Of a stretch of DNA of 64,000 nt, positions 1 to 64,000 are shown in pieces. Source of the stretch: Periconia sp. R9002 (Eukaryota; Ascomycota; Dothideomycetes; Pleosporales; Periconiaceae). Location: positions 186,001 through 250,000 of the forward strand of contig JAMAHW010000011.1 in assembly GCA_023627715.1 (NCBI GenBank), given 5' to 3'. Numbering within the stretch: the stretch's first letter is position 1; every line of letters starts with the position of its first letter. The notes under the pieces were generated by a model. The model was not told where the DNA came from, did not search any database, and was given only the letters and a program-made list of their open reading frames with translations. The position numbers and the translations under genes are program-made.

Positions 1-795
1 GAACTCATCCGTTTCAACGATGATGATGTGTCCGTGACTGGCTTTCTTATGCAAACGCGTCACCCACCACCGAATCCCCGCAAGCGCAGCTACTTCGACA
101 ATGGCCGGCGACATCCTCACAAGCAACTAACTCATAACCAAGAGCTGGTTCTCAACGCCCACGTAACTACCCCCAACACCCCAATCAAAACCGACATGTA
201 GACGAGCAGTAGACCGAGGAAGAACGCGCACGCGATGAACAGCCACTGCATCGGCCGTGAGAGAGAAGGCGCATGTGCGTTGCGGCCTCCGTAAAGGCCA
301 TTTCATTTCTGCAAAACGACTCCGAGTCCGTTTCGTCTGGGAGTGCCAGGAGCATTATCATGATGATTTTCGTCTTCCTTTATATGTCCCTCCCGCATCT
401 CCTCCCTCACAACATCCCACACACCCCTCGCCCCCCTTCCCGTCGGAAACAACCCACAAAAGCCGCCCAAGAGCAACACAACCACACGCATCCCGACTCC
501 CATCCGTCGCTGGGAGAGCAAAACATTCACATCCGGCCGGGAGGAATGCCAGTGCGGCGGGAATCAGCGTGAGGAGTTGCGTGCCACTCGACAGCCCTGC
601 CTTTTGGTATTCGTCGAGTTGGTCAAGAACGCAGGAGGTGTAGCGGATGCAGGGGGATTTCACGGTTTGGTTGTAGATCGCGATGCAGAAGGCTTGCTCG
701 GTTGCGTTGATGAAGCGGAGTACGGTGTGGGCTCGGGAGCCTTAGGGGATGTAGGGGATGATGGTGTTGGGGTTGGATACGGGGTATAGTGACAT
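1..795 (-). pseudogene. damaged fungal multi-pass membrane protein gene, runs off the left edge
   Basis: Read on the minus strand from ATG at 795, the product begins like a mould membrane-protein family in which a conserved segment (GSRAHTVLRFINATEQAF) precedes a cysteine-rich loop (SPCIRYTSCVLDQLDEYQKAG). An in-frame TAA at 742-744 cuts it after 17 codons. The conserved protein then continues in the same frame to about position 480, after which the likely frame shifts. A hydrophobic segment reading LFIACAFFLGLLLVYMSVLIG is visible near 180-240, and a further open segment runs to position 1. Multiple breaks argue for a pseudogene; unrecognised introns could explain the later shifts but not the early stop. 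The function of the family is unknown to me. Confidence 0.45.
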
Positions 796-1278
796 TTTTT
801 TCCGAATTTGTGATGTTTTATTTTCTGTTTTTTTGGGGAGAAGGGGGGGAGTGGTGGGTGGAAGTCGTATCTAATGTGTAGCAGTTATGAAGATTGGATC
901 TTGAAGTAGATTTCCCAAAGAGGAGTGTTTTTACGCGTAGCCGCTCATAGGATTTTATCATGCAAGGCTGTAAAAACCTGATATGCTTTGGGCAGGTCGA
1001 ACTGCCGGATTCACCCAATCGGCAAATAGGTACGCAAAAACTCTGTTGATTCTGCGTCTTGGCAATAACTCATTGAAAGATATGTGGAAATTTGGATATG
1101 CGCGTGTGCACACGGGATCCCTACTCTCTATAGCTCATTCACAAAAAGAAATACCTCGTCGTATCTAACAACAACTATCGAAACTTTCACAGGGTATTAC
1201 CAGCATTAGTGGTGTAAGATTGGTGTCGAAGTATAAAGAAATAAATGACAAGGTACCTCCCAGAAACTATTGACAGCT
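796..1278. other. intergenic, between the 5' end of the damaged gene and the 3' end of the LSB5-like gene
   Basis: Contains only short unconvincing ORFs. I see no RNA gene or repeat here. Confidence 0.5.
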
Positions 1279-3000
1279 CTAAACATCCCTCCAGGTCGGT
1301 TCATTGCGGTCATAAGGCGTTTTAACAGCTACAAATGTGTTGTTAGGACTGTATCATCATAGAAAGGAATCGCGACATACCATGAGAATCTCCAAATGGA
1401 TCATCTTCGTCTTCCTCAGGCTCAAACACGGGCTGCTTCCCAGCGGGTGGCATTGGTATGCTTGTCGGCCTCGCTGGCCTCGGCGGAGGCGTTTCTTCCA
1501 TGCTTAATCCAGCCATGGACGATGTAGCTTGCTCTGTTTCGCTGTCGCTGTCATCATCAATGCTCTTGTCCATGATTTCAAATGCCATGAGTCCTTTGAC
1601 GAGCTCGTCGTTGGCACTGAGCAGACTGCCTAGGTATTGATCCGACTCTACAAGTTGGATGTACCGCAGAATCTGTCGCCTGAGCTGCTTGCAGGTTTCG
1701 AAGCGCTGCATAACTTCTGCATTCTCGCTGACACGCTGTACTTCACGATTGATAAGCTGAAGGCCGTTTAACAAATTAGTGCTGGCAACTGTAGCGGCGG
1801 CAATAGTTTCGAGTAATTGACCCTTCTCCTTCTCCAGGTTGAAAGGCTTGCCCCGATTCTTCTTATCCTTCTTGTCTTTCCTGAATAGTGACGAACTAGT
1901 TGGAGCAGTACCGAGTGCCACTGTCCGCCCGGAGGAAGCGGATGCTGACGGGAAGTGGGACGGCGGAGAAGGTCGACGAGCTGTCACAGGCGATTCAGGA
2001 GGTGAAACCGCGTTTTCCCGTTCGGCTTCAGCTTCGTTCTCTCGAACTATGCGAGACTGATGTGGTTGCGGCCGTCTCGTTCGCGGCAGTTCTTTGTGAA
2101 GGTTGGCAATTCTCTCAAGGCCTGGCGTAGATTTGTACGCTACGGCCCATTGACGGAACAGAACGTTGACCTTCTTTCGAACATCCTCATCTATCATGGT
2201 ATCTTTGGCAAGCAACCTTAGGCGTTCGAGGAGAGGTTCATCAGCAAAGCTCTTCTGAAACCTGGTCCCCGCATTTTGGATCAAGCCGTCGAGGATGACT
2301 AGGGCTCGAAGTTGGCGATGAACGTTGCCATATTTGCTGGAGAATTGTCAGAGCTGCAAGATGAAATATGTCAATCAACCTACAGCTTCTTGCGTAAAGC
2401 TCGAGCCGCTTCGGTGGGACCGGATTGTTGTATTCGAATAACTTCAATCAAATCAATCAGACCGGTGATATCCTGTTCGAATCGTTAATCTTGCACATTG
2501 CGTACGGTTGACCTATGCTACTCACATCTTCTTCGTACTGTTCACTGGTCAAGCGATCAATCTGTACTGTGACGGCTGAATATGGTTTTTTCTATCGCGG
2601 ATCCATTGTTTTAGTGTTTTTCCACAGTACTTGAAGAAACACAGTGGACAAGGATTTTGAAAAATGGGTAGGTCTTTGTAAACATCAGGGTTCTTATGGT
2701 GATGCAAAGACTTTCGTCCTGACCTGGACTTGGAAGGAATTGCTTTCATGATAGGAAATGTTGTGTATGGTGGAGGTTCGCAAATGCAGCAGGCAGAATA
2801 ACAAGGAGGTGCTTCTTTCATAGTAGTCTTCCCACAGAGAAGTCTGGTCTTCGCTGAGAACCTTGCATACATCATAGAAAGACGGAACGGAATAGTGATG
2901 TAACAGTGAAGATAAATGTAAAGAGAAAGGTGTTTGAAGCTATTGGAGAGCTTCGTAGCAAGTTATATAAGAACCGATTGTTGAGATAACTTACCGGCAT
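1279..3000 (-). CDS. LSB5: LSB5-like VHS and GAT domain protein (actin patch / endocytosis)
   Basis: Spliced minus-strand gene. Exons in coding order are 3000-2995, 2591-2526, 2472-2384, 2336-1381 and 1328-1279, giving 388 residues. The product starts MPKKPYSAVTVQIDRLTSEQ. An N-terminal VHS domain (about residues 10-140, with KYGNVHRQLRALVILDGLIQ) is followed by a Ser/Pro-rich linker and a GAT-like three-helix region (about 210-300), then an acidic, proline-rich tail ending in DPFGDSHAV. This order matches yeast Lsb5, which binds Las17 and Sla1 and acts in cortical actin patches and endocytosis. The last three introns have GT-AG ends and good branch points. The first coding exon is only six bases (ATGCCG) before a GTAAGT donor and implies a 403-nt intron, so the start is the least certain part. 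Confidence 0.82.
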
Positions 3001-3630
3001 GTTTGGATTTTCAAGGGAACAACAACAGATGTTGGACGCTAATTAGCCAATATTTGTGAGTGCGGTTGGTCCGGCAATGGTAGATTGATCGTGATGAGAG
3101 ACTGTTTTATGGGCCTAATTGGACAAAACGTAGGTTTGTGAACGCAGATGGCGCGTGAGCCCTGGCGTCAGAAGCGGACAGTGTGGAGAGCCGATGTTGT
3201 ACTGCGGTTATTACTAGAGCGGATCCCTCGCTGGCAGATGCTCAAAGAAGTTTATCAAAGGAAGAATCAGAGCTTCCAGAAGATGAGGTGGTATATGGCA
3301 GTGGCGAAGACCCGTGCAGAGACTGAAGGTAACAAACGTGGCCGTAGACTGTGAACGAAAACGAGGATGAGGAAGGCTGGAAGGCTGTGACGATGGTTTC
3401 CTTGACTGATAGCTGCGTGTACTGCACTGCCCGCATTTGGTGGGGTTGATGATGACTAAGGCTTTCATTCACTATGAACCCCTCGGCACGCGCCACATGC
3501 ACAATCCACTCACCCCGTCATGCTTCATGCACTTGTGCTCTTCCCTGACTTTTGACACGTTTAGCGAATGCAATCTGCCTGCCATTCATGGACGCTTGTG
3601 ATCGGACCATGAACGGGATCGTCGGGGACT
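3001..3630. other. intergenic, divergent promoter region
   Basis: Lies between the divergently transcribed LSB5-like gene and the next plus-strand gene, so it probably holds both promoters. The small ORFs in it show no protein-like features. Confidence 0.5.
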
Positions 3631-5144
3631 ATGCGTGAGCTACCCACTAATGCCACGCACATCGCCTTGTCTCCTGCATTATTCTCCTGCTGGCTTACAC
3701 TAACACCACAGGCAGCTCACAGCCAGCTGAGTATTTTTATTATGCACCACCCTCTAGCTGGACTCCCATTAACCGCCCTGTGACGCCTGGCGCGCCGAAC
3801 TCGCAACCGCAAGGCCTTCAACAAGTTGTACTTCAAACTCCCACACCTGTCCCAACTGTCACACCTCCTGCTCCAAATCGTGCGCGTAAGCGGGTACGAA
3901 AAAGAAACCTCGATGCAACCCCCCAAAGAGACGATGAAGTCACCAAAGCCAAACCTTCCAAAAGGAAGACTCGTCTATCTGCTAACAAAAAGCAACCCAA
4001 CAAGTCTGATCCCGGCAAAACAATCGACAACACTCGTGTAACGAAACCTGATGCCGCAGCTGATCAGTCTCGTGTGCTTCCCAGCGTCGGCTCAGGCACC
4101 CATTACAACTCCGAGTCGAATATTGCTTCAAATATCAAATGGAGTGCGTCTGCAGACATGCCCGGTTCAGGTTCAACAACAAAGACTTCAAAGCAAACGA
4201 GCTCGAGGGCATATTTATCTACAGCGGGGCCGATCAATCATCGTCATGAAGTTCAGTGCCCAATCATCGATTTAACTTCCCATGCTACTCACCTTGATAC
4301 CGAAGACCACAGATCAGACACAATAGACAACTGCGCGGAATATGATGAGCTTTTCAATTCACTTCTTGATGACACGACTAACTCTTCTGTTACATTAGCC
4401 GGGTCTAGAGCTAGCTCCCACTCTACTTACCGTTCGCCCAGCATCTGGTCGTCCCCGGATGTGAAGGCTGGGCATTCTGATGTTGACAACATGGCCCATA
4501 TGCTCTCTTCACCCTCGACAGTTGGACTTGATTCTCGGATGCATGCTACTAGCGCCGACCCCGATTCTATCAACTTGTTAGACAACGCGAGCCCGAGCTT
4601 GTCTAAGAATCACTTACGCCATTTCAGTTCTCCTGTGACGCTGAAGACTGGATGCCATGTCGAAACGGTAGCTCGTCCCAAAGTTGACCGCAAACCCATT
4701 GTCCGATTCCCATTCCCTCCTCCAGTCAGCAATCGATCACCCATCATTGGGCTTTCGCCCAGTCTGCTCCTCAGGACTTGTTTTCGGATCGGTGAAGCTA
4801 TCAATCAGGCAAGCCATGCGACCAAAAATAGACAGAAGGTCATGTTTGAGCTCTATGCTAGAATTATGGACTCTCACCGGGACGAGGAAAAACAGAATTT
4901 TGTCTTTTGCGATCTTTTTCACGAGAAGCCACCGCATCTTCGGGGCATCTACAGTGCAGCAATCTGGAAGGACGTAGATCTGTACAGGTACGATGCGGGT
5001 CGGCTTTTGACGAAAGACAGAATGTGCCGCTGCATTGGAGAGATCAAACGTGACGGCAAGGAGTGGGTCATGACTGTTTCTAACATCTGGGAGGCTACCT
5101 GGGAAGACGTTGAGTGGGTTGAAGGTATCGTCAATGCCGTGTAA
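3631..5144 (+). CDS. conserved fungal protein of unknown function with a structured C-terminal domain
   Basis: Proposed structure is exon 1 at 3631-3634 (ATGC only), intron 3635-3711 (GTGAGC donor, CTAAC branch, CACAG end), then exon 2 at 3712-5144, giving 478 residues starting MRSSQPAEYFYYAPP. The open frame continues upstream of the first internal methionine, which supports the tiny first exon. The first 300 residues are low-complexity, basic and Ser/Thr-rich, with Lys/Arg clusters suggesting nuclear location. The last 150 residues look folded and are the part I recognise as conserved in moulds: SNRSPIIGLSPSLLLRTCFRIG, FCDLFHEKPPHLRGIY and WEATWEDVEWVEGIV. No catalytic motif is visible and I cannot assign a role. 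Confidence 0.7.
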
Positions 5145-5514
5145 TGCACGCGAAGCAGCCACATTTCTATACCAGGGATAGAGCAAAAGGTGAACGCAAC
5201 GCAGACAGGGGTGAGTGTTATTTGTTTCCAAGCAAAGGCTTCGCGATGTATACGGAGGATGTTCAAGTCTATGAATCCCCATGTATGTAGCTGTGTACTT
5301 AGGTAGATGATCGTGGGAGAACCTTTCAAACGACGGCAAGTTCCAGGGCTGTGTCACGACATCGCGCACACGTGATATGTGTAGACGCCGCCCCCAGAGC
5401 GGGGAAGCAAGCGCCTATTCATCTAAAGCTCACTGCTTAAAGAAGACGCATCGGACGCCTGTTCTATAGACACAATTGCTTGATTTATGCGTTTCCAACT
5501 TCGGCTGCGTCGCC
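5145..5514. other. intergenic
   Basis: Short spacer between two plus-strand genes. It would hold the terminator of the first and the promoter of the second; no specific element is evident. Confidence 0.45.
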
Positions 5515-7496
5515 ATGCAGTCTCCTACTATGACGCCCAAAGCGGCGGCATCTGAAGGCGAAGACAGCGCATCGAACCGGCAGCCCGTTACCACGCCCCA
5601 AAAGTCCAAGACACAAAAGGTTCGCTCGCTTTCCGACAGCGCACCGCATCTCGAGCCATCCCCCAAGTTTCGCGAATCGATTCGAGCCTCCAAAGATGAT
5701 CATACCATTGTCGCCAGCCCTCGCACGCCCCGGCGACCTGAGCTCCTCTCCCGAGGGCTCTCCCTGCAAATGCCGTCGCGGGAGATGCCCATGCCCAGTC
5801 CCTCTCAATTTGCAGCGCGAGTGCCTCTCTCACCACAGCTGGATGCGCGCAATACCTATGCATCGCCAGCTTCGTTGCTTCCACGTCGATCGCGCGGCGC
5901 CGAATTCTCGAGGGCGTGCACCAACCTCCACCATTCTACGCTTGTAGATCAGTCGTCGCCCGACTCTTCCCCCACAATCACGCAAAAGGGGATGATGATA
6001 CCCTCACGGAAGCCTCGCGGCAATTCCATGGTTATGGAAAGTCCCAACGTGATGCATTCTAGTTGGGGCAACGGCGATAGGCTCGCCGCGTCGGGTTCGG
6101 TGGGGAGCATCACCATGCTCGACCGCGACGATTCCAGCAGCAATTCCGACGATGGCGATCCAATGGATCCTGACGACAACGATGATCCGATGCTCATGAC
6201 GCCGCAAGCCATGAAGCACAGCATGCCTTTTGGTGGCCCCACAGGGAACAATCCGGGTACATGGAGCAACATGTTCTCGCCGGGAGGAATGCCTACATTC
6301 ATGAGCATACAAAGGGCGCGGCTACGTAAAGGAAGGAGTAGGAAAAGCTCGAGTTCGGCGAGTGGACACAGCAGTAGCATGGCGTCTCCCGGTCCAGCGT
6401 CGCCGCCCAACGGGAAGGCCGAGAGTTACTTTGCGCGCGAGGCTGCTATGCGCAAGGCTGGGTCGCGGAGAGAAAGCTTGTCGTTGTTTACCAACGACCT
6501 GCATATCTCTTCCGGAAACGACAGCGGCGATGAGGGTAACACCATGCCGCAGACGCCTGGGGTGGTGCGACGGCCAGTCACCCGACGAGGCAATCTACTA
6601 GTAAGTGATATCGAACTTAGCGCGTGAAGCGGAACTGATGCTGATTGGTATAGCCCAAGTCAAGGCAATTCGGTCGCATCAAAGCAGAACTCATGGAGGA
6701 AGCCACTCCAATCGATAACGAGTTTCGCCGTGAAGCTGAAATCATTCGACAAGTACGCGAAAACGAAGGCGACGTAGAATTCCCGTCTAGCACTGCGCAA
6801 TCCTCACCGAACCTTCTGCCTACCGTACCAGGCCTGGACGGTCCATTGGAAGGGGTTCCTGAAGAGGGAAGCGAAGATATCATGGGCTTGGACTTGCCCA
6901 CAAAGGGCCTTTTTGGAGCTTTTGGGCAGTCCAAGAATATCAGCAATAGTGGAAAACGAGACTTCTGGAATCGTGACCGCCCAACCCAAACACCGCCACC
7001 GCCTAGCTTTCCACGTGCCGAGTCGAGCATCATGACTGACGATATGAGCATGGATTCTCCCTCTACATCAGCGTCACTACCATCTACCAATGCAACGAGT
7101 TACGGCATGGAGCAAAATTTCTATTCAAGTTCTGCTTCGCGCTCCTCTACACCACAGCCCATTGCTCCCCCGACAGCTGCGGATGGACTGAAGAAGTCAA
7201 GTAAACGTCGGCGGGATGATGACCTGGACAGTTATTCCATCAAACGTAGGGCAGTGTCTCCTGGGGTCAGCGTTCATAATTCGCCGGTGTTGTCGCAATC
7301 TCCTGCGCAGCGTGATCTATGGGGTGCCAGAACACAACGTGAGCCCTCCGTTAGCGGTGCAAGTGGGCATGCGGCTGGTGAAAGGTCCAACAGCGGAGGA
7401 AGTGTAGCTTTGACGCCATCTTTTGGCCCTAAGAGGGTTGGGTTACAGAGCATGACGGACACGCATGACGGACTGATGAAGATGAGTATCGAATGA
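5515..7496 (+). CDS. conserved Ser/Pro-rich ascomycete protein of unknown function
   Basis: Two exons, 5515-6600 and 6654-7496, joined across a 53-nt intron (GTAAGT, CTGAT branch, ATAG), give 642 residues. The start at 5515 is the first ATG of the frame. The protein is largely disordered, rich in SP/TP sites (VASPRTPRRPELLSRG, RARLRKGRSRKSSSSASG), with an acidic patch (DDGDPMDPDDNDDP). A conserved block spans the splice junction: VVRRPVTRRGNLL from exon 1 and PKSRQFGRIKAEL from exon 2, followed by EFRREAEIIRQVRE. This block is a signature I associate with a widespread mould family. A bipartite basic stretch (KKSSKRRRDDD...KRR) suggests a nuclear protein and likely CDK substrate. No enzyme domain is seen. 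Confidence 0.78.
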
Positions 7497-7949
7497 GGGA
7501 GTATTATTCTGGTTCCTGTATAAGGATTATCTATATTGTGTTTTGAGCGTGGAGTTTTGGGATAGAAGGCATGGATGAGTAAGGAGTAGATGGAGTGTTC
7601 ATCTATCACCCTGGAATTATGGCGAAGCTACGTATGTAACGGCTGTCCTAATGCTTAACAAGTACTCGACGAGTACACATTTTATCGCTCTTTAAAATTT
7701 ACACACTAGATGTTTGAGCTTGAAGATATTCACTTGATGTACCGGTAGTTACGGGGAAGCATGGGTGGCCAATAACATACCCGGAGCTAACCCCTGCCCT
7801 GCGTGCCTTCCCTGCCCCTCGTAGTCGTGCCAAGACGATCACACGTCTCAGTGCCGACTGCACCCAACAGACGTCGTGCATCTTTGAGGTACTTGTCCCC
7901 CATAAAAGCTTGCTTTCCAATCGCTGTCATTCCGAAACGCGAGAACACA
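7497..7949. other. intergenic, upstream of capping protein alpha
   Basis: Plus-strand spacer between two plus-strand genes. It shows no recognisable RNA gene or repeat. Confidence 0.45.
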
Positions 7950-8989
7950 ATGTCGAGAACAACAGCGCTTTCTTCGTTTGTAGAGAGCGCCCCGCCTGGT
8001 GAAGTGAGTTGCTCCTAGAATAGGCCCCACTATGAGCTTCGACAACAGCTGACACAAGTACAAATAGCTCGCAGATGTCACCAAAGGTACGACCGATTGA
8101 ACTTCCCGAATCTTCTAGATACATTGTGTCACATAGCGCATACTCATTGACCGTTGGCAGCGATCAAATCCATCATCGGTGACGACAATGTGGAGTCCGA
8201 GCTCTCCCCCGCATACCAGAAGTATAACGAGGAGCAACTCTCCACGACCAAACTCCCGGGTGGAACCGCCGAAGTACTCGTCAGTCCATATAACTCATTG
8301 GGAGACGGCAGATACTATGACGTAGAGAGCTCGAGCTCGTTTGCATTCGACCATGCTACGGGGAAAGCGAGCGACGTGCGGAGTTACGTGCTGGAGGGTG
8401 CGCTTGAGGATACAGTGTGAGTCTCCTTGGAACATATATAGACTGAATACCGTGAAAGCCACGAAGCAAACAAAACTCAACAACTAACCCCCCCTACAGG
8501 AAGAGTCTGGTTAAGAGCCTAACAACCCACGCCTCTGAACACTACCCCAAATCAAGCACCGGAGTTTTCCCAATCGAAGACGACTCCCAAATCGCCATCC
8601 TAACCGTCGCAAACAAATACTCCCCCTCCAACTACTGGAACGGCCGCTGGCGCTCCCACTACACCTACACCCCTTCCTCGGGCAAGATCTCGGGCTCGAT
8701 AAAAGTCGACGTGCACTATTACGAGGACGGAAACGTGCGTCTCATCACTGACAAGGAAATCTCGGCCACGGTGGGGGCCAATGCGAGCGCCGCGGAGGTG
8801 GTGAAGCAGATTGCGACCGCGGAGAGGAAGTATCAGGAGGACCTGAACAAGGCGTTTGCGAATTTGAGCGAGGGCGCGTTCAAGCAGCTCAGGAGGCAAT
8901 TGCCCATCACGAGACAGAAAATTGAGTGGGAGAAGGTGAGCGGATACAGGCTTGGGCAGGATATTGGTGGAGGGGGAAGGGCGAGATAG
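7950..8989 (+). CDS. CAP1: F-actin-capping protein subunit alpha
   Basis: Four exons, 7950-8003, 8068-8086 (19 nt), 8161-8416 and 8500-8989, encode 272 residues, the usual length for the family. The start MSRTTALSSFVESAPPGE leads into LADVTKAIKSIIGDD. The C-terminal half carries the CapZ-alpha hallmarks NYWNGRWRS, IKVDVHYYEDGNVRL and LRRQLPITRQKIEWEKVSGYRL. The protein forms a heterodimer with the beta subunit, caps actin barbed ends, and acts in actin patches and at the cortex. All three introns have canonical ends. The LSB5-like actin-patch gene lies about 5 kb away, probably by chance. Confidence 0.95.
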
Positions 8990-9932
8990 GAGGGCTCTTG
9001 AGTGAGGTCTCTCGGGTACGAACGACGGTTCCGGTTTATGAGAACATTTCTAGCTGGAAATGCAAAATCAATATGTTGAAATTAATCATATTGAGAGAAT
9101 CGTTGAAAGGATCTAGTGAGGTAGCTGGTACCGTGTGTAACCTGCAATGCCTCAGGAAGCATTTTTCGTCTCCTCTCTGTACCAAACACGCATATTAAAC
9201 CCTTACATTACGGATATTAGCCAGACTCACAACAGGATGTCAACCGTACTTTCTTCCCTTTAAAAAACCATTACATAACTTCTTAACGCACTTTTTATAC
9301 GCTTTCAACGTAACGATCTATATTCTTTAATTCCTGGTAACAAGTCACTGCCTGGGGTATGTGCCAAGCCCTATGAATTCTTAAGTTGATCATCACAGAG
9401 TATTGCTACCCAGGGTATCGACACAGGTAGGGGAAATACTTGGTAACGTCCTCGGCCAAGGACGGGGCTCACAGGCAACTATTTGCGCACCTCATCATGT
9501 TTTGGAGTACAGCGATTACTATGATAGCGCTTTCTGTTTCTCCACAAAGATGTTGTGTGATTTGAAGAAACTATATGGCGAGCGAGCGAGCGCGGGTTCA
9601 GGGGGGGATATTGGAAGTTGCAGTGCTAGGTAGACGGTTAGATATTTGTATATATTGGAGGTCCAAGAGGGCATAAGCATGGGTTAGTAACAAGTCGGAT
9701 TGAAGGAACAGTAAACCGTGATGTGTTTTTTTTGTTTTTCATACAGTTGTGCCAGTTTCATAGAGACAGGACACACTCATTAATTGGGATTCCATGGCTA
9801 TCTATGTAGAAAGAAGGAACCGTCCTTCGTGGGCAATAAAATGACTTGATCCTAACAAGTTTCTGTTCACGGATTTTTCATTTCCTTGTGAGAAACCTGC
9901 ATCCAAGTCCTCGAACCCATGGTCCCTTCCTT
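8990..9932. other. intergenic between two convergent genes
   Basis: Holds the 3' ends of the capping-protein and helicase genes. It is AT-rich near 9200-9350. No gene is evident. Confidence 0.5.
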
Positions 9933-12900
9933 CTAGTACCCACTGCACTTATGGCACGCAGCGTGATTCCTCGTGCCATCCTCGTAAATCGGACAAGCGA
10001 AGCACGGAGCTTGACCTACAATCGCCAATGTTAGCATCTTGTCTTCCCAAAAACACTCATGTACACAAGCAATCCACTTACATAAATGACCACACTTTCT
10101 CAACCTCCCGCCACAAACCGTTTCGCAGTCCATGAAATCCTGGTTCTGCACGTCCTCGTAGCAAGGGACCTTGATTGTGTGTCCGCACCGATTGATCCGC
10201 TTCTCGAGCATGACATCGCACTTGAGGGAGCTTTGCTCTTGACGCTGCCAGCAGCGGATGTTTTTGATCGTGTGTCCGCAGTCGAGGGTTATAGTGCCTT
10301 TGAGAAGCTCCATGCATTTTGGCTCGCAAGGCTCTCCACATAGCCACTGGCATGGATGGTCGCAGCCGGCTTTCATCCTTTCACAAGGTTCACGGCATTT
10401 GACACCTGGTTTTGTCAGTCTCAGCTCATCTTACGTAGAGTGATTCAACTTACTATTGTGCCTCATATCAGAGTGGCAGAGCTGATTGCAAGCATGGCCA
10501 CACTCTAATAAACGATCGCAGGGCAATGTACAGCCTCCTTCTGGAGCCAGGCGGCGAAAGTCGGCAGGTTCAAATACTTCCATGGCACTGTTTGGGTGTC
10601 TAGGGCACCTCAGTTTGAGGCTCTTTCCAATGTTTCCTTGCTCCTCGAGGATGTCCAGAACTTTTGCCCACATTGGAACGCCGGCGCTGGTTCTGCTATT
10701 GCCGATGATATACATCCCATGTTTCGCGCGGCTGAGCAATACGTTGATCCTATAATCACATTAGCTGTCTTCTTTCCAAAGAGAGGACCTGAACTTACCG
10801 ATTCGGAGTTTTAAGAAAGCCACACTGGTTGTTCTTGTTCGACCTCACCAGTGAGACAATCACAACTTTAGCTTCTTCACCTTGAAAGTTGTCAACAGTA
10901 GCAACTTTCAGAGCGTCAAGAAAATTGGTCTCTTTTGCTCCACTTCCTCCAGTTTGCGCGGGCTCCTCATCGAAAAATCCAGCTTGTTGAAGACGCCCCT
11001 GGTCGCGATCATCAAGCACAACCTCAGTGAAGGCAGACAGTGCGTTCTTGAGCCTGAACATCTGACCAAGATACGGGGTGATGACTGCGATGTCGTTTGG
11101 TTGATAGACCCCTTGCGACAGGAGATGCGTGGCTAGGCCAACGACGCACCTAACTTCGTAATCGTTGGACTTGGACATGCTGGTCGGTCCAGTTTCACCA
11201 CCTCCACTCTCTGGGTTGGAATGGTCGAGCCAATACACGCAATCTTTCATTCCAGCGACATCGGGGTATGATAGCACACTGGGGTCATCTTCAAGATGGG
11301 GATATAGAGTCTGGCGTATAAGAGACGAGATGCTAGGCCGCATACGACGCTGTGTACCCAATGTACTGCACGGAAGCTTGATGCTGGGTATTCCCGTGGG
11401 AGGATTGACCAAGCGCTCGAACAAGGACATGTCTAGAGAATATTTCTCTCCTCCGTGGCTCTCGGAAGCCAACTGGAAACGTTCGACAGAAGGCTTGAGT
11501 TGTAGATGATCGCCAATTAGAATAGCATGTTCAATGTCGGGAAGCAATGCCGTTAACGTGTGTGCCTCCAGAATTTCACCAGCTTCCTCCACTAGAACCA
11601 CCTTCATGGGTAGTCGCCTGAGAAGATCTAAATTTCGTGCCAATCCAGAAGTTGTCATGCCAATAATGTCAGCCTTGGACAGGCATCTTAAGTCAACCTC
11701 CTGCCTCGCGGCATCATCTAACTTCTTCACCTCATGATACTCATTCATGGCAGAAAAGAAGGCTTCTTTGCGAGTCGCTTTATAGTCTTCCATCCAGCGA
11801 TTGTAAAGACCTTGGCGTTCGCTCTTCGACATTTTCCAAATATCTTCGACCTTCGTATTCAACAGTTCCAGCGCTTTGCCGCTGCGATTTGAATCACCTC
11901 GTGGGCCGTTTGACAGCCATGATGCTATGGGATTTGGTCTTCTCTGGAATTGGTTTTGAACGACCTGAGCGACCTTTTGGCTAACTCTCCAAAGCTGTTT
12001 GTGGAACTCGGGATAGCGGGATTTCAAGTAATCCTCGAGGTCGACGTCATTTTCAGGCTCGCACATGGAGCGAATGACCTCGTTTACAGATGCAGCTCTG
12101 CCACTCAAAGCATTCACTTGAGCATCCCCTTCCTTCTTTTCATACTCCGTCTTTCCAGTACCCCTAGAAACGGCCCGAAGATTCATGTTTTCCAGTCGTT
12201 CGCTTTTTGAGCGGCTTCCGATACGTATCACGTTATGGATTCCCTGATCAAGGCAATGCTCCAAAGTCTGGTCCAGGGCGTGGTTGGTATATGTCACTAC
12301 CAAAATAGGCCCCAAGTTTGTAGCCTTCTTGGTAGCTAACAGAACCCGAAGAAGAGAAACACTAATAAAACTCTTTCCAGTGCCAGGAGGCCCCTGCAAT
12401 AGTGCTAAGCGGCGAGTAAGGGCGTGTAAAAGCGCTTTCGACTGTCGTTCGTCTAGTGTAGAGCCTTGCATGAGCTCCTCTACCTTGAATGTACCTTCTG
12501 GGGACAGCTCTAAGGGTTGATCGTTTGACATAAGACAGCTGAGATTGAACCGGAAATTCTTCGTTTGAGAATACATTGGAGGATTGACTGCAACCTCTCG
12601 AATGTCCAATTTTTTGGGAGCTAGAAGCTCTGCAAATGGAAGATTATCCTTTTCAATCATTGATTGGAGTGCGGTCAAGGTTGGTTGGAAAGTCTGCGGG
12701 ATCATTTTGGGGAATTCGAGCAGAGTCATTGTTCGACGAGGTCCAGTCCCAGAGACCAAATTGGCAATATGAGCAATATCCTTGGATTCGGCCAACGCAA
12801 GAGAGACGATGGCCTTCCGAGGATTAGAACTCAGGTCTTGTGATGAATTATTTCCTGCTTTTGCGTCTTTGCTGTTCTCATCGTTGAATCTGTGCCGCTG

Positions 12901-14136
12901 ATCTCCAACCGTGCAGAAGATTACTTGACCGGTAGAGTCCAGCAAACACACGAGTACGCCTGGCTGTAACCGCCCAGAATTACTCCACCACTCCCCTCGG
13001 CGAGCTGGAGTAAGTGTTTGTACCTCTCTAGGCTGATCAATTCCCACCGTGATGACAAGTCCCTCCAACCGGTCACACATGACACGCTGAAGTACCAGGT
13101 TCTGGTAACTATGGAATTGTGAAGTATTACCAGACACTTTGGATCTCAATGCTGGCTGCCTCTGTTTATTAACAATATTCCGGAGCGTATCACGCATGTC
13201 CCCTATGGCGTCCTCCCGGTATAGACGGAAATGTCGATCCAAAAGTCCATCGGGCCCAGAGAGATGGAAACGAGTAGGGTCAAGACCTGGCAGATATGAC
13301 TCATGTCCACTCATGATTTCCTGAAAAGTGGGAAAGGTTCGTATCTGACGGATATCGGCGAAATCGTTGTCATGTCTGTGGCCAAAAGTAGGAGTATCAC
13401 TCAATCCATCCTTGGAAGAGCCGAGCTTAGCTTTCAGCTTTGGGGAGAGCGATGGCACAGATAGCTTGTCAAGAATGGATTTCTTGGTGACCAATAGTGC
13501 ATTGCATTTGTGTAACCATTTCTGTATATTGACGGCCGTGGCGCCACTGTTCCCATCAAGCTTCGAATTCACCTTTTCTTCGAGGCATCGAACGAGGGAC
13601 TGGTACCCATCCACCAGAAACGCCGGATCAATCCACTTGAGAATGTGCAAAATGACGGCCAGTATGATCTCTAGGTCTTCCAACGGAAGTGTATCTCCAG
13701 CTTCTCCCGTTGCCGCGAAGAGACTCAATGCAGGCGAGCCATCGTTTCCGCAGATAGTCTTGTAGATAGCAGTGACATGAGGTTCAAGTATCGCAGATCT
13801 CAGTACCTCGGTGTTGCCTAAAACGTAGAGAAGCGACAACACTGCAGATTGCATAGCACCTTTGTGGTTATCCTGGGACGTGAGCATCTCAATGAGCTGC
13901 GCAATACGTCGCAAGCCGCCTTGAGAGGCAAGTTTGGATATGACAATCTGCCGTCTCTCAACGCCAGCGGCAGCGAGTTCATCAGCAGTTTTCAAGAATT
14001 GGACCATTTGGTCGTCTTTAAGCGGCTCGGAGGCGGGGTCTTTCGATATGAGGGCCTTCCATTCTCGCAGTTTCACGTCCAGCGGACTCTCCCTATGTGT
14101 GCCGCGGGATCTGCCCTTTTGTTTGCGGTGCGCCAT
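9933..14136 (-). CDS. NFX1-type zinc-finger SF1 helicase (ZNFX1/Hrr1-like)
   Basis: Exons in coding order are 14136-10799, 10749-10454, 10405-10082 and 10015-9933, giving 1,346 residues. The upstream extension of the frame begins at a TTG, so ATG 14136 (MAHRKQKGRSRG) is preferred. A helical N-terminal region precedes an SF1/UPF1-like helicase core with Walker A GPPGTGKS near residue 580, VVTYTNHALDQ, the Walker B-like VLVEEAGEI near 850, ILIGDHLQLKPSV, VDNFQGEEAKVVIVSLVRS and NVLLSRAKHGMYI. The C-terminus has cysteine-rich NFX1-type fingers (GHACNQLCH, CGHTIKNIRC, CGHTIKVPCYE). The family includes ZNFX1 and S. pombe Hrr1, linked to small-RNA pathways; that role here is inference. The last intron (10016-10081) is 66 nt and in frame, so retention would add 22 residues without a stop. 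Confidence 0.88.
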
Positions 14137-16190
14137 AATGCGGTCGTGGTGTTGTATCAAGAAAAGGGCTCGAAAATGAACGAGAGAAGGGGTTTGGGGT
14201 GTTCGTCCGTGTGGGTGGGTGGCGGATCAGTGAGGTTGGGTCGGACGCCAAGAAATTTGCAAAGTGAGAGGAGGAAGGTGCGCTCGGACGGAGCAAGGCA
14301 CGTACATACATATATTCTGAAGTGAGAGACTGTTATATAATAGACCTCCTTGTATTCTAATAGACACCCACGAAGAGGCACACTCAACAATTCTGAGAAT
14401 CCTGTGAACGCCAAAAATATATGCGTAGCACTCAAGTACTAGTATCGAGTTATTTGCTATCAAGCTCAATCTGATTGAACCAATCGATTGCGAAGAGGAA
14501 ACCACTTTCGATTTGCTATGTACCAAGATACTACATAGCGTAGCGTAGCGTAGCTTATTAAAACACTGGTCATGTCCTGTAACACCGCCTTAGTGCGATA
14601 TAGGGCTGAAACATAAGTACATGTACATGCATATGACCCTCAAAACCCTGAAGTTAAAGATAAGGCTGATACCCTTGAATGAGTGAGTAGAAAGAAAGGA
14701 AGAAAGGATTACGAGATACATAGGTACGTAAACATAATCCTGGAGTTGGAGTTGTGGTGTGGGTAAGTCCCTAGGGGAATGGTTTGGTATGGAGAGGGAT
14801 TGGTAGTTGAGTAAAGTAAGATGGGGAATTTAATTAAGTGGAAGGGGGATGCATGTTGTGGGTTTAGGATGGGAAGGTCTGGGTGTACATAGGAAAGTGT
14901 CGGTGGGTATGTACATGATGTGGCTACATGTATCAACGTTTCTCAGATCACCTACGTACTTACATACGTGTACGCTATGTACGTATATACTTCTTTACGG
15001 ATGCAACATCCAACCCAATCCGTCCATCCGTCCATCTATCTATTCACACGCCCATCTACACCCCTCTTCCAGTTAAAACCTTCCCCCCCCCACCTTCTGC
15101 TCAGACGACGACGATGACGACGACAACGATGACGAAGAGAATCACCCTTCCTCGTGTAATTCCATCCAAGTCTGTACATAGTGTACGTCCCTTCCGTGAA
15201 GCGATGATGGGAAGAAGAAGGGAGGGAGGGAGGACGGTTTGATGTGATTAGGAGGAATGGAGGGGGGGTTGGGGTTTGTGATTTGGGAGAGAGGGAGTTT
15301 GAAAACTAAACTATATAGTGCGGGTGATTGATTTTCGGGTAAACGTTTCGTGGGTGTGAATTCCTTAGATAGGTACATAATGTAGGTGAGTACTTACTTA
15401 AGGTCTAAGTTCCCAGACCTCGTCTAAGTACGTATAAGTAGGTATGTAGGTATGTAAATACGTACGAGCTACGAGCAAAAATATCCCTTCCGTTTTCTCT
15501 TATCATCCCGCTCTACAAAAGCCATCAAACACGCCTCAATTCGGTAAGAAAAACACGAGCTTACTTCACTCTCACAACCAAAAAAAAAAAAATCGTTGAG
15601 AAACGCCACCAAAAACCCAACACCAAAAATTCGCCGCGCGACGCGCAAGACTTCTTATCACAATTCCATTTTTCGTTTCGCTCGAGACGATAAAAAACAA
15701 TACGATACAAAAGAAGGAACGACGCTACCTAACCCAATAAGAAAGTACCCGATAACCCCCGATTTCCCCCGAATATCCCGATCATCCCGATTGATGTCCT
15801 TGAGGTTGATGCCAGCCAGAGCCATGATAGAAAAAAACGCCCGATGGAAAAACCGATGATAAGCAACAAAAAAAAGAATTGGGGGAATTTGTGTGTCCGA
15901 TGATGTGAAAAAGGACGAGACTGGACTGATAGACAAGACAACTTTGGAAAAAAATCCTCCTAGGGAAAAATGAAGATGGGAATGCGAAGAAGGATGAAAA
16001 GAACGCCTCTCACACGTATTCACCGTATACCGTTTGCGAATGTAGTACGAATGCCTCAGTACGTGACCCCGTTCAACCTCCCCCGTGGACCGTCGGAGAA
16101 AAAAATACGCCCGTGCCCGTTGGCCGAATTCGTGTTCGTGGGGGTGAATGGAGATGATGTAAGGAAGACGACCGACCGACCGATCGGGGC
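14137..16190. other. 2-kb intergenic region with simple-sequence tracts
   Basis: Contains four TAGCG units near 14535-14554, polypyrimidine and TACGTA-rich tracts (14930-15480) and A-rich runs. A minus-strand frame at 15658-16023 includes a hydrophobic stretch (GKSGVIGYFLIGLGSVVPSFV) but is not otherwise convincing. I see no firm gene. Confidence 0.4.
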
Positions 16191-17306
16191 TTATTTGGAG
16201 AGGAAGTTGAGGTAATCAGCGACAATGAGAGTTACCATTCTGCACCCGAGAGTCAGTTTTTCTCTTCGAATGAATCAAGCAGAACAACTAGAGGGTAGAA
16301 CTTACGCATGCGGTGCAATCCGCACATAATAGGTAGCAAAGCCACGGTAAAACCTCAATATGCCTTCCTCCTTGGCAACCTGCTTGAAGCAATCCAACAT
16401 GCCGTTGTACTGCAATGAGCCATTCGGCCCCCTCGTCTGCTTCTGCAACCTTGTCTTGACGAAATCAAACGGCAAGCTGAAGAAGCTGGCGAAAAAGCCG
16501 GCGGCGGCGGATGCGGCGAGGGTTTGCGAGCGAGGCGAAAGTTGCGAGTTTTTGAGCCGGTCTTTTGCTTCGGAAAAGAAGGCGAGCTGGCCAAAGTTGA
16601 GCGCCATGGCGCGCACGACGGTTGGGTTACAACCGGCCCACAGCCGTGAGACGCCCTCATTTTTGGCGATCCGGGTCAGGGCGTCGATAACGGAGGTGTA
16701 GTTTGCACGTTGGGCGGCGGGTTTAAGGCCGTCGGATTGCATGCGGATCAGGGCGAGATCGGCGGGATTTCCGACCATGGCTGCCAGAGCGCCTGCGGTA
16801 ATACCAGCACTTGCGCGCTCTTTGAAGCCAACCTTTGAACCCTCCCGCTCGGCGCGTTTGGAGAGGGCATTCATGAATGTGTCGAAGAATCCTATTCGTG
16901 CGGTCGTGTAGACGGCTTGCCGTAGCAGTCCAGCGCTCAGTCCTGTGTACAAGTCCATGACTTTTCCGCTCGCTACAATGTCCCGCAACACAGTCACCGG
17001 GGTAGGTTTTGGGCCTTTCTTGACGCCCTCGCCGGCGAGTTGGAGGCGGACCTTGATCATGTCGACGGGTTGGATCACGGCGGTCGCCGTCATGCCTGCC
17101 AGGCCGCCATTGATGAAGGGAAGAGCAGTCCTCATGAAGGGACTGTTGAGCAAGTTTGCAGTGGTCTGCTTTGGGTTCTCGGCGGCTGACTTCATGGCGG
17201 TGGAGGCGTCTGTGAGAACGGATTCAGAGGTTTGCTTTGCAGATTCGAAAGCCCGGCTGGCGGGCATATTTATGGGCGGTGATGATGGAGCAGTTGCTGT
17301 GGACAT
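16191..17306 (-). CDS. mitochondrial carrier, 2-oxoglutarate/malate type
   Basis: Exons 17306-16306 and 16239-16191 are joined over a 66-nt intron and encode 349 residues ending MVTLIVADYLNFLSK. Three mitochondrial-carrier repeats carry the signatures QPVDMIKVRLQ, NPADLALIRMQ and LPFDFVKTRLQ. The segments FINGGLAGMTATAVIQP, LYTGLSAGLLRQAVYTTARIG and YYVRIAPHA are typical of the oxoglutarate carrier subgroup (SLC25A11-like). It would sit in the inner mitochondrial membrane and exchange dicarboxylates such as 2-oxoglutarate and malate. The N-terminal 55 residues are an alanine/serine-rich extension found in fungal members. The exact substrate is inferred from similarity. Confidence 0.9.
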
Positions 17307-19716
17307 GGCGGGTTAGGAGCTGTTTCCTGTTTGGAATTAAAGTGGAAGGAGATGTGAAGAGCAGTCAATTAGCAAGAAAGCGCAACACGACAAGCAACAA
17401 AAGACAACAAGGGAAGCCAAGTATGTACAAATAAAAACGGGGAATGGATTGGGTATTTGAATAGTATCAAACGGTGAAGCGATGCCGAGGACGAGGGACC
17501 GTGGCGGATGATATAACGTGAGTGGGGGTAATAGCAGTCCAAGAAGCGACCTGTTTCAACGCAAATCCAACTCTTCTCCCATGATGATGCCGAGCAGCAT
17601 GGTGCGGTACCAAAAAGTGGTGCCGCGCGCAAGCATCTGAACCAAAGCATTCTGTGGCCCAATGCGTCCAACCGCGGCCGAAACAGATGGTGAGTGGGCT
17701 ACATGGTCGCTTCTTTCTGACGGCCAGCGGTCGGGCACGACAATGACGTGTTCCGAATCAACCCGGGTCCTTCTCTCGTGTGTTCCCGCTTAGAAGCTGA
17801 AGGGAAAGGAAAAGGCCGTGGATGGCCGAAGAATAAAGCGCCGAATAAGAGAAAGCAGCCACAGAAGGTGGAAATGGAGGAATGTAGGTAGTTGAACGCA
17901 CCTCTCAGCTTGGGGCGCGGACAAGCAGTTGGGATAAGGCTAAACCGAGAGCGGCAATGGACCCGCACACTCTCTCAACCGGGACTGGACTGGATCAGGC
18001 GAACCACGCAAAGACGAAGAGCGAGATGTCTCAAAGAACGGGAACGACGCGATAAACCTTCCCAAAGATCAATGCAGTAGAGAAGAGAGAAAGAGAGTGG
18101 TGGAGAGTTGATGATTGTTGTCCCCCTCATCTCTGCTAAAGTATCCCCGGATTGGCTTGACCCCGCACCACAAAGAGAACCAGTTGGAGAAACGGCCACT
18201 TAGCTGTGACGCAAATTGCTAACAAACCACACCACCTCCAGCATCACTACCCATCCAATGAACACTGTTGCCGTACGGCATCGCATTCCCGAGTCGGGCC
18301 ACCGGAGCTGTCATGGCAATTCATGGCGACAGCTCATGTACTGTACCTTACCGTTGTATTTCGTGAACCATGGAACATCAAAGCTGTCGCGTGCGGGCTT
18401 ACTTGTACCGTATACGCTCGTAAAGCTCACCAAAGTTTATGCATCGTCCTGTCCCATTGATATAGTGAATCCGATACATTGCTTTGTACATACATGTGTG
18501 GCATCCAAAAACACATCCCTCACTTCCACACTCAAGCTCTCCATGCACTGCATATATCTCCTATTTCCTCTTCGGGACGCTTTGCGGATCCGCAGCATGA
18601 CGTACTACAGTGTAGTGCAGTACACTACTTAGCACGTGGGCCAGGTATGTAGGACCCTGCCCAGGTGGATGCGATGCTTCAAGGACCCTTTGTGTGGGTC
18701 CATCGTGCGTGGTCGGGTACATGGAAACATGCCCAGCTGTCTCCAGATGTCTGTCCTGTTACGTTCCTTCCCGAGGCACACACGCATGTATCGTTGCGGA
18801 TATGGAGTTGGGCTTCAAATGTTCCGCTGCCGCGACTATCACATGATTGCATGTGCAACCATTCATCCAGACTGTTGCGGAAAGAAGGAAAACAAATTGT
18901 AAGACACAAAAAGAAATCTCTCAAACCTTCCTGAGGTCGCATTTCGAAGTCCAAACACGCAAGATGTTCTAGAACCTCAAGACGAAAAAAACAAACCACC
19001 ATTAAACTTCCAACACCAACTCAATCCATCCGTCCCTCTTGTGTGCATCTGCAATGAAAAAAAAAATTTGAAGTAAACATAATTATTCGGCTATGGTGTG
19101 CACAAACATACTGTACATAACCTAGGTACCAATTTGCGCGAGTTCGCACCAGCCAGCGACCCGAGCATAGCCAACCACGCGCACTCTTTTGTTGAACGCC
19201 CAACAACAATCAACGTACGCATTTCGCACCTGCGCCCGCGCACCGCTCTCACATGTCGGAAACGGGTGCTTTTCCGCATCATGTACTGCCTCTCCATGTC
19301 GAGTGTAGAGTAGATCAAAGTGCACATAGAGGTTGGGTAGAGTAGGGGTATCCGCGGCCGGGAGGGGTAGTGTACTGTAGAGAAGAGCAGATCGTTGTGA
19401 TAGCGTGCCAACGTTACATGTGCAGCACCCTTCCAAATAACAACAGCGAATATTTCACGCCTCATAGTACATATGTATGTGTACCCAACGGCTGCAGTGT
19501 TGATATGTTTTGGCATCCTGTCTTGGGTAACTGACCTCGGCTTTGGTTTTTCTTTCTGGTGCGAGCAGAGGCGGTGCCTTTGCAAACAAGGTAGCTTTTC
19601 GTTTCATTGCACAAAAAGACGGATATAGCATTTCGTACCCATAACTCTCGTATCATTGATTACGCTGACGATTCCCCTGTGGTCTTGTTCTTCATTTCTC
19701 AAGCCAACTCCTCACC
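17307..19716. other. 2.4-kb intergenic region
   Basis: No open frame here has a protein-like composition, and I found no tRNA-like or other RNA structure. The first few hundred bases are probably the carrier promoter and 5' UTR. Confidence 0.4.
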
Positions 19717-21105
19717 CTAGTCTTCGTCCTCCCCATCACTCGGCGACCCCAAATCTTCCACGTTCGAACTCATGGGCGGTGCTGGTCGTGACGATGGCTC
19801 CGTCTTAACTGTGGCTGCTTGAGGTCTCCGTCGTTTTTGCGGGCTTTGAATCTTCGAGAGCTCGACCTCACTATCATTGCCGTCATTGTCTTCGTCTTCA
19901 TCGTCGCCGGATCCTTCGGAGGGTTGACGTTCCGCACGCTGCATGCGGGCGATTTTGCGGTTGAGGATGGCGTCATAGTAGAGGTCGTCTGCTGTCAGCA
20001 TCTATTTTTTTTGCGTTAGCGGTGTTATGATTGTGAATGAGGATGTGTTTACCTGGCTACATCCCGTAACAGGACACTCGACAGCCCTGTTTCCTCCCCC
20101 TACTCTCGTGGCACTATGTCTGATCATCTCCAAAATGGCCGTCTTTTCATACGTATGTGGACACTTGCTGCTCGTGAACGGCTCTTTGAATTTCTGGAAA
20201 GTGAGGGGACATCGCGTGCTGATGTTTGTGCGATCGACTACGATATCGTCCTCGCCGTCATCGTCACCAAGCTGTGTGACACCCGGGGCTGGCGATCCAG
20301 TTTCTGTGAACCAGGTTTCGGGGCGAGGCTCTGGGCGCTGGTCTCCGTACTTCGCATCATGCAGCAGCCGTTTGAAATTAACGTATGCGTTGTTGTTCGC
20401 GTAGCGGCCACCCAAGGACATGCTTGTATATTCGTCTTTCTTGCGGGTAAGATGAGCTTGGAACATTTCGCTAATGCCAGTGAGAACCGGTCTTGAGCCA
20501 TCGAGGGGTGTTGGACCGGGCGTAGGACCCTCAGATATTGCCTCCGAGCCCTGAGTGTCTCGTTGATTTTGTGACTGCGATAATGACCCCCGCTGGCTCA
20601 TCTGTGTCTGGTATTCCTGCGCCACCCGGCCTGGGGCGTTCTGATTCAGCCATTTGAGCGTAGACTCCATCCGTTCCGCAGCAACGGCTGTATCAATCAT
20701 TCCGCGCATCGCTTCCTCCAGCTGCTCCGTCATGTCTTCAACCTTGCCCCGAAACCTCATAGACCATGCTTCCTCATTTGCTCGGTTTTCGGTATCGACC
20801 CCTTCGTCCCATCGTTTCTGCCGCTTAGCCATGTTTTCTTCGTGCTCGTGTAACTTGTCGTTGATTGAGCACGCTGCATCGGTGATCCGTTTTTCGGCTT
20901 TCTGGGCTTGCTCTTTGATTAGATGTATAGAACGGTTGTTCAATGCTGCAATCTGGACGTCGGCGTCGACCGTCAATGGGTGGGTAGGCTTTCGGTAGGC
21001 GGGGAGTTGGTCTACGACTGCTGTGGCGCTGCTGGCCGGAGTTTGAGTCATGGAAGGTCGAACGAGACTCGTCCGATGGGCCGGCGTGCGAGTTCGAGTT
21101 GCCAT
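19717..21105 (-). CDS. NSE2: E3 SUMO-protein ligase NSE2 (SMC5-SMC6 complex)
   Basis: Two exons, 21105-20053 and 20001-19717, are separated by a 51-nt intron and give 445 residues. The start is ATG 21105 (MATRTRTPAHRTSLV). The middle is coiled-coil-like, and an SP-RING/MIZ zinc finger spans about residues 298-348: STRCPLTFQ, the SKCPHTYEK histidine, and VECPVTGCSQ at the splice junction. This order and spacing are those of Mms21/Nse2, which docks on Smc5 through its N-terminal helices and sumoylates DNA-repair substrates. The C-terminal exon encodes an acidic, lysine-containing tail (VKTEPSSRP), longer than in yeast. Confidence 0.85.
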
Positions 21106-21521
21106 TGCGTGTAAGTTTTGAGGAAATTGGAGAATTCTGATGGTGTAAGTAGAGACGCGGTGTGACTTGAAGAGATGCAGATTGAAGATTCGTACCAAAA
21201 TCGGATGCCTAGGTTTTAGTAGATAACAGCGGAACCCACACGACGGAATATGCGTAGATTAGTGCTCTGAAAAGTACTTAATCAATCTCAAAATCTCGAG
21301 TGGGTTGAAATAGCAAGTGACAAGCGACATCATTCATGATTGTCATGCGGAGGTATCTCCGCTCCACAAGACGCGTCAAGAAGGCGGTCCGTGCGCCTGT
21401 CGCGAAAATCATGTGACCCCTCTTTTCACTCACAGATGCTACTCGATCACGGATGTACACCATATTGCAAAACGAAAAAAAACCCTTTACTACATCCATC
21501 AACAGATGCAGTTAAATATGT
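21106..21521. other. intergenic upstream of NSE2
   Basis: Short spacer between two minus-strand genes. No specific element is seen. Confidence 0.45.
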
Positions 21522-22508
21522 TCAGTCTGACCCTCTCTGAATCGCCCTCATCATCCTCTCCCTCATCATCCTCTCCCTCTCCAATGCCTCCCTAAGCCAA
21601 CCATTCCTTGCCCTCTCCTCCGCTTGCACGTTTTCCTTCATCCTCTCAACCCATTTCTCAAGAGTCTCCCTCCGCCCATCCCACTCCCAACCACAAAAAT
21701 CTTTATACAAGTTCCTCTTATAATTTATTGACTCCCCACATGCGCTGAAGTAGAACGCGTAAGTAACCGAAATTTCCGGATTATTCGTCCCAAAGACTTC
21801 GTTCTCCACCCATCGACTTAAGGATAGCATGTGTGCAAACCAGTCCTCTGAGTCGTCTGTGTGAGGGGAGGGGAGGGAACAGAGGCATATCTCGCTGCGA
21901 CATGCTAATTTCAAGTGACGGAGGGAAGGAAATCGGGCCCGAGACCATAAGGGGACCTTTTCGTATCGTGCTTTCTTCCAGGGAAAAGTCCAGTCCGGTG
22001 GGGCTGAGGGTGAGCCAATGTTAAGATCAAATACTATTTCCACAGACGTTATAAATGTCTTGATGCGGTGGCTGGACCATGAGATGAATACTTTGGGGCA
22101 GCGGAAGGAAAATGTGTTGAGTCTGAAAAGGACTTCCCGCGCTTCTCTATGAACTTGTTTGGATGCAAGGAGAAGGTTTAGGCCTGATGATAGTGTTTGG
22201 TCGGACGAGTTCTTGTCTGTGACGCAGAACCTTGAGTACCGGGTGGTCTCTGAGTACCAGGAGGTGTAAGAGCGTGTAGGGCTGAAGTAAGCGCTTGATG
22301 TGTCGCCTAGGAAGCGGCGCGAGGTGTGATAAGTTGCGCTGCCGAGGACGTAGGAGTAAATCTGCGAGCGGAGCTCGAGGGGAAGACGGAGGAGTGATAA
22401 GGGCTGCTGCTTTTCATGCATATTTGGTTGTTGTGGGTTTTCGGGGGTATTACAGGACATCGAGAAGTCGTCGATTGCGAAAGGGGGTTTGTTAAGCGTA
22501 CCTGACAT
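21522..22508 (-). CDS. DUF7730/2EXR-type fungal protein
   Basis: A single-exon gene of 328 residues. After a low-complexity start the sequence LSLLRLPLELRSQIYSYVLG is the F-box-like N-terminal motif of the large fungal DUF7730/2EXR families. It is followed by LLLASKQVHREAREVLFRLNTFSF, the second family landmark. The C-terminus is charged and helical (WLREALERERMMRERMMRA). Members are abundant in moulds; their molecular role is unknown. Confidence 0.72.
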   Translation of the reverse strand: MSGTLNKPPFAIDDFSMSCNTPENPQQPNMHEKQQPLSLLRLPLELRSQIYSYVLGSATYHTSRRFLGDTSSAYFSPTRSYTSWYSETTRYSRFCVTDKNSSDQTLSSGLNLLLASKQVHREAREVLFRLNTFSFRCPKVFISWSSHRIKTFITSVEIVFDLNIGSPSAPPDWTFPWKKARYEKVPLWSRARFPSLRHLKLACRSEICLCSLPSPHTDDSEDWFAHMLSLSRWVENEVFGTNNPEISVTYAFYFSACGESINYKRNLYKDFCGWEWDGRRETLEKWVERMKENVQAEERARNGWLREALERERMMRERMMRAIQRGSD

Positions 22509-23652
22509 TTTGAGGTGTCAGTTGCTAGGAAGATGACTCGATGGGTTGAAGTTTTTCAATTCAAACGTTCCAACCTTGGTTGTTACGTGATCGTCACGTG
22601 ACAACTTCTAACACCTTCCTTTCTTAATTTTCTTCAGTCTCAGCTAGCTTGGATTTTATTTTAGCAACCCAAAGGTAAGAATCAACGAAGCTCACGATTG
22701 ATATGTATCATGGGGAAATTTGAGGAATAAACATCTGATTATATCAAATATATGTAGTTGTATTGATTCAAGTGAAAGAAAAGATAAAGTGAGTGGATAA
22801 CACTAAGCAAAGTGAGACAACTGTAGATCTATTTACTTAAAAAAGTAAAATATAAGACTACTAATAGCAAATTGTCTAGCTCTTTGGGGCTACTAGTGAA
22901 GGAGCACTGTTCTACTAGTGTTCTTCAGGCTGAGGAGACGGGGGGATTTGAAGGAAGGAAATAGCCGATGTCTAGGGGAGAACATAATCAAGTCATCCAA
23001 CAGAAATGTGCCCATCCATCTACGGTATAGGTAACTAGTTACTATATTGAACATGTTCAGGAATATACCATGCATTTTCTAGCATGGAGAAACAATAAGG
23101 CAGGATAAATCTGCAGATAAATTCGGACCACGGAGTATCTCATTCAACTTCCTGTAACTACAACAGACGCAAAGGGCGAAGGTTGCATTGCAGGCCCAGA
23201 TTGAAACCCGAACGACCTACTAAAGATTTATTCTACAGGACCACAGCATGACTAAATCATTACTACTAGCACGATGCCAAACAACGTGTGGTACGCTACA
23301 TAAACTTGATTGAAATAGAAGCTCACATGATATAATGTGAAATCGGCGGATATATAGTTATATACATGGGGTAATACGTCGGGTAGTGACAGCATTTGAC
23401 GTTGAGAGAAATAGAAAGCTGTACAAATTACATATAGATGCGCTTGTCGATTTTTGGCTGCTGGGTTGGATTGCGTATATTGTCTAGTACACTATCTCTC
23501 CACATTCTCACCACCTGGCGTACCTCCTCTTGCACAAGAGGAAGCGCAAAAAGCGCCGGTAGCTTTGCAATATATCCCACTATAATGATATGTCCGGCAA
23601 ACTGCACCTAGGAGCCGCCGAGAGAATCCCAAGCCAATTGGCGAAAACCCTT
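22509..23652. other. AT-rich intergenic region
   Basis: Notably AT-rich from about 22660 to 22900 and again near 23300-23450. No gene, tandem repeat or clear transposon terminus was recognised. Confidence 0.45.
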
Positions 23653-24325
23653 CTACGAGGCCTTCGGACCCTTGAGGCTACGCTTAGGGCCTGGAATTTC
23701 CGATGCCCTGTCTCGTTTTCGGAGGTCTCCAGTCTTGTTCCATAGCAATTGGAGCTCTACGTGTCCGGGAGTGATGCCGATCTGTTGGGAACCCCATCTG
23801 TAGACCCACAGACTCGTTTTTTCTCCCTTGGCTGGGATCCTCTTTGCGTCGTAGAAGCAGTCGATATCGCCGGAACATATGAATGGGTAGGTGAATCCGG
23901 GCTTTCGGCACGTTAACAACGCATCAAAACTTAGTGTGCAAAACTATATCGAAACTTACAATAGTGTAGAGTTGATCAGTAGCCTGACTTTGGTAGCCAG
24001 CAAAGCAGTGGAATGCATGATCGCTAGCGCCGTATTTGCTGTCTGTATTCGCCGGCTGGGTGGAGTCGTCAAACGTGCAGTTCCCTGTTGTGCTGGACAG
24101 GGTGTAAGGGAGGTCCTTACGGACAGAGAATACACCACAGTCCGAGTCGTTGATTGGGTTCAGGAAAGACCCATCGGCGGCGATGCAACCAACTTTGTCG
24201 GCTGGTGTTGCGCTCTGCTCATTCTTCGCGCTCAAAACACTAATGGTACCAACACCACTGTAGTCTTGAGCGCGCACGACGAGTGCTGAAGCAGCAATAG
24301 CCACACAAGTAACAAGCTTGAACAT
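23653..24325 (-). CDS. small secreted six-cysteine protein, function unknown
   Basis: Exons 24325-23960 and 23901-23653 are joined across a 58-nt intron (GTAAGT, TTAAC, AAAG) and encode 204 residues. The first 20 (MFKLVTCVAIAASALVVRA) form a clear signal peptide with cleavage before QDYSG. Six cysteines follow (VGCIA, SDCGV, GNCTF, FHCFA, FICSG, DIDCF), enough for three disulfides. The C-terminal 25 residues are basic and less ordered. Size, secretion and cysteine content make it an effector-like candidate, but no family is recognised and the lifestyle of the organism is unknown. Confidence 0.68.
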
Positions 24326-26018
24326 GATGAAGTCTAGGCAATGCTTTGCCGGTACCCAAAAAGATCTGGGTCAAACACACTATTTATGTATTCCCTAATG
24401 TACCTCGGGGATTGCTGGAGGCCTGTTATAATGATGCATGAAACCTTTTGGCCAATATGCAAATTCGAATACCTTGCACATGCTGTCCTCCCAGCATGCA
24501 AATCAAGGCCTCCAGAAACCGACCTGATCCCGGCTAAGTTGGCGATTAAACATCGCGGCCTTCGATTGGTGCGGGCAAGCAACGATCGGAGGCACTCAAC
24601 TCCAATTGCCTTCCTCAAACAGCCAAAAAAGACTCCCGTATAGGCAGTCCATTCAAACTTTGCCTTCGTTGGATAAAACGTTCATTTCCGGACCCACACA
24701 TTTGGGGGAGGTCGTTGGACGAAGGTGGGGGCCTACTCTCCTAGGAACAAATTGTCCGGTAAAGCTCTCGTGCGAAACGGGCGTATCCAGTTTACTATCT
24801 ATTACGCAGTTTGATAAGTTATTATCATACTGACAGGCATATCTATAAAAAGAGTTTCAAACTTAGGAATCGTAGTTGTAAATCTTAGACATAACTTCGA
24901 GATTTTGTACACTAGGCAAGAAGCAATTTGGTGGTTTGTAACAGTCGAATATCAATTTACTGAGAGACACGCATGCCAGGTAATCCACCAAACACAACGA
25001 ATTAAATACGGTGAGGCGGGTTCGTATCGCGGTATGCACAGATAATGATCCGGTGGGGTAGATCAATGTGGAGTGCAGCGGGAATTTAACGGCCCGCAGT
25101 CGATATTTGGATTTGTCAGTAATCCGTCAGCCACAGCATTCCACACACGTGAGATGCGTTCACTAGAACAGGCGTACCAGTGCGGTTTTGGGTCTACTGG
25201 CTCTGGTGCATCTGCACGTTATAATTTGAAGATACATATAACCCGGAATTTTTCAGGCTGAAAAAGGAAGATGCCTGTCAATACTGCCCTGTAACCTGCT
25301 GCCGAAAAGAGCAGGTGCCCAGTATCGAACGATAATCTTGGAAGGAGGGGTTACCATCCTGATAGCAATTGATATTGAAGGTGTAGGTGTAGGCCAGATG
25401 GCCTTATTCCGGCATCGCCTCAGTCTTTGCAAGAGTTCAAAGTGTGACCTCTGATATGATGTCACACACAGATTTTCCTACCTTCATTGCTATCTTAGAT
25501 GGATGTCTTACACCTACGGAGCATATTTTTCTCGGCGGAATGAATATATGTCGCGTACGAAAGCTCGTTGATTCGAATGTATCGTTTAGCCGGATTTTCG
25601 GGAGACGCATAAGAAGATCAGGTGTTAGAAAAAAGATACCTGTGCTGTCTTGACTATTCAAAGTATAAAGTATAAGATCTCACTTTATATAGAATTACTA
25701 AAGCACTTTATAGTATAGATTTAATTAAATAAATTTATAGTATTTTGAAAATTTAGTATATCTCTTTTTTACCAGAGCTTGAGTAAAATAAGTATATCTT
25801 CCTCTCCCTCTTTATTACAAATAAGTTAGATTCTTAACACTTCTTTATACAGTTCTCTCGCGTAGAACACAGTATGTGAATTTAATGCATCACGTTATCA
25901 CTCCACCTTGCTGTTACTGTTGGTTGGTAAATCATAAGACGTGCAGTAGCTTTATTATGGTACATTATGATGGAAGCTACTCTTTCCGGATTTGTTTCTA
26001 AGCATTTAACTTAGGTCA
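24326..26018. other. intergenic with a strongly AT-rich block
   Basis: The segment from about 25660 to 25880 is very AT-rich, with repeated TTTATAGTATA-like words. It resembles a RIP-degraded repeat remnant but has no recognisable termini. The rest holds no convincing gene. Confidence 0.45.
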
Positions 26019-26393
26019 ATGTTAGCACAATGCATCTGCTCATCCTTTTATTTGATGCACCTCGCAGCATCACATCACATATCCCGTCTCCGTACCGGGA
26101 CCTCTTCTAATGCAGTCTGTACTCTCAATACCGGAACAGTAACAGCAACATCAGCCTATGCTACCATCCTTTTCGTACATCACGACACGGACGCCGAATG
26201 CCCTCAGACGGGTCAGCTCGACGTCCATTGCCACAATGAAGATGATGTCGGCTGCTGCACACCATCTGCTACGCTGACAATGGAGAGCGGTACTGCCGGA
26301 TGCTGCCTATGTGGGGTGGTGTGCACTGGAAGTGTCCCCGCGATGGTTAATTGGTATTTTGCTGGGAGTATGGAGCTTTGTAATACTGATTGA
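26019..26393 (+). pseudogene. remnant of a cysteine-rich secreted protein gene
   Basis: The open frame encodes 124 residues ending in a cysteine-rich region (DDVGCCTPSATLT, AGCCLCGVVCTGSVPAMVNWY) typical of fungal secreted proteins. The frame's own N-terminus is not a signal peptide. A better start, reading MHLLILLF, begins a few bases downstream in another frame and runs into a stop. This looks like a secreted-protein gene with a frameshift near 26050. I do not know the family, and an unrecognised splice structure is possible. Confidence 0.35.
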
Positions 26394-26869
26394 GTTCGGG
26401 GAGAGTACTAACTGGGGCATTCAGCGCAACTAGTTGTTGAGATATCTACTTCGACTTCGACACTGATGACAGTATCATCTAGTAAGCCATTTCCCCCAAA
26501 ACCAATTCAAAAGCAATCACCCCTCAGCGCTTCTTCTGGAGCCACCAGAAACACCGAAAGTTGAGACTGGAGTCCCTTTCTTTATGAGACTTGTCCAGGA
26601 AGAACTGTGTGATAAGCATCTAGACTCGCTTGGGTCTCAACCCTCATCTTCATCTGTCACCCGTGGGTACAGGCGAAGCTGTTGTGTGATAAAAAAAAAC
26701 AGCCGTAGCAATTGATGCATTAGTAGCTGCTATCGCAGCTACGCGTTAAACCTCTTTTTTTCGACTTACTGTGAGCTTGCAACTCGGCTCTTTGAGAAGT
26801 AATTGTTTATATTTGTTATCCAACGAAAGCAATTTCCAACTTCCTCATTCTGCCAATAGGGAAAGTTCC
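26394..26869. other. intergenic, 3' of the persulfide dioxygenase gene
   Basis: AT-rich spacer with no recognisable gene. Confidence 0.4.
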
Positions 26870-27793
26870 TCAGACCTGTGGCGCATCCCCCCAAGTCCAT
26901 TCTTCCTCAAGCACCTTCAAAGGCAAATGCAAGAACCGATGCCCATGCTCACTGGGTCTTGGAAGCTGGCCCGCGCGAATATTAAACTGCAGCGCTTGAT
27001 GAATCAGTCTCGGTTCAGCAAGCGTTTCGTCGCGCTGATGGCGCCATTTTACAAATTGCTCTTCTGTCACACCATCATACACGTGCTTATTATGTGCCTT
27101 CTCCTCTGCTACCGTTGCGTACGGCTGCGGCTTGACGCGCCCGTCGCCGGGAGGGTAATCATGGCCGGAATACAGGCGGACGTCCGGCGGCAATGCGAGA
27201 AGCTTCTGCATAGAGCGATACAGCGTCGTAGCGTCGCCGCCAGGGAAGTCGCAGCGGGCAGAGCCAACGTCGGGAAGAAAAATGCAGTCGCCGGTGAAGA
27301 CGTTAGAACCGATCATATAGCCCACGTGGTCGGGAGTATGGCCAGGCAAGTGCATGACGTAAACAGAGAGCCCTCCGAGTGGTATCACCTCATCATCGTC
27401 GAGCAGCTTGTCGAAAACGCCAAGGTACTCCTCCTCGTTGATACCGTATATACGAGCAAAGGTATGCTGAACACCTTCGATGCGCTTGCCGATGCATATG
27501 TTTGCTTTTGGTTTGGCGTCGCGGAGCAGTTTCTGCTGGAGATATTTTGACGCCGTCAGGTGATCTGCGTGAGCGTGCGTTTCCAGAATCGCGACGATGT
27601 TATAGCCCTCGGAGTTAACTATTGAGAGCAAATGGTCCGCAGATTCTGTGGTGATGGTGTTTGTTGTACTGTCGTAATCTAGGACGCTGTCTATGATCAC
27701 GGCATTCTTTGTCTCCGGATCGGCGACAACGTACTGCCACGTGCTGGTCTTTGGTTCGAAGACAGTTTTGATGTCTGGTTGATCTTTGGCCAT
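26870..27793 (-). CDS. metallo-beta-lactamase-fold persulfide dioxygenase (ETHE1/Blh type)
   Basis: Intronless, 307 residues from ATG 27793 (MAKDQPDIKTVFEPKT); the frame is open 40 codons further up, but conservation begins here. Visible metal ligands are THAHADH (His73, His75, Asp77, His78), GHTPDH (His152), TGDC (Asp169) and SGHDY (His211). The segment DVGSARCDFPGGDATTLYRSM is characteristic of ETHE1/Blh enzymes, which use a single iron to oxidise glutathione persulfide to sulfite and glutathione. No mitochondrial targeting peptide is evident, so a cytosolic role is likely. It is divergently transcribed from a persulfide-reductase/rhodanese gene about 1 kb away, which strengthens the sulfur assignment. 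A related hydrolase of the fold is the main alternative. Confidence 0.85.
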   Translation of the reverse strand: MAKDQPDIKTVFEPKTSTWQYVVADPETKNAVIIDSVLDYDSTTNTITTESADHLLSIVNSEGYNIVAILETHAHADHLTASKYLQQKLLRDAKPKANICIGKRIEGVQHTFARIYGINEEEYLGVFDKLLDDDEVIPLGGLSVYVMHLPGHTPDHVGYMIGSNVFTGDCIFLPDVGSARCDFPGGDATTLYRSMQKLLALPPDVRLYSGHDYPPGDGRVKPQPYATVAEEKAHNKHVYDGVTEEQFVKWRHQRDETLAEPRLIHQALQFNIRAGQLPRPSEHGHRFLHLPLKVLEEEWTWGDAPQV

Positions 27794-28838
27794 CCTACAG
27801 GTTTGTTCCAGTCGATTCGAGGTTGCGTACAAGTAGTTTACGGTTTGATCCGATGTTGCTACTTTATATAATCCGTCTGCGGAGTGGCTTGAAGGGTACG
27901 TAGGCCAGCACATGCTATTGGCCGAATGATGATTCCTCGTATTTCTAGTCCGTTAATAGGAATAGCTTAGCGATGTCCCAATCGCTCTTAACGTCAATCC
28001 TCGCCGAAGGCTCGGGCTTCTCAAGTCTACCCAGCTGAATATAACGTTATGACGAGCAACCGGCGGTACAAGTCGATGAAGACTCCGGAAATCACGCGGA
28101 CGTTTTGACGACGCCGCGCCTGGGGGAGTTCATCGCCGTTTCGTGATCGCCGATCAAGCCGGAGCCAGCCACCGTCACGAGATGGTTGTCGTACCCTATG
28201 TTAACTGGCCAGCGGCCTAAGCCGTAGAATTTAAAACCTGTATCAAGCTGATAAACCCTTCAATTATGCCGCAAACACTCTGCTCCTCCCCATCTTTCAA
28301 TTGATATCCTCTGGATTCCGGCGATAAGTGACAAGACGGAGCGAATCTTTTCAGGAGCTCGCCGTACAATTTCGTGGGATAGAGCACGGTCATCGGCTTC
28401 AACAATCAAAATGCTTAGAGGTGTAAAGGGCTGGTATCGAAATTCTTAGGTAGACTTTAGAAGTGAAGCTATTTTCGTTTGATTTTCAGAACAATGAGCT
28501 ATTATGAGAAGTGAATTGTGATGGAGGGGTGACGGTCTAACGTTAAATAGTCGTTGGAAATGGGCAGTGGCTTGATCGAGGTGGTTTGGCAGGCTTGAAA
28601 ACCACACTGATGCGAATCGCTCGGTAGTCTGATCCCAGATCAGGTAATGTCACGCCAGCATCAGCTCTCAAGTGATTGAAGTTTATGTTCACTTCTGAAC
28701 TTCAGTTCATACATAATATGATCCATACTGCGCAAGCTGTGATTCGATTCCTTCGTCATTCTCCTCACAAAAACTAATCTACGAATACTCGAAATATCAT
28801 TTCACTCTCGTATTAGAGTCCCCTGGAGGAACAATAGC
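27794..28838. promoter_or_regulatory. divergent intergenic region between the persulfide dioxygenase and reductase genes
   Basis: About 1 kb separates two divergent genes of related function, so it probably carries both promoters and sites for the nearby Zn2Cys6 regulator. A 62-codon minus frame at 28217-28405 has no recognisable features. The part around 28060-28200 is richer in CG dinucleotides than its surroundings. No specific operator could be assigned. Confidence 0.4.
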
Positions 28839-30527
28839 ATGGATAGTGTCCAACATCCCCTTCAGCCTCTTAACCTTCTGGTTGTGGGAGGTGTGGCTGG
28901 CGGGATGTCCTTCGCCGCAAGAGCACGCCGTCTGTCCGAATCCGCCAATATCACTGTCTTCGAAAAGGGACCATTTGTCGGCTACGCAAATTGTGGTATC
29001 CCTTACGCTCTAGGTGGAATCATTGCAAAGGATGAAGCTCTTATTCTTCAAACTCCGGACTCGCTACGCGCACGTTATAACATCCAAATTCTGCATAACA
29101 CTGAAGTGGTGAAGATCGACCGGGAGAAGAAGACGGTGGAATACAGGACTGGGGACGAAGTCAAGAGTATGGCGTACGATAAGTTGATCCTAGCGCAGGG
29201 CGCTGAACCGTTTCGACCGCCTATGAAGGGCTCGGATGCACCAAACGTCTTTACTCTGCAAACTATACCTGACATGGCCGCCGTCAAGCATTATGTGCTC
29301 TCTCATGGCAGTAAGTCTGTTGCTATCATTGGCGGCGGCTTCATCGGTCTGGAAGCTGCGGAATCGCTCCACGCTCTCGGTATGCAAGTCTCCATTGTTG
29401 AACACCAGCCGCATGTCCTCCCGCCTGTGGATCAAGATATCGCGGAGCCTCTCCATATTGAACTTCGCCGGAATAACGTATCACTATATCTCAATGCGCG
29501 TATCCGCGAGATAGCAACACCGGAGGATGAAGGCCAACCGAACCACATCCTTCTCGAATCTGGGGAGAAGGTTCCGGGGGATGTCATCCTCCTGGTCGTT
29601 GGAGTCCGTCCGAGGGTCAAACTGGCAGAGAAGGCCGGCTTAGTTTCGAACAAGTTTGGTATCATCACAAATGCACAGATGCAGTCATCCGATCCCGACA
29701 TCTACGCTGTGGGTGACATGGCCTGCACTACTAACATGATCACTCATAACGAGCAGAATCTCGCTCTCGCCGGACCAGCAAACCGTCAGGGGCGTCTTGT
29801 GGCAGACCACATCTTCGGGCGCGATGTTACGTACAGAGGTAATCTAGGCACAGCATTGTGCAAGATCTTCGAAATCAACATCGGCCTTGTCGGCCCTTCG
29901 CTCACCAATCTAAAGGCTCAGGGCATACAGGCTGAGCATGTAACCGTGCATCCGCTGAACCACGTTGGGTACTATCCCGGAGCTAATCCTTTGACACTCA
30001 AGCTCGCGTTCTCCCCGACGGATGGTAAGATCCTAGGCGCACAAGTGATCGGGAAGGATGGAGTCGACAAGAGGATCGATGTCATCGCAACAAGCATTGC
30101 AGCCGGAATGACGGTCTATGATCTTGAACACTTGGAACTCGCCTACGCACCGCCATTTGGCTCTGCCAAAGACCCTGTAAATATGGCCGGCTTCGTGGCC
30201 TCCAACGTACTCCGGAAGGATATCGAAATTATCCATGCCCAGCAAATGGCGGAGCAATCCCTGAAAGATTATCAGGTTGTTGATGTACGCAACCCCGGAG
30301 AATACGCCAAGACCCACGTGAAAGATGCGAAGTTGATACCACTGAACGAGTTAAGGAGCAGGCTTGCTGAGGTAGACAAGAGCAAGAAGGTGCTTGTGTA
30401 TTGCCAGGTTGGGTATAGGGGGTATCTAGGTTATAGGATCTTCAAGCAGGCTGGTTATGATGTGGTCAATTTGGACGGAGGATTTAATAGCGTAAGTCAG
30501 GGTGCGTTTCAGACGTTAATCGTATGA
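28839..30527 (+). CDS. CoA-disulfide/persulfide reductase fused to a rhodanese domain (CoADR-RHD)
   Basis: Intronless, 562 residues. An N-terminal FAD-binding motif (VVGGVAGGMSFAARARR, from about residue 15) is followed by the active-site loop YANCGIPYALGG with Cys52, the redox cysteine of CoA-disulfide reductases. An NAD(P)H site (IIGGGFIGLEAAESL, about 165) and the second FAD motif DPDIYAVGDMA follow, then the dimerisation domain. A rhodanese domain (about 465-560) ends the protein, with active-site loop CQVGYRG (Cys522). The arrangement equals bacterial CoADR-RHD/Npsr enzymes, which reduce persulfides and polysulfides with NAD(P)H. No targeting signal is seen. Absence of introns and the bacterial architecture suggest horizontal acquisition; this is inference. 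Confidence 0.9.
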   Translation: MDSVQHPLQPLNLLVVGGVAGGMSFAARARRLSESANITVFEKGPFVGYANCGIPYALGGIIAKDEALILQTPDSLRARYNIQILHNTEVVKIDREKKTVEYRTGDEVKSMAYDKLILAQGAEPFRPPMKGSDAPNVFTLQTIPDMAAVKHYVLSHGSKSVAIIGGGFIGLEAAESLHALGMQVSIVEHQPHVLPPVDQDIAEPLHIELRRNNVSLYLNARIREIATPEDEGQPNHILLESGEKVPGDVILLVVGVRPRVKLAEKAGLVSNKFGIITNAQMQSSDPDIYAVGDMACTTNMITHNEQNLALAGPANRQGRLVADHIFGRDVTYRGNLGTALCKIFEINIGLVGPSLTNLKAQGIQAEHVTVHPLNHVGYYPGANPLTLKLAFSPTDGKILGAQVIGKDGVDKRIDVIATSIAAGMTVYDLEHLELAYAPPFGSAKDPVNMAGFVASNVLRKDIEIIHAQQMAEQSLKDYQVVDVRNPGEYAKTHVKDAKLIPLNELRSRLAEVDKSKKVLVYCQVGYRGYLGYRIFKQAGYDVVNLDGGFNSVSQGAFQTLIV

Positions 30528-31130
30528 AGTGTGGAAAAAGTAGGCCGGAGTGCTCCAGTGACTCTTCCGTCTTTAGGTATATAAGAGTGTTCGGCAGAAT
30601 GCATGGTAGGGTACGGGTAATGAATTGATCAGTTTCTGCGGTGCAACGGAGGGGATCTGACGACTCATTGAGAACACAAACAGTCTAATAGAATATACCG
30701 CATTATGCCTCGATGCTATGAATATATAATTCCAGATCAATCACGATATTTTCAATAGTTGTGTTTAAAAACTAGTGAGCGACATGCTTCGCTGAATCAC
30801 TGATGAGCATTCCCTGCACACAGCCCTGGAGGATACACTGTCACATTATCTATCGGAGGCGCAAATACGTCATGGGTTATCTTTAGCGTCAAAATAAATG
30901 CAGTACGCTACTTGAGGAGATTATTACGACTTCTAGTAGCCCGAAGAATAAGGTCAAGGGCTTGCTGACGCTACCATGTTGCGGTGCCCACTCGGCGACT
31001 CGTAGTTCGGATCGGGGTCTTTGTTTTTCGTCACGCCGGGTAGTTATCGGGTATATGATGGTCAGGACATCGGGGTTTCAACCCTTTCTCTTTGCATCGG
31101 GCTCTTGCTCGCGCAAAGGTTCCACTCTCC
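30528..31130. other. intergenic, upstream of the Zn2Cys6 regulator
   Basis: Spacer between two plus-strand genes that probably contains the regulator promoter. No gene or repeat is seen. Confidence 0.4.
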
Positions 31131-32912
31131 ATGCCTCCGTCACGTGCAACAACGCTCGGGCGACCTACATCGTTAGCATGTTTGGGCTGCCGGCAATCGC
31201 ACCTCAAGTGTGACGGCGGCAGACCTGCTTGTGGGCGTTGCGCATTACGTGGTGACCCCTGCACTTATACACCCTCCCAACGTGGTCGAAGACTTGGATG
31301 TGCAAAGACACCTCTGCCCAACGCCAACCCCACCAACACTCGAGCGTCGCCATACTACACCCCCAACTTATCTAGGTGGACGGCAATCAGCCTATCGAGC
31401 CCTGGAGGGCCCATTGAAGCCGGCCATGCACCTCACGATCAAATACCCGACATTCAGACAGCACTGCCAGTATCGCTAGATGGTTTATCACCCCAAGGAA
31501 ACGAGCAGCCCCCGCAGTGGTCCGATAATGAGCACTTGGTCGGCTTGTATTATCTCAATTTCCACGCTGCCCATCCCCTTCTCGTACCGAAGAGTCTCTA
31601 CTGGAGCCGCGGTTACCCACGGTTCTTAAAGGCCACGGTCGAATTCATAGGAAGCCACTTCTCGCCGGTCGTCGAGAGCGACACGCTACGAGAAGCTGTG
31701 GCAAGTGAGCTCGAGAGAGGAGAGCAGAACACCTCAACGATGGTCCAAGCGCTAGTTCTGTATACTATCACGCTTCTTGGTCAGAATGAGATTCAGGAGG
31801 GCCAAAAAATGCTCGATCTGGCCATTACGAAGGCTGTGGAACTGGGCATGCATCGCAGAGACTTTGCCAGCTCGCATGCGAACAACAGCCCCGTAGAAGA
31901 AGAAAGCCTGCAGAGAACTTGGTACGAATTGTACATTGCTGACGGATGCAATGCCGCATTTCAGCGAAAGTCTTCCTTCAAGACCTATACCATTAACGCA
32001 GATGTCCTGTTGCCTTGCGAGGAGAGTGAATACGGCTACGAACTCCAACGACCCATTCCAGCATCCAAAAGAGATTTCGAAGCCAGCGTGTTCGCGAATG
32101 ACGAAGTGCCATTCTCATCGTTCAGCTACCGGATTGAGGCTGTCCGTTTACTGGGCCGAGTGCTAACGATCACGAGAGCGCACGGCGTGCAGAAGGACCA
32201 GGTCCAGGCTGTGGACAATGCCCTTGCTGCGTTTGTACTTCATTTACCATTCTCAAAATCAGAACCAGAAATCATCGACACCTACGGCGAGCTGGACGAA
32301 CTCATGTTCCAGGCACATGTGGTGATCCAGCATGCCACCATTATCTTGCACTTCCCTCGGGGCGATCTGTTGTTCCCCGATGCTTCTACCACGCCTATAC
32401 CCGGGGCCAGCAGCACCTTTTTATGTTCCTGCACGCGACAGCATGTGCACTCCATCAAAGCGGTCGATGCGTCAAAAACCCTTTCGATGCTTGCCGCCTT
32501 CCGGTGTCCAGTTCAGAGACACAGCCCTTTCTTCATTTATCCATTGGCTCTTGCTGCTATTGTCCAGCTTTCGATCAGTGCGGCTCATATTAGAAATTCC
32601 AGGCATTGCATAGAACAGCACAGCGATCGCGTCAAGTTGATCCTTGGGGTGCTGAGGTCGTTCAGTCGGCACTGGCCGATCGCCAGAGTTGCGCTTTGTG
32701 CGCTGAACAAGGTGGCATCGGCAGTGTTTCTTCAGCCGCCTCGTGACGGACGCTCCAGTTCCACGGAGCTAGACACTCTTCCAGACAGTGGCGTTGACTC
32801 TTGCCAATATGATCCGGCAGCGCCAGGCAGCCCTCGGTTGGAAAACCTTGATGTGCAAGATTTGGAGGACCTATTTGGGCTGGACCTTGGTAATTTTTGT
32901 CTCGACTGTTGA
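31131..32912 (+). CDS. Zn2Cys6 fungal transcription factor, candidate regulator of the sulfur cluster
   Basis: Intronless, 593 residues from ATG 31131; the frame extends upstream only from a TTG. The Zn2Cys6 DNA-binding cluster is at the N-terminus (ACLGCRQSHLKCDGGRPACG, then CALRGDPCTY). A fungal-specific transcription factor domain follows in the middle, with the landmark TWYELYIADGCNAAFQRKS. The C-terminus is acidic (LENLDVQDLEDLFGLD) and could be an activation domain. It sits between the reductase and the transporter genes, the usual place for a pathway-specific regulator. The inducer is unknown; a sulfur species is a reasonable guess. Confidence 0.85.
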   Translation: MPPSRATTLGRPTSLACLGCRQSHLKCDGGRPACGRCALRGDPCTYTPSQRGRRLGCAKTPLPNANPTNTRASPYYTPNLSRWTAISLSSPGGPIEAGHAPHDQIPDIQTALPVSLDGLSPQGNEQPPQWSDNEHLVGLYYLNFHAAHPLLVPKSLYWSRGYPRFLKATVEFIGSHFSPVVESDTLREAVASELERGEQNTSTMVQALVLYTITLLGQNEIQEGQKMLDLAITKAVELGMHRRDFASSHANNSPVEEESLQRTWYELYIADGCNAAFQRKSSFKTYTINADVLLPCEESEYGYELQRPIPASKRDFEASVFANDEVPFSSFSYRIEAVRLLGRVLTITRAHGVQKDQVQAVDNALAAFVLHLPFSKSEPEIIDTYGELDELMFQAHVVIQHATIILHFPRGDLLFPDASTTPIPGASSTFLCSCTRQHVHSIKAVDASKTLSMLAAFRCPVQRHSPFFIYPLALAAIVQLSISAAHIRNSRHCIEQHSDRVKLILGVLRSFSRHWPIARVALCALNKVASAVFLQPPRDGRSSSTELDTLPDSGVDSCQYDPAAPGSPRLENLDVQDLEDLFGLDLGNFCLDC

Positions 32913-33131
32913 TACCTACCGAAACTTGTAATTTACGCACCCACATAATGAACTTTTAAGAAGACCAGGGCGCTCAAACATGGTACACGCAACAACACGT
33001 GCATCGCATGGAAGCACAAGCGCCATACTTGGGGCTTCAAGCATGATTCCGTCAAATTTGTGTCTTGTTCAGGGCCCTCTGGCTCAGGAGATACATGTCA
33101 GTCCTCGCTCACACCCGTCACCACTCCTCAT

Positions 33132-34226
33132 CTACCCCATAGCCCACGACGCCCCCATCCCTCCAGCAAACATACACGCCACAGTGATAAAGCTCGAGAT
33201 CCCCAGCATACTCATCCCACTAATCCCATGCCCGGACGTGCAACCCCCAGCCAGCCTCGCCCCGAGCACCATGACCAAGCCTCCCACAACCCCCCTCAAA
33301 GCCGTAACATCCACCCCAGCAGCAACTCCAGCGAGGCCCGCATAACCTGAGCGGCTAAGAGCCAACGCACCAGCTACGATTCCACCCGCAAAGTACAACG
33401 ACTTCACCGGCGGCACGGGACCACTATTCGCCTCGTCCGCGCCAAACATCCGCCAGAAGTACTGCCCAAGGACTTCATACCCCGTTGACACGCCGACCGC
33501 ATTCCCCGTGAGCAGCAGTGTCGCCGCCTGCGCGGCCCCAATCGCCGCACCGCCGAGGAGCGGAGGCAGTCCGATTCCCCCTAGACTCGGCGCGGGCTCC
33601 AGCTTCGTTGCCGCGCCCAGCATCCCTACACATAGCAACACGTACGCGGCGACGCCGGCCGTGGTGCTGAGGCCCAGGCGGCTCTGCAAAGTGAGCTTCG
33701 CGTCCGACGTCGTGGGGACTGGGATTTTGCTTCTCCTGCTCTTGAAGAAGGCGGAGACGGGCCCCGCCCAGAGAATCCCGCCCAGCGTGCCGCCCAGGAG
33801 AACGTACCACCCGGAGCGCACACCGCTTGCGAGCTGCACAAGGACGGTGCCTGGACACGCACCCGTGAGCGCCATGCCGAGGCCGACCAGCGTGCCGCCG
33901 ACGATGTTGCCGTCGTAGCGGCTGAAGAGGCCGAGGGGGGAAGGCGGGCGGGGGGTGCTTTTTGCGAGGGCGAGGGTATCGAAGAGGTGTATTATTACAC
34001 TGTTAGGGAAGTGTTAGATGATATGTTTGGAGTTGGGGATTTTAGGGTGGGGATTGCGGTGTACGTACGCACTGCTTGCGCTAGCGGTGATGAAGACCTT
34101 GAGCATGTGGAAGGACGAGAGTTGCATCTGAGATATGATGACTGGGGGAAGGTACACGCCTGACGAGGCCAGGCCAGTGCCGAAGAGGGCGCCGGCTGTA
34201 CAGGAGGTGAAGAAGGTGCGAGACAT
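33132..34226 (-). CDS. YeeE/YedE-family sulfur (thiosulfate-type) transporter
   Basis: Exons 34226-34069 and 33999-33132 are joined across a 69-nt intron (34000-34068, GTACGT donor, CTAACAG end), giving 341 residues from MSRTFFTSCTAGALFG. About nine or ten hydrophobic segments are visible. The duplicated signature is clear: LTGACPGTVLVQLASG and GARLAGGCTSGHGISG, containing the conserved cysteines of the YeeE/YedE (TsuA-like) family, which moves thiosulfate or related sulfur across the membrane. The family is chiefly bacterial, and in bacteria it often lies beside persulfide dioxygenase and rhodanese genes, as here. It converges on the Zn2Cys6 gene and diverges from a DUF1275 gene. The presence of an intron shows it is an adapted eukaryotic gene rather than contamination. 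Confidence 0.87.
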
Positions 34227-34554
34227 TGTTGATGAGACCTCGAGAGAGGAGTTGAGCGTTGTCAAAGGAGTGTTTTGTTTTGATAGAGCACCGTGGAAGA
34301 AGGGGATTGAATTTGAACTGCGAAAAGGACTTCATGTTGTTTGATCGATACCAACCACGGCCGAGCGTAGTTTCCACCATTTTCCCACCTGGACCCCTAC
34401 GTCGCCGAGGTGAGGCGGCGTCTAGCGTCACAAACATCGCCGACAATCTCGCAATGTGGAGTGGCAACTGTCACTGAAAGTTACTGAGGAACCTTCAAAT
34501 ACCGGTGTTGCTAGAGGTTGAACTTCTCGGTGTGACATAGGGTTAGCGCGGGCG
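34227..34554. promoter_or_regulatory. divergent promoter between the YeeE-type transporter and DUF1275 genes
   Basis: A 328-bp head-to-head spacer, so the two membrane-protein genes are likely co-regulated. No defined operator is visible. Confidence 0.4.
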
Positions 34555-35547
34555 ATGAACGGGAGTCGCCGAACATCTGTCCTAGAACCCGTAGAGCCCG
34601 ATAACCCCAACGCCAGATATCATTTTAATCACGAGAGGTGTTGGTACAATCCTGCCGCTGTTTTCAATACTTCTGCATTCAATAGCCCCAGTCGTCCTCG
34701 ACAAGCATCGTCCCAGCCGTACACTGACATGAGCAGTGCTGCCATTATTCTGCCTCGGGCGTATACCTCTTCAGATCAAGGTCGAGAAACTACTACCACT
34801 CATCGATTGAGTACATACCTCGAAGAGCCCCTGTGCTTAACTTCCCGGCTTCTTGAGCTCGAACTTTTTATCCTTGCCCTTGCCATCGGAATCCAGGATG
34901 CCGTCTCCTTCCCGGACTTTCATTGCTTTGCCTCGAATCAGACAGGCAACACAGTTCTGTTCGCGGTGGGCGTCTTGCTCAATGATTCTAGCGGCAGCGG
35001 CACCCCCATGTTTGCGATATCCACCATCGTGGTCTCGTTATCCCTATTCATCATCGGCGTCTTCGTCACTGGCCAAATTGCAAATCGGTTCGCCATCAGC
35101 CGAACACGCGGCTGGCTCTTTTTCTCCAGCTTAGGCCAAACAGCGCTAGTCATCATCGCAGGCGCACTCCAGTGGCAGTATACCGGGCTTGTTGGCCCGG
35201 ACACAAAACTTGGTCGCATCATTGTCGGGTTGCTAGCACTCTCGTCGGGCTCACAGGTGGCTGTTGTGCGGGGACTTCAGATTACGGATATCACGACCGC
35301 TATGGCGACAGCGGCTTACATTGACATTTTCATCGACCCGAGATTGTTCGCGGGGCTGACTAAGAATCGGGGAAGGAACAGGAGGGTGGTTTTCTTGCTT
35401 ATGCTTGTCGTGGGGAGCTTTGTAGGCGCAGGAGTAGGAAAGGCAGCAAACCTTGGAATAGCGGTGCTGGTATCTGGAGGTATTAAGGCCGTTACTGGTG
35501 TGTTGTTTTTGTTCAATAGAAAAGAGACCGATCAGGAGGCAAAGTAG
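34555..35547 (+). CDS. DUF1275 (YoaK-like) membrane protein
   Basis: Intronless, 330 residues. A disordered N-terminus of about 85 residues precedes six or so transmembrane segments. Family landmarks are LALAIGIQDAVSFPDFHCFASNQTGNTVLFA near the first membrane segment (seen in parts), a central ITDITTAMATAAYIDIFIDP and a final glycine-rich segment. DUF1275 proteins are common in bacteria and fungi and have no settled function; transport is suspected. The head-to-head position with a sulfur transporter hints at a related role. ATG 34729 is an alternative start. Confidence 0.82.
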   Translation: MNGSRRTSVLEPVEPDNPNARYHFNHERCWYNPAAVFNTSAFNSPSRPRQASSQPYTDMSSAAIILPRAYTSSDQGRETTTTHRLSTYLEEPLCLTSRLLELELFILALAIGIQDAVSFPDFHCFASNQTGNTVLFAVGVLLNDSSGSGTPMFAISTIVVSLSLFIIGVFVTGQIANRFAISRTRGWLFFSSLGQTALVIIAGALQWQYTGLVGPDTKLGRIIVGLLALSSGSQVAVVRGLQITDITTAMATAAYIDIFIDPRLFAGLTKNRGRNRRVVFLLMLVVGSFVGAGVGKAANLGIAVLVSGGIKAVTGVLFLFNRKETDQEAK

Positions 35548-35951
35548 AAACTACATGCTGTTGCTTGTTGAGTTCGCATAGTACCGTAGAAATTCGATAA
35601 TAAAGACCAGCCCGTCATTCTCAGCTGAGGCGTAGGAGTGACACTCAATTATTTGTATTTTGCAACTTTTCGCCCTTTATAGGTTTGTCGTCTAGAAATC
35701 AAGTCCGTGGGTGCACCAACCGTTGATTGGTAGGGTGTATTGCTTAATTGGTTACGTAAGCATTCATGGCGCCTGAGCTGCATGATCCAGCCTTGTCGGG
35801 GTTGCCTAACTCTCCTCCGTTGCTCTTCAATCATGAAGAACACACTTTACCTGTTAGTTTGAATCAAATCGTTTTGTGGAGTTTTGATATCCCTGTTGCA
35901 GGCATCAACATTTTGCTCCTCTCTATCTTGATATCCAATACCCTCGCCACT
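35548..35951. other. intergenic upstream of the HET gene
   Basis: An open frame runs in phase into the HET gene from 35766 but lacks family similarity, so it is treated as upstream sequence. Confidence 0.4.
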
Positions 35952-37631
35952 ATGAGACTCATCAACACGTCGACTATGCAGTTCGAGGAGTTTTGGAATC
36001 TGGCTTCTACACCTCCGTATGCTATTCTATCGCATACATGGGGAAATCCCCTAGAAGAGGCTACTTATCAAGATATGAAACTTCATAACTGGTCGAAGCC
36101 AGAGGCACAGCGATATGGATATGAAAAAATCAGAATGACATGCCACCTGGCCCACACGATCGGCTTAGAATACGCCTGGATTGACACCTGCTGCATCGAC
36201 AAAACAAGCAGTGCTGAACTGAGCGAGTCGATCAATTCAATGTTCAAATGGTATCATCACGCGGCTATTTGTTTCGCCTATTTGGCAGATTGGGAACCGG
36301 AGCAAGAGTCATTCTCTCATTGTAAATGGTTCACACGAGGATGGACTCTCCAAGAACTTATCGCCTCGAGGAAAATCACCTTCTATGATAAGACCTGGCA
36401 AATACGCGGTAACAAATCAACGCTGAGATCCGAGATTTATCGGACGTGCAATGTCCCTACAAACGTATTAGCCGGTGCTGTGCAGCTTTCCGAAATTCCT
36501 ATTGCGAACCGCATGTCATGGGCAGCCAAACGCCTAACGTCTCGAGAAGAGGATATTGCATACTGCTTGTTGGGAATATTCGATATCAACATGCCCATGC
36601 TATATGGGGAAGGGAAGAAGGCCTTCCTACGATTACAAGAGAAGCTTATTGAAGAATATCACGATCTATCCATTTTTGCGTGGAAAAAATTGCCGGATGA
36701 TGACAGAGATTTCATGGGAGTTCTTGCCCCGTCTCCGAGGGAGTTTAAGGATGCATCAAGATTGTATCAGACAACATCTCACCCCGCTATATGTGGCTTG
36801 ATGGACTTCTCCCTGACAAACCGTGGCATACAGTTTCAGGGGAGACTATTGAGAGAACGTGGGAAATACTGCTTTCTTCCCATATTCTATCAAAATCATG
36901 GGCTTCTAAAAGGCGGTCCCCAGACGCAGTGGAGGTCGACCGCGGTTGGAGTCTATCTCCAAATTGTTGGACAAAATGAATTCGTTCGCGCTCTCCCCGG
37001 TTTTTTAATCAATGTCAAAGGAATGATAATGCTATGCGATGGTATGATTGACTTTTATATCGATGAAGCGATGGTACTGTGGGATACACTTCGTACATTC
37101 AGGCTTGTTAAGAGCATTTCCTCTCGAAGTTCAGACGCAATAAGAACGCGAAGCCTGTATATACAGACGCCCATAGACCTAGAGATGCCAAATTTTGGTC
37201 TTTCCAGTATCGACCCAAGCGAATGTTGGAATTCCGCCAACCACACCGTCGCCACAATGGACTTCAATGTGTTTACAGCCTCCCTACATTTCAACCCGGA
37301 ATGGGCGCAGGATTACGCACCTTTTACTTTGGTTTGCATATACTTCAACCCTCGCACCGAAATTTTTTCCACAGGCATTTGGGAATGTGAACTGGTTCGG
37401 ACCGAAACCAAAGAGCTCCTCGATGTGACATACGAGAAAAAAGATTGGTATTGGGGACGAAGAGAGAGCACAGTCCATGATTTCATGGCTCCACGTGTCA
37501 CCAAAACTCTTGAGTTGGAGCATTCAAGAGGGGGAAGCACAAAGAAGCGAGTCACTGCTACAGTACAAATAGAGTACAAAGAAGGACGGGATGGATTTCC
37601 ATTCGTGGATTTGGCGGTAGAAGATGTGTAG
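35952..37631 (+). CDS. HET-domain protein (heterokaryon incompatibility type)
   Basis: Intronless, 559 residues from ATG 35952 (MRLINTSTMQFEEF), the classical beginning of this family; an ATG 186 bases earlier is in frame but unlikely. The HET domain occupies about residues 20-150 with all three usual blocks: PPYAILSHTWG, LEYAWIDTCCIDKTSSAELSESINSMFKWY and WFTRGWTLQELIAS. It continues with the common downstream motif EEDIAYCLLGIFDINMPMLYGEG. HET proteins trigger regulated cell death on non-self recognition. The C-terminal 300 residues have no recognisable repeat domain. Confidence 0.9.
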   Translation: MRLINTSTMQFEEFWNLASTPPYAILSHTWGNPLEEATYQDMKLHNWSKPEAQRYGYEKIRMTCHLAHTIGLEYAWIDTCCIDKTSSAELSESINSMFKWYHHAAICFAYLADWEPEQESFSHCKWFTRGWTLQELIASRKITFYDKTWQIRGNKSTLRSEIYRTCNVPTNVLAGAVQLSEIPIANRMSWAAKRLTSREEDIAYCLLGIFDINMPMLYGEGKKAFLRLQEKLIEEYHDLSIFAWKKLPDDDRDFMGVLAPSPREFKDASRLYQTTSHPAICGLMDFSLTNRGIQFQGRLLRERGKYCFLPIFYQNHGLLKGGPQTQWRSTAVGVYLQIVGQNEFVRALPGFLINVKGMIMLCDGMIDFYIDEAMVLWDTLRTFRLVKSISSRSSDAIRTRSLYIQTPIDLEMPNFGLSSIDPSECWNSANHTVATMDFNVFTASLHFNPEWAQDYAPFTLVCIYFNPRTEIFSTGIWECELVRTETKELLDVTYEKKDWYWGRRESTVHDFMAPRVTKTLELEHSRGGSTKKRVTATVQIEYKEGRDGFPFVDLAVEDV

Positions 37632-39756
37632 TGTTGGAGAAACCCAGCTCACTTATACTTTTCATAAGCAGTTTCTCTTTGGCACAGTTCAATAGTCAAT
37701 GAATTCCCCTCTGATTACATTCATATATATGATTCTTATTTGCCTTGTCCTCCAACAAGTAGCACGAGATGTCAAACCAGAAATCCTGTCCAGTCTGAAT
37801 GCATTCAACTATGTAAGAATCTCTGCCCAGCGCGCTATCCACATCTGGGATCAAGACACGCTAGGTTGCCGCCCACAACATGATGCCGCCGTTGGCAATC
37901 CAAGAATGCTCTAGCTTTTAAAGTTTTCAGTCTCTGTAAGGGGGGTGTCGTTGGGAATGATTAGTCACCACTCGCAGGCGCATAGCAAAGAGGAGGGGCA
38001 AAAGAGCATCCGCGATTTATCGCAAGGCAGATACGCCTGGCACCATAGGGGTTAAATGCTGAGCCATACCCATGGCGCTACATGTCTCCTATGTAAGTAA
38101 CAACAATACAAATTAGAAAAGCGGAAGTAAATTTTAGTGCCTGTAGCTAACGCTGCATCGATCAAACTTGCATGCACCTGAAGGGAATCCAACCTGACGC
38201 ATCTCCTGTCTGTCTTGAAGAGGTGTGAGAATTGAAGAAGAATAATGTCGCCGCATGGTTGAACAAAGGAAAAACGTAGTTGTCTTGCTATGGCTACCCA
38301 ATTAATGTTATTTTTGTTCACGACATAAAGCACTTGAGATAATAAATCCCGTTGTATTCTTAATTGCCTTGACAGAAGGCGAGGTGCGCTCCCTCTCCAC
38401 TTGATCGCGGTATGTGAGTTTGACGTGCCCGTGTACAGGGTGAGGACGCATCGGGTCGTACATTGAATGCACAGTAGTATGTATTGAATTAACGTTAGCT
38501 ATGCGCTACATCTCCGTCTTTTTGAATAATATCATTCGCTGCTTGGAAAAATGACTCCAACAGTACAACCCGATGTGGCCCCCGCCCCCCTCACATATCT
38601 AGCGGCGAATTGTCTTACCGTCTTACCTACAGCTTATAGACCTAGCCGCTAACGGGCTTAACTTCAGCTTAAAGAAAACCAGCCAAAACTACGCGCCAGC
38701 CTAAATTACGCCCGAGCCTCAGCCTCCAACTAGAGACAAATCTAAGCACTCAACCCTACCTGTGTCGATAAAATACTCCGTGCTGATCAATTCAAACTGC
38801 ACTCAAAAGCTGACCAATTCTATCGGTCATGCAAATAGGTGGCTGCGCACGAGCTGTATTATCCGGAGAATTAGATCCCAGGAGAGGCTATTGATCCTGA
38901 CAAGCGAAAGTGAAATCCTACAGTAGACTCGTGACGTCTGGGAGAAAAGTTTAAAAAAGTGTTTAGGACAAATTTGTGCGAATGAGGGTGTTAGGCAGAA
39001 TTCACGAGGGCTGCTTACATTATTCATGCCACTTATCGAAAATCGGTTCTAGCCTTCAACAACAGTTACTATCTACGTAAATAGTGAAGACAAAGGTCAA
39101 GTTGAAGTGGTTACATGATTGGGATATCTCCATAACTTGATCGTCAGTACGGGCCTGTCTTGTCTAGTCGCTGTATCCAACATGTCAGACTAAACTATCG
39201 AGTGATGAAACTGTAACGTCGAAGCGAATTGTCGTCAAATCAATGATATGCCAAGGCGGGGCGTAGAATTAAAAATATTGTTAGCAGTCTTGGCGTAGAA
39301 GCACAACCTCCAAACCCTTGTAGTCTCACGCGAGGCTCCTCAATGCGTACACTATGTATGACCCTTTCGCAGGTCCAAACCACCCCAGAGCACCATTACT
39401 CACATTATTCTTCCGATTTATAAAAGTCACATTAAGATTAGTGCCGGCTATTCTAGTCTTTGCTGCGGTCACCATCAAACGCCCGTCCGTGGAAGGAAGC
39501 ATTATAGCCCAAGTGCAATTGCTAAGCACTGAAAGGGCAGCTTCGTGCACAAGAATATCCATGAGAAATTCAGATTCTTCGTACGAGAAGCAGGCGCAGG
39601 TGCTGTGATGGGTGAACTCGCTATCAACTCCACGGTATAAAGTGTGCAATCGTAGCTGTCAAGTCACCTCATCACCGCAACTTCACTCTTCACTTGTTTA
39701 CTATTCTTACAGTCCGTCGCTTGTTTTGATATTTATTACCACTCATTCTTAGCAGT
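37632..39756. other. 2.1-kb gene-poor region, possible repeat remnant
   Basis: The stretch 38560-38790 begins with a C-rich run and continues in a monotonous TTA/CTTA-containing pattern with many stops. It resembles a decayed repeat, but I cannot name a family. No coding features are convincing. Confidence 0.4.
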
Positions 39757-41446
39757 ATGGTTTTCCTACGCAAGGCTTCGGCCCTCGGCGCAATCGCCTT
39801 CGCTACTCTTGGGCATTCTAACCCAGTATTCTCCGCTCGTGCAGATGTCGAGCATAACCTCCCAATTGACAAGAAATTGGATCCCAGCATGAACAAGGGC
39901 AAATGTGACAACCGTCCACTCAAGACACCTGACGATTCGAAGGCTGTTTGGAAATCCGTCAATGCGCAAGAGATCATAGAGCGTTACCTAGATAAGGTCG
40001 GCAATCCCGAAGGAAGCACCGACTATTGGGGTCGCCAGCTGTACAACGATATATATCCATCACAATCTCAAAGCAAGATGGACTGCTCGACAAAGCTTTC
40101 TTCATGTGAGATTGATGAGCACTGTGGTATGAGCGTCCTCATAGCAGATGAAAGCACAAAAGAGCTCACGCTAATTTAATGGATTAGATGCATTTGAGAA
40201 GGAGGGCAACGCGGGTGTGTTTTATGCTCTGACGGCCCTATCGAACTTTCATGTTTATCTCGCCCAGTACGAAGATAACGTTGAGAACCTGAGGTCGAAG
40301 CTGAATGGTGATATCAACGATATCACGCGCCAATTCAGAGTGCCAGAGAACGAAGCCAAGTCCAAGTTGAGCGGAATTTTGACCGGCGGACTGAAACTCG
40401 CTAGCATGGCTGTCCCTCAGGCTGAAGCAGCCCTCGGCGTCAGCGAGGCTTTGGTCTCAATTTTTGCAGAAAGGATTGACAAAATGGGCGAACCGGACGT
40501 GCCGGACCCAGAGGATACCAAGGTAGTCCTTGGAAAATGGATCGATGCTACTGCGAACACAATGACAGAAGAGATTCAGAGAGTCCGCGCTGCCATGTTC
40601 GGCACATATGGTGGGAATGAATACATAGATATCCCGGATGCGTTTAAGGCCCCAGGAAGCAACTCGTACGTTCAGATCCTAGAATATGACTCACTTTCAA
40701 TTCACTAACTAGCTACTCTCAGGAGGCATCCTATCGCCGCTGTACTTGGTAAATATGCAGACCTACCGATCACATGAACTGTGCTGATAATATCTAGCCG
40801 ACGGAAGATGGCTCGTGCGAAATCCCTCCGAGCAATTGACCAAAATGTTTGAGGAAGCATACACCCAATCCAAGCAAATTCTGGCCTTCAATGCATTCAA
40901 GACCACCTGGGACGTAACCATGGTGATAAACGAGGCAGACAACAACAAGGAAGCTTGCAACGCAATGGAGAATAACGTCTGGGATGACGACGCAAAGCCC
41001 TACCCATACTGCTACGGCATGATGTGGGTTGAGAATGGAAGTGAGCTCAAGGGCGGTGTCAACGAGAAAGCAACAGCGTTGTGGAAGGAATTTGGGTTGG
41101 ATAAGCTCAAGACATATCGGAACATATTCCACTGCTGGCACATGAACAAGGGCACTACCGGCCATTTCGATCTGTCTCCCGACAACAGGGATCCCGACAC
41201 TGGCCTTTTGCGGTCAGTATACATCCATCTTCAGCCATATGTTCCCTTTGCTAATTCCATCTATGTAGATGCACGTTCAGTCTTCCAGTCAAGAAGGGAA
41301 TGTGGCAGGACAAGAAAAACTCTTGCTGGGGCAAGACCATCAAGCTTGATATGGGCTTTTTGAACTGGGAGATGGGACAACCCACCCCTGGTCACTGGCC
41401 GCGCACCACGCCCGCTGAAAACATTTTCTGTACTACCGACGATTAA
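39757..41446 (+). CDS. secreted fungal protein of unknown function
   Basis: Five exons, 39757-40126, 40188-40665, 40723-40748 (26 nt), 40798-41212 and 41269-41446, give 488 residues. All introns have GT-AG ends and all phases agree. The first 27 residues (MVFLRKASALGAIAFATLG...) form a probable signal peptide. The mature part contains scattered cysteines (MDCSTKLSSCEIDEHC, YPYCYGMMWVENGSELKGG, FHCWHMNKG, NSCWGKTIKLD). An amphipathic helical region lies near 140-260 (LRSKLNGDINDITRQF). The closing FLNWEMGQPTPGHWP looks like a conserved end. Similar secreted proteins occur in other moulds, but I cannot name a function. Confidence 0.72.
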
Positions 41447-42868
41447 TCGTACAAAGCTAAGCAATTGGTTTGTGCGACGCGTAGTACGTCCTGCTTACAA
41501 TTTTGGGTTTCGAACCGGTTATGCCTTGGATTTATTTCTCTATACTTAGTTAGCTTCTTTTCTTCACATTCTTTAGTTAGCTTCGTCGGCTTCCGAATTG
41601 TTTTTGCTTTAGATTCATGTATGCACATTCGTTAGTTTTAGACTTATTGGCTTCGAAATCAATCTTTTCGTGTTCTCGTACATTGGAAAGGCTTTCGACA
41701 AGAGCAGTGTCAGCGATATGGATGAATTAGAGGTCTCTGTATATATCCTCTTACTGTTTTAAGCCCACTAGTTAGAATGACTTAACAATTATGGCAGAGG
41801 CTAAAGTTTCAAAAACTGCGGTGAAGCAGACAACCGTCATCAACGCGCATGACTGTGTTTATGTGATTAATTGCTATTAAGGCATGTTAAGTTCATTTAG
41901 CGGTGATAGGTTAATTTGACGGTGTTGTGAAATGCTGAATCATCAGTAAATCCCTCATGAGGATTAAAAAGAGGATTGAACTCCAACATCCCCCCCCTTA
42001 AAACTGGTCCGTATCCGTCTACCCTTCGGAACAACATTTCGCGTATCATGCAAATCTCTATCGAGTGTGTTAGTTTTCAACCTTGAAAAAAATACCGTAG
42101 CCATGCGGAAAGACACAATTGAGGTGTCACGCTGCTTTTCTTACAGCGTGGGAGCCGGTTTCGCATGCCCGACTTGCGAAATGCAGAGTTATCTTAAGCG
42201 ACATCTCCACGCATACGTAAATTATAATAATGCAATTTGCGCCACAGGAGCGCCACGAGAAGAGGCAAGCTTATCACATGTTTTTAGATTACCTAGGTAA
42301 GTTAGAGCGAGAAGCGTAACTCTGGGGTGTGAGGGTAGGGAGGAAGGTGCCATGCACCAGGACAGGAGCCGGACATCTATAGAGTATAGAGGGGTGGCAC
42401 GCTGGGAGGTCATATGCAATTGAATTTGTTGGGGGGGTCATATATCGGGTAGCTAGTGTACCAGGCATTCTTCACAAATCAGATAACTATACGAGACATA
42501 CTATATAGGTCGTAGAGCTGCTGATTCGTAGAATCTATTAGTCCTCCTAATATGTGACTTTTCGGCGTGTCACCCCTCTCAGAGGTACATATAGGGATAG
42601 CTAGCTACCTACATAGTTACAACCCGACTTTTTTCAACCCTGGCATTTAATAGCATTACTAATTCAATCGGTTGTATGAGCCTGCTTGTGGCGCAGGCAG
42701 GCAACCTGCAGCTTGCTGCTGCGGCTGACTAGCAAGGCTGAAGACAGCACCTCGAACCCCACATCTAGATGGAATGAAAACCGACACTGATTCCACATGC
42801 ACCACCTATTGCGCATTCGACCAGACCCTGAATGAGGTTGACAGACGCTCCCCACACCATAACCAAAT
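41447..42868. other. intergenic upstream of the NLR gene
   Basis: AT-rich spacer with short homopolymer runs. No gene or RNA was recognised. Confidence 0.4.
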
Positions 42869-45668
42869 ATGGCCGACCCACTTTCGATTGCTGCGGGGGT
42901 TGCGGGGCTGCTTTCCCTTGGCCTCCAAACGACTGACACTCTTGTCAAATTCTACACCTCCTACAAAGATCGAGATGACAACATCGCGCGAACCACGCAA
43001 CGGCTCGAGGCTCTGCAGGGTGCATTTCAAGCGCTCGAGACTGCTCTACAACAGCGCAAGTTCGAGCCTAGTGAGAAGACGCTGATCGATCAAATCGAAT
43101 CGTCCCTCCAGTCGTGCGCCGAGCTTATCCAGGAGCTGCAACAGGAGTGCGCGAAACTCACCGCCACATCGTCCGACTCTTTCAAGCAGACTGTCAAGAA
43201 TGCTACACGTCGTGTCGCGTACCCCTTCCGCGAGAGCACGTTGAAGAAGCTTGAAGAAGATGCGGGCGACACCCGAGACCACCTCTCGCTCGCACTAGAC
43301 ATCCTACAGCTTCGAGATCACAAGACTACCCAAAATGAGCTGGCTGAGATGAAGGCCCTTGTTGAACTGATGAGAGCAACCCAGATCTCGTCAGCGATCC
43401 AAGCTTGGTTCAAAGCACCGGACGCGTTGGTCAACCACAACGCCGCCTTAGCGAAACGGCATCCCGGAACCGGCATGTGGTTCGTAAAAGGGCCTGTCTT
43501 CCATAACTGGATCAACCAGGCCAACTCATTCCTGTGGCTCTATGGCTTTGCGGGGTGTGGGAAGTCGGTCCTTTGTTCCACCGCCATCCAACACGCCTTT
43601 CGGCAGAGACGCGACGCCAACACTGGAGTCGCCTTTTTCTACTTCACATTCAACGATGAGTCGAAGCAGAATGAGTCGGCCATGCTCCGGGCCTTGCTCT
43701 GGCAATTAGCCAACCAACTTCCCGATGGTCATTCGCGACTTCAACGTCTGCACGATTCTTATAAGAATGGACCGCCTCCGGAAGCAGTATCGAGCGAACA
43801 GCTCCGAGAATGCATCCAGCGGTTCCATCAGGTGTACATATTAATAGACGCGCTGGACGAGAGCCCTAGAGGAAAACAACGCGATGATGTACTGAAATCA
43901 ATCACAACCCTGCGGGGTTGGTCGATGCCTGGGCTGCATCTCTTGGTCACCAGCCGAGATGAGCTTGATATCCGCGAATCTCTCGATGCTGCTTCCGATG
44001 AAGAGGTCGCAATGAGAAATGATGGCATTGACCAGGACATCCGCACTTTCATCTCCGAAAAACTATCTACCGACTCCAAGTTTCGAACCAAATGGCAGGC
44101 ACACCGAGATCGAATCCAAGAAGTTCTAGCCGAACGTGCACAAGGAGTGTAAGTATTCGATTTGCAAATTATAGGAGCTACTGACATTTCCTAGGTTCCG
44201 CTGGGTGGAATGCCAGTTCGAGGCTCTCAAACGATGCCCTCGGAGCAAACATCACCTCGAACAGTGCCTCCAGTCTTTGCCCCGAAACCTGGACGAGACT
44301 TACGAGAGAATGCTGTTAAGCATCGATGAAGAGTCCTATGAAGAAGCTCGACGACTGTTGACGCTTTTGTGCTTCTCCTCGCGACCACTAACGGTGTCAG
44401 AGGTGCTCCATGGAATTGCTGTGGACCTCGGCGAGCAACCGTGTCTAGATCGGGACCGGCTGCTTGAAGGTGTGGACGACCTGCGCGAGATCTGCCCAGG
44501 ACTGATTGACTTCGGGCGCGATTTTGAAGAGGATATTGACTTCGGGCTCGAATTGGAAGAGGATATTGACTCCGCACCCGATTTCACAATCGACTCCGCA
44601 ACCGACCCAACGAGGCCGGAAATGACTGTCCGCATCGCCCATTTCTCGGTCCAGGAATACCTAGAATCGGATCGCATCCCTCAACAAAAGGCTAAATTCT
44701 TTGCAATGTCGAGTCTTCACGCACATCAAGAGATTGCAACGATCTGCTGCGCGTATCTTTTGGAGCCTCAACTCTCCGACGGCCCGCTGACTCCAGCAAA
44801 ACTTTCTGAATTCCCACTCGCTCACTACGCTGCTCAGTTCTGGCACCATCACTACCGAATGGGCAAAGAACGACCGGCACAACTCAGTACACTTATCACT
44901 AAGATGTTTACGCAACGGCATGATTACCTCGCTACTTGGGTGAAGCTTTATGATATTGTTGACGAGCCATGGGAGATCAGGGTAGTAAGATTTAAACGCA
45001 CTTCAGATACGATTGCACCCGCACTGTACTACGCATCCGGTCTTGGACTTGACTGGATTATTCATGAGATTCTATTCACTGAGAATGCTGCTGGGCGCAA
45101 GGTCGAGGATGTAGTTAACGCACAGGGTGGAGAGTACGGCGACGCACTCCAGGTAGCTGCATGTTACGGCCAGGAGCAGATTGTGAATCTGCTGGTCGAC
45201 AAAGGCGCCGATGTCAACGCGCAGCAGGATGGACACTACGCCAATGCGCTCCACGCAGCTTCAGATAAAGGCCACGAGCAGATTGTAAGGCTGCTGCTCA
45301 ATAAGGGCGCCAATATCAATGCGCAGGGACAGTACGGCACCGCGCTTCAGGCGGCTTCAGGCAGAGGCTACGAAGCGATTGTGAGGCTATTACTAGACAA
45401 GGGCGCCGATATTGACACGCAAGGTGGATGGTACGGCACTGCGCTCCAGACAGCTTCAGCAGCAGGCCACGAGCAGATTGTAAGGCTGCTGCTCAATAAG
45501 GGCGCCAATATCAATGCGCAGGGACAGTACGACACCGCGCTTCAGGCGGCTTCAAGAAGACGCCACGAGCATATTGTAAAGCTGTTGCTCGAAAAGGGCG
45601 CTGATATCAACAGCGTGCACAAAATACGCCCCAGACAGCTTCATACTACGGCCACAAACAGATTGTAA
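42869..45668 (+). CDS. NLR-like STAND protein: Helo-like N-terminal domain, NACHT, ankyrin repeats
   Basis: Exons 42869-44148 and 44195-45668 are joined over a 46-nt intron and encode 917 residues. The N-terminus (MADPLSIAAGVAGLLSLGLQ) is the fungal STAND N-terminal (Helo-like) domain. A NACHT NTPase follows: P-loop GFAGCGKSVLC near residue 225, Walker B-like YILIDALDESP near 325 and LLVTSRDEL. A winged-helix-like region then leads to about six ankyrin repeats from residue 750 (EQIVRLLLNKGANINAQ type). Two blocks of the repeat DNA are nearly identical. The frame shifts near 45613, so the last repeat is lost and replaced by about 15 unrelated residues before a stop. Such proteins act in non-self recognition and cell death. 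Confidence 0.88.
45266..45560 (+). repeat. near-identical duplicated ankyrin-repeat DNA
   Basis: A segment of about 90 bp beginning at 45270 recurs 195 bp downstream at 45465 with essentially one difference (GGCACC against GACACC near the end). The offset equals two ankyrin units, pointing to recent duplication or gene conversion. Confidence 0.8.
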
Positions 45669-45703
45669 AGCTGCTGCTCGAAAACGGCGCGACCTACACC
45701 TAA
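45640..45703 (+). pseudogene. out-of-frame terminal ankyrin repeat of the NLR gene
   Basis: In a different frame from the upstream ORF, this DNA reads QTASYYGHKQIVKLLLENG and then a stop at 45701-45703, clearly a further ankyrin unit. A small indel near 45613 has put it out of frame. Confidence 0.75.
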
Positions 45704-46346
45704 AGGAACATCATGTACCAATACCCGCCTAGCTATATCTGCGATGGAAATAAGGAATGTACAGAGTTGTTTGTCATCGAGACACCACGTGGTGTGGTGT
45801 ATTGAGACATTCATCACTCATTGCATTACCCCTGGTTCAGTTAAGCTGACTTTGTACCCACGACGTCAGTGTGCCATTTCCCCCCTTCCACAACAGGCAG
45901 GTGGAGGATCGAGGGAAACCCAGCCTACTGTATGTACATAGTCAGCGAATATCCTCTCGAGATGATACATACTTGAAAAGAGAATGGAACATTACATATC
46001 ATTCATCAAAGTATAGGTACGTACACACCCAGGCGTGGAAAAGGCTCGCACTCATATAACACTCGCCACTTCATATGTAATACTTTAAGCACCTTTCCCC
46101 CCTATTATTATACTTTTATTAGAGGGAAATAGGATACTAGGATACTCCTATAGAATATGTTCACTCTTCATTCCCCAATCTTCCTCTCAAAAAAACAAAT
46201 TTCTCATATTCTTATCCTACAAAAACCCATCTCTACAACATTCCGTCCGTCCAGGACAGCATATTCCAACACCCACCCGCATAGCCACCTACCTACCTAA
46301 GTAGGTCCTCATCATTCCCCTCACTCAGCAACATTACACCGTAGTT
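45704..46346. other. intergenic between two convergent genes
   Basis: Holds the 3' ends of the NLR and the small membrane-protein genes. No gene is seen. Confidence 0.4.
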
Positions 46347-46706
46347 CTACCCGTCCTTCTTCCCCTCCTTCCCCTTCTCCCCCACAAACTCTAATCCCCC
46401 CTCTTCAACCTCCACCTCCACCCCCTCAATCACCTCCAACCCCCCCTCTTTCCCCTTGCCTTGCATCCACCCCACAACCCCCTCAACCCACGTCCGCGGC
46501 ACATAATACGCAACCGTCAACCGTGGCACAGGTCCGACGGTCCTACGTAGTGCCTGGAAAACCATGAGGAGGAGGAGGAAAAGAGCGAGGAGGGCCCAGG
46601 TGGGGGTGTTTTGCGTCAAGGGTGAGGGCGTGGGGGTGAGGGTGATTGAGGGGGTGGGGGTTGCGAAGGCGGTGGGGAGGGAGGGGAGGGTTGGTGGTGG
46701 TGGCAT
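46347..46706 (-). CDS. small single-pass membrane protein, function unknown
   Basis: Intronless, 119 residues. A Pro/Thr-rich N-terminus (TPTPSITLTPTPSPL) precedes one strong membrane segment (WALLALFLLLLMVFQALRR). A short region with YYVPRTWVEGVVGWMQGKG and an acidic/lysine-rich tail follow. It could be a real conserved orphan of moulds or a chance frame in a biased-composition stretch. The clean hydrophobic helix and sensible start favour a gene. Confidence 0.5.
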   Translation of the reverse strand: MPPPPTLPSLPTAFATPTPSITLTPTPSPLTQNTPTWALLALFLLLLMVFQALRRTVGPVPRLTVAYYVPRTWVEGVVGWMQGKGKEGGLEVIEGVEVEVEEGGLEFVGEKGKEGKKDG

Positions 46707-47486
46707 TTTTCTTTGGAGGTTGTTTTTGGATGGAAGGGGGGTATTGGGTTGGTAAGGTAAGGATTTGATTGTGGTGGGGGTTGGGATTTTGTGTTTGTGT
46801 GTGTGTGTGTGGTGTGGAAGATGGGATGTGGTTTTGGAAGGGATTTTGTTTGGGAGGATGGGATGTTTATGGGTGTTTATGTGGGTGGTGTGGATGGCGA
46901 TGCATTGTGTGCGCGTTGTGCGGTGAGTAGTGGACTGCGCTTTGTGTTTTGCTCTGTTTGGGTAAGGACAGTCGCGGTTGTTTGAACAATGAGATGGTTT
47001 TAATGTAGTTTCTTGCTAGCTGGGATATGATAGTGTGAACATTAGAGTGTCGATGAAGGTAGCGGGAAGCGATATGGCAATTTAAGATGGTATGAGGGGA
47101 AAGAATCATGAAACAAGATACATGGCGACTAGAGCACCGATTTGATGCTACAGTATCTTTCGCCTGTACCCAAAATGAAGGTCCGACGAGGATTCATAGT
47201 ACGTATCTATCAAGCAAACATATATGAGAGAAGAACCAGTAAATAACTCAAACTCCTGGCCCTGGCTGCATTGCATCTACATAGGCAGCCGCCACCATTG
47301 ACTCCTTGTTGGGTATGCGAAGCTTGCGCTTCGGGAGATTGCTGGTTTTCAGGAAGCGCCCAGCACGGCGCGGTGGATCGGATTCGCAGAATCAACGATT
47401 ATGGTCGGTGGCATTTGGAACACAGGATATAAGAAAAAAGGCCACGGTCATGACTTCGTTTCGCGGCGCATCATGAACACTTCTCT
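46707..47486. other. intergenic with a GT-rich tract
   Basis: A (GT)n-like run lies at about 46790-46815. It is probably the promoter side of the small membrane-protein gene. Nothing else was recognised. Confidence 0.4.
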
Positions 47487-48108
47487 TCACTTCTTCCCGG
47501 CCATCAGGCTGCCGAAACCTTTTGCCTTGGGCGTAGGGGTGTCGACATCAAATGTGCTCGTGATCTTGGTCGTGTTCTTCCCCTGTCCATTCCCCAGGGC
47601 CTTCTCCACATCCCTCTCCTGTCCTGGTCTGGGCTTCCTGTGCGGAGGGTCATCCAAGCGCACTCCCGTGCGACGATTTTGGCGTTTGGTGCTGGGCAAG
47701 TCGGCGGTTGAGCGACCTGTGAGGCGACGAGAAGCGCGACGGAAAGATTGTCGAACATCCCATTGTCGCTTTTTGGCGAGATAGAACAGAACAGCGGAGC
47801 CAACTGCAGTCGAGTCAGTACCCTCACCAAAAAATAGGCATAGCCTCTGCTTGAAACATACCACCAATAACAGCCACGATGCTAGCCACTACGATGATGG
47901 CAGCAAGTCCTCCTTTTGAAATGCTGAAAGCACCTTTGGATGCACCTTCTGCGCCTGCATCGCCCGGATCTTGGGGGTTATCGTCACCACCATTGTATCC
48001 TGCACTTGGCAATCCTGTGGACTGCGGAGCTTGAGTGGATTGCGCCAGGGCGTGTTGTGCGAAGAGGAACAAAGGCGCCAGCCACAATCTAGAGGCTGCG
48101 CCGTCCAT
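47487..48108 (-). CDS. signal-anchored single-pass membrane protein with cytosolic basic tail
   Basis: Exons 48108-47862 and 47803-47487 are joined across a 58-nt intron lying within the membrane segment, giving 187 residues. The signal peptide ends near ALAQSTQ and is followed by a short Ser/Pro/Asp-rich outer part. The membrane helix reads KGGLAAIIVVASIVAVIGVGSAVLFYLA. A basic tail begins KKRQWDVRQSFRRASRRLTG. This layout is a common mould family of unknown function. ATG 48108 is chosen because the signal peptide starts there; an upstream in-frame ATG exists. Confidence 0.75.
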
Positions 48109-49493
48109 GATGATCAAAAGAGAGGGCTGAGAAGAGTTGATTGAGTGATGGTGGTACGACAATGGCGTGGTTAGTAGGTGAAGAAGAAAAGGGTCGAGGT
48201 CCGAATCCGTCGATGAACGAAAGATGATCAGACGTCCAAGATATGCGCATCAGCGCGAGGGCAGGCGGCTCTATATTTGCATCTCACTCATGTTGTTGGG
48301 TTAGTTACCCCTCTGGCGGTTAGCAGTCACATTGGCAGCGGGACAGGGTTGGCTGCGGGTGGTTGCACGTTTTCATTTGGGAACTCGGCTCCAGGAACAT
48401 GCGTGCTTGGCCAGCTTACGGCTGGGCATTGGGCGATAGACATGGAGAGTAGGACGGGGGTTTGCGTAGGACATGTGTGGGACATGATTGTGTGGAGGGA
48501 TGCGACGGGCGCGTATGGAGTCGAGGGAGAAATCACATTGCAGGTCGGCAGGGTCCAAAAGCCTCCGATTGGCTGGAGCTGATTCTGTAAGCGCTGTGTG
48601 GTCCGTGCGAGACAGGCCCCTTAACGTGGATGATAATGAGGAGGAGGCGAAACAGACAAAGATTCCAACATGATCCGCGAGGCGACCCGTAGTAAGCACA
48701 CATGGCGGCGTTCGAATTTCGAGCCCGTAAAGACGAGTCCTAGAATACCCTGACTGCGCCGTTTCCTGGATGCCGGGGCGCGACGTCTGGGGGACTGCGG
48801 ACTGTGCAACGCAACACCGGCTGTGCAGGCGGGACGAACCGCTTGCTGAAAGCACGCTATTGGCAGCCACCGAACATACATTGCAGCGTGATATCGACGG
48901 TGATAGGTATTGATTGCTGACAGGCGGTGCAGGCTGGGCAAATGATCGACAAGTGATATTGATGGGAGTGAGGGTTGGTCACTGAAGCATCTTTGGACGA
49001 CGGACGAATCAGGGCAAATACATGACAACAACATCATCTTGGGTTCACCAAGCCTCAAATCGGAATCATTCTCAGACTTCAAGTAATAGAGTGTGGAAAA
49101 GTGGCAGGGAAGTGATTGCTAGAACAATCAACTCCCCGCTTGCATCGTGCATATAGAAAACTCACCACTCGGTGCATGTGGAAAAGACTTCGGTGATAGA
49201 ACCTCAGTACATAGTCCGCAAAAGATAAAATTCTTTTCAATGCAGCCATTTGTTACATGTAAACGTACCTAGGTAGGTAGGTAGACCACTATCAAGTTAC
49301 ATACGTGGGGTTCTGAAGGCGGAAGTCGCGACTTCCTGCTCTAGCCAGGGAAAGTGGTGAAGCTGCCACCCCTCATCGCCTCCATCGATACCATCTCACC
49401 ATCCTCAGCTTTACCCGCCATCCTCATTCCATTAATCGTCTCTCATCCCGCACTGCTTCGCAATTGTCCCGTCGTGATACCTACCTCGTTGCC
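48109..49493. other. divergent intergenic region
   Basis: A plus-strand frame at 48277-48582 and a minus frame at 48373-48870 overlap each other and show no family similarity, so neither is called. A TAGG-rich tract is at 49268-49285. Confidence 0.4.
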
Positions 49494-52400
49494 ATGCCTG
49501 GCCTGCTAGGCAGCATGTCTGACCGCTATGTCCCAAAAGGGCATCCCCAGACAAAACCCCGTCACCCTTCGAGTCTTCGGAATGAAGTAGATCAAAGCAA
49601 GATTCAGATACCGGACAGCCAGACCGTGATACCCGAGACACAACCAACTATGCTGGGGAGGGAAAGTGAACCCCCTCTCAGCCCCAAAAGCCAGAAAATA
49701 CTGGCAACGAATGCCTTCAAGCCGCTTGACGAAACAAAAACTTCGAGTGAGATACCCGGTGTGCTTCTCTCGCGGCCCCAGGTCAACAATGACTTTGACT
49801 TTGCTTTCTCGACTTTCTCGACTCGGAGGATCTTGCCCAAGATAGATCGGAATCTGGGCATGGTGCTAGACCAGCCAGGGGGAAACTGCGGTCTTCCTCC
49901 TTCGCCATGGTCTGATGACAAGGCTTCGAAAAAGAGTACGTGTCTTCACGGTTTGCGACGTGTCTAATTCTCCATGCAGAGTTGCCCAAGTCTACGATCG
50001 AGGAGATGAACCCAGAGTGTGGGAAACCAGAGGCTCAGCAGGTTGCTCCTAGCAGCGAACAAGCCAGCCTGAAGCAGAATGATAGCCTGACATCGGATTC
50101 GAACGTGGTAGACAAGCAGATCCCAGGACGTGACCTGGAATTGACGTAAGTTACACGTCCTGTCATGCATGGCCCTTTTCTGACAAGTCTGATAGAGCTC
50201 CTCCGGCAAAAGAGGGCCTTGAACACCGCCCCGAGCTTATCTCGGCAAACTATACACTCCATCATGAACAACGAACAGACAGCAGCAACCCATCTGCCCT
50301 AGTAGTGAAAAGGTCTCGACGGCGCAAGCGACAACATCGGCCTCAAGATATGGGCTCCGGGAAGTCTAGACACATGGATCGTGAAAAACCTGAGCCTATG
50401 CTTCTGGAAGAGAGGAATGATACTTGTGATGTTAGGACAGAGGATGCACAAGATGAAAAACTATCTGGAATCGAGCCGCATGAAACTCAAGATTACGTGA
50501 TTATCTCGCCCGGAGACTTGAGAAGAGAGGTTTCAGCCAGACGTCAAGAAGAGGTACTGGCTTTGCCCGGAGATACCCACAAGCACGATATAGCCAATAA
50601 ACAACCCACTGAGGCCCTACTGTCGTCACCTATCTTGGGGGCGACTGATCTCCCGGATGCAAATAATGATCTTGACGAACGCAGGTTTGACGAGAAACAT
50701 AGCCAGATCAATCATGTGGAGGTTACACACGACCGACCGAACAATTCCCAGGCTTTTGTTCCGGAGCAGAAGGCATCAAGTGCTGGAAAAACATCATGTG
50801 CGGATCCAAAGGAAAGGGTGAGTCTTGCTGGAATGCGCAGCCCTCCCCACGGTGTCCCTCGGATCGATGATACACACCGTGTCACCAAGAATAGGAACCA
50901 AACTCGGGCAGAGAGGACTTCTCCGGTGGTTGCCCATGTGAACGAAGCTACTTCAAATGTTTCACCGAAATACATGCAACTCTGGAATATTTTCACGCAG
51001 ACTTTGCAGGAAGGTGAAAGTGAGGTTCGCGAAGCTCGTGAAGCTGCGGCCACGAATTCCCAGGCACATGAAAGCATTGTTTCAGCACTTAGAGATGCAG
51101 CAAAAGCTGACTCGAGGACGATTTCACTCCTGGAAGCTCAAAATAGTAAATTTGGGGATGAAATCAAGCGTTTGAAAGATGCTTTCCACCGACTGCAAAA
51201 ATTCTCTGGGGGCTGGGAGAGTGATTACAATTCTCTTAAGCGGCATGCTAAAGTACATCAAGAAAAATGCGACCAGGCTTTGCAAAAAAGATTTCAAGAA
51301 ATTGAAAAAGAAAAAGCTGAGTGGATGGATAATCTTCAGCACACGTTGGACACCGTGAGCCAGAGTCGCCGGAAGACAAAAGCCACTCTAGATGATTGCT
51401 TTGTACGATTAACAATAGCGGAATCCCGAAAAGCTGATATCGAGAAAAAGCTTCACGATCAGAATGTACTCCTCGAGGAGGAGAAAAAGAGGCGCCAGGA
51501 ACTCGAGAAAAGAATTTTGCCCACTATTCAAACCATGTTCGGCAGTGCCGATGCTAGACTGGAGAGACTCTGCGAGCGGATGAACATCATTCACCAAGCG
51601 CAAGAGGCCGCATATTCAGACCAGACTCAACAACAGTATCGCGAACAGTCGCTGAATGCTCTCAGAACTTTGAAGGAAAAATCCGCACTGATCAAAGATC
51701 ATTTCCAAGCAACGGAGAACAAGTTGCAGGGCGTCAGTGAAAAGTAGGTCTTCCCACTCCAGCATCAGCATCGACATCAACGCCTACTAACATGTATAGA
51801 ATTGAGGCAAAACTGTCTGAAATCGCCACCTCCATCGAAAATGACTACTCGTTGGGAAAAGAGCTTCGACAGTCCATTTCAGTCCAGCTGCAAGAGTTTC
51901 GCAACGACATTTTGAAACGCAGTGAAGCTGCTGAAAATTATCGGCAATTGCAGAGGGAGAATCAAGAGCTCCTTCGGCGTTACAAGGTACAGAAGGACAT
52001 TTGTACGGGACTGGAGCAGCAGATCGGTCATCATCGACAGACTGAATCCAATCTGATATCTCAGCGGTCGAACTTGGACAAGAAATTGGAACACTCCGAG
52101 AAGATGAGGCTCTTGCAATATGCAGAAATATCCAACATGAGAGATGAGCTCAAACTGATCGAAAGCAATCTGCAAATAAAAATCAATGAGCTCGCTACTG
52201 CAGAGGAGCAGGTACGAGAGCAAGCCGAATATTTGTCAGAAGCAAAGGTGAGCGCAGCATGATATTGCAAGTTTCCCTTTCTGACCGCGTTAGCGACTCA
52301 AAGAGATTCAAGAAGCGAAGATCGTCGAGCAGGCCCAGGCTATCAGCGAAAGCAGAAGCGTCACGGTAAGCCACCTTGACCCATTGTTAACCAATGCTAA

Positions 52401-54275
52401 GTCATGAAACAGAGCCCTCACAATGAATCTGTTTTCAAAGAAATGGAGGAGCAATACCAGCTGCAGCTGAAGGAAAAGAAAGAAGCTCTCACGCAATGCA
52501 TCCAAACAGTGACAAACGAACGTCGAGAGAAAGAGAAGGAGCTCAAGGATATGCAGTGCAAGCTTGACGCTGTTCAAGATAGCTTCCGGATAAGCCAAAA
52601 GGAGGCCGAAGAGCTCGTTGACAAAATGAAGACGCTCGAGATTGAACATTGTGCGGCAATGGATCGCACAACGCAGAATTTCACAGCTGAAAAATCGAGA
52701 CTCCAGCAGCAACTAGAAGAGGTGTCGGGCGCGCTCCAGCTAAAGGACAGCGAATGTATCAGCCTCAAGAATGAGAACGATAATCTGCAGACGGCATGCA
52801 ACCGCCATCAGGAATGTCTGACTCAATATCAAGTACAAATCACGGGGAAGCAATCCGAAATCGATGAGCTGCGCGCAAAACTCGTTGTTCAAGCACAAAA
52901 ACACGATGAAATGGTAAATCGTTTGCCGGAGCTCAAATATCAGACGGACCTTCTACAATCGCAGTTAACGGAAATGGAAAAAGCAGCGCAGCTAAAGGGC
53001 GAGCGAGAGAACAAATTGAAAAATGATCAGCTGGTCCTGCTGCGTGATGTGGAAAATCTCAAGGAACAGTTGGCCGATACTTTGAAGAATTGTGAGTCAA
53101 AGGACATCGAAATCCAAGGTCTTCATGATGAGAAACTGGAGGTGATAAGAGACATGGAAGAGCGCCATGCAAGGGAGCTTCAGGAAGCCAACAATCGCTT
53201 TGATGCCGCAGAGAAAGCAAGGAAAGTCTCCGAGGCGACCATCAGGCGCATTGAAGACGAAAATCTGGGTCGATATGAAGCTCATAAGAAGAAAGTCCAA
53301 GAGAAGTTCGAGCTTGCAGTTCCGGCAAAACTTCAGGAGCTACTGGCAGCACGCCAACTCGACGCACCTCTATCAACCAAGAAACGGGTCATTCGCGATA
53401 ATACATCTACAGTGGAAACCATCAACTCTATATACACGGATGTCGTACCCGAAACTCAAGACTTTGTTGTACTGACCCAGAACTCAGCTCACATGGGAAA
53501 ATCCGGGCAAACTTCGCAAACCCGCAATTCCACCAGTTCTCTTAGTGGGGTACCTTCTGATTTGGATGGAGAAGAAGACATCATTGACATGACTGAACCT
53601 GCGGTTTCGAAGCCCAAGCCCAGCCATAGTCGCGAAAAGTTTCCACCACTGCTCCCCCGTTTCCAGAGAGAAATTAGCCAAGATACGAATGCCTCATTCG
53701 ATGCAAAGGCTAACACTGGTACTCGAATTGTGAGGCAACCGTTAGTATTGACGGGCTCTCAACGGAAAAGTTCCAGTCACAGCCAGCAGTCTTCTCGCTC
53801 TGGACAACATAGTTCTAGCGACGGATCACAGGACAGCGGGTCGAGTGCCTATGCTCCAAGCTGTTCGAGCTACACGGACGAACCCCAAAAGAAGCCTAGA
53901 TCACAAAAGACAAACAGTGGCAGAAATACGAAGCGGAAGGTGGGTTGCGATGTTGGCTCGTCTCAAAAGCGCAAAGAGAATAGTGGCGCGAAACGAAAGA
54001 ACAAGGAAGAGCATGACAACGCCAACGGAGATAAGCGAGCTTGCTTGAGAAGCTCACGCCCGCCTTCTGTTCCTCCAAATCGCAAGCAAGTGAACCCAAT
54101 TGCTCCCCTAGGGAATGCTGCCTCTTCGTCTTCTCGGAAAAACAAGGGTATGTTTGAGAGATGACCGGTTGTGTGAATGCAAAGCTGATTGCTACGTCAA
54201 GGTTTCTCGCAGGATGAAATGCTCGGACGATTCAACTACGAGCTTCAAATCAATAGTGGCGCTCATCATTCCTGA
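49494..54275 (+). CDS. large coiled-coil protein with disordered ends (possible chromosome-axis/synaptonemal type)
   Basis: Seven exons, 49494-49935, 49980-50145, 50196-51743, 51800-52247, 52294-52365, 52413-54147 and 54202-54275, give 1,494 residues; every junction has GT-AG ends and compatible phase. The first 450 residues are disordered and polar (PDSQTVIPETQP). The middle, about 480-1200, is almost continuous heptad-type coiled coil (LKDAFHRLQKF, LHDQNVLLEEEKKRRQELEKR, LQQQLEEVSGALQLKD). The end is Ser-rich and then very basic (KRKENSGAKRKNKEE), ending FSQDEMLGRFNYELQ. This architecture fits synaptonemal transverse-filament proteins (Zip1/Sme4) but also other filament proteins, so the identity is only a suggestion. 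The nuclear tail supports chromatin association. Confidence 0.78.
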
Positions 54276-54930
54276 ATTGCATCGCGGGACACTATCCAAA
54301 AGTCTGATCTCCGTCCTAGTATTCTATTTACTCCAAGCATTGCTCAGTATACCATCTCCCTTCATTCAGGTCTGGCATCGGAGATGATCGCCAGCATCTA
54401 CAACAGATTAAGCAAATCCGTTCAACATATGCAGCAGCAATGGAAATTTCATATCGTAATATCGTCAGCGGGTATGGGAGACTCGGCATTTGTTTTCACA
54501 AGAGGTATGGGCGGTGTTGGAGATCATGAAGAGAATACTTTTAGGTGACGATAATGATTCTTCCGGGAGTTTCTTTGGAGGAGCGTTTGTCCAGGTGGAT
54601 TATATCGGTGGATTTCGCACAGAATGCATGGAAAATTGCGACGAGACACTTGACGTATCTTTGCTACCACCAAAAGTACGAGCCCCCAGAGACTAAGCTC
54701 ATGATATAGGGGGAATATAATGTATCACGGCCATGCAGAAACATAAATACAGGAAAGCAGCTTCTACACGCCTTTCGTGCTAGGCATGTGTGTGATGCAA
54801 TCCAGGCGTGTCGACTGCAGCTTGCCATGCGTGCTCACATAGAAACTCATGGAAACCCTCCTTCATGTTCTGCGGCAGGTGCTCGCTTTCTTAGCGCGAT
54901 TGTGCCGTCGACCTTTGTTGTGATGTGCGT
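54276..54930. other. intergenic between the coiled-coil gene and the snoRNA host promoter
   Basis: No gene is recognised. It is followed directly by promoter-like elements of the snoRNA host gene. Confidence 0.4.
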
Positions 54931-54995
54931 GCTTCACGTGCCTGGCCCGCTCGCGTCCTCATATATTTTGCCTCCGTCGCTCGCTCGCTCGCTCC
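54931..54995 (+). promoter_or_regulatory. putative promoter of the snoRNA host gene
   Basis: A CACGTG E-box at 54935-54940 precedes a TATA-like ATATATTT at 54961-54968. CGCTCG repeats and a CT/CA-rich leader follow. No other TATA-like element is this well placed upstream of the first GTAAGT donor at 55256. The start site itself cannot be read from sequence. Confidence 0.4.
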
Positions 54996-57479
54996 CTCAC
55001 TCCCTCACCACCCACCACCACAACAACCTCCCCCTCTCAACCACCCCGTATTCTTTTGATTTATTGCTCATCTTCTTTGCCTTCTCTTTCTTTTCATCAC
55101 AGTTGTCCTTGTTTTCAGAGTACTTGGCTCTATCCCTTCTGGCTCGTCCGTGAGCGTCGGAGCGCCCGCAAGGGTGTGCTTGCCTCCAAGGCGACAACAC
55201 CACAACAACCAGCTCCCAGCGCGTCAAAGCGACCATGCTGAGGATATTCAGATGCGTAAGTACCTTATCCATGTTGAATCTTTCTTCTCGCAGCCGTTTT
55301 CGTCAAGAGTTCGGCGGCGAGCGTCGTCGCTGCGAGCGGGGTGCCTCCCAGCCTCAGCGACGACAACACCCTCCCAACGCCCTCCCTCCCACAAAACAAC
55401 GATTCTGGCTTTCCAGATCCTCTTTAGAGCTGCTTAAAGCTTGAGCGGTCTCATCTGCAGCTTTCTCTGTGGAGCTAGCCTCGCGGATGACCTCAGAGCG
55501 GTCATTGTAGCCTTGCGACCTCTCCCTCACTGCCCCCACCATCACAACTTCTCCGCGTCCGCCGGCTCTGTCTTTGCAACAGTACAGCAGCATATGGTAT
55601 TCATTGTAAGTTCTCCGCAAGTCTTTTCTCCGTCGAGTGGTCTGCGTCATCGCCTTTGCTGGCTAGCAGACAAACGACTTTAACCAACGTTGTCCCCCCG
55701 CTTCAGCACAGCTGCAGATTGGATGCTACCCTAGCAACCTGGTCTTCAACCAAGCACTTGAGCAGCGAGATTTGCTAATTTCCAACAGCGTCTCCAATGC
55801 GGGCTTTCCTTCTGCGTTGGCTTTGCTTGTTTTGCATTCACTGCTGTAGGGGTTGCTGTTGGTCTTGGCACGCGCACTTCGCGATATAGCATCTCGACGC
55901 TGTCAATCCCTCAATCAACCAACCCAATATGGTACGTATCATCCTTGAAACCTTTCCTCTTATTGGTTTGTTGCTTCAAACCAGGCTTGGGATTCCAGGT
56001 GTTGGTTTATTGTACCCGCTGCCGTATGCACCAAGCCTAGATCAAAACAACCCTTCCCTCGCTTCCAGAGCCTCCTCAACCCCAAGGATGCCATAGGAAT
56101 CGTCAGCCATTTCAGGGTAGAGTGGGGTTTGGTTAGACGCATCATTGCTGCTTCCACGTGCGAGGCTGACTGCGATCGCGGTGAAGTTGATGTTGCTCGT
56201 ACATTTTCTTAGCTCCTGCCTCTGATCTTCGCATAAGCCTTCCAGGTTCTTGCTAACAGCGTATCAGGTCTGGCACAACATTCACCTCAGAATAAATTCT
56301 TCCGTCATTCTTGAGTGGTAGGTTTCGATCCTCGTCGTTGCCGCCGTCGCCGCCGCCGTGGCTTTCCTCGACCATACACAATTCGGCCATGGTAACTGGA
56401 CCTGTGTCTCTATACCTTCGTCCAGACCAATTTCTTCTCACTCTTGCGAGTGAGCTGGCCAAGATCAAAACATCCCGATGGTCAACGTCGGAAGCAAGGG
56501 CCATTGTAGTCTCTTTTGAGACTCGCTTCCGTACGTTCAGAGCATGGCAGGCTAGGAAAAACAGAGAGTGGCCCTGAACGCGGGTGAATAAGAAAGACCA
56601 TCGGGGCGATGCAATGAAAACAACCCGAGCCGTCAGCGAGCGCTCGGCTTGGTGTGGTTTCGTGGTCCTCATCGTCGTACATTCTTCCGTTAAGATCCTG
56701 GGGGTGTTTCGTGGGTCCTTTGAGCCCCGACACTGACGTTCTGGGTAGGGCCTTCGCTGCGACATCAGCGTCTCTCGCCTTCCACACATAAACCAGTTTC
56801 CACAACCTGCTGGGTGCTTCAACCTGTTGATTCGTAAGTTCATACCCGCTCTCCCCTGCTATACCGGCCGCCAACCGGTCCCTGGTTCCCTCTCTTTTGT
56901 GCCTGTCTTTTCTCCGCGTTGCATCACCTTCGACACATATCGCAAGTCTTCTCTTCGGACGACCTTATTCCTCTTCTTCACCATCCTCGATATTCTCCAC
57001 AACATCTTCGATGCAACAGACATCGCCTGTCTTGAGTTTGTGTTCCTCCTCTTCACCGATCCTCGACACTCTCCCACTATGTGGTATATGGCTTGCAGAT
57101 TACCATATCTTGCCCTCATCGATACAATGTCGTCGCTCTTGGTAAGCTCCCGAAACAACATGTGAACCTAACTCCTACAGGCAAAGATTATCCACTCCTG
57201 TATTCGATTCTTTCTCAAACCATGTGAACGAGTCGCGCACGTCACAGAAAGTGTAGCTCTGGGCCTCATTCACCACCTATACCTTATCGTTCGGGTTCGA
57301 CGGTCTCAGTCCCCGCTGACGATAATCCAGCTCGCTCTTGGATGCTTTCCGGCCTTGTCGACATTGCTTCTTGGTAGGTTCTTTTTCCTTTTCGCTTTCT
57401 CCAATACTCCATCTGGCCAAGATGATACTTCGATCCTGTCCGCCCATCTCCCCTTGCCCCCAGCCCTTTGTCACAAAAA

Positions 57480-58245
57480 GAAATGGTAGCTTCTCTTTGT
57501 GTCATCCTTCCCCATCACCCTCAACCCCATCACCCTCAACCCCCAGCACTTGATTGCAGAAAAATGGTAGCTTCTCTTTGAGTCAATCATCCTTCATTCG
57601 GACTTGTCCACACAGTCTCGGGCCATCTCGGCGTTACGCCTGACAGTGCTATCGGGTTTCTGAGCCACTCTGTCATACCGGTCGTCCAAGAAATCTCGTC
57701 TTCTCTGTGTCGTTTCTTTCTAACGGGATAAAATTTTTTTTAGCGAGCGCAGGCGATGTCGCTTTTACCCTTCGATAAGTAAGTCGCTACTTCCTATCCT
57801 GCACCTCCCTTTCCCTGGCTATGATGATTCGAACATACCATATCTCCTCCGACAGAGAATGGTAGTTTCGACGTTCTTGAACTGCACGGTGCGCGGGTTG
57901 TTGAAAACTTCAAGACTATTATCTGAGCCTTTGTCCCCCGGGAACATATCTGCAGAGTTTAGCAAGTCGATTCTTTTGTTGACATGATACAGCGTAGCTT
58001 CTCATTCGATGCCGTTCCGGTCTTTCGTTGTCTGTTTGGTACGGTCCGGTCAAAGATCTTCGCCCCATATCATCACCCAATATGATCGTCGCCTCAACTC
58101 TCCGGCATTCTTCTGTAAGTTTATAATGCTGTCTTTGCACTTTCTTTCCTTCCTTGCGCAAAGATGAGTCCAGCGTTTCGAATTGGTTCTTTCTCGTCCA
58201 TTAAAAATGGTAGCTTCTCGTCCGTTTAAAATGGTAGCTTCTCTT
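57480..58245 (+). repeat. dispersed 13-bp motif ATGGTAGCTTCTC
   Basis: Four exact copies lie near 57483, 57564, 58208 and 58231, plus a variant near 57860. Two sit inside candidate snoRNA 2. The copies share a few flanking A residues before and CTTTG- or CTTGA-like bases after. Confidence 0.7.
57817..57929 (+). ncRNA. box C/D snoRNA 1
   Basis: Box C ATGATGA at 57821-57827, box D CTGA at 57923-57926, terminal stem GGCT/AGCC. It lies in the intron 57779-57952. The unusually long interior contains ATGGTAGTTTC, related to a repeated motif of the neighbouring unit. No rRNA target recognised. Confidence 0.7.
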
Positions 58246-58292
58246 GACCTTTTCCAGATTGCGGTGTGTCGACAACCAGCAATATCTGAGCG
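58157..58292 (+). ncRNA. box C/D snoRNA 2 (weak box C)
   Basis: Box C-like AAGATGA at 58161-58167 (one mismatch), box D CTGA at 58286-58289, stem CGC/GCG, within the intron 58115-58363. It holds two copies of ATGGTAGCTTCTC. The divergent box C lowers certainty. Confidence 0.5.
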
Positions 58293-58537
58293 TTTTGTTT
58301 TCTTTTTGAGCTTGGCTTTCCGATGTCGTTGTGTTTGAGTTCGTCGATAACGCTTGCTTTCAGTTCCACTCGCTGCCAGGTATCCTCTACTCGTTTCGAT
58401 GGCGACTGTCAACTTCGAATCATCTTCCCGCCCTCCCGCCACGATGTTTCGGATCGATCGAATTCGGTTGCTTTCAGATAGTCTCTGATATCAGAGTGGT
58501 AAGTACTAGTGATCATCTCTTTCCAATTCCTTTCCCT

Positions 58538-58655
58538 GGACAATGATGAGACGCACTGCGTGGCTCTCGCAAATGCGATTGAGCTCCTTTGCAAGCTAGC
58601 TCACCCAAGCTCACCCGGTAGTAATGCACGTTGTATAGCTTTGAGCACTGAGTCC
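58538..58655 (+). ncRNA. box C/D snoRNA 3 (family A, copy 1)
   Basis: Box C ATGATGA 58543-58549, box D CTGA 58648-58651, stem GGAC/GTCC. It shares GTGGCTCTCGCAAA and TTTGCAA with the other family members. The guide before D reads GTATAGCTTTGAGCA and is shared only with copy 5. Confidence 0.82.
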
Positions 58656-58790
58656 CTACTATTATAAGACACTTTCTTTGTCGAGATTTCAATCGAATGT
58701 TACTGACAGAGAAGACTTAGTATTCGATCCGGCCGTTGAGAGCAATTCCAAGGTAAGCACATCGTCTTTTTGTTGTTTTCTCCCCACCCA

Positions 58791-58915
58791 GGACAATGAT
58801 GAGACGCAAAGCGTGGCTCTCGCAAACGCGATTGAGCTCCTTTGCAACAACAGCTCGACATCCGACGTATCTGTTCTCTCTTTATCGAGTCTTCCAGGAT
58901 CCGAGCACTGAGTCC
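58791..58915 (+). ncRNA. box C/D snoRNA 4 (family A, copy 2)
   Basis: Box C 58796-58802, box D 58908-58911, stem GGAC/GTCC, in the intron 58753-58978. The 5' half is as in copy 1; the segment before D (CTTCCAGGATCCGAGCA) is different. Confidence 0.82.
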
Positions 58916-59037
58916 TTGTTATTGGCACCGCACGATTTGAGACCAGTCTCAGAGATGTTGCTGATAAAGAAGATATAGTGGTCCGACGCCTGGAAATTGC
59001 AATTCCTTGGTAAGTTTATTCGCCTTTTCCTTGTTCT

Positions 59038-59138
59038 TGACAATGAGGAAACGCAATGCGCGGCTCTCGCAAATGCGATGAACTCCTTTGCAAAGCTTGC
59101 TCAGCCCATGTGGTAGGGAGATCCTGAGCTCTGAGTCC
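59038..59138 (+). ncRNA. box C/D snoRNA 5 (family A, copy 3)
   Basis: Box C variant ATGAGGA 59043-59049, box D CTGA 59131-59134, in the intron 59010-59204. The guide before D is GGGAGATCCTGAGCT, related to copy 6. Confidence 0.75.
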
Positions 59139-59298
59139 TTTCCCCATGGCATTCTGTTTGCTTCCAGACCGGACTCCGGGATGTTGCTGATGGACCAATA
59201 CAAGGACAACCGACTCGGATGTTACGCAGCCACCTCGATGCAGTTACTATATTTCCTCTTCTCCGGTAAGCAACTCTCTTGGCTTCTTTTCTTCTTTT

Positions 59299-59389
59299 GG
59301 ACAATGATGAGACGCAATCGAGTGGCTCTCGCAAACGCGATGAACCCCTTTGCAACAATAGATCAATATGTAGTACCTGCACTGAGTCC
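59299..59389 (+). ncRNA. box C/D snoRNA 6 (family A, copy 4)
   Basis: Box C 59304-59310, box D 59382-59385, stem GGAC/GTCC. This is the shortest member, with a unique guide (ATATGTAGTACCTGCA) before D. Confidence 0.82.
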
Positions 59390-59537
59390 CTTTCTACGAC
59401 ATGCTGTTTGTTTCGAACGGGAGCTCGAGATATTGCTAACGCGAGAGAGTAAGGAAATTTTCTGCCGATTCGATGCGGCCACTGTTTCCTCCTTCTTCGT
59501 TTGGTAAGGATGCTCCCTCTCTTATGTTTTTTTCCTA

Positions 59538-59664
59538 GGACGATGATGAGACGCAATCGAGTGGCTCTCGCAAACGCGTTGAACCCCGTTGCAAGCTAGC
59601 TCACCCAAGTTCCGCCCGTAGTATCTGTCCATGCACATTGTATATAGCTTTGAGCACTGAGTCC
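59538..59664 (+). ncRNA. box C/D snoRNA 7 (family A, copy 5)
   Basis: Box C ATGATGA 59543-59549, box D 59657-59660, stem GGAC/GTCC. The guide region matches copy 1, so these two probably share a target. Confidence 0.82.
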
Positions 59665-59811
59665 CTTTCTACAACATTTTGTTTGCCTCGAATGGGAGCC
59701 CGAAATATTGCTGACGCGAAAGAGTTAGAAAACCTTCCACCGATTCGATGCTGCCAATATCTCTTTCTTCTTCTTTTGGTAAGGACACTTCATTTCTCTT
59801 GTTATTTCCTA

Positions 59812-59931
59812 GGACGAGGATGATACGCAAAGGCGTGGCTCTCGCAAATGTGATGAACCCCTTTGCAATCTTGCTCAGGAAGTGTAGTATTGCCACTTTA
59901 CGTGGAGTGAAAGCTCCTGAGCTCTGAGTCC
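59812..59931 (+). ncRNA. box C/D snoRNA 8 (family A, copy 6)
   Basis: Box C variant AGGATGA 59817-59823, box D 59924-59927, stem GGAC/GTCC, in the intron 59779-59996. The guide GAAAGCTCCTGAGCT resembles copy 3. The degenerate box C may weaken expression. Confidence 0.72.
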
Positions 59932-60106
59932 TTTTCCTTGACGTTTTGTTTCCTTCATACCGGAGCTTGAGATATTGCTGACAAAAGGGACTTCAGCAAA
60001 CTGATATGAAACGCTCTGCCGGTACTCGCTATAATCGGCATTCTTCCAGCTACCAGTTTCGGGCGCGCCCCTTCCTTTCGTAAGTTGTTGAAAACATCCC
60101 TTTCCT

Positions 60107-60248
60107 GAGCAATGATGAAGATGTGGTCGTCGCGCGATAGGTTTGTATTTGCCAGTGTTAGTTTCGTGTAGTGTTTCATGGCAACCGCGACGAACCCTCT
60201 GGGCTTTCCTTCTTTCTTTACCCACCCAGACCCTACAGGTCTGAGCTC
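60107..60248 (+). ncRNA. box C/D snoRNA 9 (family B, copy 1)
   Basis: Box C 60112-60118, box D 60241-60244, stem GAGC/GCTC, in the intron 60080-60260. It is long (142 nt), with conserved GGTCGTCGCGCGATAGG after box C and a pyrimidine-rich tract before D. Confidence 0.8.
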
Positions 60249-60378
60249 AATTGACTCCAGGCGTCGTCCAATTTTGAAGGATCCAATCTGTATCACTGAC
60301 GATGACCCAGGAAAGCGTCCGTTGAAAGTTACTCATCATCATCGCCGGTAAGTTTTTTCGATCTTTCAATCCCCTCCT

Positions 60379-60514
60379 GAGCAGTGATGAAGATGTGGTC
60401 GTCGCGCGATAGGTTTGTATATGCCATGTGTAGTGTTGGTAGTATGGCAATCGCGATGAACCCTCTGGGCTTTCCTTCTTTCTTTACCCACCCAGACCAG
60501 ATAGGTCTGAGCTC
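60379..60514 (+). ncRNA. box C/D snoRNA 10 (family B, copy 2)
   Basis: Box C GTGATGA 60384-60390, box D 60507-60510, stem GAGC/GCTC, in the intron 60348-60546. It is a clear duplicate of the preceding unit, differing mainly in the middle loop and just before D. Confidence 0.8.
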
Positions 60515-60736
60515 AATTTACTCCCGCAAACTTTGTATGTTCCCAGGGTTGAGTTTTTGATACTGACTGTGAGCAATTTTACCGATAGGAACCGATCGCT
60601 GGCCTCGATCATCAGGCAACTTAACTCGGCATCGTTTTTTTTTCGAAGCGTGGCATTTTTCTCGGAAGATTCTCAAGTTGTGGGGGCGTCAGTAAGTATT
60701 TCAGCTTTCGTTGCTTTCGGCCGCCAGCTACCTGCA

Positions 60737-60810
60737 CGCAAATGATGATCAAACGACTCATTCCAACCGGAACCTGTATGATGACCAGCACAATGATGAC
60801 CTGACAAGCG
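60737..60810 (+). ncRNA. box C/D snoRNA 11
   Basis: Box C ATGATGA 60742-60748, internal C' ATGATGA at about 60779-60785, box D 60801-60804, stem CGC/GCG, intron 60692-60872. The first guide contains ACTCATTCCAA, complementary to 11 nt of conserved 18S rRNA (TTGGAATGAGT, recalled). Confidence 0.82.
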
Positions 60811-60943
60811 GATCACCCTCTTCAAACGTTAATTCTCCCGCTATACGATTGGAAACTAACCTGCAATCTCAGGGAACTTGCTCAGAGCCTTTCGAACATG
60901 GTCAGTATATCTTCTCTTGCCAAGGTTTGAATACCACACATAC

Positions 60944-61007
60944 CGCTATGATGATCAAAGATTGTTTCCTTCTGAAAGTTTTGAAGACAAAAACCCGTTC
61001 TGAGAAG
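60944..61007 (+). ncRNA. box C/D snoRNA 12
   Basis: Box C 60948-60954, D' CTGA 60972-60975, box D 61000-61003, intron 60901-61067. Guides are AGATTGTTTCCTT and GACAAAAACCCGTT; target not recognised. Confidence 0.8.
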
Positions 61008-61139
61008 TGGTTTTCCGACATGTCCCCCGGCCCGACATGAATTTTTCGAGGGCTTTGCTAAGCACAGGGCAGGTTGTCAATAGGTGTCTGGTGCCACGAC
61101 AAGGTCAGTACATTTCACATTTTCCTAGAATTACCTCCC

Positions 61140-61200
61140 GCTATGATGACTCAAGAGTATCAATCGGATATATCATGTTGAATAAAACCTCATTCTGAGC
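61140..61200 (+). ncRNA. box C/D snoRNA 13
   Basis: Box C 61143-61149, box D 61195-61198, stem GCT/AGC, intron 61104-61261. Target not recognised. Confidence 0.8.
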
Positions 61201-61326
61201 AATTGAAGCCTTCGAGTCGTATCAATAAACCTCAGTTACGCCATTGCTAATCATTGCATAGAGTCATCAGGCTGATATTTCAGAAAGGTTAGTGGTTTCC
61301 TTTGCCAATCTTGGGGAATACACACT

Positions 61327-61397
61327 GCTATGATGAACCATTCGTTTCAATGGAAGTGTTCTGCCGAACAAAATGTCGATTCCACCTCGGTCTGAGC
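61327..61397 (+). ncRNA. box C/D snoRNA 14
   Basis: Box C 61330-61336, box D 61392-61395, stem GCT/AGC, intron 61288-61458. Target not recognised. Confidence 0.8.
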
Positions 61398-61527
61398 GAT
61401 TGAAGCCTCTGTCTTATGCCGAAAGATCTCTTCTAGATTGTTGCTGATCACTACCTAGAAAGGTCCGGTCGATGTTTTGACTTCATACACCTGGCATATA
61501 CAAAGGTTAGTAGCTTTGCAATTCTGG

Positions 61528-61595
61528 TGTGGCGATGGTAACAATTGATCATCTTCTTCCGAACAACGCTGTGGAAGAAAACTCGTTCTGAGCTG
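61528..61595 (+). ncRNA. box C/D snoRNA 15 (degenerate box C)
   Basis: Box C-like GCGATGG near 61532-61538 (two mismatches), box D 61588-61591, intron 61506-61654. The first guide contains TGATCATCTTC, complementary to the conserved 18S segment GAAGATGATCA (recalled). It is related to the next unit. Confidence 0.65.
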
Positions 61596-61735
61596 TTGAA
61601 GCTTCTGTGTTACGCCGAGAAGCTTATACTAGGTCGTTGTTGATCCTCTCCTAGAAACATTTAATCGATATGACTTGTCAGATCTCGGTTTTCAAAAAGG
61701 TTGGTAGTTTTCCTTCCGATCATAGGAGATACGCA

Positions 61736-61800
61736 CCGCAATGATGATATTAATAATCATCTTTCCGAACAACATTGTTGATAAAACTGCGTCTGAGCGG
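61736..61800 (+). ncRNA. box C/D snoRNA 16
   Basis: Box C 61741-61747, box D 61793-61796, stem CCGC/GCGG, intron 61700-61863. Its internal TTTCCGAACAAC is shared with unit 15. The guide GATAAAACTGCGT lies before D; partial match to the LSU segment CAGTTTTAT (recalled). Confidence 0.82.
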
Positions 61801-61947
61801 CGGACACCTATACCATGATGAGTAATCTTGTCGTAGCAGAGATATTCGCTAACTATGGACTAGGTGCAAGCATCGAGTAACTGGTTTGGGTTTTCTGCCG
61901 CACTGCGAGAAGGTTAGTACGTACTCCTTTTTCCCCGGAAGGTGATA

Positions 61948-62021
61948 CTGCTATGATGACTACTTCGCATGTATCTGAAGACCTTCGTCGATGAAGATGA
62001 TAGTCACCATCTGAACAGCAG
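61948..62021 (+). ncRNA. box C/D snoRNA 17
   Basis: Box C 61953-61959, D' CTGA 61975-61978, box D 62011-62014, five-base stem CTGCT/AGCAG, intron 61913-62079. One of the best-formed units in the array. Confidence 0.87.
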
Positions 62022-62167
62022 TTTCGATTCCTTACCTCGCTTCTCAGCTCTGGTTGTTGCTTCGCTGATAATCTTACAGATCCGGTCGTTCAGCGAGACT
62101 GGGTCTCAGCGTTTATGCAAGGCTAAGTCAGTACTTATTCCTTTCCTTATCTCCCCGGGAGAGACTT

Positions 62168-62238
62168 ACCGCGATGATGATGACAACAAAGTGCTTTTCT
62201 TGAAGCTTCATGAAGAGTCTATAGTCACTCTGAGTGGT
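62168..62238 (+). ncRNA. box C/D snoRNA 18
   Basis: Box C ATGATGA 62174-62180 (an overlapping second copy follows), box D 62230-62233, intron 62127-62297. The first guide CAAAGTGCTTTTC is complementary to 13 nt of the LSU D2-region sequence GAAAAGCACTTTG common in ascomycetes (recalled). Confidence 0.85.
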
Positions 62239-62366
62239 CATTTCTTTTGCTCTCGACACCAATAGACGGTTTCCGTACAACGCTAATGGCACTGCAGGCG
62301 GCACATGCGATTCGACGAGTTTCAAAAAGTCAGTAACTCTTTCTCATGTCGCTTCACACAACCCGA

Positions 62367-62429
62367 TCTATGATGATCCAGCCTTGCCCTCCACCGAGTT
62401 CACACGACGAGAAAACCGCGTTCTGAGAC
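62367..62429 (+). ncRNA. box C/D snoRNA 19
   Basis: Box C 62370-62376, D'-like CCGA, box D 62423-62426, intron 62329-62495. The first guide CTTGCCCTCCA is complementary to conserved 18S TGGAGGGCAAG (recalled), with four further matching bases after one mismatch. Confidence 0.86.
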
Positions 62430-62574
62430 CTGCAAAGTTCTCCCGATACACTGGTGCTCCCTCCGTGGCATTGATACTGACGCAGCTGCTAACAGGTCTT
62501 GTTGCCTGCTCGAAACATCGTGCCTAGACTTGGAAGGTCAGTTCTCCTTTTTCTTTCAACCTTGGAAACAGCAT

Positions 62575-62646
62575 ACCGTCATGATGACTATCCTTCAATT
62601 GTTTTCTTCTTATGAATCGCTGCCGAGAACTTCGTGCTTCTGAGGT
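62575..62646 (+). ncRNA. box C/D snoRNA 20
   Basis: Box C 62581-62587, box D 62640-62643, stem ACC/GGT, intron 62537-62712. AATCGCTGC and the bases after it are shared with unit 21, so the two are paralogues. Confidence 0.82.
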
Positions 62647-62809
62647 CTTCCAATATGCTCTCTCAACGTTCGAAAACATCGTAATTGACGGCACTGACTT
62701 GATTATGGGCAGGATAAGGCTGTTCGCTTAACAAGTTCTTGCCTTCACAAAAAGGTCAGTAACCGTTTTTCCCTTTTTCATTTCCTGGGTAGAGCCCCAC
62801 GTATATGAT

Positions 62810-62866
62810 GGTTTATCTTCTTGGACTTACAAATCGCTGCTGAGCACTTCACTTTCTGAGACTACG
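62810..62866 (+). ncRNA. box C/D snoRNA 21
   Basis: Box C variant ATGATGG 62815-62821, D' CTGA 62840-62843, box D 62856-62859, stem CGTA/TACG, intron 62755-62925. The guide CTTCACTTT directly before D is complementary to LSU AAAGTGAAG (recalled). Confidence 0.8.
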
Positions 62867-62985
62867 CAATTTGCCACCCCATCGTTTGGTTCATTTGGTA
62901 CCTTGTGATACTAACGGACTCGCAGGAACGCCCGGCTCATTCAGTAAGGTCAGTATCTCTTCCGTATCTCGAAGTAATTGCCCAA

Positions 62986-63054
62986 CGCACTGTTATGATG
63001 ATCATATCGCATCCGTCTGACCATCCGATGGCGACAAAACACATTCTGAGAGCG
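62986..63054 (+). ncRNA. box C/D snoRNA 22
   Basis: Box C 62995-63001, D' CTGA 63017-63020, box D 63046-63049, stem CGC/GCG, intron starting 62949. Target not recognised. Confidence 0.84.
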
Positions 63055-63196
63055 TTCTTCCGAAGTCTCTGTGCGCAAAACTCGTTTGGTCAACGGCAAG
63101 CTAAGCACCGTGAAAAGTAGGAGCCATACGAAAAAACACATCGCCTATTACACGCAAAAAATTAGTAAGTGTGCCTGCTTTTTGGAATCCACTCAC

Positions 63197-63266
63197 CACT
63201 ATGATGATGCTTTCTTGTCATGATTGTTCTGATTGTCCATGATGTCAAACGTTTCCATCTGAGTTT
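63197..63266 (+). ncRNA. box C/D snoRNA 23
   Basis: Box C 63201-63207, D' CTGA 63229-63232, C' ATGATGT 63239-63245, box D 63259-63262, intron 63165-63327. All four boxes are close to consensus. Confidence 0.86.
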
Positions 63267-63419
63267 CTTCGATAATTTTCGTACGGTCAAACGGTTTGAC
63301 GAGCAATTACTAAGAACAACGATCTAGGGATTCTAGAATGGTCTGCTGAAGTCTCCCAGAGTCTTAATCCCTACAGCAAGGTCAGTACGCGTGATTTTCT
63401 CATACATGCAGCACGTATC

Positions 63420-63536
63420 TCCCCATGATGTCAAACTCCAAAGTACCCACCTACACTTGGGTGTGATCAGCTCGGCCTTTCCGCCCGTGGGCTGTGGTTG
63501 TGATGATGTGCCTTTGGTTAAAAAGAACCTGAGGGA
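63420..63536 (+). ncRNA. box C/D snoRNA 24 (family C, copy 1)
   Basis: Box C ATGATGT 63425-63431, internal TGATGATGT near 63500, box D 63529-63532, stem TCCCC/GGGGA-like, intron 63381-63601. It is long; CCACCTACACT and GGTTGTGGTTG-like words recur in unit 25. Confidence 0.75.
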
Positions 63537-63691
63537 TTGCCTCGTTCAAAGAGACCGTTCGTATACAAACACCCGGACTTTGCTAACGACTTTGGGAAAA
63601 GGGTCTGAACGGCGCGACTATCCACTTGAATTCGGACACTCTGCAAACGGTCAGTATCTGTTCTCTTTCCTATACCCTTTTCAAACCTATC

Positions 63692-63803
63692 TCCCAATGA
63701 TGTTACCTCTTTAAAGCCCACCTACACTGGGGTATGAGCAACTCCCCGAGCGGTCTGGGTTGTGGTTGTGTTGAAGCATAGTTTCTAAAAAGAATCTGAG
63801 GGA
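63692..63803 (+). ncRNA. box C/D snoRNA 25 (family C, copy 2)
   Basis: Box C ATGATGT 63697-63703, box D 63796-63799, stem TCCC/GGGA, intron 63650-63866. It is a duplicate of unit 24 with diverged guides. Confidence 0.75.
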
Positions 63804-63959
63804 TTTATTCCGCTGAGAATGTTCATCGGTACATGAAGACAAGGGTTTGGCTAACGATGAGAGAAGGTTTGATACCGATGCGACCGTAAGCGCCGAGCAT
63901 TGATGTCCCTATCAAAAAGTTAGTACCTACGTTTTCTTCCAGTCGAGCTTTGGCACTTA

Positions 63960-64000
63960 TCTTCATGATGATACGTTTACACCTGAATCTGGTCATTATG
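63960..64000 (+). ncRNA. box C/D snoRNA 26, cut by the window end
   Basis: Box C ATGATGA 63965-63971 and CTGA 63983-63986, probably D', follow a GTTAGT donor at 63919. The 3' half is outside the window, so the array continues. Confidence 0.7.

Follow-up and report, generated by a model that had tools for sequence, protein, structure and literature searches.

Box C/D snoRNAs carry box C (RUGAUGA) close to the 5' end and box D (CUGA) close to the 3' end, with a terminal stem adjoining them, internal C'/D' boxes and an antisense element of 10-21 bp on the 5' side of D or D'; they are stable RNAs to which fibrillarin and Nop56/58 bind. Host genes of the mammalian UHG/GAS5 type are spliced, polyadenylated and non-coding, with the snoRNA lying at a fixed distance upstream of the branch site. 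SNORD115/SNORD116 are carried by one long non-coding host, and in arrays of this type the guide is conserved between copies. According to the available text of PMC4063771, the SNORD115/SNORD116 arrays of the Prader-Willi locus consist of tandem paralogous C/D snoRNAs subject to birth-and-death evolution. Non-coding snoRNA hosts of filamentous fungi are described, in the available portions of three reports, as clusters in Neurospora crassa (PMC2780460), as clusters I-III in many fungi (PMC3596301) and in Exophiala dermatitidis (PMC5075926). From the same portions, the distance between snoRNA and 5' splice site in N. crassa is mainly 41-60 nt and its CD29, CD26 and CD11 are U2/U6-directed C/D guides with the D+5 rule and 11-16 bp (PMC2780460), and the largest fungal cluster holds seven different conserved snoRNAs (PMC3596301).

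In this study, an array of predicted intronic C/D snoRNAs was analyzed in a 64,000-nt stretch of fungal DNA (the window) and in the sequence that follows it. As far as the available portions go, fungal hosts resemble the array in that every intron carries a single C/D snoRNA, exons are short, non-coding and little conserved, and splice sites are canonical, and the N. crassa distance is close to the 26-52 nt of the array (29 units, measured from the 5' splice site to box C). Compared with the seven conserved members of the fungal cluster described there, the array comprises about 30 units, several times as many, a large part of them interrelated and none reaching an Rfam cut-off. It is similar to UHG/GAS5-type hosts in being a predicted spliced non-coding host with the snoRNA at a fixed distance 5' of the branch site and differs from them by its ~30 units, many of which are tandem-duplicated. 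Tandem paralogous C/D copies are common to the array and SNORD115/SNORD116 as described in the available text, but the array is fungal, has several families, does not keep its guides (C-family identity 0.30-0.39) and would not be expected to be imprinted. CD29, CD26 and CD11, as described in the accessible text, are like the predicted array units in being intron-encoded C/D RNAs complementary to snRNAs. The U6 matches of the array, however, are up to 22 nt long, fall in the 3' tail of U6 and for the most part have no clear D' box.

Extent and layout of the array

Thirty consecutive predicted introns (e1 to F1), with one box C/D snoRNA candidate apiece, extend from the 5' splice site of e1 at 57,374 to about 64,985 in a 42.9-Mb genome of filamentous-ascomycete type (Table 1). 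The units are predictions selected by box C and box D, and no box-less intron was noticed within the chain. Box C lies inside the window in 27 units, 26 of which are complete there; C13 is split by the window edge, and C14, C15 and F1 were located in L005, the sequence running past the window end (window position = L005 position + 63,500), where the last ~1 kb of the array ends at L005:1485. F1 is the least certain link, being preceded by a 200-nt exon and having 80 nt between box D and branch site. The preliminary description had proposed a host spanning 54990..64000, with at least 26 intronic box C/D snoRNAs and still open at the right edge. Twenty-six candidates with box C do lie in 57.8-64 kb and the unit chain is present from 57,374, but 54,990-57,373 contained no unit (a single chance-like D/branch pair was found at 56,166), and the right edge proved to be closed, the final unit found ending ~1 kb past the window. 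The array observation itself is confirmed at the sequence level. Unit e1, the array end past the window, growth by tandem duplication and U6/U2 complementarity were absent from that description.

A strict motif (GTNAGT, RTGATG[AGT], CTGA and CTRAY, in order and range) matched 16 times, one match being counted twice, on the + strand of 57,701-65,000 and not at all on its - strand. On both strands, one match was found in window positions 1-54,500 and none in the 17.5 kb downstream; the mean in 200 dinucleotide shuffles was 0.045 and the maximum 1. The 29 predicted exons, two of which are 61,068-61,103 and 61,262-61,287, are 23-200 nt long (median 47 nt), and the longest ORF of the 1,682-nt spliced exon chain, 105 aa, falls inside the shuffle range (mean 77, 95th percentile 127), in agreement with the exons having been called short and non-coding.

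Table 1. Predicted features of the array, in window positions
Feature	Position	Strand	Details
Predicted intron / short non-coding exon chain of snoRNA host	57374..64000, on to ~64,985	+	
e1, C/D-like RNA, 245 nt	57419..57663	+	box C AAGATGA; stem TGGC/GCCA; two U6-complementary stretches
e1 stretch 1	57481..57499	+	19 nt perfect complement of U6 nt 79-97 (22 nt incl. one G-U)
e1 stretch 2	57560..57581	+	22 nt perfect complement of U6 nt 78-99 (23 nt incl. one G-U)
e2, C/D snoRNA	57821..57926	+	stem GGC/GCC; 12-nt U6 complementarity incl. one G-U
e3, C/D-like RNA	58161..58289	+	box C AAGATGA; stem GCGC/GCGT
e3 U6-complementary stretches	58,203-58,219 (17 nt); 58,228-58,245 (18 nt)	+	
A1, C/D snoRNA	58543..58651	+	stem GGAC/GTCC
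A2, C/D snoRNA	58796..58911	+	
A3, C/D snoRNA	59043..59134	+	box C ATGAGGA
A4, C/D snoRNA	59304..59385	+	
A5, C/D snoRNA	59543..59660	+	
A6, C/D snoRNA	59817..59927	+	box C AGGATGA
B1, C/D snoRNA	60112..60244	+	stem TGAGC/GCTCA
B2, C/D snoRNA	60384..60510	+	stem TGAGC/GCTCA
X1, C/D candidate	60742..60804	+	terminal stem not found
C1, C/D snoRNA	60948..61003	+	stem ACCGCT/AGTGGT; weak Rfam SNORD59 match, 29.5 bits (cut-off 45)
C2, C/D snoRNA	61143..61198	+	
C3, C/D snoRNA	61330..61395	+	
C4, C/D snoRNA candidate	61532..61591	+	degenerate box C GCGATGG; 18S complementarity 11 bp near D'
C5, C/D snoRNA	61741..61796	+	stem CCGC/GCGG
C6, C/D snoRNA	61953..62014	+	stem ACTGCT/AGCAGT; internal CTGA; 18S complementarity 11 bp at D'
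C7, C/D snoRNA	62174..62233	+	stem ACCGC/GTGGT; 25/28S complementarity 13 bp at D'
C8, C/D snoRNA	62370..62426	+	conserved-18S complementarity 11 bp at D'
C9, C/D snoRNA	62581..62643	+	
C10, C/D snoRNA	62805..62859	+	box C ATGATGG
C11, C/D snoRNA	62995..63049	+	internal CTGA
C12, C/D snoRNA	63201..63262	+	internal CTGA and ATGATGT (C'/D')
D1, C/D snoRNA	63425..63532	+	box C ATGATGT; stem TCCC/GGGA; 11-nt U2 complementarity immediately 5' of box D
D2, C/D snoRNA, D1 paralogue	63697..63799	+	box C ATGATGT; 11-nt U2 complementarity immediately 5' of box D
C13, C/D candidate	63965..64000, cut by window edge; box D 64,018 (L005:518)	+	without terminal stem

Box elements, spacing and unit families

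Box D is a perfect CTGA in 30/30 units and box C an exact RTGATGA in 21/30, with one or two changes in the remaining nine, among them e1 and e3 (AAGATGA) and C4 (GCGATGG); both boxes had served in unit selection. The terminal stem was over the cut in 17 units and under it in 13, namely A3 (just), X1, C2-C4 and C8-C15, so that of the box C, box D and short terminal stem earlier attributed to nearly every intron, the boxes were upheld but 13 of the 30 stems were weaker than implied. As a set, the stems pair better within than between units (partner permutation 0/20,000, and still 0/20,000 when families A, B and D were each represented by a single unit). An internal CTGA is visible by eye, as a judgment carrying no statistic, in C6, C11 and C12, and is degenerate or unclear in other units. 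Box D lies 52-57 nt from the branch site in 15 of the 16 strict matches; these matches represent 15 different units, and 14 of them have this spacing. In the curated set, for which branch sites were chosen with a preference for 54 nt, the distance is 51-60 nt for 28 of the 30 units. The branch site of e3, set by hand, has a weak word (ATAAC) 61 nt from box D. The intron predicted for U14 in this genome has the layout of the array introns, with 42 nt from 5' splice site to box C and 53 nt from box D to branch site. Together with stem pairing and box conservation, this U14-like layout supports the earlier proposal that the locus is a non-coding host whose introns each encode one C/D snoRNA, which is the best reading of it.

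An Rfam covariance search, suggested in the preliminary description, gave no match at the gathering threshold in the window and only U6 in L005 and L006; snR72-78, snR57/55/61 and snR41/70/51, the known members of the conserved fungal clusters, likewise gave none at gathering. This null for canonical Rfam snoRNAs is non-decisive, as even the U14 of this genome scores below its cut-off (48.2 vs 64). What the search did yield was 18 weak matches, 17 of them to C/D families, all on C1, C5, C7 and X1 save one outside the array; being confined to four units, they say little on the remaining ones.

Tandem paralogues form four families, A, B, C and D. Among the 15 C-type units, identity is 0.91 for boxes C and D, 0.78 for the 5' splice site, 0.64 for the branch site and 0.28-0.39 for guide zones plus spacers (guide zones alone 0.30-0.39). 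RNAalifold predicted no base pair for the C family, and its model, when searched against the window, L005 and L006, matched the 15 training units, C13 a second time in part and X1 weakly (E 0.013). The A family has a conserved core with no known target. DNA searches of the genome with 58,480-59,100 and 60,080-64,000, queries that excluded e1-e3 and 59,100-60,080, found no copy outside the array, the second being insensitive, as the array's own paralogues went unlisted too.

Complementarity to rRNA and spliceosomal RNAs

A 5.8S family search and an 18S 42-mer search of the genome for the species' own rRNA gave nothing; eukaryotic rRNA of stray contigs was therefore used, so that no guided site can be named. 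With this rRNA, which comes from other eukaryotes, with D' words relaxed and with paralogues (A1 and A5, for example) scored separately, complementarity of at least 10 bp at a guide position was found in 14/30 units, compared with 6.45 in shuffles (0/200 reach it), 5 with reversed rRNA and 2-8 with guides shifted 4-10 nt. At least 11 bp was found in 7/30 units, compared with 1.5 in shuffles (0/200 reach it), 1 with reversed rRNA and 0-4 with shifted guides, and at 9 bp the excess was absent (20 vs 19.9). With 14 units against 6.5 expected, perhaps half of the matches of at least 10 bp are therefore real, and some units look able to pair with rRNA.

The three 5'-most units, e1-e3, are complementary to the 3' end of U6, by up to 22 nt of perfect match, a feature of the predicted RNAs that is new here. 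All four of the longest U6 matches take in the U6 3' end. Units e1 and e3 have U6-complementary words in common and are otherwise unalignable; each contains two such stretches, which share a single orientation throughout, and a further match of 12 nt in e3 covers U6 18-29 and includes one G-U. Complementarity to snRNAs of at least 11 nt occurs in 7/30 units, and in 4/27, inside the shuffle range, when e1-e3 are set aside. For the full set, 60 shuffles gave a mean of 1.5 and a maximum of 6 units, reversed snRNA gave 1 and the sense strand 3. By itself, the U2 match of D1 and D2 is not beyond chance. An 11-nt U4 match in C6 and a 10-nt U1 match in B1 were taken as chance. Three units of the A family contain sense words resembling U2 (E 0.66 each), and the best such word (E 0.17) is at the D2 5' splice site; these were regarded as unproven.

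Origin and possible functions of the locus

Very probably, the locus is a UHG/GAS5-like multi-intron host whose introns are trimmed to C/D RNAs and which was enlarged by tandem duplication. Such a non-coding gene would be transcribed by RNA polymerase II and spliced, and every excised and debranched intron would be trimmed by exonucleases to one box C/D RNA, shielded by snoRNP proteins on boxes C/D plus the terminal stem ~55 nt before the branch site. Families A, B, C and D would have arisen by tandem duplication of intron-exon units, after which the guides diverged and the boxes, splice sites and box D to branch-site distance were retained. Some units would guide rRNA 2'-O-methylation, and possible targets of e1-e3 and D1-D2 are U6 and U2. 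The Rfam gathering nulls, the 13/30 weak stems, the e3 and F1 branch sites, the lack of a 9-bp rRNA excess, the separate scoring of paralogues, the snRNA count once e1-e3 are set aside, the failure to find the species' own rRNA and the selection of units by their boxes were counted against this explanation.

That the units are repeats would also fit an ordinary intron or satellite repeat in which TGATGA and CTGA occur by accident and no snoRNA is made, but the stem permutation test, the spacing kept despite near-random guide zones and spacers, and the identical layout of U14 make this highly improbable. A mostly decaying array, in which a few original snoRNAs were tandem-duplicated and the majority of the copies have since become silent relics, would account for the stems under the cut, the nine altered boxes C and guide zones near random among copies; it is nevertheless unlikely, as boxes C/D and splice sites are conserved amid near-random intron (in units selected by their boxes), the box D to branch-site spacing is retained in 28/30 and rRNA complementarity exceeds shuffles. 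The same rRNA excess weighs against an orphan regulatory array like mammalian SNORD115/116, whose paralogous C/D RNAs would target mRNAs or other RNAs outside the ribosome. Tandem paralogy, the 16/30 units in which no guide position matches rRNA over 10 bp and the conserved A-family core without known target speak for such an array, but a single-target orphan family would retain its guide and C-family guides vary by copy, and we consider it unlikely as well.

The U6-complementary stretches stand about an even chance of being functionless fragments of U6 gene copies captured in antisense. The mobility of U6 fragments in this genome is evident from contig C6, where the U6 gene has next to it a 5'-truncated U6 copy in the opposite orientation, and the inclusion of the U6 3' end in the four longest matches agrees with such an origin, whereas the likeness of e1 and e3 in their U6-complementary words only, with two stretches each in one orientation, and the order of the e3 match to U6 18-29 (short, one G-U), unlike that of a simple antisense copy, point away from it. 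Only tentatively, and with little expectation that it holds, can the locus be seen as a dedicated guide-RNA factory also serving the spliceosome, in which e1-e3 would base-pair with the 3' tail of U6, over 17-22 nt in the case of e1 and e3, and thereby modify, protect or regulate this snRNA, D1-D2 would guide 2'-O-methylation of U2 in GUUCU after the branch-site recognition sequence, and RNAs of a heavily spliced 30-intron gene would thus act on the spliceosome.

If the RNAs are made, no fungal snoRNA host among the top-ranked matches listed in literature searches would be larger than this locus, and it would make the birth and diversification of guide RNAs through tandem duplication visible outside mammals. 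With ~30 graded copies in one gene, it offers a test bed for the acquisition of new rRNA sites by guides; the array is also suited to asking whether C/D RNAs act on U6 via its 3' end.

The predicted intron chain and its locus

The genome of Periconia sp. R9002 comprises 42.9 Mb in 267 contigs, and among five scanned proteins one carries a HET domain (PF06985), one is of the PigL_N/NACHT type and one is a mitochondrial carrier. HET proteins mark the Pezizomycotina, and the gene content is of the filamentous-ascomycete type. A strict motif was defined as the 5' splice site GTNAGT, RTGATG[AGT], CTGA and CTRAY in fixed order and range. It was matched 16 times (one match being counted double) on the plus strand of 57,701-65,000 and 0 times on the opposite strand of this region, once on both strands of window positions 1-54,500, and 0 times in the 17.5 kb downstream; 200 shuffles gave a mean of 0.045 and a maximum of 1. 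After curation of motif variants, a total of 30 consecutive predicted introns (units) were obtained in the order e1-e3, A1-A6, B1-B2, X1, C1-C12, D1-D2, C13-C15 and F1, which bears out, at the sequence level, the preliminary description of a non-coding host with at least 26 intronic C/D snoRNAs between 57.8 kb and the end of the window. No intron without a C/D candidate was seen anywhere in the chain.

Box C lies 26-52 nt from the 5' splice site in 29 units and 45 nt from it in e1. The branch site, chosen during curation with a preference for 54 nt from box D, lies 51-60 nt after box D in 28 of the 30 units, the exceptions being F1 (80 nt) and e3, whose weak word ATAAC was positioned manually at 61 nt; when the first CTRAY was taken, the distance was 52-57 nt in 15 of 16 strict matches, i.e. 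14 of 15 different units. Since the snoRNA bodies range from 55 to 245 nt, uniform length does not account for this constant distance. Predicted exons measure 23-200 nt (median 47), and the longest ORF of the 1,682-nt spliced chain has 105 aa, versus a shuffle mean of 77 and a 95th percentile of 127.

Coordinates of the array and associated features (L005 and L006 together cover the next 20 kb 3' of the window, and position p of L005 equals window position 63,500+p; C6, C7, C11 and C23 followed by coordinates are contigs)
Feature	Position	Remarks
Window	C11:186,001-250,000
Array	57,374 to ~64,985	30 units
Two hairpin-like stretches, next to each other	56,494-56,620	GGAAGC...GCTTCC and GTTCAG...CTGAAC; by eye, may be a candidate H/ACA RNA
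U6-complementary stretch between box D and branch site of the e1 intron	57,699-57,716	complementary at 17/18 nt to U6 24-41 (ACAGAGA box included); E 0.005
A-family 11-nt sense words	58,867-58,877; 59,618-59,628; 59,880-59,890	identical to parts of AAGTGTAGTATCTGTTCT, the U2 branch-site recognition stretch; E 0.66 each
A-family duplication	59,379-59,532 and 59,654-59,807	80% identity; exons and introns duplicated together
U6 3'-end 15-mer, sense	L005:5316 (window scale 68,816)	3.8 kb past the array; located upstream of a broken reading frame that, by eye, resembles an RRM protein
U6-like gene	L005:8098-8200 (window scale 71,598-71,700)	Rfam 72.8 bits; ~6.6 kb after the array; 3' end differs from U6 on contig C6
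Ty3-type reverse transcriptase-like remnant	L005:8750-9000	by eye
U6 gene and truncated copy	C6:~611,800-612,200	full gene with adjoining opposite 5'-truncated copy keeping the 3' end
U14	C7:202,784-202,891	Rfam 48.2, cut-off 64
U2 match	C23:183,843-184,089	U2 sequence apparently interrupted by a spliceosomal intron (GTAAGT...CTAAC...CAG)

Box C/D features and duplication

Box D (CTGA) was found in all 30 units and box C as RTGATGA in 21. Terminal stems scored above the cut in 17 units, including TGGC/GCCA, GGAC/GTCC, TGAGC/GCTCA, ACCGCT/AGTGGT, ACTGCT/AGCAGT, CCGC/GCGG and TCCC/GGGA, and below it in 13, with a score of zero for X1 and C14. The stem sequences differ between units, each pairing with its own partner, and upon shuffling of partners between units the observed mean was reached in 0 of 20,000 trials, with the same outcome when families A, B and D were each represented by a single member. 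Rfam gave 0 matches at the gathering cut-off in the whole window; with the threshold relaxed to E 10, C/D families accounted for 17 of the 18 matches in 54.5-64 kb, the best being SNORD59 (29.5 bits, cut-off 45), and these weak matches were limited to four of the units plus a single place outside the array. Rfam is insensitive here, because U14 of the same genome also scores below its cut-off. This U14 lies in a predicted intron with the 5' splice site GGTCAGTG; box C follows 42 nt on, and box D is followed by CTAAC at 53 nt. The array is thus laid out like a known snoRNA of the same genome.

Among the C-type units (15 in all), identity was 0.91 for boxes C and D, 0.78 for the 5' splice site and 0.64 for the branch site, while guide zones, spacers and exon ends were near random (0.28-0.39); the choice of units by their boxes inflates the first of these values. 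D1 and D2 are alignable along their entire introns.

Complementarity to rRNA and snRNAs

The own rDNA of the genome was not found by search, so a panel of 18S, 5.8S and 25/28S rRNAs was taken from stray eukaryotic contigs (L011, L013-L019), among which the 18S of L016 presumably resembles that of baker's yeast. Duplexes had to start at most 2 nt from a D or D'-like word, with one G-U allowed, in at least two panel members. Duplexes of at least 10 bp were found in 14 of 30 units, versus 6.45 (sd 2.1) in 200 shuffles, none of which reached 14 (controls: reversed 5, sense 1, complemented 3, guides shifted by 4-10 nt 2-8), and duplexes of at least 11 bp in 7, versus 1.5, with 0 of 200 shuffles reaching 7 (reversed 1, sense 0, complemented 1, shifted 0-4). 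These counts treat paralogues separately, one match being common to A1 and A5. At 9 bp there was no excess (20 units versus 19.9), and a 28-unit version gave 13 versus 5.95 and 7 versus 1.47, respectively, in 100 shuffles. The seven units are C7 (13 bp, 25/28S GAAAAGCACTTTG), C15 (12 bp, overlapping the C7 place), C8 (18S, six panel members), unit C6, X1, C4 and D1. We conclude that some units are putative rRNA guides, the matches being made against rRNA of other eukaryotes and naming no methylated sites. Extra rRNA sites would not be odd, given that Table 1 of PMC2780460 lists several Neurospora crassa methylation sites outside the yeast set.

For U1, U2, U4, U5 and U6 of the Periconia genome, matches of at least 11 nt were found in 7 of 30 units, namely e1-e3 (U6), B2 (U5), unit C6 (U4), D1 and D2 (U2), versus a shuffle mean of 1.5 and a highest value of 6 in 60 shuffles (reversed 1, sense 3). 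With e1-e3 left out, the value of 4 of 27 units is inside the shuffle range, so that U6 is the one snRNA whose link exceeds chance by count. Toward the 5' side of the array a word recurs that is reverse-complementary to the U6 3' end: ATGGTAGCTTCTCTT occurs six times in the genome (reversed control 0), once in the U6 gene on contig C6, once in the truncated copy beside it, three times in the array and once downstream in opposite orientation. Units e1 and e3 contain perfect U6 complementarities of 22, 19, 18 and 17 nt, and e2 has a 12-nt complementarity that includes one G-U; apart from the U6-complementary words nothing is alignable between e1 and e3. Such stretches may be guides or captured U6 fragments, and the truncated copy on contig C6 speaks for capture.

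The 11-nt U2 match of D1 and D2 lies immediately 5' of box D, within a low-complexity AAAAAGAA stretch. Because of this low complexity, a 12-nt match of D2 to a different U2 part at nearly the same place and an 11-nt rRNA match of D1, the link to U2, which is not beyond chance alone, is suggestive only. A U2 sense word with E 0.17, stronger than those of the A-family, is located at the D2 5' splice site. The genome has five U2 matches, four above the Rfam cut-off, and the copy on contig C19 is without the apparent intron of the contig C23 match.

Comparison with fungal snoRNA hosts

According to the parts of the sources available, N. crassa has 55 C/D snoRNAs, 45 of them intronic, with six C/D clusters and mainly single-copy genes (PMC2780460), Luo et al. 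2013 described conserved clusters with 7, 3 and 3 members (PMC3596301), an Exophiala host carries six snoRNAs (PMC5075926), and a further paper mentions a cluster of four. A comparable array was not reported in the available parts of the SnoBIRD study or of a fungal RNA screen, and no snoRNA host with about 30 units was among the literature matches listed, subscription journals lying mostly outside their coverage. The array is real at the sequence level and well supported as a predicted non-coding snoRNA host of known kind, and the size and tandem origin of this host array are exceptional.
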